IMG/VR virus record: IMGVR_UViG_3300006028_000025 | Span: 1-32,496 of that record | From: a virus | Reading direction: 5' to 3' (one strand) | DNA length: 32,496 nt | In this document: positions 1-32,496 of the stretch, in pieces | Layout: each line of letters opens with the position of its first letter | Position numbering within the stretch: the first letter of the stretch is position 1 | Program-made: the position numbers and the translations under genes | Notes under the pieces: generated by a model | The model's input: only the letters and a program-made list of their open reading frames with translations | Database searches by the model: none | Told to the model about the DNA's origin: nothing

Positions 1-1293
1 CTTGGCTCTTGCACCGACCGGGAGGTGTGTATCGAAGGCAGCGCAGGCACAGGTAAGACGGTTGGCGCACTCTTCAAGATACATGTCCTGCTCTCACAAT
101 ATCCCGGTGCTCGTGCGCTCGTGGCGAGGAAGACCAACACGGCGCTATCTGGCTCTGCTATGGTGACGTACCGGGATAACATCTTACGTGACCGTCGTGA
201 CATCAGGTGGTTTGGTGGCAACAAAGTTGAGCCTGCTGCATATCGCTATCCCAATGGCTCTGAGATGATTGTGAACGGCTTGGATAAGCCTGAGAAGGTC
301 ATGTCATCCGAATTTGAGTGGGCATACATCAACGAGGCTATCGAGTGCGAGCTAGATGACATCGAGTTTGTACGCATCAGACTCAGACCTCGCACGAACG
401 GGCCGAACGTGCCTTATCGCCAACTCATTATGGATGTCAATCCTGATGCTCCGGAGCACTGGTTGAACCAGCGTATGAATGAAGGCATTACGACGCGCCT
501 CACTTCACGCCATCAGGATAACCCACGCTACTGGGATGTGAAAACGCAAGACTGGACAGAGGAAGGTAGAGAATACATCTTCGGTATCCTCGAAGGCTTG
601 ACGGGTGTACGCCGTGCGCGCTTCCTCTATGGCTTGTGGGTAGCTGCTGAAGGCAGTGTCTATGAAGACTCGTGGGATAGACGGCGCAACGTCATAGACT
701 CATTCCCTATCCCGAAGGAGTGGCCGCGTTACATGGTGGTGGACTTCGGCTTTACGAATCCGTTTTGTTGCAAGTGGTATGCGATGGATGGTGACGGCAG
801 AGGCTACGTCTACCGGGAACTCTACCATACGAAGCGGCTGGTGGAAGATCACGCGAAACAAATCAAGCATCATTCCCGTTGGGGGCAAGAACATGGCGAC
901 CCGCTGCCACGAGCAGTTATTTGCGATCATGACGCTGAAGATAGAGCAACGCTTGAAAGACATTTGGGACTCTACACCTTACCCGCACAAAAGAATGTAT
1001 CGGCTGGTATCCAGGTTACGGCGTCTCGCTACCGTGCAGCAGGTGACGGCAAGCCTCGCCTCATGTACTTCCGTGATTGCCTGATTGAGCGTGACCGTGA
1101 TCTTGTCTCACGTAAGAAGCCAACATGCAGCATTGAAGAGGTGGATGGCTACATTTGGGATACGCGGCAGGGTGTGAAGAAGGGCGAAGCGCCACTCAAA
1201 GAGGACGATCATGGTATGGATTGTGATCGCTATTTCTGTGCTCATTTCGACTTGAAGCCAAGCGATATCCGCTATAGTGCAAGGATTTATTGA
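1..1293 (+). CDS. terL: Terminase large subunit (5' end outside window)
   Basis: ATP-driven DNA packaging motor and headful or cohesive-end nuclease that docks on the portal. The frame is open to the left edge, so the true start lies upstream; an internal GTG at base 25 sits only four codons before the Walker A motif GSAGTGKT and is too late to be a real start. A Walker B-like YINEAIE follows about 90 residues later. The C-terminal RNase H-like nuclease is visible as MVVDFGFTNPF, then ICDHDAED, then DDHGMDCDRY, giving the expected spaced acidic residues. The gene ends TGATG, overlapping the portal start by one base, the usual terminase-portal order. The family is clear; the packaging type (pac or cos) cannot be told from this fragment. 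Confidence 0.95.
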   Translation, partial: LGSCTDREVCIEGSAGTGKTVGALFKIHVLLSQYPGARALVARKTNTALSGSAMVTYRDNILRDRRDIRWFGGNKVEPAAYRYPNGSEMIVNGLDKPEKVMSSEFEWAYINEAIECELDDIEFVRIRLRPRTNGPNVPYRQLIMDVNPDAPEHWLNQRMNEGITTRLTSRHQDNPRYWDVKTQDWTEEGREYIFGILEGLTGVRRARFLYGLWVAAEGSVYEDSWDRRRNVIDSFPIPKEWPRYMVVDFGFTNPFCCKWYAMDGDGRGYVYRELYHTKRLVEDHAKQIKHHSRWGQEHGDPLPRAVICDHDAEDRATLERHLGLYTLPAQKNVSAGIQVTASRYRAAGDGKPRLMYFRDCLIERDRDLVSRKKPTCSIEEVDGYIWDTRQGVKKGEAPLKEDDHGMDCDRYFCAHFDLKPSDIRYSARIY

Positions 1294-2813
1294 TGGTCAC
1301 ACAAGCGCCCACTCGCTTGGCACCGCAGCCAACGCCGCCACAAGCAGCGCAACCTGTCTATGAAATTTCGGAAGAGGACAAGAAGCGACAGCAGCGCATA
1401 GCAATGGCTTGGAAAGCCTACAATGGCGAACTCGATAAGCCACTCAAGACCATGCCCGATTCACCTGACGATAACGTGCTGTCGAACCGCTGCCAGCCCA
1501 TCGTCGATGCCGGTGTCAATTTCCTGTTCGGTAAAGAGGTTGGGATATCCGTCGAGGACACCGCGCCAAAGGAAGCACAGGACTTGCTTGATACGACATG
1601 GGGGCGCAAAGAGCGACGGCTGCCACTGCTTCAAGATTTAGCGATGAATGGCGCGATGGCGGGTAACGCCTTCTTGCGGATTGTGCCAGGCATGAGCAAG
1701 AAGAAGCCCACCTTTCGCCTCGTGGTGATAGACCCTGCCATCGTGGTTGGTGTGAAGACAGCGCCGCAAGATGTTGAGACGGTCCTCTTGTACTGTATCG
1801 AATTCTGCACCGATGAGAAGATCGATGGCAGACCGGCACGCGTCTACTATCGTGAAGAGATATCACGCATTGACCCGGATGCAGACGACACGCAGCAATA
1901 CGAAGACCTCGATGATGGGACTGACGACGACGTGACGTGGCAGATACAGCACTGGACACAGCGAACATCGACCATGATGGCTCCAAAGATGGGCAACTGG
2001 GTACCGGCAGGCGCGCCGTTCACATGGCCGTATCCCTTCCCGCCTCTGTTCTCATGTAAGAACTTGCCGATGCCCAACTCGTTTTGGGGCAAGCCTGACA
2101 TCACGCCTGATCTCATCGACATGAATGAGTCGCTCAACCTCGTGCTGTCCTGTATCGCACGGATTGAGAAGATATATGGCGGCCCGATCATCTACTCGAA
2201 AGGTACTGGCGAAGGAACGCTTGACTATGTACCGGGCAAGATCATTCAGTTGCCCTTGTGGGAGCAGAGCATTGAAGCCGTCACCATTCATAGCGATGTG
2301 ACTAACGCGCTGACCTTTGCTGAAGACCTGCGCAGCGATATGGACGAGCAAAGCCATGTGCCAGGGATAGCCACCGGGCGCATGAAAGACGCGCCCAAAG
2401 GCCGTATGTCAGGCATTGCCATAGAACTCCTGTTCATGCCGCTTCTCAAGAAGAATGACAAGAAACAATGTCTCTATGGCGAACTGATGATCGAGGTATC
2501 CAAGGCGCTCTTTGTGCTTGCTCGCCTCTCAGGTGACATCGACATTGAACTGGCGTGGCAAAGCCCGATGCCCGGTACCGATCTTGAGAGCGTACAGGCC
2601 GTGGTTGCCAAGAAAGCCATAGGGATTTCGGATACCACGTTACAGAGAGAATTGGGATATGACCCTGACGAGGAACTCGAACTCTCGCAGACGGAGAACG
2701 CACGGAAGGCAGCAGACTTTGCAGCGCAACAAATGCCCATGCTTGCGCAACCTGGCCAACCGGGGCAAGCGCCGCCTGGACAACAACCACAACCAGTAGG
2801 GAGGACACCATAA
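1293..2813 (+). CDS. Portal protein, SPP1 gp6-like
   Basis: Forms the dodecameric ring at the capsid vertex through which DNA enters and leaves. About 506 residues, normal for the family. The region NLVLSCIARIEKIYGGPIIY and the later MKDAPKGRMSGIAIELLFMP segment resemble the core and tunnel helix of SPP1-type portals. The C-terminus is Gln/Pro rich and probably disordered. A TTG lies just upstream in frame, but the ATG overlapping the terminase stop, preceded by AAGGA, is the better start. It sits directly between terminase and head genes, which supports the call. No MuF-like minor head protein follows, which many SPP1-like phages have. Confidence 0.9.
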   Translation: MVTQAPTRLAPQPTPPQAAQPVYEISEEDKKRQQRIAMAWKAYNGELDKPLKTMPDSPDDNVLSNRCQPIVDAGVNFLFGKEVGISVEDTAPKEAQDLLDTTWGRKERRLPLLQDLAMNGAMAGNAFLRIVPGMSKKKPTFRLVVIDPAIVVGVKTAPQDVETVLLYCIEFCTDEKIDGRPARVYYREEISRIDPDADDTQQYEDLDDGTDDDVTWQIQHWTQRTSTMMAPKMGNWVPAGAPFTWPYPFPPLFSCKNLPMPNSFWGKPDITPDLIDMNESLNLVLSCIARIEKIYGGPIIYSKGTGEGTLDYVPGKIIQLPLWEQSIEAVTIHSDVTNALTFAEDLRSDMDEQSHVPGIATGRMKDAPKGRMSGIAIELLFMPLLKKNDKKQCLYGELMIEVSKALFVLARLSGDIDIELAWQSPMPGTDLESVQAVVAKKAIGISDTTLQRELGYDPDEELELSQTENARKAADFAAQQMPMLAQPGQPGQAPPGQQPQPVGRTP

Positions 2814-3013
2814 TGGCAGTACTCAATGCAAAGCAGCGCAAGCGCAGCGCCACTATCGTCGTCAATGGGCAAGCCAAGTATCCCATGCCTGACAAGGCAC
2901 ATGCACGTAACGCCCTGGCTAGGCTCAATCAGGCCAAGCCACCGTTAACGGCTTCTCAGAAAGCCAAGGTGCGGGCGCGTGCGAATAGAATGCTCGGCAA
3001 GAAGTCATCATAA
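2813..3013 (+). CDS. Small basic head-region protein
   Basis: 66 residues, strongly basic, with DKAHARNALARLNQAKPPLT in the middle and a Lys/Arg-rich end. The block HARNALAR after a YPMPD stretch is a pattern I recognise from small proteins encoded near capsid genes of other phages, but its function is not established. The ATG overlaps the portal TAA by one base, so it is translationally coupled. No membrane segment or cysteine. It could bind DNA or nucleate assembly at the portal; that is a guess from charge and position. Confidence 0.75.
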   Translation: MAVLNAKQRKRSATIVVNGQAKYPMPDKAHARNALARLNQAKPPLTASQKAKVRARANRMLGKKSS

Positions 3014-3047
3014 CATATTGCTATTCTAGTTAAAGGGTGTTACACTT

Positions 3048-3692
3048 ATGCCAGAACCTAATTCCTCACCGTCAGAGACCCAGCGGGCCGCTGATGTGAC
3101 GCCTCCGCGAGGCACCCCACATGAGGATGCTGCTTCCCAGCGGGAAACAGGGGATGAAATACGCGACCCTGAAAAGAAACGCTTATCCGAAGAAGCGGCA
3201 TCACACCGTAAACGCGCCAAAGAACTTGAAGCCCTGCTTCAAGTTTACCAGGACGCAGAACAAGCCAAGAAAGACGCTGAACTCTCCGCATCTGAACTTG
3301 CCAAAAAGCAGAATGCTGACTTGCAAGAACAGATGGAGACCCTTGCCGATGAACTTGGCAAGGCGCGTGTCCGGCAAGAAGTGACGGACTTGGCAGGCAA
3401 GTTCAATTTCGTCGTTTCAGCCAAAACACTAGCCAACCTCCTGCTCTTGGACTTTGATGCCATTGAATTTGAAGATGGCATGCCTACCAACATCGAGAAG
3501 TTGCTAGACAAATTGGCAAAAGCGGAGCCTGATCTCACGAAAAAAGAGCCCACACCAGGCACGCCGCAAGCCAGGCTGGCACCGGCAACGCCCGCGATGA
3601 ATCCAGGTCGCTCAAGCATCGCATCACCCGGCAGTAGCATACCGGGCCGCATTCCACGCCTAGAAGACCTTGATATGTGGAATAGGCGTTAA
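3048..3692 (+). CDS. Capsid scaffolding protein
   Basis: 214 residues. The first 45 are disordered and polar; residues about 45-115 are an almost continuous charged heptad helix (for example KRAKELEALLQVYQDAEQAK), followed by a small folded-looking part and a Pro/Thr/Gly-rich C-terminal tail. This helix-rich acidic build, and the place directly before the major capsid gene, is typical of phage scaffolding proteins (DUF4355-like). Scaffolds fill the procapsid and are expelled or degraded before packaging. No serine-protease motif is seen in it. An AAAGGG lies upstream of the ATG. Confidence 0.8.
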   Translation: MPEPNSSPSETQRAADVTPPRGTPHEDAASQRETGDEIRDPEKKRLSEEAASHRKRAKELEALLQVYQDAEQAKKDAELSASELAKKQNADLQEQMETLADELGKARVRQEVTDLAGKFNFVVSAKTLANLLLLDFDAIEFEDGMPTNIEKLLDKLAKAEPDLTKKEPTPGTPQARLAPATPAMNPGRSSIASPGSSIPGRIPRLEDLDMWNRR

Positions 3693-3722
3693 CAACAACT
3701 GAACATGATCTTTTGTATCTCG

Positions 3723-3753
3723 TGCCAAGTCGCCTTTTGAGAGACATTTGGCA
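3723..3753 (+). other. Hairpin in the capsid-gene leader
   Basis: In the 81-base gap before the capsid gene, TGCCAA (3723-3728) pairs with TTGGCA (3748-3753), and directly inside it GTC pairs with GAC with a two-base bulge, leaving an 11-base loop. The capsid ribosome site AGGAG follows about ten bases later. There is no T-run, so it is not a terminator. It may stabilise or mark the 5' end of the capsid message. Pairing is read by eye; function is inferred. Confidence 0.45.
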
Positions 3754-3773
3754 GGGGATGATAGGAGTGTCCT

Positions 3774-4838
3774 ATGACCGTTGCAGCCGGGACATTTACG
3801 CTTGCCGACTACGCGTTGTACTCAAACAATCCGGCAGTGCAAGCGATCTCCATGTCCCTGATCGATTATGGCAACATCCTGCAGGATGTGCAGTTGGTGA
3901 CCAAGCAAAGTCTTGTCGCCAACGGGGTGCGTTTTGAAGGTAACCTGCCAACCATCACCTGGCGTGCGATCAACGCAGAAGGCGTCAGCGTGCATGCACA
4001 GCCCACGCCGTACCAGGAACAACTCTACCTCATGACCAACTACGTTGACGTGGACAAATACATCGTCAACGATCAAAACCAGATCGGCAATGCCCGCGCC
4101 AATCAAGCAAAAATGGTCTTGAAGGCGCTCACCTACGATCTGAACTTCAAATTCTTCAAGAACGACCATACCGCAGGTGATGTCAATGCGCCCGTAGGAC
4201 TGCGTGCCCGCATTGATGACGCGGCCTCTGCCAACAAGTTCGGGGTGAGACCGGAAAACAAGATTGACGCAGGCGGCGCGAGTGCTGACATCTCATCGGC
4301 GGGCATGACTGCCAAGACAGGGGCGGCATTCTTTGAAATGCTCGACCTCCTGTTGTGGAGCGTTGATAGTCCCGATGGCACCGGTGTCGTCCTCTACATG
4401 AACGATTACGTCAAACGCCGTCTTGCTGCCCTCGTCAAGTTCATGGGTACCAGCGGCGGTTTTGACATCACGCAAGACCAGTTCGGGCGTTCCATTCAGA
4501 CCTACAAGAATGCGGTTATTCGTGACCCTGGCGTGAAAGCCGACCAGACCACGCGTATCATCGCAGGCAACGCCATTGCCGCCGGTTCCGGCTCCGTTGG
4601 TGAGACCTCGGCGGGTGTGGATAGCACTGGCTCATCTGCGAACTTCACCAGCATTTACGCCGTCCAACACGGCACCGATCACTTTTTCGGCTGGCAGTTC
4701 CAGGATGGGCCAAATGTGCAAGACCTCGGCCTGATCAATAACGGCGTGATATTCCGCACGCTGATTGACTGGGGTGTTGGCTTCATGTCAACGTCAACGC
4801 GCTCCATTGGCCGTTTGTACGATATCAAGATTGGATAA
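3774..4838 (+). CDS. Major capsid protein
   Basis: Shell subunit, 354 residues, presumed HK97 fold. Evidence is position (directly after the scaffold), length, and the internal pattern: an N-terminal arm, a region with LYLMTNYVDVDKYIVNDQNQ like the E-loop/P-domain entry of HK97-fold subunits, an RIIAGNAI segment and a C-terminal stretch ending in FRTLIDWGVGFM. No cleavable pro-domain of the HK97 length is apparent and no protease gene is nearby, so the subunit is probably assembled unprocessed on the separate scaffold. Start is the ATG preceded by AGGAG. Followed by small accessory capsid candidates. Confidence 0.88.
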   Translation: MTVAAGTFTLADYALYSNNPAVQAISMSLIDYGNILQDVQLVTKQSLVANGVRFEGNLPTITWRAINAEGVSVHAQPTPYQEQLYLMTNYVDVDKYIVNDQNQIGNARANQAKMVLKALTYDLNFKFFKNDHTAGDVNAPVGLRARIDDAASANKFGVRPENKIDAGGASADISSAGMTAKTGAAFFEMLDLLLWSVDSPDGTGVVLYMNDYVKRRLAALVKFMGTSGGFDITQDQFGRSIQTYKNAVIRDPGVKADQTTRIIAGNAIAAGSGSVGETSAGVDSTGSSANFTSIYAVQHGTDHFFGWQFQDGPNVQDLGLINNGVIFRTLIDWGVGFMSTSTRSIGRLYDIKIG

Positions 4839-4849
4839 AGGAGACACCC

Positions 4850-5131
4850 ATGCCAGATGAAGAGACCCCACAGGTTGACATGGCGATGTCACCTGATGAG
4901 TTCGCAGAGTTGCGTGCTGGTGTTGCTGCCATCTCGCAACAGGATTTCCACCTGGGCCGCGTGCTTGAGCTGTTGGTGCTGCACCTGGGACACGCTCACT
5001 GCCTTGACCCCGCACAGGAAGATGCTCGCCTGAAAGCGGAAGCTGAGACGAAAGCCGCTGAGGAAGCGAAAGCCGCAGAAGCCGCGCCGGTAGAAGAGGC
5101 TCCGGCGGAAGGAGAAGTCAATGCCAACTGA
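4850..5131 (+). CDS. Small acidic head-region protein
   Basis: 93 residues. The first 60 could form one or two helices (DEFAELRAGVAAISQQDFHL); the last 35 are an Ala/Glu/Lys low-complexity tail. GGAG lies six bases before the ATG. It overlaps the next gene by 11 bases, so the two are coupled. No domain recognised; it might be an accessory capsid or head-completion factor, going only by position. Confidence 0.7.
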   Translation: MPDEETPQVDMAMSPDEFAELRAGVAAISQQDFHLGRVLELLVLHLGHAHCLDPAQEDARLKAEAETKAAEEAKAAEAAPVEEAPAEGEVNAN

Positions 5132-5522
5132 TGCCTTAATTGCGCTGCAAGCCAGCGTCACCAAAACGGCCACATTCAACGGCGCGGCGCTCATCCTGGC
5201 AGGTGGCACACCTCGCCGTGGGTTGTGGGCACGCATCGTCTATAGCGCGGCTAACACCTCATCGGGTGCTGGAACGCTTTCATGGTCCATCGATGCTTGT
5301 TACGATGGGGTGCCCACCACGTGGTTCAGTGACTTTATATCGCCCACGCTCACGCTTTCAGCCACGGCACAAGCAGGCGAAATCTATATCCCATTCAATG
5401 TGCAGCCTACCGTTGTCAGTGGTGCGATTACCGCGCCACAAATTCGCCTCTCGGTGTTTGCTATTACCGGCACAGGTGCCACCGTGACCTATCAGGGCGA
5501 TATCGTGCTGACAAAGCCGTAA
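5121..5522 (+). CDS. Beta-rich capsid accessory protein A (decoration candidate)
   Basis: 133 residues, nearly all short beta strands (WARIVYSAA, GTLSWSIDACYDG, AGEIYIPF), no helices of note, no membrane segment. It shares its whole layout with the next gene: an N-terminal strand pair, a W-x-x-x-(A/D)-x-YD core, an acidic (A)(Q)(A/D)GE turn, and a last strand ending in DIVLTKP or DLLLANP. This suggests tandem duplication. Genes of this size and fold directly after the capsid gene often encode decoration proteins or head fibres. Function is inferred from fold impression and place. AAGGAG precedes the ATG. Confidence 0.75.
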   Translation: MPTDALIALQASVTKTATFNGAALILAGGTPRRGLWARIVYSAANTSSGAGTLSWSIDACYDGVPTTWFSDFISPTLTLSATAQAGEIYIPFNVQPTVVSGAITAPQIRLSVFAITGTGATVTYQGDIVLTKP

Positions 5523-5536
5523 GTGGAGGCGCATAA

Positions 5537-5935
5537 ATGCCAGACATTGTACAAGAAATCGTCGGCATGCACGACATTGCAGCCAGCGAGACAACCAATT
5601 CCTATGTCATCCTGCCGGGTGCGGTGAAGGGTGATCTGCTGACGGTGCGTATCCAGTATGTGAACGCGAAACAGGCCAGTGGTTCAGGCGTCTGGACGTT
5701 TACTGCACAGGTGTCCTACGACAAAGGAGGCACCTGGACAACAGTGGGGACTGGAGCCGCGATCACGCTGACGGCAGCAGCACAGGATGGAGAGCAATCG
5801 CTCTCCTTTGTGCCTGGGACCATACCCGTGAGTGGGCAAACCTGGGTGCAGGTGCTTGCAACCCTGACCGGCTCGCCAGTGACGCCTGCGCTCGCGTACC
5901 GTGCAGATTTACTCTTGGCAAATCCATTGTTGTAG
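5537..5935 (+). CDS. Beta-rich capsid accessory protein B (paralogue of A)
   Basis: 132 residues with the same order of strands as the gene before it. The core WTFTAQVSYDKGGTWTTV matches the YD-containing strand of the neighbour and is reminiscent of bacterial neuraminidase or Ig-like beta sandwiches. The ending YRADLLLANP matches YQGDIVLTKP in its neighbour. Strong GGAGG before the ATG. Probably a decoration or minor capsid protein; a role in binding host surface sugars is possible but not shown. Confidence 0.75.
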   Translation: MPDIVQEIVGMHDIAASETTNSYVILPGAVKGDLLTVRIQYVNAKQASGSGVWTFTAQVSYDKGGTWTTVGTGAAITLTAAAQDGEQSLSFVPGTIPVSGQTWVQVLATLTGSPVTPALAYRADLLLANPLL

Positions 5936-5949
5936 AGGAAGCGTGACCG

Positions 5950-6549
5950 ATGGCAGTACGTAACACGATGCTCCCGCTGATCTCGCGGGTCAGAGTGATG
6001 ATCAATGATCCTGCGGGCGCCTCGCAAATCTTTACTGACCAGGACATCCAAAATACGATGGATGAGAGCCGCTTTGACCTGAATAACGAGCCATTGGACT
6101 ATGCGCCTACGTATGTCAGTGGCTCCATTCAATACCTGGACTACTGGCACAAACTGACCAATTGGGAAGACGGCATGGTGTTCAAGCAAAACCTGTACAA
6201 CGTCGTCACGCCTGCCACCATCGACCCGATTGCGCCATTCTTCGTGTTTGCCGCCTCGACATTCCCGCCGGTCTATATAACTGGCTCTGTGCATGACATC
6301 TGGCGTGCATCTGCTGATCTCTTAGACCGGATGGCGTCTCGCTGGATGCTCTTGTACAACGTCACGCTGGATGGGCAACACCTGCGCCGTTCGGATGTGG
6401 TGACGATGATACAAACGCTTGCCAAATCCTACCGCATGAAGCAGCGAGCAGGCAGTATCAGTCTGCACCGCTCTGATCTCGGCGGTGAGGCAGTCGAGCA
6501 GGGTGATTTACTCGCTGCCAAACCTATCGATTACATGGCGAAAGGGTAA
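5950..6549 (+). CDS. Head-tail adaptor (connector) protein
   Basis: 199 residues, mainly helical. The opening VRVMINDPAGASQIFTDQDIQNTMDESRFD is the typical start of connector proteins of the HK97 gp6 / SPP1 gp15 class, which have a first helix, an 'F(T/S)D.(E/D)I' turn and a second helix. The middle contains VHDIWRASADLLDRMASRWM. These proteins ring the portal and prepare it for the stopper. It is the first of four small neck genes in standard order (adaptor, stopper, gp10-like, terminator). Confidence 0.8.
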   Translation: MAVRNTMLPLISRVRVMINDPAGASQIFTDQDIQNTMDESRFDLNNEPLDYAPTYVSGSIQYLDYWHKLTNWEDGMVFKQNLYNVVTPATIDPIAPFFVFAASTFPPVYITGSVHDIWRASADLLDRMASRWMLLYNVTLDGQHLRRSDVVTMIQTLAKSYRMKQRAGSISLHRSDLGGEAVEQGDLLAAKPIDYMAKG

Positions 6550-6552
6550 ATC

Positions 6553-6915
6553 ATGCCAGCAGTCAGCGCAACCGAACTACAAACGCTCTCCGATTGGATG
6601 ACGACCAATGTCCTCACCGACAGGTGTGCCATTCAACGCGAGGTCAATAGTGTGTATACAACCGTCACGTCGCCTGATTTGTCTGCTGTGCCCTGCGCCG
6701 TGGTGGGTGCTGCCTACACCGGCGCAATGCCCGATGAGGTGATTGGCGCTGATCTCAAGACGGTGCTCTTGCCGCGTAACACCGATGTGCGTCAGCCTGA
6801 CAGGTTGCTGATCAACACCATTAAGTATCGTGTCTTCGATGTCAAAGAGCCTTCCACCTATGAAGTGCTACGGCGCGTCACAGTGGTGCGCTTCCCGGCG
6901 CGTGGAGGTGCCTGA
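6553..6915 (+). CDS. Head closure (stopper) protein
   Basis: 120 residues, beta rich. An N-terminal helix is followed by DRCAIQRE and a late KYRVFDVKEPSTYEVLRRVTVVR, matching the small beta-barrel stoppers (SPP1 gp16-like, or DUF6093-type) in length and in the 'RVFDV' to 'VRF' end. These plug the portal after packaging. It overlaps the following gene by one base (TGATG). Assignment leans on gene order as well as this pattern. Confidence 0.7.
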   Translation: MPAVSATELQTLSDWMTTNVLTDRCAIQREVNSVYTTVTSPDLSAVPCAVVGAAYTGAMPDEVIGADLKTVLLPRNTDVRQPDRLLINTIKYRVFDVKEPSTYEVLRRVTVVRFPARGGA

Positions 6916-7340
6916 TGGCTGACTCGCTACTTACGATTGGCTTTGACCCGGCGAGCATGGCAGAGATCGCGCGCCTGTTCGAGTTCGAGGCTATCTTAAC
7001 CGTAGAGATGGCTGTTGCGCTCGATGAAGCTGGGCAAATAGTCACAGAGGCAGCGCGTGCGAACACATGGTCAGCGTTTCAAAATCCAACTGGGCAACTG
7101 GCATCATCGCTTGCGGCGGTGCCCATCTCACCGTGGGAAGTGGGCGTACAGGCAGGTGTCCCGTATGCCTTCAGGCGTGAGTTCGGCTTTAGTGGCATGA
7201 CCGATAGCTTAGGCCGCTTCTATCCAGATGACCCGGCAGAGCCATATGCGCAGCCTGCACTTGATGATAACGCCGATAAGGTGATGGCACTGATGGAAGA
7301 GGCTGTAGCGCGTACCTGGGTACGCATAGGAGGCGCATAG
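6915..7340 (+). CDS. Neck protein, HK97 gp10-like
   Basis: 141 residues. A long N-terminal helix (AEIARLFEFEAILTVEMAVALDEAG) leads to QIVTEAARANTWSAFQNPTGQLASSL, the common 'aa..~~t..~TG.L..S' signature of HK97 gp10 family proteins, then a strand-turn with PYAFRREFGF and a final helix with LDDNADKVMALMEEAV. This family joins the head-completion complex or early tail. Position between stopper and terminator agrees. Confidence 0.8.
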   Translation: MADSLLTIGFDPASMAEIARLFEFEAILTVEMAVALDEAGQIVTEAARANTWSAFQNPTGQLASSLAAVPISPWEVGVQAGVPYAFRREFGFSGMTDSLGRFYPDDPAEPYAQPALDDNADKVMALMEEAVARTWVRIGGA

Positions 7341-7838
7341 ATGCCGATTGCTACCGCGCCGAACACCAAAGCCATCGGCAATGCCATTGTGTCCTACCTG
7401 GCAGCACTTGTCATACCGAATACATCAACGCCGGTGTACAAGGTGGCGCAGCTTGAAGTCATCTTTGACGTGATAGGTCAGGTCAGCGATGGCGGCGCAG
7501 TGGTCGAGGTGTACGGCAATGCCGATGATAGCGAGCGGCGCGGCTTCGGTGGACGTGTGTGGGATGAGCAGGAATGGTACATCCTCTCCTTATGCTCACG
7601 TGAGACGGGAGGGTTGGCATCCTACATTTATGACGTGCGCGATTATCTGGTACAGCCGTTCCAGGTACACGCGCAGTTAGGCAATATCGTCTCTAATCTC
7701 TTCCATGCTCAACTGAAAGCCAAGTCGGGGCGCTTTATGACGGCTACTCGTGACGGCCAAATCTTACGCGCCCATCTGATCACCCTTGTCACGAGACAGG
7801 AGTGGGCGGTGCCGATACCGCCGGGAGTTGTGTCATGA
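7341..7838 (+). CDS. Tail terminator protein
   Basis: 165 residues. Begins with a helix (TKAIGNAIVSYLAALVIP) and continues with alternating strands and helices, including EQEWYILSLCSRETGGLASYIYDVRDYLV and a C-terminal strand LITLVTRQEW. This alpha/beta build and length fit the gpU / SPP1 gp17 terminators that cap the tail tube at the head end. It starts immediately after the preceding TAG (TAGATG) and ends in an ATGA overlap. Confidence 0.7.
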   Translation: MPIATAPNTKAIGNAIVSYLAALVIPNTSTPVYKVAQLEVIFDVIGQVSDGGAVVEVYGNADDSERRGFGGRVWDEQEWYILSLCSRETGGLASYIYDVRDYLVQPFQVHAQLGNIVSNLFHAQLKAKSGRFMTATRDGQILRAHLITLVTRQEWAVPIPPGVVS

Positions 7839-8068
7839 TCACGTACTTTTTCCCTGAACCGGGCAGCATTCCCGGCATACCCGGCCTGTTCGCAGGCGTG
7901 CGGGTGGATGTAGCAGACGATGGCACATTTGAGGTGTCACCACTTGCCATCCATCCACACTTTCAGCCTGCGCCACCCGAAGAGGAAGTGCCTGCAAAGG
8001 GCAAGAAGAAGACCAAAGCAACTGAACAGGTGGCAACGCCTGAAACGATAGAAGAGGAAGGTGTCTAA
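7835..8068 (+). CDS. Small protein with charged tail
   Basis: 77 residues. The first half is a small beta-like segment (FAGVRVDVADDGTFEVSPL); the second half is Pro/Glu/Lys-rich and probably unfolded. A longer in-frame reading exists upstream, but the ATG overlapping the terminator stop (ATGA) is preferred because such coupling is the rule in this operon. Its stop is directly followed by the ATG of the tail tube gene. Function unknown; a role in tail tube assembly is only suggested by position. Confidence 0.65.
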   Translation: MITYFFPEPGSIPGIPGLFAGVRVDVADDGTFEVSPLAIHPHFQPAPPEEEVPAKGKKKTKATEQVATPETIEEEGV

Positions 8069-9679
8069 ATGCCTTTAACACCTACATCCGCAAAGGGCCT
8101 ATGCGGTATCATGATCGAAGGCACATCCGGCGAGGTGTCACTGCTGCCTGCCACCAATATCATTGCCACCATCACCGGCTTTACCGCGCCTAGTGGCTCG
8201 ACTGGCATGCGCCTTCACATCATCATAACCAACTGGACAACGAGCGGCACCTTCACCATCACCGGGACCGGCACACCGGGCAACTCTGAAGGCGCAATCA
8301 ACGTACCAGCGCCCACCGCACAGCAACTGCAAAGCCCGCAGATCGCCAATTTCGAGTATGTATCAGTCAACTCCTACACTGCCATCACGAACATTACGAC
8401 CACTGGTCTGACTTCCGGTGTGATGGTGGTTAAGGGCGTGCAGGGTGCCAAGTTCAATATCCCGGTAACGGCTTTTAAGTCCAATCACAAGATCGCGCTC
8501 TACAGCCCGAATGAGTTTAGCGGCTTCATGGCACGCGATAAGAAGTTGATCCAGGCGCATAACGAGGCAAGCTTAGATGCCTTCGATAGTGACTGGTATG
8601 GCGATTTGTCGCTCTACTGGCCGTACATGCTGCTTGGCAACCCCGTTGGTGGGACATGGACGACGCTGCCTGCCGCGCCTGTATCAGTGGTGGCATCGGC
8701 CACCATTGTGGCTTCCCTGACCATTGCCAATCAACCGACGGCACCGGGCATGAAGTTAATCATTGTGGCCTCCACCTTTGCATCGGGTGCCAGCCTCACC
8801 ATCGTTGGCACATCCTATGGCATTGCTACCACTGAAGTCGTCACCATCACCGGCAATGGCACATTCTACAGCGCCAACACCTATAGCGCCATCACCAGCA
8901 TCGGCGGTACAACCAACGCCACTACAGTCGTCATAACGGGCGTCTTTGGATGGAAGGGCACCTTTAACTCTGAAGGCACGCGGCAGACGGCAGCGGTGGA
9001 GCACTATGACGGCTCCGGTTCATGGACACATCCATTTTCTTTCGCTACCGATGGGGATTTTGAAGTCAGCACTAAAGGCGAGGCGAAATTGACGATCAAG
9101 GGGGGCGCGCAGGACAAGTTACCGATAGGTGATCGCACAACCAACCCGTTACAGGTGTCACGAGTAGCGAGCATAGGCGCACCACTGGCCGATTTACCGG
9201 CGGCAGGCTGGCAGACGCAAATCTATATCGATGCTATCACTGGCACGGCAGGCACCACCGTCTTTACCGACCCTGATGAAACGTTCAAGCTGATGCTCAA
9301 GACGCCGGTTGAGCCGCATTGGACATTCAATAATCAGCAGGAGTTTACCCGCGCCTATGCCATCAAGCCGGAATGCACCGTCGATGTGACCTATGACATT
9401 CTCAACCTACTTCAATTCGAGCAGATGCGGCAAAATCTCAAGCAATACTTGAACGTCGCGCTCATCGGTGAATACATGGGCACCACCGGCGGCGCAGCGG
9501 TCTATAAAGGCTGGACATGGACATTGCCGGTGCGCTACGAGGACTATGCGCAAGAAGGCGATCCAGGCAAGGGTAACACCTTCGCCAAGCCGAAGCTGAG
9601 ATGTGAGTATGACGCGGGCATTGGCGGCGCCTATCAGTTAGTGGTCGTCACGAGGCAGCCACCGACCTACACAGTCTAG
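8069..9679 (+). CDS. Major tail tube protein with two inserted beta domains
   Basis: 536 residues, larger than most siphovirus tube proteins (about 150-350). Two stretches are clearly related to each other: residues about 30-130 and 205-300. Both carry GM(R/K)L followed by hydrophobic strands, a T(F/L)TI(T/V)GT strand, a (N/T)(S/Y)YTAIT- or TYSAITSI-like turn and a last (V)MVVKGV or VVITGV strand. The rest, above all from residue 315 onward (FATDGDFEVSTKGEAKLTIKGG, a long helix with LLQFEQMRQNLKQYLNVALI), looks like the tube domain. Placed between terminator and chaperones as expected. The duplicated parts could project outward from the tube. Confidence 0.75.
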   Translation: MPLTPTSAKGLCGIMIEGTSGEVSLLPATNIIATITGFTAPSGSTGMRLHIIITNWTTSGTFTITGTGTPGNSEGAINVPAPTAQQLQSPQIANFEYVSVNSYTAITNITTTGLTSGVMVVKGVQGAKFNIPVTAFKSNHKIALYSPNEFSGFMARDKKLIQAHNEASLDAFDSDWYGDLSLYWPYMLLGNPVGGTWTTLPAAPVSVVASATIVASLTIANQPTAPGMKLIIVASTFASGASLTIVGTSYGIATTEVVTITGNGTFYSANTYSAITSIGGTTNATTVVITGVFGWKGTFNSEGTRQTAAVEHYDGSGSWTHPFSFATDGDFEVSTKGEAKLTIKGGAQDKLPIGDRTTNPLQVSRVASIGAPLADLPAAGWQTQIYIDAITGTAGTTVFTDPDETFKLMLKTPVEPHWTFNNQQEFTRAYAIKPECTVDVTYDILNLLQFEQMRQNLKQYLNVALIGEYMGTTGGAAVYKGWTWTLPVRYEDYAQEGDPGKGNTFAKPKLRCEYDAGIGGAYQLVVVTRQPPTYTV

Positions 9680-9693
9680 AAAGCGAGCACACC

Positions 9694-10155
9694 ATGGGCG
9701 CATTCGATGTCGCCAAGCCGATTACCATCCCTGATGACAGCAAGCCGGAAGAGGCTGCCGCCTTCCGCAAGAAATGGGGATGGGAAGCGCACGAGCAAGT
9801 CACCATCAAGGGTGCCTACACCGGCGTGGAACAAGAAGCGGTAGACAACGCAAGCAATGCCATCAAGGGCAAGGGCAAGAACCGGGACTTTGACATCCGT
9901 GTGGGCACGGCGCGCAATAAGTTGCTTGAAGTCATGATTGTGGGCTGGACGTTTGTGCAGAATGGGCGGTCGGTGGAGGTCACCGACCGCGCCATCTTGC
10001 GACTCCCGGCCAATTACCGCAAGCCGATACTCGAAAAGTGCGATGAGATTGCACAGACGATGGATGAGGAGGAAGAAGAGGATTTTTTAGCACCTGCGAA
10101 CGGGCATTCTCAGGCAAGCTTGGACGAGATGAAGAGTTCCCTGATGCCATCTTGA
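9694..10155 (+). CDS. Tail assembly chaperone, short form (gpG-like)
   Basis: 153 residues. Helix-rich with an acidic end (DEEEEEDFLAP). Its place between the tube protein and the tape measure, and the recoding site near its 3' end, identify it as the short product of a lambda G/GT-type pair. It is expected to coat the tape measure while the tail assembles and not to be part of the virion. Most ribosomes should finish here at TGA; a fraction shift to make the long form. The Shine-Dalgarno site is weak. Confidence 0.82.
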   Translation: MGAFDVAKPITIPDDSKPEEAAAFRKKWGWEAHEQVTIKGAYTGVEQEAVDNASNAIKGKGKNRDFDIRVGTARNKLLEVMIVGWTFVQNGRSVEVTDRAILRLPANYRKPILEKCDEIAQTMDEEEEEDFLAPANGHSQASLDEMKSSLMPS

Positions 10156-10334
10156 GAGCAGACCTCTATCCCTTGTTTGGTGGCTATTGGGGATACATGG
10201 CGGCACCGGTGCAAGAGATACGCATGCAGACATTGGTGTTAGTTGCCCGCAAAGCGGTCGAGGCGAGGCAGAACGCCGAGGCAGAGGCAGAGATGCAAGC
10301 AAGTAAGCGAGAAGCGGAAAGGATGAGACGCTAA
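9694..10334 (+). CDS. Tail assembly chaperone, -1 frameshift long form (gpGT-like)
   Basis: Predicted product of a -1 shift at 10083-10089. The first 132 codons are those of the short form; reading then continues from the A at 10089 in the -1 frame for about 81 residues to a TAA at 10332. The extension begins STCERAFSGKL and contains LRADLYPLFGGYWGY and a charged helical end (RQNAEAEAEMQASKREAERM). The -1 frame has no ATG near its start (only a TTG at the short form's stop), as expected of a sequence reached by frameshifting. The T extension is thought to recruit tail tube subunits onto the tape measure. The TAA overlaps the tape measure ATG. Confidence 0.78.
10066..10089 (+). promoter_or_regulatory. 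-1 ribosomal frameshift site with upstream SD-like stimulator
   Basis: The heptamer T TTT TTA (10083-10089) is in the correct phase of the short chaperone frame (GAT TTT TTA) and fits X XXY YYZ exactly. The Shine-Dalgarno-like GAGGAGG at 10066-10072 lies ten bases upstream, the spacing known to stimulate -1 shifting in dnaX. I could not find a convincing strong hairpin just downstream. Confidence 0.82.
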
Positions 10335-12508
10335 TGCCGGGAGACCAAGCGCTTCGCTTACTCATCGATATCACGGCGCGTGATAGTGCAAGTTCTATCA
10401 TCAGGTCACTTGCAGGGGTATTTACAGGTCTTCAGGGTGGCATCAAAGGTGTCATGATCGCAGGGATGGAACTGCTTGGCTTATTCACACTCATCGCTGC
10501 CGCTGTCGCCATTGCGCTTGGCGTGGCAGCGACTAGAGCCGCCGCAAACTTCCAACAAGGGTTGAATCGACTTGTGACGGGCGCCGGTGATGTGACCGAC
10601 AATATGCAAAAAATGGGTCAGGCCATTCTTGGTGTCTCAGTCAAGACGGGTGTGGCAGCAAATGACCTCCTTACTGCCATGTACCATATTCTCTCTGTTG
10701 GTCAGCGTGGTGCGCAGGCATTGGATACGCTGGCGGCTGCGTCCGAGGGCGCACAAATTGAGATGGCGAAGGTAGCAGATGTTGCCAATATTCTCGTTAT
10801 CCTTCAGACCAACTTTGGAATACATACCTACACTGCAACTCAATATATGAATGGTCTCATTGTGGCGGTTGCACATGGGAATATCACCCTTGAAGCCCTC
10901 AGTACAGCAATGGCGCCTATTTTACCCCTGGCCCATCAACTTGGTATTTCATTTATGGATGTTGCCGCCGCGATGAGCGTGCAGACCAATGCAGGGCTTG
11001 ATGCGCGCAAATCTGCGACAGGACTTCAGGCGATCTTTGTCGCATTGGAGAACCCGACGAAAAAAGCTGAACTGGCAATGAGAGCGCTTGGAGTGAGCAG
11101 CGTCGCGGTCGCCAATGAGATGAAAACATCGCTGCCGGGAGCATTTCAGATGCTCATTGATGCTGCCCTAAAAGTGGGTCCAATAGGCAGCGTCGCATTC
11201 AATCGGGCGATGATGGACATGGTAGGTGGTGGGACGAGAACCGCCAAATCCATCACGGCTCTCAGTCAGAATATGAAAGCCTGGACAGCAGATATTAAAG
11301 CGATGTCTATTGCTATGCACCTCTCGACGCAGGATGTCATGGGGTGGGATGTCGCATCAAGCGGATTCAACATCCAGATGGATAGGAGCAAAGCCGCTGT
11401 GCAGGCGCTGCTTATCGTGATTGGCACGAGACTACTCCCCATTCTCACGAAACTCCTTACCCAGATAACGCCGCTGATCGTGGCCTTTGCGCAATGGTTC
11501 CTCAAGACTGACCCACTCGGCAAGGCAATGGCATGGCTGGCTACCGCCTTCGATAAAGTGAGGACTGCGGCCATTACTCTGTGGAACTTCCTGGTACCCA
11601 TCGGAGAGTTTATCGGGAATGCTCTCGCGCCGCTCTTCAAGGCCATAGGGGTGATGATTCAGACGGTGCTTGTGCCTGCCTGGAATAACTTTGTCGCCGC
11701 TGTCAAGCCACTCTTACCACAGCTTATCCCACTGGCAGAGTTTTTAGGAGGCGTACTTGTGGCCGCCATTATCCTTGTAGGCGGTATCATCCTTGGGGTT
11801 ATTGTCATCATCGGTCTACTCATTGCAGCCTTCCTGTGGATTATTGCCGCCATCGTCAATGTTGCCAACTGGGTCAATACCGCCTGTCAGAATATCATCA
11901 AGTTCTTTCAAAACCTCTTCCATGCACTTGTGGGCGGGAGCATCATTCCAGAACTCATTGCCGCTATCGTGTCCAACTTTGCGAGCATGCCCGGTAAAAT
12001 CATGGCCGCTATCGCCTCGCTACCCGGCAAACTGGCCGCCCTATTCCTGAGTATCGCATCTGCCGCCGTCGGTTGGGGGCGCTCGATCATCAACAATTTT
12101 CTGGCAGGCTTGCAAGCCGCCTGGAATGCCGTCGTGTCCTGGGTGAATAGCGCACTTTCCTGGCTCAAATCGCACTTCCCAGGCTCGCCCGTCAAGATGG
12201 GACCGCTCATGGGCTACGAGAATTGGGGCTACACCTTCGGCATGGGCATTGCAGACGGCATCAGACGCTCCATCCCTGCCGTGCAATCCGCATCCTCACT
12301 CCTCGCCTCGGCGGTAGGAGGTGGCTATAGCGGTTCGTACTCCATGTCCTTCGGTGGCTCTCGCTACCCCACCGGCGGCAGCGTGGTCGTCAACCACATC
12401 ACCATCATGCCGCCATCCATCAAACTCGATGGTGCCGAAGTGGTGGACAAGATCAGTAGGCGGCAGGCCAAAGAAATACGGGTGCAAGGGTGGATAAAAA
12501 ATAAATGA
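10334..12508 (+). CDS. Tail tape measure protein
   Basis: 724 residues; sets tail length and is ejected with the DNA. The first 350 residues are Ala-rich helices in the TP901-like style (for example AAANFQQGLNRLVTGAGDVT and TKKAELAMRALGVSS). Two hydrophobic regions are seen: about residues 35-65 and a very long one near 475-530 (VLVAAIILVGGIILGVIVII and on), which could cross the host membrane. The C-terminal part has repeated Trp-containing amphipathic helices and ends with a HFPGSPVKMGPL motif typical of these proteins. No lytic domain is seen. At about 1.5 angstrom per residue, a tail of roughly 110 nm is expected. Confidence 0.92.
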   Translation: MPGDQALRLLIDITARDSASSIIRSLAGVFTGLQGGIKGVMIAGMELLGLFTLIAAAVAIALGVAATRAAANFQQGLNRLVTGAGDVTDNMQKMGQAILGVSVKTGVAANDLLTAMYHILSVGQRGAQALDTLAAASEGAQIEMAKVADVANILVILQTNFGIHTYTATQYMNGLIVAVAHGNITLEALSTAMAPILPLAHQLGISFMDVAAAMSVQTNAGLDARKSATGLQAIFVALENPTKKAELAMRALGVSSVAVANEMKTSLPGAFQMLIDAALKVGPIGSVAFNRAMMDMVGGGTRTAKSITALSQNMKAWTADIKAMSIAMHLSTQDVMGWDVASSGFNIQMDRSKAAVQALLIVIGTRLLPILTKLLTQITPLIVAFAQWFLKTDPLGKAMAWLATAFDKVRTAAITLWNFLVPIGEFIGNALAPLFKAIGVMIQTVLVPAWNNFVAAVKPLLPQLIPLAEFLGGVLVAAIILVGGIILGVIVIIGLLIAAFLWIIAAIVNVANWVNTACQNIIKFFQNLFHALVGGSIIPELIAAIVSNFASMPGKIMAAIASLPGKLAALFLSIASAAVGWGRSIINNFLAGLQAAWNAVVSWVNSALSWLKSHFPGSPVKMGPLMGYENWGYTFGMGIADGIRRSIPAVQSASSLLASAVGGGYSGSYSMSFGGSRYPTGGSVVVNHITIMPPSIKLDGAEVVDKISRRQAKEIRVQGWIKNK

Positions 12509-14457
12509 CTGCACCTGTCATCCTCACCATCGGCGGCACACCTTATCCCTTCATCGAGGACACGCTAGACATCAAACGTAAGATCAGCGAGGCAAGGCGC
12601 TTGCAGGTGACGGTCCTCGACTACGCTGGTACTGCTACCTTCCAATATCGTGAACAGATCACCGTCACCGACTCAGTACTTGGTATCCGCTACGCAGGAT
12701 TCATCATTGACGACAAGCTGGATAAGAGCAATGTTTACCCTGATCCCACCGTCGAGCATCAACTTGACTGCACCGATAATATGGCTATCCCTGCCAAGCG
12801 CACATCAAATCGGCTCTATACCACACCGACCAGCGCGGGCAAGATCGTCACCGACATGATCAACGACGTGCTGCAATTTGAAGGTGTGGCGACCGGCTAC
12901 GCAGTGCAGAGTCCTACCACCACCGCAGATTGGAACACAGGGCAAACATCAAGTGTGATTGGTGGCACCACTACAGGCGACGGTGATTTAGAACTCCTGT
13001 CCTCATCCTCTCTTGGCACATCCTACAACAGTACCGCGCAGTGGAACACCGGCACCTATAGCAACACGGCTGCCGGCTCCAACATGGACATCTCGCTGAT
13101 CGGGCAAACGCGCAATTGGGATGATGGCAATAAGAGCAGCCAAACGCTCTTTGGGAATGGGAGTCCATCGGATAAAGTGCAGGGCGGCGCCTATGTGCTC
13201 AACTGCTCCTCCGGTAGTGAGACGAGAAGTCGCCTGGACTTTGCCGGGACGTGGCAGAACGGCACCATTGAAGTCGATATCACGATCTCCAATGATACGG
13301 TATTGCCCGGCGTCACGTGGCGCACCACGAACTTCGGCGGCGCTGACGGTGGCTTTGCCTATGCTGCCGAACTCTCCACCAGCAAACTTGACATCAGAAA
13401 AGGCACGAACTCATCAGGCGGCGGCTCGACCTCATCCCTCGGCAGTTTCACCTTCTCTCCGAAGTTATCCACAGGCACGTACCGGCTGCGCATCGTGATG
13501 AATGGCTCATCTTTCACCGGCTATGTCAATGGCACGCAGTATGTGAGCGTCTCAGATGGCAGTTATAGCGCAGCAGCCATGATCGCGCTGCGCAACCGCA
13601 ATCCGAGCGGCGCAGGCTCCAATAACCAGCAATTTGACAACTTCGGCGTGATGCAGGCCATATCAGGCACATGGATAGCGCCGGGACAGGCATTAGATGC
13701 TGTGACGACCATTGCAGGCTCGGTCGTCAGTTGGGACACCTCACTCTCGGCAGGTGGCACCATCAAGGTTGAGACGAGCACCAACAATGGCAGTACCTAT
13801 CAAGTCGTGGGCAATGGCGGCTCTATCTCAACGCTTGCCATTGGTGGCAGTGGCGCAGGACTCACACTCAAGATACGGGTCACGCTGTCCACTACAACGA
13901 CGGCAACACTCCCCGATATCAGGAATTTGCAGTGGAGCGTCTTCGGCGGCTATGTCGCATCAGGCATCCGCACGACGGCGCCGCTTGGCATAGATCGTTA
14001 CGCTCGTGGCAATCAGAGCGGGCTTGGCACCGCCGATGATGGACAGGTCTACACGCAAATAGGCACCGGGACTGCCTCCATCGTCAGCAATCGCGCCAAG
14101 ATCGAGAGTTTGACCACCGATGTGTATGAAATACTGGGCAATAATTCATGGACGGATTGCGATGCTACCGTGCGCTTTCAGTTGTCCAGTGGCACCATAG
14201 CCGCAGGCATTGCGTTGCGTTTCGTGGATGTATCCAACTGGTTTCGCCTGGTGGCCTCTGCCACGCAACTCATAGCAACCAAGAATATTGCAGGCACACC
14301 GACCACGATTGCAACGGTGAGTAAGACACAAACGGTCAATTCATTTTATTGGATGAGGTTCAGGCTCTTTGGGACAGGACCAGCCACCATACAGGGTCGA
14401 GTATGGTTGGATTCGACGTTAGAACCGACAAGTTGGGATATCAACACGACGAGTTAG
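12505..14457 (+). CDS. Baseplate hub N-terminal half with LamG-like insertions
   Basis: 650 residues, starting with an ATGA overlap with the tape measure. Residues 1-130 look like the first domain of siphovirus tail hub proteins: a strand-rich start (QVTVLDYAGTATFQYREQIT), a YAGFIIDDK strand, LDCTDNMAIPAKR, then TSAGKIVTDMINDVLQFEGV. In standard hubs this helix is followed soon by a 'LA..~~~~W.ID' segment; here it is not. Instead come a low-complexity Ser/Thr part, a LamG-like jelly roll (about 230-380), an Ig-like domain (390-490) and a second LamG-like domain opening QSGLGTADDGQVYTQ. That last domain stops short of its final strands at an amber codon. The next gene continues in the same frame. 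Confidence 0.75.
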   Translation: MTAPVILTIGGTPYPFIEDTLDIKRKISEARRLQVTVLDYAGTATFQYREQITVTDSVLGIRYAGFIIDDKLDKSNVYPDPTVEHQLDCTDNMAIPAKRTSNRLYTTPTSAGKIVTDMINDVLQFEGVATGYAVQSPTTTADWNTGQTSSVIGGTTTGDGDLELLSSSSLGTSYNSTAQWNTGTYSNTAAGSNMDISLIGQTRNWDDGNKSSQTLFGNGSPSDKVQGGAYVLNCSSGSETRSRLDFAGTWQNGTIEVDITISNDTVLPGVTWRTTNFGGADGGFAYAAELSTSKLDIRKGTNSSGGGSTSSLGSFTFSPKLSTGTYRLRIVMNGSSFTGYVNGTQYVSVSDGSYSAAAMIALRNRNPSGAGSNNQQFDNFGVMQAISGTWIAPGQALDAVTTIAGSVVSWDTSLSAGGTIKVETSTNNGSTYQVVGNGGSISTLAIGGSGAGLTLKIRVTLSTTTTATLPDIRNLQWSVFGGYVASGIRTTAPLGIDRYARGNQSGLGTADDGQVYTQIGTGTASIVSNRAKIESLTTDVYEILGNNSWTDCDATVRFQLSSGTIAAGIALRFVDVSNWFRLVASATQLIATKNIAGTPTTIATVSKTQTVNSFYWMRFRLFGTGPATIQGRVWLDSTLEPTSWDINTTS

Positions 14458-14463
14458 GATAGC

Positions 14464-17022
14464 ATGGTAACGCCGTATACAACCTATGGCACCAATACCG
14501 TACACGGCACCGTTGCAACCTGCAATACGCTGGTGACGAGTACCGGCGCAGGCGCTGTCACTAAGACGACGCTCATCGGCACTGCCACCGGCTACGGTGA
14601 GATATGGAGTCAGGGCAATGCTGGCGCGTGGCCTGCTGCCGGGTCGCTTGGCGGCGTGGGACCGCATGGGTGGCTATCCGGTACAGAACTCGAAGGCAAT
14701 ACGCTGGTCGGTGGCAACTTCACGCCGTCCTATACCCTCAACGTCTCTGCCGGTTCGATTACGGCTGACCTGTACGAACGGATATATATACGCACATCGG
14801 GCGGCGTCTTTACGCAAATCGGCACCAACATGGTGAAGAGCGGCGTCACCATCACGACGATCTTCACGGTGTATACCTGGCCTGCCACCAGCATCCCATT
14901 GCAAGGATTCGGCGTTGGGGACAAGTTGTACCGCCAACTCGACATGCACATCCTGACCAATAGCACAGGCTCTGGCGCGGCGACGCTCGGTGTGCTGGAG
15001 GGCAGTTCTACCAGTCTTGGCCGTGCCAACGATGTGCAACTCATCACGCAAGGTTACACAGCGGGCGGCGGCGGCGGTGGTGGTGGCGTGGTCGGTGGCT
15101 TTGCGCTGGCAACGACCGGCTCAGGAGTCTCGAATGCGCACTATGATACCTTCCGCGTCGTTGCCCATCCTGACGCCTCGCTCTCCCTTGGCAATATGGG
15201 GCGTATCGGCTCATCCTTCTTTGGCTACAATGCAACGCTGCCGAGTGCCGCCACCACGCTTGGACTTGATCTTTCGACCGATGGATTCACTTTTACGGAT
15301 ATGACGCTGCAAAATGGCGGCAGCATTCCCGGTATCAACGCGCAACTCGACCCGGTGGTTGATCTGTTCAATGTCAACACGAGCGCCAACTATACCTCGA
15401 CCGTGGGCTTTGGTGGCTCTGTGGCGACCTGGACGTATGACACCGCCAACTCGCGCATCACAGCCAACAATGGAGCGCGTGGCGTCTACCTCTACAGCGC
15501 ACAGTCTGCCGCCAATGTCGATTTGCTCTGTGATATGGACGAGAGCGACGCCGGCGGGCTGTGCTGGTGTTATAGCGACTCTGCGGATTATTACTCACTT
15601 GCAGTCTGCGATACTGCCGCCGTGGTGGGTACGAAAAACACGCTGACACTCTATAAGACGGTGGCAGGCGTGCAGAGCCAAATATCACAGGTGGCAATCT
15701 CCTTCCTGCGCGGCACCTTCCACCGGGTACGCGCACTCAAGCTAGACAGCGCCATCACCATCACCTTCGATGGTGCTACTGCTATCTCTTTTACCGATAG
15801 TACGCCGTTGCCTGCCGGTCAAGCTGGACTCATCAACAATGCAGGCATTGCCGCACGCTACGCAAACCGTGCCATATCCGCTGTCCTTGATCTTGGGTTG
15901 GCTGGTATCTCTTCCACCGTCGCGCGTTTCTATCAATTCTGGTGTCAGCAACAAGGGGATTATGTGGGTGGCACACCTCAAGGCGATACGGTGAGTGGAA
16001 CGTTTGTCTACTCGCTGCAAAGACTTGCGACCACAGATAGCACCGTCTCGCCGCAAGTCCTGGATATGACGGTAGCAGCATACCCACCCAACATCGGAGC
16101 AGGCATCGTCATTCCGACGGCAGATTATCGCTACACCTTCATCGACAAGAACCTAGTAGACCTGGCGAAGCAGAGCAACTATGAGTGGACGATAGACGAG
16201 ACCAAGACGCTGAACTTTAACAAGCGGCAAGTGAAGCCTGCGCCGTGGATACTTCAGTCAAGCACCATCGCACCTATCAGCGATCTTGAGGTGGACACAC
16301 AGTTGATAGTCGAGGTGGCAAATGACCAGTATCGCAATAGGCAAGTGCTTATCGGCGTGCTAGCCACCATCCCATTTACCATGACCATCACCGGCAACGG
16401 GCAGGCATCTTCGTTTCCACTGCCTTATCCTCTCTGTCCAACCTGTCCACAGCCGGTGTTTACGCTGAATGGCAGGCCACTTGCAGGAGCGCAAAAAGGC
16501 CATACAGGAGCGGATTGGTACTATGACGTGCAGTTGAAAGGCGACCCATCCATTGCACAGGACTCAAACGGGACGGTACTCACGAATACTGACGTGATGA
16601 CGGTATCAGGCACCGGCGTCTACATCACCAATCTCGTGATTGATAATCTGGCGTCACAGGCAGCTTTGGCAGCCATCGAAGGCGGGACCGGGATAGTTGA
16701 AGCGGTGGAGGATGTGACGGCGCGTGCAATGGATGTGCCGACGGCTACTACCTACGGCAACCAACTGCTCGCCCGCTTCGGCGTCATCGGGCGCACATTC
16801 ACCTTTACCACGTATCGGAACGGCCTTGATGTAGGGCAACTCTTGCCTATTTTCCTGCCTGAAATGGGGGTATGGAACGGGCAATTTCTGCTCTCAGAGG
16901 TAGACATTTCCTTGCAGACGCAACCCAACAACACCGTCCTGTACAAGTATCTCTGTACTGCGTCCGAGATAGCTTATGCCGGGAGTTGGCAGAAGCTTTT
17001 TGCATCAGGCTTATTGCAATAA
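14464..17022 (+). CDS. Baseplate hub C-terminal half with LamG-like domain
   Basis: 852 residues, read in the same frame as the gene before, after TAG GAT AGC. AGGA lies four bases before the ATG, so independent re-initiation is possible. Residues 1-195 are beta-rich and unrecognised; a Gly run (200-208) is a linker; 300-475 is another LamG-like jelly roll. From about 555 on the missing hub half appears: NLVDLAKQSNYEWTIDETKT, then VEVANDQYRNRQ and a final domain with VTARAMDVPTATTYGNQLLA and LLPIFLPEMG, typical of the C-terminal part of phage tail hub proteins that close the tube. Probably assembles with, or is made as an extension of, the preceding product. Confidence 0.75.
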   Translation: MVTPYTTYGTNTVHGTVATCNTLVTSTGAGAVTKTTLIGTATGYGEIWSQGNAGAWPAAGSLGGVGPHGWLSGTELEGNTLVGGNFTPSYTLNVSAGSITADLYERIYIRTSGGVFTQIGTNMVKSGVTITTIFTVYTWPATSIPLQGFGVGDKLYRQLDMHILTNSTGSGAATLGVLEGSSTSLGRANDVQLITQGYTAGGGGGGGGVVGGFALATTGSGVSNAHYDTFRVVAHPDASLSLGNMGRIGSSFFGYNATLPSAATTLGLDLSTDGFTFTDMTLQNGGSIPGINAQLDPVVDLFNVNTSANYTSTVGFGGSVATWTYDTANSRITANNGARGVYLYSAQSAANVDLLCDMDESDAGGLCWCYSDSADYYSLAVCDTAAVVGTKNTLTLYKTVAGVQSQISQVAISFLRGTFHRVRALKLDSAITITFDGATAISFTDSTPLPAGQAGLINNAGIAARYANRAISAVLDLGLAGISSTVARFYQFWCQQQGDYVGGTPQGDTVSGTFVYSLQRLATTDSTVSPQVLDMTVAAYPPNIGAGIVIPTADYRYTFIDKNLVDLAKQSNYEWTIDETKTLNFNKRQVKPAPWILQSSTIAPISDLEVDTQLIVEVANDQYRNRQVLIGVLATIPFTMTITGNGQASSFPLPYPLCPTCPQPVFTLNGRPLAGAQKGHTGADWYYDVQLKGDPSIAQDSNGTVLTNTDVMTVSGTGVYITNLVIDNLASQAALAAIEGGTGIVEAVEDVTARAMDVPTATTYGNQLLARFGVIGRTFTFTTYRNGLDVGQLLPIFLPEMGVWNGQFLLSEVDISLQTQPNNTVLYKYLCTASEIAYAGSWQKLFASGLLQ

Positions 17023-17035
17023 GGAGGAATCATTC

Positions 17036-17251
17036 ATGGGTTACGGATTACTCAACTGGGCACTACGGGTAGTGCTCGCCACCTTCATCCTGCTCTTATT
17101 GGCAATTTTATTGTGGTTTGTGTGGAATGCGCTTATGGGCGTCTTTCACGGCCCATCGCTCAGTTTCTCTGAAGTGGCCGTGATCGCAGCCATTGTCAGC
17201 GTCGGCAATTGGGGCTTTTCGCTCTTGCGCGGGCATGCTGCCACCCCATAA
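17036..17251 (+). CDS. Small two-segment membrane protein (holin-like)
   Basis: 71 residues. Two hydrophobic segments: 9-30 (LRVVLATFILLLLAILLWFV) and about 45-63 (FSEVAVIAAIVSVGNWGFSL), separated by a short loop. This fits a class II holin in size and topology, but it lies in the tail region and not next to the lysin, so its role is open. The start is fixed by AAGGAGG seven bases upstream; a longer in-frame reading would run back into the hub gene. Confidence 0.65.
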   Translation: MGYGLLNWALRVVLATFILLLLAILLWFVWNALMGVFHGPSLSFSEVAVIAAIVSVGNWGFSLLRGHAATP

Positions 17252-17261
17252 GGAGAAAGGC

Positions 17262-17438
17262 ATGGATATTATTCTGCTCATCCGGCTCGTTATCTTCGTC
17301 ACGTTTCTTCTGCTGCTGGCAGAGGGCATTGCTGCATTTATCGTAGGGACTCGGTTTTATAGACTCTATGTCCGCAAGCACTTAGAACTTGAAGACCGTG
17401 TGAAGGTACTAGAACAGCATGAGAAACATCCGGAGTGA
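17262..17438 (+). CDS. Small one-segment membrane protein
   Basis: 58 residues, too short for many gene finders. One N-terminal transmembrane segment (residues 3-30, ending FIVGTRFY) and a short charged helix (HLELEDRVKVLEQHEK) that would face the cytoplasm if the N-terminus is outside. AGGAG precedes the ATG. It sits between two other small membrane genes. Function unknown. Confidence 0.6.
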   Translation: MDIILLIRLVIFVTFLLLLAEGIAAFIVGTRFYRLYVRKHLELEDRVKVLEQHEKHPE

Positions 17439-17444
17439 CCGACT

Positions 17445-17786
17445 ATGCTGAACTGGACTGCCATCATTGCCATTATCAACCTCATGGTTGTGATCGTGGG
17501 TGCTATTGCCGCCGTCGCCGGTATCCGGCAGAGCGTGAACCGTGCGGCCTCTGATATTCAGGAGCGCGTCAGGCAAGCACTGACCGTTGAAAATAAGCTC
17601 TTGCAAGATCGCATCATCCATCTGGAAACGGATAATAAGCGGCTCAAACGCGCGATGAAACTGGTGGTTGAGACGCTCAAGAAAACGCACAAGATCGACC
17701 TGGAAATTGACGATGACATGATCACGCTGCGCAATCATACCGGCAAATCAATATCACAGAGCACACAAGAAGAGGAAACAACATAG
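17445..17786 (+). CDS. Membrane-anchored coiled-coil protein
   Basis: 113 residues. One N-terminal transmembrane segment (residues 5-27) followed by a long coiled coil with clean heptads (VENKLLQDRIIHLETDNKRL) and an acidic, Ser/Thr-rich tail. Third of three consecutive small membrane proteins. The topology is like an i-spanin, but there is no matching lipoprotein (o-spanin) gene, so a spanin is doubtful. It may tether tail or lysis proteins to the membrane. Confidence 0.65.
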   Translation: MLNWTAIIAIINLMVVIVGAIAAVAGIRQSVNRAASDIQERVRQALTVENKLLQDRIIHLETDNKRLKRAMKLVVETLKKTHKIDLEIDDDMITLRNHTGKSISQSTQEEETT

Positions 17787-17800
17787 AAAGGACTACCCAT

Positions 17801-18685
17801 GTGGCTGTACAAGAACTAATCAACATCCCTGAATATTGGCAAACAAGCGTCAGGCCGCGAGGCTTTGGCGAGTTGTGCGATATGGTAGAGACGCAGGGCA
17901 AACCTGTAGGTATCTGGTGCCTGGAGGAATGGAATCCCAAGACAGGCGAAGTCACGAGACGCCAGATCAACAAGAACGTGGTCACTGACAATGGCGCGGT
18001 GAATATCCTTGCCTCGGCCATTGCCAATGCCAGTAACGCCAATCCCTGGAATAACCTGTATATCAACAACAACGCAGGAAGTACCACACTCACGACGGCA
18101 CTGACCAATGGGCAAACGGGCGTCGTATCCCTGGCAGTGGCGGCCATCCCTGCGGCTATCCCGCTCAACAACATCTCACCGGCTACTGGTGTCACGCAAA
18201 TACTAGTCGGCTATGGCACCGGACAGACACAGACGGTGAGCATGAATGGCGCGGCGGCGCTCAATGCTACCTCACTCACAACCGTCTCTTACACATCGAA
18301 TGCGGTCTATGCCATTGGTACGGCCGTCGTGCCGCTGCCGAACGTGGGAGAGAATCCGACCAATGCCAACCTGAAGGTCAATCAGACGGGCACCGTGGTA
18401 GAGCAATATAGCGGCGTGATTGCATCGGGCGGCTTCACCTATAGCGCGACAACTGGAGCAGGCAACCGGAGTGTTACCGTCGTGTTTGTGTTCAAGAACG
18501 CGACCAATGGCGGCTCAACGGCCAATGGCAACTATACCGATTGTTGGCTGGTGAATGTGACCTCGGCGGCTGCGAACACGACCACCGGCCTGTTTGTCGG
18601 TAACTATATCGCGCACGAGATCAATACCCCGATGCGCGTGGACAATAGCAATAATGTGACGGCCACTGTCGTCATCAAGATTTAG
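17801..18685 (+). CDS. Beta-rich structural protein (tail fibre or baseplate)
   Basis: 294 residues. The first 70 are mixed (GKPVGIWCLEEWNPKTGEVT, KNVVTDNGAVNILASAIANA); the rest is Asn/Thr/Ser-rich beta strands. The 'N.VV..G...LA..l' segment is seen in many phage fibre-associated proteins. Start is GTG, with AAAGGA about nine bases upstream; an ATG two bases earlier is out of frame and encodes only six codons. Lies at the head of the fibre cluster. Likely virion protein; receptor-binding role not shown. Confidence 0.65.
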   Translation: MAVQELINIPEYWQTSVRPRGFGELCDMVETQGKPVGIWCLEEWNPKTGEVTRRQINKNVVTDNGAVNILASAIANASNANPWNNLYINNNAGSTTLTTALTNGQTGVVSLAVAAIPAAIPLNNISPATGVTQILVGYGTGQTQTVSMNGAAALNATSLTTVSYTSNAVYAIGTAVVPLPNVGENPTNANLKVNQTGTVVEQYSGVIASGGFTYSATTGAGNRSVTVVFVFKNATNGGSTANGNYTDCWLVNVTSAAANTTTGLFVGNYIAHEINTPMRVDNSNNVTATVVIKI

Positions 18686-18695
18686 GAGGACTTCT

Positions 18696-19379
18696 ATGGC
18701 CTTCGGTATCACACCTGTAGATCAGAACGGTATCCCGCTTGGAACTGCCATCGTTCCAGGCACAACGACGCCAAGAGCGCTCAAGGGCGGCACTGCGTAT
18801 ACTGACGCGAATAGCAATATCCTCACGCCTGTCTCTGTGCAACTGGAAGATGGGGCAAAGTTGACGTATGCGGCGGCTGGGGTAGGACTCGCTCTTGCTG
18901 CCACCCCAACCAATATCGCTACGCTGACAGGCAGTGCAACAAAGATCGTCAAACTGGTCAGGATAGGGTTGTCGTTGAAATGTACTGCACTTGGCACAAC
19001 GCTGCTTGATGTCCTGCTGCAAAAGTTTTCGACTGCGCTGACCGGCGGCACACCCGTTGCGCTGACGATGACGCCAACGGATGCTGGACCCGGCATCGCA
19101 GCGACCGCCCTGGCGCAAAACTGGACGGCCAACAGTACGGGCGGCGGCGCGCTCGTCGGCAATATCGCGACAACGCAGATCATGCCGCAGTTCGCGGGCG
19201 CGCTCACTGCAACCGACTTCCCACAGCAGACATTACCGCAAATCCTGTGGGATTTTTCAGGGTCTATGCAGCAGCCAACGCTGCGCAGTGCTGCACAGGT
19301 GCTCTCCATCAACCTGAACGGCGGTACACTGATCGCTACTACCACCTTTAGCGTCTTCATGGTCTTTACTGAGGAATAG
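18696..19379 (+). CDS. Beta-rich virion protein, unrecognised
   Basis: 227 residues, Thr/Ala/Gly-rich. Opens FGITPVDQNGIPLGTAIVPG and ends in strands (TLIATTTFSVFMVFTEE). The middle has VKLVRIGLSLKCTALGTTLL, like the first strands of a jelly roll. Very strong AGGAGGA before the ATG suggests high expression, in keeping with a structural protein. No enzyme motif seen. Confidence 0.6.
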   Translation: MAFGITPVDQNGIPLGTAIVPGTTTPRALKGGTAYTDANSNILTPVSVQLEDGAKLTYAAAGVGLALAATPTNIATLTGSATKIVKLVRIGLSLKCTALGTTLLDVLLQKFSTALTGGTPVALTMTPTDAGPGIAATALAQNWTANSTGGGALVGNIATTQIMPQFAGALTATDFPQQTLPQILWDFSGSMQQPTLRSAAQVLSINLNGGTLIATTTFSVFMVFTEE

Positions 19380-19380
19380 C

Positions 19381-19611
19381 ATGGTACTCTCTGCTGCAAT
19401 GGCAGAACTAGGAGAGGCACTGCAGGCTATCAGTGTGCAAGAAAGAGGCACTGATGCTGATTGGTTGCTCTATCTCCTCGCTGTCATGCTAGCATCGCAT
19501 TTAGAGCCAACCGCACAAGCGCAAGTAGTGCGGTATCTATCGCATTATCGGAAACTCAAGGGCATGGGGGCTGCAATCATGCCTCAAACCCCACTCATAA
19601 AGGAGGAATAA
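19381..19611 (+). CDS. Small helical protein
   Basis: 76 residues, mostly helix (AMAELGEALQAISVQERGTD; WLLYLLAVMLASHLEPTAQA). The hydrophobic part is short and carries charges nearby, so it is more likely a soluble helical bundle than a membrane protein. Begins two bases after the previous stop and overlaps the next ATG by one base. Function unknown; might be a chaperone for the fibre proteins around it. Confidence 0.6.
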   Translation: MVLSAAMAELGEALQAISVQERGTDADWLLYLLAVMLASHLEPTAQAQVVRYLSHYRKLKGMGAAIMPQTPLIKEE

Positions 19612-19946
19612 TGGCATATATTGATATTACCATCGTCTCAAATGCGACCTTAACGGTTGGAACGACCAACTCGGCAACGGTTGCATCCAATGGCGAGCGT
19701 ACCTGGGTGCTCCTTGTGCGGCAAGGCGGCGGCGGTGCGCTCACGGTACAGCCGAGAGTGAGCACGGATGGCTCGAATTGGGCATTAGTAGGGACGGCCC
19801 ATGCAGTGACCATAGGGACAATCGCACGGTTTGTGTACGGTCTAGGTTCTACTGATGGCCCGATCATTGAGCCGAATATTCAGATACAGGCAGTCGTCAC
19901 TGGCTCTAGTGCTACAGGCGTCTTTGGGGAGCTTGTGGGGGTATAG
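19611..19946 (+). CDS. Small beta-sandwich virion protein
   Basis: 111 residues. Strand pattern and the segment GALTVQPRVSTDGSNWALVG resemble the core of the two capsid accessory proteins at 5.1-5.9 kb (strand, 'S.DG..W', strand), so it may be a distant third member. The ATG after AGGAGG is chosen over a longer in-frame reading that would overlap the previous gene. No tail or membrane signal. Confidence 0.65.
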   Translation: MAYIDITIVSNATLTVGTTNSATVASNGERTWVLLVRQGGGGALTVQPRVSTDGSNWALVGTAHAVTIGTIARFVYGLGSTDGPIIEPNIQIQAVVTGSSATGVFGELVGV

Positions 19947-19966
19947 CCGGCAATAAGGGGTAACTC

Positions 19967-21688
19967 GTGGCGATCATTGCCTCTGACACCTTTATACGCG
20001 CCGATCAATCCGGGTGGGGAACCGCCTCCGGTGGCGGGACGTACACGCAACTTGCCGGGGCGGAAGTCCTCTCGATTGTCAGCAACCAGGGGAATGCATC
20101 CGGCAATGCCGGGGGCAATAACATCATTGCGCTCGGCTCCGGCACACAGGCAGATACTGATGTAGTGGTGCGCTTTACCGTCAATGATGGTGTTGCCTGC
20201 TTCGGAGGTGTCTTTTTCCGCTCAGATGCGACCGCGCAAAACCTGTATCGTGTCCGTGCTGGCAATGGCTTCATCGGCATTCGCATGCACCTGGCAGGGG
20301 TCATCACGACGATTGGGGTTGATGTCGCGTTCACTGTCACAGCCAACACGGAATACTGGATACGCGGGCGCATCGTTGGAAGCACCATCACCGGGACGAT
20401 TTGGGCAGATGGGAGTAGTGAGCCAGGGACGCCAACGATCACGGCAACCGATAGCAGCATCACCGCAGCGGGTCGCTATGGTATCTTCTCAGTCGAGAAT
20501 GGGGGCGCAGGCGTCCTCAAATTCGATAGCCTGACCGTGACGGATACCATCGCCACAACCAGCACCGTCTATTCCCCCCATGCCAGCACATACGTCCCAC
20601 GCGCCATAGAGAGTACGATTGTCACCACCTATGCCCTGCGTTACATCCCACGCGGCATGCTCTCAACATTGGTGGCACGCTACATTCCGCGTGGCCTATC
20701 CAGTACGCTCGTCAGCCCGCCTATCACCAACAACGCAATGGCACCCAGTACCTATTATGTCCCGCGTGCCATAGAATCGACGCTCATCCTCTCGACGAAC
20801 GATAACATCTTATCGGCCGTCGATGCCTCCTCCTTCCAGGTGACAGCGAGCGCCACCGACGCGCTTTCTGTGACGGAGAGCTTACTTGCAGCAGATGGTG
20901 CAAGCGCCACCGACGGCCTCACCACGAGCGATGCGCCGTCTTATGCCGATAGTGCAAGTGCGACCGATGGCCTCTCTGCCTCAGATAGCATCGCAAATCA
21001 AGACGGGGCGAACCTCAGCGAGTTGAACACAGCGTCAGACCTGGGCAGTGGGCAACAGTGGAACGTTGACGCGCTCACGGCCTCGGATAGTCCGTTGTTT
21101 GCAGATACCACCATCCCGCTTGATGCCTTGTCGGCTGGTGATAGCCTGCTTGGAATGGATGGCTATGGGGCGACCGATGCCTTATCTGCCGATGATAGCG
21201 CCTCCTCAATGGTGCAATCCTCACCGGGCGTCACCAATAACAACATGTCGAGTGAGGATGATCTTGTTGTCTCAGACATGGGCAATATCGAACGATGGCC
21301 GCTCGATGCACTGATCATCTCAGATATAGGCAATCTCGGACGTTTCCCCACAGATGGACTCTCTGCCACGGATAGTATGAGCGTAGCCGAACTCTACAGT
21401 ATCACAGAGCCATTTGTGGTGAGTGATTCTGAGATCATCACAGATACCTATAGAGCGGTTGACTCACTCTCCATAGTCGATGTTGCAAGCATGGTGAGTG
21501 TCTCTGCCGCAATCCTGGTCTATCTCACCGCTACCTGGGTGACGCGCGATCTGGCTGCAACCTGGACAACACGCGATCTGAAAGCAACCTGGACGACGCG
21601 CGATGAGAAGGCGGGATGGGCGACGAGAGATGAACAAGATAGTTGGATAACACGCGATGAAAAGATAACCTGGGAAACGAGGAGTTAA
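19967..21688 (+). CDS. Tail fibre / adhesin with LamG-like head and three repeat types
   Basis: 573 residues, GTG start behind AAGGGG. Residues 1-195 form a LamG-like jelly roll (DQSGWGTASGGGTYTQ, GRIVGSTITGTIWADGSSEP, FDSLTVTD) related to the domain at the end of the hub N-half. Then four copies of a (Y)-(V/I)-PR-x3-STL segment (207-275), about eleven loose copies of an xTDALSxxDS unit (295-505), and six tandem nine-residue units W-x-TRD (521-573). It looks like a modular binding protein with a long acidic stalk. Most likely part of the fibre or baseplate; the ligand is unknown. Confidence 0.7.
   Translation: MAIIASDTFIRADQSGWGTASGGGTYTQLAGAEVLSIVSNQGNASGNAGGNNIIALGSGTQADTDVVVRFTVNDGVACFGGVFFRSDATAQNLYRVRAGNGFIGIRMHLAGVITTIGVDVAFTVTANTEYWIRGRIVGSTITGTIWADGSSEPGTPTITATDSSITAAGRYGIFSVENGGAGVLKFDSLTVTDTIATTSTVYSPHASTYVPRAIESTIVTTYALRYIPRGMLSTLVARYIPRGLSSTLVSPPITNNAMAPSTYYVPRAIESTLILSTNDNILSAVDASSFQVTASATDALSVTESLLAADGASATDGLTTSDAPSYADSASATDGLSASDSIANQDGANLSELNTASDLGSGQQWNVDALTASDSPLFADTTIPLDALSAGDSLLGMDGYGATDALSADDSASSMVQSSPGVTNNNMSSEDDLVVSDMGNIERWPLDALIISDIGNLGRFPTDGLSATDSMSVAELYSITEPFVVSDSEIITDTYRAVDSLSIVDVASMVSVSAAILVYLTATWVTRDLAATWTTRDLKATWTTRDEKAGWATRDEQDSWITRDEKITWETRS
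21527..21685 (+). repeat. Six tandem 27-bp coding repeats (W-x-TRD nonapeptide)
   Basis: The fibre C-terminus reads TATWVTRDL, AATWTTRDL, KATWTTRDE, KAGWATRDE, QDSWITRDE, KITWETRS. Trp and TRD are invariant apart from the last unit, which ends TRS. The three middle units are most alike at the DNA level, suggesting recent unit duplication; the ends have diverged. Confidence 0.9.
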
Positions 21689-21693
21689 CGATG

Positions 21694-21987
21694 CTATTCA
21701 TCTTTGGGCAATGTAGTCATGTCAGAAACGCGATCCTCTATGGCAATTTTGACCCATTCGGCATTGGCGCTGTCATACTCCATGATGGAATGCTCCACCA
21801 GATCATAGGCGCAGCGGGCGATGATGGCTTGTATCGCTTGCTCAAACGCTTCCATCTCTGCCTCATGTGGAGCATCAGGGTCATCATGGCTAAAGCGCTC
21901 GGCAATGATTTCACCCAGTTCTCCATCGCACATTTCACCCCACTGCAACTTTGCAAAGCCCGCAAAGTGCGTATCACGTTCGCTCAT
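21694..21987 (-). CDS. Small acidic protein on the opposite strand
   Basis: 97 residues, acidic, helical (EMEAFEQAIQAIIARCAYDL), with no recognised domain. It is the only clear - strand gene inside the + strand late operon. AGAGGTG lies just upstream of the ATG, and a promoter is placed suitably further up. A 112-residue + strand reading overlaps it but has Cys/His-rich, protein-unlike composition and no ribosome site, so the - strand is preferred. Its stop lies five bases from the fibre stop. Probably a moron gene expressed independently of late genes, but its function is unknown. Confidence 0.7.
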   Translation of the reverse strand: MSERDTHFAGFAKLQWGEMCDGELGEIIAERFSHDDPDAPHEAEMEAFEQAIQAIIARCAYDLVEHSIMEYDSANAEWVKIAIEDRVSDMTTLPKDE

Positions 21988-22008
21988 TATTCACCTCTCA
22001 TTGTGAAC

Positions 22009-22037
22009 AGTATAGCATGGAGGCAATGATATGTCCT
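22009..22037 (-). promoter_or_regulatory. Promoter for the reversed gene
   Basis: On the - strand, AGGACA (-35, four of six bases) is separated by 17 bases from TATACT (-10, five of six), followed by the ribosome site and ATG of the acidic protein 22 bases on. It overlaps the start of the divergent + strand gene at 22031. Confidence 0.55.
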
Positions 22038-22390
22038 GGAGTCCTATATCTGCTGGAGATGGCAGACCATCCCATCATTCCTTTGCAACGGATAGCAGTT
22101 TCTTCCCCCTGACAGGGGTAGCCAATGGCTCCATTGCCATGCATTTAGAGGATGTCAACAACAATAACCTCCTCTACATCTGTACCGGCGCATGGAACGT
22201 CACCAATGTTGGCTCACTCGGCCCGCCCCTTGTGCTGGCAACGGCAGACTTCACACCGTCGGCACAAGATTTGCTCTCTACGAATCCACTTGGTAAGCCT
22301 GGACTCTACAAGGCGTATCCTGTGGTCACGCTTTCCACCGGGCCGGTGCCGATGGATTTTCAGATGCTCACCGTCGTATCATTGCCATAG
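22031..22390 (+). CDS. Small tail-associated protein
   Basis: 119 residues, beta and loop rich, opening WSPISAGDGRPSHHSFATDS, with NNNNLLYICTGAW in the middle and ending in MDFQMLTVVSLP. The short LYICTGAW strand is common in phage fibre tips and 'NNLLYVCTGA' repeat proteins, which suggests a virion surface part. GGAGG lies seven bases before the ATG. It restarts the + strand cluster after the reversed gene. Confidence 0.6.
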   Translation: MSWSPISAGDGRPSHHSFATDSSFFPLTGVANGSIAMHLEDVNNNNLLYICTGAWNVTNVGSLGPPLVLATADFTPSAQDLLSTNPLGKPGLYKAYPVVTLSTGPVPMDFQMLTVVSLP

Positions 22391-22445
22391 AATTCTCATT
22401 CGTTGTAGTGATATATGAGCGATGAGAGATAACAAGGAGGCATGA

Positions 22446-22694
22446 ATGACAGGACTAGAATGGTTTTCTGGTATCATTCGGCTTGCCCTGGATGAATTGG
22501 CACAATGGAATAGAGACGATGAATCTGACTACTGGCAGCCCCTACGGCCGGAAGATGTGACAGAGATCATCATTGACCCGGCGCGCCACTATCGGAATAA
22601 TGCCTGGCTTATTTACTGTAATTGGGAAAGCAAAACACCCAAGTATATGTGCATCCGCTATGTGTATGATGCTCTTTACGTTGATGATCTATGA
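22446..22694 (+). CDS. Small protein, unrecognised
   Basis: 82 residues, rich in Trp, Tyr and Asp (LDELAQWNRDDESDYWQPL; ARHYRNNAWLIYCNWESKTP). It looks like a compact soluble protein. Of two overlapping starts (ATGAATG), the second has the right distance to AAGGAGG; the first is out of frame and only 17 codons long. It is followed by the hairpin-rich gap and then the lysin. Function unknown. Confidence 0.6.
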   Translation: MTGLEWFSGIIRLALDELAQWNRDDESDYWQPLRPEDVTEIIIDPARHYRNNAWLIYCNWESKTPKYMCIRYVYDALYVDDL

Positions 22695-22997
22695 ACAAAG
22701 TGCATAAAACGCAACAATGCCTGGATGGTCTATGTGAGGCACCTCTTATGAGGCTTCGACAGGATTGCTCCTGTAGGCTTCCTCCAAGCCAGTCGTTTGT
22801 TGCACTCACATCAGCGGCCTTTCGGCTCTAGACTGATGTATCGAGTGGTACCGTGGGAACACACTAGTGCTTTTACCCAAGGGAGCTTACCTTGGAACCT
22901 GGCGAAACACTATTCACTTCTTAAGGTACTGCAAACGCCTACACTATAGCATTCTTTTTGAGGTATGAAAAAACGGAAACCAAAGGAGGAGGCATGA
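22695..22997 (+). ncRNA. Hairpin-rich non-coding region, candidate structured RNA
   Basis: 303 bases without a credible gene. By eye, perfect pairings are: GCAACAA (22711) with TTGTTGC (22797-22803) as a closing stem; inside it TGCCT/AGGCA (22718, 22737), CCTC-TTAT-GAGG (22742-22753), ACAGGA-TTGC-TCCTGT (22759-22774) and GGCTT-CCTCC-AAGCC (22776-22790). Beyond it, ACATCAG/CTGATGT (22808, 22833) with an inner GGCC/GGCT, and CCAAGG-GAGCTTA-CCTTGG (22877-22895). The set forms a plausible multibranch fold. Strand is assumed from the flanking genes. Promoters are only weak here, so it may be part of the late message, for example a leader controlling the lysin. Confidence 0.45.
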
Positions 22998-24041
22998 ATG
23001 GCATTCGGACTCGATTATGTGAGCGGTCCTCCTATTGCCGATATGAAGGCGGCGCGTGTGTCCTTCGTGTGCCGCTACACCGGCTACTTCAGTGGCTATA
23101 AAGACACGAAGCCAGAAGTTCCACAGGGCAAAGTCCTCACACCGGGGGAAGCGGCTGCGCTCTCTAAAGCCGGAATAGCCTTGGTAAGCAACTGGGAATG
23201 GTATGCTAATCGGGCGCTAGCAGGACACGATGCCGGAGCATGGGATGCACAGGAGGCACACAAAATACATACCGCCTGTGGTGGGCCTGCCGACCGACCT
23301 ATCTACTTCTCAGTGGATGTCGATGTAGCTGAGCCAGCCGTGCTTGCCTATTTCCAGGGCGTCGCATCGGTGATAGGGTTACATCGCACAGGCGCATACG
23401 GCTCATACCGGGTGATCAAGGCATTGTTTGATGCGAACGCGATCACATGGGGATGGCAAACCTACGCGTGGTCATATGGCGCGCGGGAAGGACGATCACA
23501 CATCTATCAATATGAGAATAGTGTGTCAATGGCCAGGCATGGAGTCGATTATAACCACTCCATGACGAGCGACTTCGGACAATGGGTATCAGGAGGTGAG
23601 ACGATAATGGCAATTGATATCAATACGCCCGGTGTGGCGCAAGAGTTCAAGGAAGTTGACGCTCAGCACTGGCAAAGCCTGCGTACCGGCAAGGTGATAC
23701 AGCACGGTTTGCTTGCTGCCTACAAGAAGTATGGGAATAGCGGCAAGTGTGGACTCGACTTCTTAGGTCATCCTGAAAGCAACGAGCAGGTGATCGGCAC
23801 CAACAAGGTGCGCCAATTCTTCGATAAAGGTGTCCTGTGTTGGGATAATGGGACTGTCTTCCCGCTGAACCTGTATGATAATGGACCTGGCACCGACACC
23901 CGGATAGCGGTGATGCTGGCTCAGATCGCCGCGCTCAACCAGCAGTTACAGGCAGAGCAGCAAAAGACAGCGCCACCGGACCCGGTGTTACAAGAAAAGA
24001 TAGATCGCTACGATGCAATCTTGAAGATAGTTGCCGCATAG
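22998..24041 (+). CDS. Endolysin, DUF1906-type glycoside hydrolase-like
   Basis: 347 residues. Residues 1-200 match the DUF1906 (Rv2525c-like) TIM-barrel domain: FGLDYVSGPP start, FVCRYTGYFS, a catalytic-site-like IYFSVDVDV, GAYGSYRVI, WQTYAWS and a final VDYNHSMTSDFGQW. This fold is related to GH25 lysozymes and is common in lysins of phages of Gram-positive-like hosts. The C-terminal part has CGLDFLGHPESNEQ, resembling LGFP-type wall-binding segments, then a short coiled coil (AALNQQLQAEQQK). No signal peptide, so release needs a holin. Start chosen by GGAGG five bases upstream; the ATG four bases earlier is out of frame. Confidence 0.85.
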   Translation: MAFGLDYVSGPPIADMKAARVSFVCRYTGYFSGYKDTKPEVPQGKVLTPGEAAALSKAGIALVSNWEWYANRALAGHDAGAWDAQEAHKIHTACGGPADRPIYFSVDVDVAEPAVLAYFQGVASVIGLHRTGAYGSYRVIKALFDANAITWGWQTYAWSYGAREGRSHIYQYENSVSMARHGVDYNHSMTSDFGQWVSGGETIMAIDINTPGVAQEFKEVDAQHWQSLRTGKVIQHGLLAAYKKYGNSGKCGLDFLGHPESNEQVIGTNKVRQFFDKGVLCWDNGTVFPLNLYDNGPGTDTRIAVMLAQIAALNQQLQAEQQKTAPPDPVLQEKIDRYDAILKIVAA

Positions 24042-24049
24042 GAGGATAT

Positions 24050-24412
24050 GTGAAAGGAAGTAAGGGACTTTATGTCTTTACTGTCACGGACTTTGAAGAT
24101 ACGGATTGTGTGCATGTCCAGATTGGCAGTGAGGAGGCATACATTCCAATGAGAGATATCTATGATGCAGCATCCAATCATAAACAATACTTAGAGGCGA
24201 AAGCTAGGATTGATGCCATGCCAGAAGAGGAGCGCATAGCCAAAGCTGATAAGGAAGAAGAATTATCTGATGTGCTTGCCTCTATCCTACGCAGACTCGA
24301 CGCATTAGAAGCACATTTCACCCCTGCGGGGCTTACCATCCTATCAGAGCATCTATCGCGTTATCTGCGTGACAAGCTCAGACAGCAGACAGGAGTAAGA
24401 AATGTCAGCTAA
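24050..24412 (+). CDS. Small soluble protein in lysis region
   Basis: 120 residues. Beta-like N-terminal half (LYVFTVTDFEDTDCVHVQIG), then charged helices (LSDVLASILRRLDALEAHFT). Start is GTG behind GGAGG; an ATG two bases upstream is followed at once by TGA (ATGTGA) and cannot encode anything. Overlaps the next gene by 11 bases. Function unknown; coupled to the holin candidate. Confidence 0.6.
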   Translation: MKGSKGLYVFTVTDFEDTDCVHVQIGSEEAYIPMRDIYDAASNHKQYLEAKARIDAMPEEERIAKADKEEELSDVLASILRRLDALEAHFTPAGLTILSEHLSRYLRDKLRQQTGVRNVS

Positions 24413-24935
24413 TCAACCATCACAACCGACACCGGCCACCCGGTTCCTGATACATACCCTGTATTCCCTTGCCATTGGCATCCTGTTGGCAGTCCTCACG
24501 GCTATCGGGCAATATATCTCTACCTCCGGTGATAGCATCGATTTCAAGATCGTAGCGTCCGTGGGAGGCGCGGCATTCCTGGCTTACCTGCTCTCACACT
24601 TCAACAAGGATATCCTGTCCAATCAAGTGCAGTTACTTCAAGGCATCGATGACGCTGTGACACAGGCCACACAGAACGCACACGCGCCGCTCTACAATGC
24701 GGTAGGACAACTGCAACAACAGGTGGCACAGGTGGCACAAGTCGTGCAGGCTCCTGCTCCATCATCATTGCCGCCAATAGCAGGCACTGGCACTACCACG
24801 GTGGTACCACATTTGCCCATCTCACAACTACCCACGCAGGACATGCCGGTGGTGATCGCATCGCAGCCGTGGCAGGCACCCGCGCCGGGGATTTCGTTTG
24901 GGGATAGTGCGGTCATGCCGACAGTTCAACCATGA
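24402..24935 (+). CDS. Holin candidate
   Basis: 177 residues. Two hydrophobic segments near the N-terminus (about 20-40, SLAIGILLAVLTAIGQYIS, and 49-66, FKIVASVGGAAFLAYLLSHF) followed by a soluble part with a Gln/Val helix and a Pro/Thr-rich tail. It lies two genes after the lysin, which makes it the most probable pore-former timing lysis. The tail is long for a holin, so it could instead be another membrane protein of the lysis or superinfection system. Confidence 0.6.
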   Translation: MSANQPSQPTPATRFLIHTLYSLAIGILLAVLTAIGQYISTSGDSIDFKIVASVGGAAFLAYLLSHFNKDILSNQVQLLQGIDDAVTQATQNAHAPLYNAVGQLQQQVAQVAQVVQAPAPSSLPPIAGTGTTTVVPHLPISQLPTQDMPVVIASQPWQAPAPGISFGDSAVMPTVQP

Positions 24936-25135
24936 GGAGGAAGAGGATGCTGCTTGCTCTATTCGTTGGCTTCGGTGGCACGCTCACGCTTGGCGTACTC
25001 ATCATTGTACCGCTATGGTGGCGCAATCGCCGTATGCCAAACTTCACTCCTGACCAATCCCTGATATCGAAGGCGATGGATCAGCAATTTGGACCGAACA
25101 ATTGGCGGCATGAGCATTATGCGAGGAAGACGTGA
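24932..25135 (+). CDS. Small one-segment membrane protein
   Basis: 67 residues. Basic start (MRRKR), one transmembrane segment (about 7-29) followed by WWRNRRMP, which would anchor the C-terminal part in the cytoplasm or outside. The ATG overlaps the previous stop (ATGA); a second ATG five codons in has a better ribosome site (GAGGAGGAAGAGG), so the start may be at 24947. Could be a holin partner or antiholin; not proven. Confidence 0.55.
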   Translation: MRRKRMLLALFVGFGGTLTLGVLIIVPLWWRNRRMPNFTPDQSLISKAMDQQFGPNNWRHEHYARKT

Positions 25136-25311
25136 TCATTACCGTGAAAGAAGATTCATTGTGGCTGGATATACCTGATCTGCCACCCGAATATGACGAT
25201 GGCCTGATCACCATTCGTGACTGCTCAGGTGGGGATGCGCTTGTGTATAGAGATGAGATACCGGCATTGATAGAGGCACTCAAGTCGCTCATGGAGCAGG
25301 CTAAGTCATGA
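25132..25311 (+). CDS. Small acidic protein (59 residues)
   Basis: Read directly from the sequence: GTG start overlapping the previous stop (GTGA) with GAGGA upstream; its TGA overlaps the next ATG. The product begins MIITVKEDSLWLDIPDLPPE, continues through DGLITIRDCSGGDALVYRDE and ends in a helix (IPALIEALKSLMEQAKS). Two overlaps with neighbours in a coupled chain argue that it is real. The strand-strand-helix layout is like small regulators or anti-host proteins, but no family is recognised. Confidence 0.6.
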   Translation: MIITVKEDSLWLDIPDLPPEYDDGLITIRDCSGGDALVYRDEIPALIEALKSLMEQAKS

Positions 25312-25568
25312 TGCGTTGTGCGAACAAGTGGCCGCACAAGGTCAAGTTTCATCGCATTGAAACCCTGCTGCTCAAGACGGTGAATGGCGATTCCGTGGTC
25401 ACCTGGAATACAGAGAAGCGCGCCATCGCCGCCAAGATCACGAGGCCACTGCCACGTGTCGGGCAACCGGATGAGTGGTCACGCATGCGACGGGCAAGCA
25501 TTGCAGCGGATAGTTGGCTCGTGGGAGAGAAGGCGTCGGAGTCAGAATGGTGGGACTGGTGGGAATGA
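25308..25568 (+). CDS. Small basic protein, last gene of the late operon
   Basis: 86 residues. Basic N-terminal half (CANKWPHKVKFHRIETLLLK, VTWNTEKRAIAAKITRPLP) and an acidic, Trp-rich end (SEWWDWWE). ATGATG start overlapping the previous stop. It is the last + strand gene before the strand switch, about 50 bases from the end of the converging early genes. The function is unknown; the opposite charges of the two ends may allow self-association. Confidence 0.55.
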   Translation: MMRCANKWPHKVKFHRIETLLLKTVNGDSVVTWNTEKRAIAAKITRPLPRVGQPDEWSRMRRASIAADSWLVGEKASESEWWDWWE

Positions 25569-25570
25569 GG

Positions 25571-25604
25571 CAAAAAGAAAGCCTGCCCCAACGACGAGAC
25601 AGGC
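25571..25604 (-). terminator. Terminator of the leftward early transcript
   Basis: On the - strand GCCTGT pairs with GCAGGC (one G-U pair) around a loop of about 12 bases, followed by TTTCTTTTTG. It lies just past the stop of the last - strand gene. No T-run follows on the + strand, so it should act mainly on leftward transcription. The stem is short; strength is uncertain. Confidence 0.5.
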
Positions 25605-25620
25605 GCGGGATGTGGGAGGG

Positions 25621-25857
25621 CTAAGTTGGAAGATGCTCCATATCCCATTGTGCCGAGAGAAATCCAGGCAGACGGGGATAGAAATCCCCTAGTAATGGCT
25701 CTACTGGCTCTGATGACTCGATGCGAATAGTCTGATGGTTGAAATCTCCATCCGGCCAAAAGATGGAGTAAGGATACCCGAAATCGCGTCCCGCTGCGAC
25801 CGAGTGCGCGGCAGATTGCGCTTCGCCTGTTGATGCAAACCGAATAAGCGAATGCAT
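25621..25857 (-). CDS. Small early protein, unrecognised
   Basis: 78 residues, opening HSLIRFASTGEAQSAAHSVA, with aromatic strand-like parts (RDFGYPYSIFWPDGDFNHQT) and an acidic end. GGGAGGAAC lies about nine bases before the ATG on the - strand. It is the last gene of the leftward early operon. Longer overlapping - strand readings here have Arg/Ser-rich composition and no ribosome site. Function unknown. Confidence 0.65.
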   Translation of the reverse strand: MHSLIRFASTGEAQSAAHSVAAGRDFGYPYSIFWPDGDFNHQTIRIESSEPVEPLLGDFYPRLPGFLSAQWDMEHLPT

Positions 25858-25899
25858 TGCTTGTTCCTCCCGGCGTTTCCGCCATGCCGCGCGGGGCGG

Positions 25900-26226
25900 C
25901 TACTGACGCCAACCAACTTCAAAGTACTGCTGCTTGAGGGAAGGAAACCACTCTTTGAGCGGCCTTCCGTCCTTTGGCTTACCGACCTCAAAGGACCATT
26001 CGCCTTTGATCTTGACTGGCTGGACATACTCAAACAACGCTTCCAATTCACCCTTGACTTCATCATACTTGCCCGGCTCCGGGGCGACTGCGATCATCAT
26101 TTGGTACCTTTCTATCCAGGCTTTGCATGCCTGGATGACTTCTTTGTGCAGAGAGCGCCCATGCTCGTCTGCGAGACGTTTCATGCCTGCTAGCACGTCA
26201 GCAGGCCACCGGATGGATGTTGCCAT
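25900..26226 (-). CDS. Ribbon-helix-helix transcription regulator
   Basis: 108 residues. Residues 3-36 (SIRWPADVLAGMKRLADEHG then RSLHKEVIQACKAWIERY) form the Arc/MetJ/CopG pattern: one strand that pairs in the dimer and binds the major groove, then two helices with a turn at about the expected place. The rest (KGEWSFEVGKPKDGRPLKEW) is an added small domain that might bind an effector. RHH repressors usually control their own operon; the promoter two genes upstream carries repeated GATAC sequences that could be the operator. GAGGT precedes the ATG. Confidence 0.75.
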   Translation of the reverse strand: MATSIRWPADVLAGMKRLADEHGRSLHKEVIQACKAWIERYQMMIAVAPEPGKYDEVKGELEALFEYVQPVKIKGEWSFEVGKPKDGRPLKEWFPSLKQQYFEVGWRQ

Positions 26227-26236
26227 CGGACACCTC

Positions 26237-26485
26237 TTACTTCACCAACCGGACCAAAGAAAGCTTCGCATCGGCATCAAGGTAGCGGTAGTCATAATCC
26301 GCGAAGTAATCTACGTCCAGGCGATCATCGTGAAGACGAATGCTGATCCACTGTGCTTCGCCGTAGCGGTTGGTCTTGTGGCACTCAACCGTGCCATAAT
26401 CCCACTTGCCAGGGAAAGCTTCGTTCTCACAGCGAACCTTGCTGCCTGCTGGAAAAATCTCTGCGAACTCTTGATGCTTTGTCAT
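26237..26485 (-). CDS. Small Tudor/SH3-like early protein
   Basis: 82 residues. The pattern IFPAGSKVRCENEAFPGKWD, YGTVECH, ISIRLHDDRLDVDYFADY is that of a short five-strand barrel in which 'G..V.' and a 'W..G.V' turn recur. That suggests an SH3- or Tudor-like fold, used for protein or nucleic acid contacts; a guess from pattern only. AAGGAGCAAGG precedes the ATG. It is the first gene after the strong leftward promoter. Confidence 0.65.
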   Translation of the reverse strand: MTKHQEFAEIFPAGSKVRCENEAFPGKWDYGTVECHKTNRYGEAQWISIRLHDDRLDVDYFADYDYRYLDADAKLSLVRLVK

Positions 26486-26522
26486 TTCCTTGCTCCTTCG
26501 TTTTGTTTCATCTTACATTCTT

Positions 26523-26551
26523 AGTGTAGCACCAAAGTAGATACATGTCAA
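26523..26551 (-). promoter_or_regulatory. Strong leftward early promoter
   Basis: TTGACA, a 17-base spacer and TACACT on the - strand: a perfect -35 and five-of-six -10 at ideal spacing, about 40 bases upstream of the first gene it serves. GATAC occurs three times on the + strand at 26540, 26560 and 26572, once inside the spacer and twice just upstream, a possible operator array. Confidence 0.85.
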
Positions 26552-26603
26552 GTCTTTTTGATACCAATATGGATACTTTTTGAAGGAGCAAGGAAAACTC
26601 GTT

Positions 26604-26810
26604 TCACACCCGCACAAAGGGCTTGGTTGGACTAGTGAGCCGTGCTACCTCTGCTACTAGCAACTGGTGTACTGCCAGGTGTTCATCGAAGGCGCGGCGT
26701 GCATCATCAATCTCCATGTGTGCATCTTCGAGTGATGCCAGTTTCGCCACGTCGATTTCCAGGCGCACATCGATGGCAACCAGTTGGCTGTGGGCGTCGT
26801 GAATAGTCAT
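26604..26810 (-). CDS. Small helical protein
   Basis: 68 residues from the ATG with AGGAAA upstream; a longer reading would start 22 codons earlier without a ribosome site. Nearly one continuous helix with heptad-like hydrophobics (HSQLVAIDVRLEIDVAKLAS; FDEHLAVHQLLVAEVARLT), so it probably forms a coiled-coil dimer. It overlaps the previous gene by about 100 bases in another frame. Function unknown. Confidence 0.55.
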   Translation of the reverse strand: MTIHDAHSQLVAIDVRLEIDVAKLASLEDAHMEIDDARRAFDEHLAVHQLLVAEVARLTSPTKPFVRV

Positions 26811-26907
26811 CTCTATTTCCTTTGGTTGATCTAAACTGCTTACAGGAGCACCACTTACATCCTGTAATAGCATCATGACTTATGCTGCTATGACCACAGA
26901 CACACAT
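26707..26907 (-). CDS. Small CxCGH zinc-ribbon-like protein
   Basis: 66 residues. The N-terminus CVCGHSSISHDAITGCKWCS then CKQF holds a C-x-C-G-H ... H ... C-x2-C-x-C array, a recurring mini-motif of small phage proteins likely to bind one zinc. The second half is Arg-rich and overlaps the next gene's start, so it may be a weakly constrained tail. AAAGGAG at proper distance supports the ATG. Role unknown, possibly nucleic acid binding. Confidence 0.6.
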   Translation of the reverse strand: MCVCGHSSISHDAITGCKWCSCKQFRSTKGNRDDYSRRPQPTGCHRCAPGNRRGETGITRRCTHGD

Positions 26908-26919
26908 AGGTGTCTCCTT

Positions 26920-27141
26920 TCATACGTTCTCCTCCCGCGCCTCATGCGGGCGTGGTGCATACAGCCGTTCGGCATAGCGTACCGCTTCCCGCTTCATTTC
27001 CGCGTATTCGGCCTGTGTTTCTAGCCACTGCTCCAGGTAGGCAAAACCAACGATGCCGACAAAGAAGAGCACCCACAGGCAAGCACCGTAGAAGGCATAT
27101 GGCAGAATATAGGCAAAGAGGATAACCAGTACATCTCTCAT
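26920..27141 (-). CDS. Small membrane protein
   Basis: 73 residues. Hydrophobic from about 4 to 36 (VLVILFAYILPYAFYGACLW then VLFFVGIVGFAYL), which would make one long or two short membrane passes, followed by a charged amphipathic helix (QAEYAEMKREAVRYAERLY). ATGA overlap with the gene before. Early membrane proteins of phages often exclude superinfecting phages, but nothing specific shows this here. Confidence 0.65.
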   Translation of the reverse strand: MRDVLVILFAYILPYAFYGACLWVLFFVGIVGFAYLEQWLETQAEYAEMKREAVRYAERLYAPRPHEAREENV

Positions 27142-27647
27142 CCTGCAATCCTCGACTTTGGGATATAGGGCAGTTGATCGGTATCAATCCTGCGTCCACC
27201 CTTGTAGCATGGTTTGCCATCTCTCAACTCAAGCTCGCCTGTCGCAAACTTCCTGCCAATCTCTCCAGGCTCAAAGCGTACTGTCAGGCGCTTTGCCGTG
27301 ATGATGTGCGGCGTATGTGGTGGCTGTATGGCTATCTGTTCGGGTAAGGTGATGAGCGAACGCACAACCACTGGCTCTACTGCTCGCACCACAGGGCGTT
27401 TCTCCGTGACAGAGAGCGCCGGGTAGCGTGATGTACCACAATGCGGGCATGTCCATTGCTCAACAAACGCATCCCACATCATCCACTGCCAGGTACAATA
27501 TGGGCAATGATGCGCTGATGCCGGTTTCCAGTCCTCCACCTCTGGCGGGTCTTTGAAATGCTGCATGGGCTTGGGGTCATGCCGTTCCAGCCACATTCTA
27601 AAGTGCTCATAACATTTGACATAGAATGCATGCAGGCGCTTCATCAT
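27138..27647 (-). CDS. Zinc-ribbon protein
   Basis: 169 residues from an ATG with AAAGGA upstream; an ATG seven codons earlier overlaps the previous stop and is an alternative (27668). The middle holds HHCPYCTWQW ... WTCPHCGTSRYP, two CxxC knuckles about 17 residues apart, a classic zinc ribbon. The C-terminal part (KRLTVRFEPGEIGRKFATGE; GGRRIDTDQLPYIPK) looks like a small separate domain. Zinc ribbons of this type bind nucleic acids or proteins of the transcription apparatus; the target is unknown. Confidence 0.65.
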   Translation of the reverse strand: MMKRLHAFYVKCYEHFRMWLERHDPKPMQHFKDPPEVEDWKPASAHHCPYCTWQWMMWDAFVEQWTCPHCGTSRYPALSVTEKRPVVRAVEPVVVRSLITLPEQIAIQPPHTPHIITAKRLTVRFEPGEIGRKFATGELELRDGKPCYKGGRRIDTDQLPYIPKSRIAG

Positions 27648-27664
27648 TGGAACGTCCTTTCTTA

Positions 27665-28258
27665 TCATTCGCTTAACATCTTGTTATCACTTGCGTTGTC
27701 ATACTGCTTGAGCAGCGCCGACGCCGATGCCACCAACTTTGCGCCGCCTTGATGATCAGTGCGGATATTGGAGCCGGTGGCACACTTGCGCACGAAGGCG
27801 AGCAGATCGCTATTCTCCGAGGCGAGAAACAGGCATTCCCCTTGCAGTTGCGCGATATCCTTGACATAGCGCGCACTGGCCACGGCGTGCTCTGCTGCCT
27901 CGGCTTCGAGTCGAAAGATATCCCGCTGCAAGTCTTTGATTTGCAGAACAAAACCATCACTTGCCACGTCGTACTCTGCTACATCATGCTCAAGCTCACG
28001 GATACGCTCTTGCGCTGCGCTCACATCCCTTTGCAGATCGGTGATGGTCTGCTTTTGTGTTAAGATAACACTGGCCTGGCTCGCCTCGACCTCGTGCGCC
28101 ATGCCCAGGCGTTGCCGTAGGTCGGTGATAGTCTCGAAGCGCTCTGTTGCCTCTTGCGAAAGCTTCTTATTCTGCTCGAGCAACCCTTCCACTTGCTTTT
28201 CCAGTTGCGCGATCTGCTCATCTTTTTTCGATGTACGAAAGATTTGCCTAAAATCCAT
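27665..28258 (-). CDS. Long coiled-coil protein
   Basis: 197 residues, almost wholly heptad repeats from residue 12 to about 155 (EQIAQLEKQVEGLLEQNKKL; RIRELEHDVAEYDVASDGFV). A short globular end follows (TGSNIRTDHQGGAKLVASAS). No signal peptide or membrane part. The GC content and codon style match the neighbours. Could act as a spacer or scaffold for the early complexes; function unknown. Confidence 0.65.
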   Translation of the reverse strand: MDFRQIFRTSKKDEQIAQLEKQVEGLLEQNKKLSQEATERFETITDLRQRLGMAHEVEASQASVILTQKQTITDLQRDVSAAQERIRELEHDVAEYDVASDGFVLQIKDLQRDIFRLEAEAAEHAVASARYVKDIAQLQGECLFLASENSDLLAFVRKCATGSNIRTDHQGGAKLVASASALLKQYDNASDNKMLSE

Positions 28259-28272
28259 ATTCCCTACTTTCT

Positions 28273-28536
28273 CTACCGTATGATCTTATTGCCTGCCTTC
28301 CTGAGCAGGATACGGCGCTCAGGAAGGCGCTTGTGTGTGCGGTAACTCCATTGTTGCCGCTTCGATGCGTCTACTGGCATGTCACCAGTGAGCAGATAAT
28401 GATCAAGTATCGCGCTTATCTGCTCTTCGGTATGCCGTCTTCCACCGCTCCCGCGTGTGCGTATGTCGGAAGAATGAACTTCCAAATCTTCCTTGCCTAT
28501 TGCTCGACTTTCCCCTGTGGTTTCGCGCCATTCCAT
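28273..28536 (-). CDS. Small basic protein, start uncertain
   Basis: 87 residues from ATG, but this start has no ribosome site and lies 40 bases inside the previous gene. A TTG at 28485, with AAGGA just upstream and directly after the previous stop, gives about 71 residues and may be the true start. The common part has TEEQISAILDHYLLTGDMPV then a basic stretch (RTHKRLPERRILLRKAGNK), which could be a small helix-turn-helix, but the pattern is too weak to call. Confidence 0.5.
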   Translation of the reverse strand: MEWRETTGESRAIGKEDLEVHSSDIRTRGSGGRRHTEEQISAILDHYLLTGDMPVDASKRQQWSYRTHKRLPERRILLRKAGNKIIR

Positions 28537-29099
28537 TCTCGCGCTAAAGGGTCGGCGGGTGCGCCTCCTTGTGCGAGTTGTGGAAAGGACACCTGTTCTA
28601 CATGCTGCGTTGGCTGCTGGATTGGTCGCACACTTGTTTGTGGCACCCGCACCGGTAGGGGAGTGGGTGACATGGCAGTAAGTTTTGCAATGTGATCAGG
28701 ATCGGTCAATGAAATGCCGATGAAGGCAAGGACATTGAGTCCGATTTGCCCGATGAGTGCGAACAATGTTGCTTGCTGTGTCCAGGTTGGCAGCGTCTCT
28801 AAGCCTTTGCTATTCAGCAGCAAGGTAAGCTCCAACATGGTAGCTGCACAGATCGCCAGGCCGGATACAACCGTCATGGCAAGGCTAATCACATGCTGCC
28901 ATACGCCACGCGCGTTATGCTTGTGGAAGTGCAGCCAGTTCAGCACACCATACTCAAATGCACCAAGCGCCGCAAAGGGTAGCCAGGGAGCATCAGGCGG
29001 GCTAAAGCGCCGGAATAGGAGCACCGTACAAGTGGCAGTCACCAGGAATACCAGTACCCACCCAAAGTAAAACATGAATCCACTAAATCCCTTTTTCAT
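28497..29099 (-). CDS. Four-segment membrane protein
   Basis: About 200 residues from the ATG preceded by AAGGGGAAACG; an upstream ATG five codons earlier is less well placed. Four hydrophobic segments: about 5-27, 40-55, 70-90 and 110-130 (of which FMFYFGWVLVFLVTATCTVL and FALIGQIGLNVLAFIGISL are clearest), then a Pro/Gln-rich cytoplasmic tail of 70 residues. A His-rich loop (WLHFHKHNARGVW) lies between passes two and three. Layout is like membrane proteins of conjugative elements, but no family is claimed. Confidence 0.65.
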   Translation of the reverse strand: MKKGFSGFMFYFGWVLVFLVTATCTVLLFRRFSPPDAPWLPFAALGAFEYGVLNWLHFHKHNARGVWQHVISLAMTVVSGLAICAATMLELTLLLNSKGLETLPTWTQQATLFALIGQIGLNVLAFIGISLTDPDHIAKLTAMSPTPLPVRVPQTSVRPIQQPTQHVEQVSFPQLAQGGAPADPLAREWNGAKPQGKVEQ

Positions 29100-29198
29100 C
29101 GTTTCCCCTTTCAAGGTCTCAATTCGTTTGAACTTATTGATAGCCCTGAAAACCCCAGAGCAGGGTTGTTTGGCCCGGCAAGTATCCCACCAGCCGGG
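29100..29198 (-). other. Intergenic stretch with two hairpins
   Basis: On the - strand, GCCCGG (29199-29194) pairs with CCGGGC (29178-29173) at the very end of the upstream gene, and AACCC (29167-29163) pairs with GGGTT (29155-29151), followed by two more T. The second may be a weak terminator or attenuator in front of the membrane protein gene. No promoter of quality seen. Confidence 0.35.
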
Positions 29199-29420
29199 CT
29201 ATTTCACGCTACGAAACAATTTCATGGCTCGCGCTTCCGGCCCGCGCCGCTTCTCTTCCCACTCGAACATGGAGTCTACGAACTCGCGCACTTCACGCCC
29301 CGTCTCCGGAAACGTCAGCACGTCCAGCAGTTCCATACGGACATCCACCGGGTAACGCTGTAAGTAGGCGATCTTCTGCGCCTTGCTCATTGCGTTCCAT
29401 TGCTGCCTCTCGTCCATCAT
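29199..29420 (-). CDS. Small acidic-basic helical protein
   Basis: 73 residues from an ATGATG that overlaps the previous stop; GGTGGAG lies just upstream. The sequence RQQWNAMSKAQKIAYLQRYP followed by VDVRMELLDVLTFPETGREV and VREFVDSMFEWEEKRRGP is helical with alternating charge. A much longer in-frame reading upstream is Arg/Ala-rich and overlaps two real genes, so it is not used. Unknown function. Confidence 0.6.
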   Translation of the reverse strand: MMDERQQWNAMSKAQKIAYLQRYPVDVRMELLDVLTFPETGREVREFVDSMFEWEEKRRGPEARAMKLFRSVK

Positions 29421-29578
29421 AAAAACTCCACCTCGCGCTTTGCCGCCGCCTCCGGCCTTCTGTACCAGCGCAAGAACTGCCACAGCGAGAGCTTGTCTTG
29501 CCCGGTGGCCACAAAGCTTGCCCACAGGCGAAACGCATTCCACAGCCTGCGCGGTGAGAAGAGCGGCGCGTCTACCAT
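29417..29578 (-). CDS. Very small basic aromatic protein
   Basis: 53 residues (VDAPLFSPRRLWNAFRLWAS, FVATGQDKLSLWQFLRWYRR), below many gene-finder limits. Its ATG lies just before the previous stop and its stop overlaps the next ATG, so it sits in an unbroken coupled chain, which is the main support. Amphipathic with many Trp, Arg and Leu; might lie on the membrane surface. Function unknown. Confidence 0.5.
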   Translation of the reverse strand: MVDAPLFSPRRLWNAFRLWASFVATGQDKLSLWQFLRWYRRPEAAAKREVEFL

Positions 29579-29772
29579 TCTCCTTCTTCGCCTTTCTTGA
29601 CATGGCAGAAACAGCCACAAGCGCCAGGGCGATATCCATGCTTTTTGAACCAACACTCCTCCGGGTCTTTTGCCTTACAGTTGCACCGCAGATACGACGG
29701 CGTTGGCTGCAAGCTCTCAACCAGCTTATCTTGTGCCTGTGGTGGCTGTGTCCAGTAGTCTTTTAGGTTCAT
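29572..29772 (-). CDS. Small Cys-rich zinc-binding protein
   Basis: 66 residues. N-terminal helix (LKDYWTQPPQAQDKLVESLQ), then a CNCKAKDPEECW ... CGCFCH cluster holding six Cys and a His, able to bind one or two zinc ions. GAGGAAG precedes the ATG. Cys-rich peptides of this size are common in early phage operons, and few have known roles. Confidence 0.6.
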   Translation of the reverse strand: MNLKDYWTQPPQAQDKLVESLQPTPSYLRCNCKAKDPEECWFKKHGYRPGACGCFCHVKKGEEGEW

Positions 29773-29996
29773 CCCGCTTCCTCGCTTTCTCTATCGAATG
29801 TCTGCTCAATCCGCTTAGGGATTGACTTTACACTACTTTTGTCGTATACTTGTTCTAGAGATTTGCTCGCTTCAACTAAGGCACACTGAGTACTCAGTGA
29901 AACGGCTCTAACGTTCTTGCGAACGGTGCGACGCTCTAAATGTACTGGCGTCACTGCCAGTGGGCGGGACCATGAAGTTGTCTGCGGGCCAAACAT
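29769..29996 (-). CDS. Doubtful small gene overlapping the RNA candidate
   Basis: 75 residues from an ATG without a ribosome site. For it: the stop forms an ATGA overlap with the next gene, and its end (CALVEASKSLEQVYDKSSVK then SIPKRIEQTFDRESEEAG) looks protein-like. Against it: the N-terminal half is Arg/Ser/Pro-rich, four perfect inverted repeats lie within or across it, and a strong promoter reads the opposite strand. Either the region is non-coding, or only a coding remnant is left. Confidence 0.3.
   Translation of the reverse strand: MFGPQTTSWSRPLAVTPVHLERRTVRKNVRAVSLSTQCALVEASKSLEQVYDKSSVKSIPKRIEQTFDRESEEAG
29822..29850 (+). promoter_or_regulatory. Strong rightward promoter opposite the early operon
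   Basis: TTGACT, exactly 17 bases, then TATACT: five of six bases matched in each box at ideal spacing. Transcription would start near 29857 and run + strand, against the early genes, into the hairpin-rich gap. Confidence 0.75.
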
Positions 29997-30072
29997 GGTT
30001 AGAGATGTCACCCCGCCCTGAAGCCCTGTCCCTGTGCCATTGTATCGAAAGGATGAGGGCAAGCCCCTGGGT
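29857..30072 (+). ncRNA. Candidate structured non-coding RNA
   Basis: About 215 bases after the rightward promoter, end unknown. Perfect pairings seen: the 16-base palindrome CACTGAGTACTCAGTG (29884-29899); CGTTC-TTGC-GAACG (29912-29925); ACTGGC-GTCACT-GCCAGT (29944-29961); directly abutting, a two-part stem in which GGGCGGG (29962-29968) pairs with CCCGCCC (30012-30018) and ACCATG (29969-29974) with CATGGT (29994-29999), a 12-base bulge between them on the 3' side; GCCCT/AGGGC (30023, 30056). Just past the end, ACCCA (30075) can pair with TGGGT on either side. No T-run terminator seen, so the RNA may extend as antisense over early genes. Confidence 0.5.
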
Positions 30073-30267
30073 TTACCCATGTGGGTCAGGTGACTGGACC
30101 TCCAAGAGTCGGTGTGTCCAGAAGCAGAGCAGCCGGAACAACCGTTCGACTTCCGCGCATCCTTGCCGCTGTTGGCAGTAGGAGCATGTGCGCGTGTGCA
30201 GGAAGTGCTGATGGACAATCCAGGCGCGCATGCGGTGAATGTGCGGGATGGTGATATCGTTGGTCAT
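30073..30267 (-). CDS. Small CxxC early protein
   Basis: 64 residues. Opens TNDITIPHIHRMRAWIVHQH and holds TCSYCQQRQGCAEVERLFRL, a C-x2-C-x5-C cluster with nearby His that probably binds zinc. The ATG overlaps the previous stop (ATGA). Its last codons overlap the hairpin-rich region opposite. A longer - strand reading in another frame shares the space but is Ser/Arg-rich. Function unknown. Confidence 0.6.
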   Translation of the reverse strand: MTNDITIPHIHRMRAWIVHQHFLHTRTCSYCQQRQGCAEVERLFRLLCFWTHRLLEVQSPDPHG

Positions 30268-30482
30268 GCCTCGTCCTCCACAGTGAGATCGAGTGTCTCA
30301 TCTTCTAGCCATGCAAGTATCTGCTCTGCTTGCTTACCATGAAATTCATGCAGGGAGTCATCCGTTCCTATTTCAAAGATACTCACTCCACGGCCAGCAT
30401 CATCTTGCCAGGTCTTGAACATGATTCCGCTTATCGGATAGTAGAAATCATCGATCTTGATAAAAGGCTTGCCTTCGTTCAT
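30264..30482 (-). CDS. Small acidic protein after dnaB
   Basis: 72 residues, opening NEGKPFIKIDDFYYPISGIM, then FKTWQDDAGRGVSIFEIGTD and a helix HGKQAEQILAWLEDETLD. The beta-then-helix order is like a small PH- or SH3-like domain with a closing helix. ATGA overlap with the helicase gene and an unusually complete GGAGGTGAT ribosome site suggest a steady, possibly high, output linked to the helicase. May act as a helicase modulator or loader; not shown. Confidence 0.65.
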   Translation of the reverse strand: MNEGKPFIKIDDFYYPISGIMFKTWQDDAGRGVSIFEIGTDDSLHEFHGKQAEQILAWLEDETLDLTVEDEA

Positions 30483-31783
30483 ATCACCTCCACTGGTTCA
30501 CTCGTGCTGGTAAACTTCGTCAGTTTCGCATCGAAGCGTAAGTACACATCCCCCACCGGCCCATTACGATGCTTGGCAATATTCACCAGCGACCCGGTAT
30601 CTTTCATGATCGAAATGAACATCACTACATCGGCGTCACTCTCAATGCTGCCGCTCTCGCGTAGGTCAGACAAGCGCGGCCTGGCATCACCGCGCCCTTC
30701 CACCGCGCGGTTGAGCGATGCGAGCGCGAGCACCGGCACATCTAACTCTTTTGCCAACTGCTTGAGTCCACGGCTAATCTTGCCGATTTCCTGCACGCGA
30801 TTATTCTCTCGCTTTTCCTCCATGTCGGCATGCATGAGTTGCAGATAATCGACAATGATCAGATCAAGACCATGCTTCGTCTTGTGCCGCCGCGCCTTAC
30901 TGCGTATGAAGGCGATAGAGAGATCACCACTTTCATCAATGTAGCAATGGTCATCGGAGAGCAGGCCCGCGGCAGTCGCTACCAATTCCCAATCCTCACT
31001 TTGGAGCCTGCGCGTGCGCAACTGCTGGCTATCTATCCCTGTCTGCATAGAGACGAGACGCCGCGCCAGTTCATCATGACTCATCTCTAAGCTGAAGATA
31101 GCAATGTTACACTGCTGTCTGAAGATGGCATGGTAGGCAATGTTGAGTGCTAGCGACGTTTTTCCTGTCCCTGGTCTGCCCCCTACGATGATCAGTTCGG
31201 ATGGTTGCATGCGGCCAAGCAGGAAGTCGAGATCATCAAAGCCGGTGGAGATACCGGCAAGCCTCCCATACTGACGTTGACCTATATCTAGTCTGTCGAT
31301 GTAACGCCCGATGACAGTAGAGAGCGAGACAAGATCACTAGACACAGTGCCCTCGCTTACCTCATAGATCAACTGCTCTGCTAGTTCTAGTGCGTTATCT
31401 GCTTCCTCATAGGCAGTCGCCGCAATCTTGCCTGCAGCATGAACAAGACGACGGCAGGTGGCTTTCTTCTGTACGATCTGTGCATAGTGCGCAATGTTAC
31501 CAGAAGTCGGTACGCAGTTGACGAGTGAGGTCACATAGCTTGCTCCACCTACTTGCTCTAACTTGGCGCGACTGGCCAACTCATCGCAGAGCGTGATGAA
31601 GTCGGCAGGCTGCCGGTTGTTGTAGAGGCGACGTATGGCGCGGTAGATATCCCGGTGTGCATCCCGGTAGAAGTCTTCAGGCGAGAGCATATCTATGATC
31701 TCTGCAATGGCTTCCGGGTCCAGGATGAGCGAGCCAAGTACGCCCTGCTCTGCTTCGATACTAAGCGGTAAAAGTTTGTCCAC
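30479..31783 (-). CDS. dnaB: Replicative DNA helicase, DnaB family
   Basis: 434 residues, normal for DnaB. N-terminal helical domain (SIEAEQGVLGSLILDPEAIA), linker, then RecA-like motor with Walker A GGRPGTGKTS (201-210), the FSLEMS motif, Walker B LIIVDYLQLM and SDLRESGSIESDAD near the end. It unwinds the fork as a hexamer. In motif H3 the usual SQLNR reads ASLNR, so the conserved Gln is a Ser. GTG start chosen because AGGAGG lies six bases upstream and the protein then begins like other DnaBs; a longer reading upstream is Arg/Ser-rich and overlaps the initiator gene. Overlaps that gene's end by 23 bases. Confidence 0.93.
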   Translation of the reverse strand: MDKLLPLSIEAEQGVLGSLILDPEAIAEIIDMLSPEDFYRDAHRDIYRAIRRLYNNRQPADFITLCDELASRAKLEQVGGASYVTSLVNCVPTSGNIAHYAQIVQKKATCRRLVHAAGKIAATAYEEADNALELAEQLIYEVSEGTVSSDLVSLSTVIGRYIDRLDIGQRQYGRLAGISTGFDDLDFLLGRMQPSELIIVGGRPGTGKTSLALNIAYHAIFRQQCNIAIFSLEMSHDELARRLVSMQTGIDSQQLRTRRLQSEDWELVATAAGLLSDDHCYIDESGDLSIAFIRSKARRHKTKHGLDLIIVDYLQLMHADMEEKRENNRVQEIGKISRGLKQLAKELDVPVLALASLNRAVEGRGDARPRLSDLRESGSIESDADVVMFISIMKDTGSLVNIAKHRNGPVGDVYLRFDAKLTKFTSTSEPVEVI

Positions 31784-32496
31784 GCCTGGCCTCCTGCTGA
31801 TGCAATAGTCTCCCCATGCCGGTGTAATCCTTGATACCGGGAGGTGGAGCAGGCCGTCCATTCGGCTGTGTCTTCGCCGCCTTCTGCTCCACGATATCCC
31901 GGTAGCGTTCGTACTTCCTGAACACGAAGTCAAGATCACGCGCGATACTCTTCTCATTCAAAAATTGGTTATCCCGTATCTCAGTCAGCACAGCCGTAAA
32001 TTCTTCATCGGATGCTACTAAGCCAACTAAGCCATTGGCCGCTTCAATGGTGGCCTTGCCCGGTGTGGATTTGCGCCCTTTGAACTTCTGGTACTCGTCT
32101 AGGATGTGCTGTCCTTGTAAAGTGAGTTCACCGGGCTTTGCCTTGCCTGCCTTCTTTCGTGTAGCCTTCGGAGAGGCTATATGAGAATGATTATCATTCT
32201 CACTTATGCACACCATTTCCACAGGCGGTGTGTATAACTTCGCTTCCTGGGCTGCTGTGAGTGGTAACGATGGGGGGATATCTGGAAAGCGCTTATTCGT
32301 CTCTCGTTCGAGAAATTCTAAGAGCGAGAGTGTTTGATCTTCATAGCCATCGATGTAAGGACGAAGTTCATCAGCATTCACGATAGTGATGCTGATATCT
32401 TCATTCTTAGTGTTATCTTCTTCAGATTCTATCTTCTTAGATATATCTTCTTTAGTAACAAAATTTGAACACCCTTGTTCATTTTCTGAACACCCT
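31761..32496 (-). CDS. Replication initiator-like protein (N-terminus outside window)
   Basis: About 244 residues in the window. The frame stays open from a GTG at 32381 to the right edge, so that GTG is probably internal. The added part reads GCSENEQGCSNFVTKEDISK, a style seen in phage replisome organisers, where 'NEQGCSNFVT'-like text follows the DNA-binding domain. Then an acidic Lys/Glu/Asp linker, a Pro-rich part, and a C-terminal helical domain (LTLQGQHILDEYQKFKGRK; LDFVFRKYERYRDIVEQK). Position next to dnaB suggests it opens the origin and loads the helicase, as lambda O or DnaD-like proteins do. The DNA-binding domain itself is not visible here. Confidence 0.65.
   Translation of the reverse strand, partial: GCSENEQGCSNFVTKEDISKKIESEEDNTKNEDISITIVNADELRPYIDGYEDQTLSLLEFLERETNKRFPDIPPSLPLTAAQEAKLYTPPVEMVCISENDNHSHIASPKATRKKAGKAKPGELTLQGQHILDEYQKFKGRKSTPGKATIEAANGLVGLVASDEEFTAVLTEIRDNQFLNEKSIARDLDFVFRKYERYRDIVEQKAAKTQPNGRPAPPPGIKDYTGMGRLLHQQEARRGQTFTA
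32182..32202. promoter_or_regulatory. Perfect 10+10 bp palindrome resembling a Fur box
   Basis: On the - strand the core is GAGAATGATAATCATTCTC, differing at only two symmetric places from the classical Fur-box consensus GATAATGATAATCATTATC. One more base pair extends it on each side. It lies inside the initiator gene, encoding SENDNHSH. It could be a Fur-family site, a binding site for the initiator itself, or chance. Confidence 0.55.
32396..32496. repeat. Iteron-like repeats and AT-rich stretch, possible origin
   Basis: TGAACACCCT occurs twice, at 32466 and 32487, exactly 21 bases (two helical turns) apart, and the second runs to the window edge, so more copies may follow. Beside it, TATCTTC occurs four times (32396, 32414, 32430, 32444) in AT-rich DNA. 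Lambdoid origins lie inside the initiator gene with iterons next to an AT-rich unwinding region; the layout here is alike. Confidence 0.45.

Follow-up and report, generated by a model that had tools for sequence, protein, structure and literature searches.

A non-coding insert beside a phage lysin gene lies in a hypervariable slot and may be a self-promoted orphan RNA

In the window, that is, the whole 32.5-kb virus record analysed here, which encodes terminase, portal and capsid proteins on its plus strand and a DnaB helicase on its minus strand, the slot between a tail-end gene of 119 aa and the lysin gene is hypervariable among related phages. The slot of the window holds a non-coding insert that is absent from this place in all relatives compared. 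The best single reading of this insert, which we hold tentatively and at somewhat less than an even chance, is a self-promoted orphan RNA that would be read on the minus strand. The insert is a real, weakly supported orphan element, ordinary on its own evidence, and the slot in which it lies is unusually interesting. The features on which the argument depends are the following.

22009-22017, minus strand: promoter box TGCTATACT belonging to cargo ORF 21694-21987, itself on the minus strand; the homologues of this ORF in L005 and G003 have the same box
22446-22694, plus strand: 82-aa ORF, an orphan, upstream neighbour of the insert
22695-22997, no strand assigned: non-coding insert, flanked by the 82-aa ORF and the lysin gene and delimited by the ORF map and the sequence; missing from all relatives
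22700-22936, minus strand: proposed RNA, its start placed according to the box spacing in relatives
22711-22803, no strand assigned: four-hairpin domain closed by GCAACAA/TTGTTGC; z -1.61 on the plus strand, -2.74 on the minus strand
22805-22842, no strand assigned: strongest single hairpin (ACATCAG/CTGATGT); z -3.13 on the plus strand, -4.07 on the minus strand
22943-22951, minus strand: extended -10 promoter-like box TGCTATAGT; same box at the equivalent place in L066, L009 and L069
22998-24041, plus strand: lysin with an Rv2525c-like glycoside hydrolase domain (PHROGs endolysin, 3.1e-33; PF08924, 2.6e-25)

The original prediction had described a gap of 303 bases without a gene, exceptional for this genome and rich in perfect stems, and on these points the ORF map and the sequence agree with it. 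No credible gene lies between the end of the 82-aa ORF at 22694 and the lysin ATG at 22998, and such a length is unusual for the window, where the late genes nearby abut or overlap. The stems are exact: GCAACAA/TTGTTGC at 22711-22717/22797-22803, ACATCAG/CTGATGT at 22808-22814/22833-22839, and CCAAGG/CCTTGG at 22877-22882/22890-22895. The 82-aa ORF has no relatives in Pfam, PHROGs or viral_contigs. Another stretch considered as a non-coding region, 19612-19966, was discarded, being a gene.

When the loci of the relatives, located by means of the lysin, the upstream 119-aa gene and a tail-region gene, are compared, the content found downstream of the 119-aa gene differs in every one of them. 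For instance, in L005 the same two flanking genes are separated by 169 bp that hold a single small ORF, the slot of L002 contains three small ORFs, and that of L063 contains minus-strand genes, as apparently does that of L067; L009 combines several ORFs with a non-coding element, and elements of the latter kind also occur in L066 and L069. Since the content differs in every relative, the insert is to be considered cargo and not a part of the lysin gene. In this respect it resembles the phage morons, which are self-promoted cargo: it is placed between late genes, it is missing in relatives, and its promoter-like box stands opposite to the operon strand, as is also the case for the cargo ORF 21694-21987. 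Insertion between genes that are neighbours in relatives, as expected of morons, is observed for the insert when L005, L002 and L009 are compared. In contrast to morons, the insert lacks a coding frame, and its box is a variant and only putative.

This box, TGCTATAGT, is a one-base variant (TATAGT) of TGCTATACT, which is the box supported in relatives, and a weak -35-like TTTTCA is present at 22966-22971, with a spacer of 17. In the window as well as in L066, L069 and L009, the box is located where the non-coding element gives way to the next ribosome site, on the strand opposite to the late genes. The motif TGCTATA[CG]T is found 12 times in the 183 kb that the window and its relatives make up, where shuffles give 1.6, and nine of the 12 occurrences are on the minus strand; when the window is considered alone, at least two box matches are obtained in 5 of 100 shuffles. 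TGCTATACT precedes minus-strand cargo ORFs with homologues in three phages (the window, L005 and G003), and it lies 6-7 nt before structured elements in four relatives, three of them in the slot; those of L066, L009 and L069 have z values of -4.4, -4.6 and -3.1, respectively. Five other occurrences of the TATAGT variant in relatives resemble chance matches in apparently coding DNA. The cargo ORF of the window (21694-21987, minus strand, 97 aa, MSERDTHFAGF...) separates two late genes that in relatives are neighbours.

Because the box is shared with relatives, where it stands before structured RNAs and cargo ORFs, a minus-strand RNA is the reading that best accommodates the insert. We infer its transcription, its ends, its fold and its role as follows: a small gene for an orphan RNA would possess its own promoter, the extended -10 box TGCTATAGT, would begin near 22936 and would be read leftwards across the stem-rich stretch toward about 22700, independently of the late operon. 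The product would be an RNA of stable structure, whose most likely role is that of a decoy or an antisense regulator, and would constitute cargo (an RNA 'moron') in a hypervariable slot where relatives carry other minus-strand structured RNAs. The original reader had looked at the plus strand only, and the promoter-like element points to the minus strand. This reading is supported by the hairpin 22805-22842 and the domain 22711-22803, both of which fold better on the minus strand; over the 236 nt of the proposed RNA, z is -1.85. No minus-strand terminator was found for the insert. Confidence is kept tentative because the box is a variant, the first 110 nt after it are unstructured (z -0.13), and there is no homologue in which the pairs could be tested. 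An independent RNA had been among the original proposals, and the context favours it as a possible reading.

A close rival, and itself quite possible, is that the insert is functionally neutral DNA, namely a spacer or decayed remnant imported together with the 82-aa ORF by recombination, whose stems are at the level expected by chance for 300 bases. The folding energy of the entire gap is -90.8 kcal/mol on the plus strand (z -1.63 and -1.70 against dinucleotide shuffles), and 28 of 500 shuffles fold as well; on the minus strand, z is -1.61. The comparison with shuffled sequences suggested with the original prediction gave a borderline result: the gap as a whole folds only marginally beyond chance, and of its parts only the hairpin 22805-22842 stands out. 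Trimming to 22695-22960 gives z -2.68 on the plus strand and -2.25 on the minus strand. When 120-nt windows are ranked across the phage, those over the gap fall between the 48th and the 301st of 540, with many coding windows ahead, so that coding DNA of this phage often folds equally well; many other stretches of the same phage also outdo the hairpin 22805-22842. In addition, a rival helix, 22932-22936/22795-22799, uses the closing strand of the four-branched domain and competes with it. Neutral DNA is also consistent with the rapid turnover of the slot and with the fact that a homologue was found in no database searched, and an identical 11-mer before the 82-aa ORF and before the lysin could mark a joint. 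This 11-mer, a ribosome-site sequence of GAGGCATGAAT type, lies at 22435-22445 and 22987-22997, and may be either a trace of the recombination that imported ORF and insert or a common ribosome-site motif. Against neutral DNA stand the little idle DNA that phages keep, the hairpin 22805-22842, which is well beyond shuffles, and the presence of a promoter-like box where relatives have RNA genes; moreover, no frame of the insert resembles a broken gene of any fetched locus, and a decayed gene was rejected on that ground.

Considerably less probable is a plus-strand structured leader that would govern the translation or processing of the lysin, as the original prediction had proposed. The insert directly precedes the lysin gene, and two of its segments, a hairpin loop at 22781-22785 (CCTCC) and GCTTCCTCC, are able to pair with the lysin ribosome site GGAGGAGGC, which is predicted to be masked (exposure 0.24, the second lowest of 29 genes). 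However, as computed from the equilibrium fold only, the predicted exposure of the site amounts to 0.27 when 30 bases upstream are included and to 0.28 when all 303 are, meaning that the insert has no visible effect on it; the masking arises locally, from sequence that takes in the beginning of the lysin gene, independently of the insert. Furthermore, nine relatives (L002-L010) have the lysin without the insert and without a comparable gap, an ORF lying no more than about 75 bp from the lysin start. The unchanged exposure and these nine relatives together leave the leader unsupported, and an RNA-processing signal, proposed along with it, likewise found no support. Inside the lysin gene, TCCTCCT at 23027-23033 is able to pair with the lysin ribosome site AGGAGGA.

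The relatives L066 and L009 each carry in the same slot what looks like a circularly permuted tRNA-like gene.

Contig IMGVR_UViG_3300005445_000003, 12693-12810, minus strand: 118-nt permuted tRNA(Ser)-like RNA of L066 (5920-6037), with a TGCTATACT box 6 nt upstream
Contig IMGVR_UViG_3300012200_000009, 27917-28034, plus strand in the contig: 118-nt permuted tRNA(Ser)-like RNA of L009, with a TGCTATACT box 6 nt upstream

Their 5' part starts with GCCCC and continues through a perfect T-arm (GTGRGTTCAAATCYCAC) to the 3' strand of the acceptor; after a short intervening loop follow the acceptor 5' strand, the D-arm (CCGGAGTGGTTTAACGG), a 10-bp anticodon arm and a terminal GGGG able to pair with the initial CCCC. 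The acceptor is hairpin-capped. The rotated L066 RNA is accepted as a tRNA by ARAGORN, with several isotypes called, and the closest sequence matches are ordinary phage tRNA-Ser genes. Compensatory changes distinguish the RNAs of L066 and L009: at T-stem pair 9-19 a G-C is replaced by an A-T, and pairing is preserved through the changes in the acceptor. Of 31 records, only these two are matched strongly by a covariance model (R1) built from the two RNAs, and the members score 135-145 bits. Decoding is made less likely by the length of the anticodon stem and by a loop of about 7 or 8 nt, and we infer a tRNA mimic or decoy. The layout of circularly permuted tRNA genes is known from algae and archaea (PMC3978253, PMC3218864); no description of permuted tRNA-like genes in phages was found in the open-access papers searched. 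These genes are a more interesting discovery than the insert, whose context outweighs the insert itself in that it reveals, in a group of phages about which little is known, a cargo slot of hypervariable content; if expressed, the L066 and L009 RNAs could be tested as tRNA decoys. The insert shares with them the slot, the strand and a promoter-like box at the same boundary, whereas it has no T-arm, no D-arm and no rotation that yields a tRNA, fails the model and folds far more weakly. A wider reading, possible but on the unlikely side, would count the insert among a number of self-promoted structured RNAs, unrelated to one another and including permuted tRNA mimics, which this phage group exchanges through the slot next to the lysin; each of them would serve as a decoy or regulator directed at a host factor of its own.

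That the insert might itself be a tmRNA, a tRNA or a permuted tRNA-like gene, to which its slot and the resemblance of its 12-base string GGCTTCGACAGG to the tmRNA 5' signature could point, is very improbable and largely refuted by the searches: ARAGORN reported neither tRNA nor tmRNA on the gap and gave no hits on rotations of gap segments on both strands (351 are obtained with L066), model R1 gives the insert 2.1 bits (E 0.7) with a degenerate alignment, and the tRNA-like domain, including the T-arm, and the tag frame are absent. The tmRNA hint of the original prediction thus dissolves, since the 16-mer GGCTTCGACAGGATTG bearing the signature recurs in 29 other viral stretches, apparently ordinary coding DNA with only the query word in common, and is to be attributed to chance. 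The Rfam search suggested at that time was run on 22600-23100 and returned no match even at E 5. Neither an exact 16-mer search in IMG/VR nor DNA similarity searches against 50,697 phages, 72,556 plasmids and 14 related records, collections from which close copies of the record analysed here may have been excluded, gave a credible homologue, and the same holds for 396 genomes of the phylum of Nocardia carnea, a guessed phylum that may not be that of the host; one 30-nt genome match falls inside a 656-aa ORF. A T-box-like string, GAGTGGTACCGTG, at about 22844 on the plus strand, was dropped, as both an Rfam match and a stem I are absent, and a CRISPR-repeat mimic was dropped because the insert has no repeat-like hairpin. 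Among RNAs linked with phages are GOLLD and ROOL. These are large ornate RNAs (PMC12286853), which the insert resembles in being non-coding and rich in stems, and from which it differs in being smaller, unconserved and without an Rfam match.

Further elements are found after the TGCTATACT box in relatives. In L069, a structured non-coding element at 5345-5442, with a 10-bp stem (ATGCCTCTGG/CCAGAGGCAT), follows the box in the slot, and its sequence is unrelated to those of the other slot elements. L101 (contig IMGVR_UViG_3300005445_000003, just below 46361, minus strand) shows, after the box, a short stretch whose fold is a three-way junction (GACGGGCG...CGCCCGTC), with z -1.55 over 110 nt. Finally, L112 carries at 392-463 on the minus strand (contig IMGVR_UViG_3300020123_000124, near 34890-34960) a tRNA of normal order, scoring 51 bits in Rfam, directly after the box, with a 6-nt anticodon loop and without an encoded CCA; it is located about 34 kb along the contig of L002, outside the slot, and is possibly another tRNA mimic.
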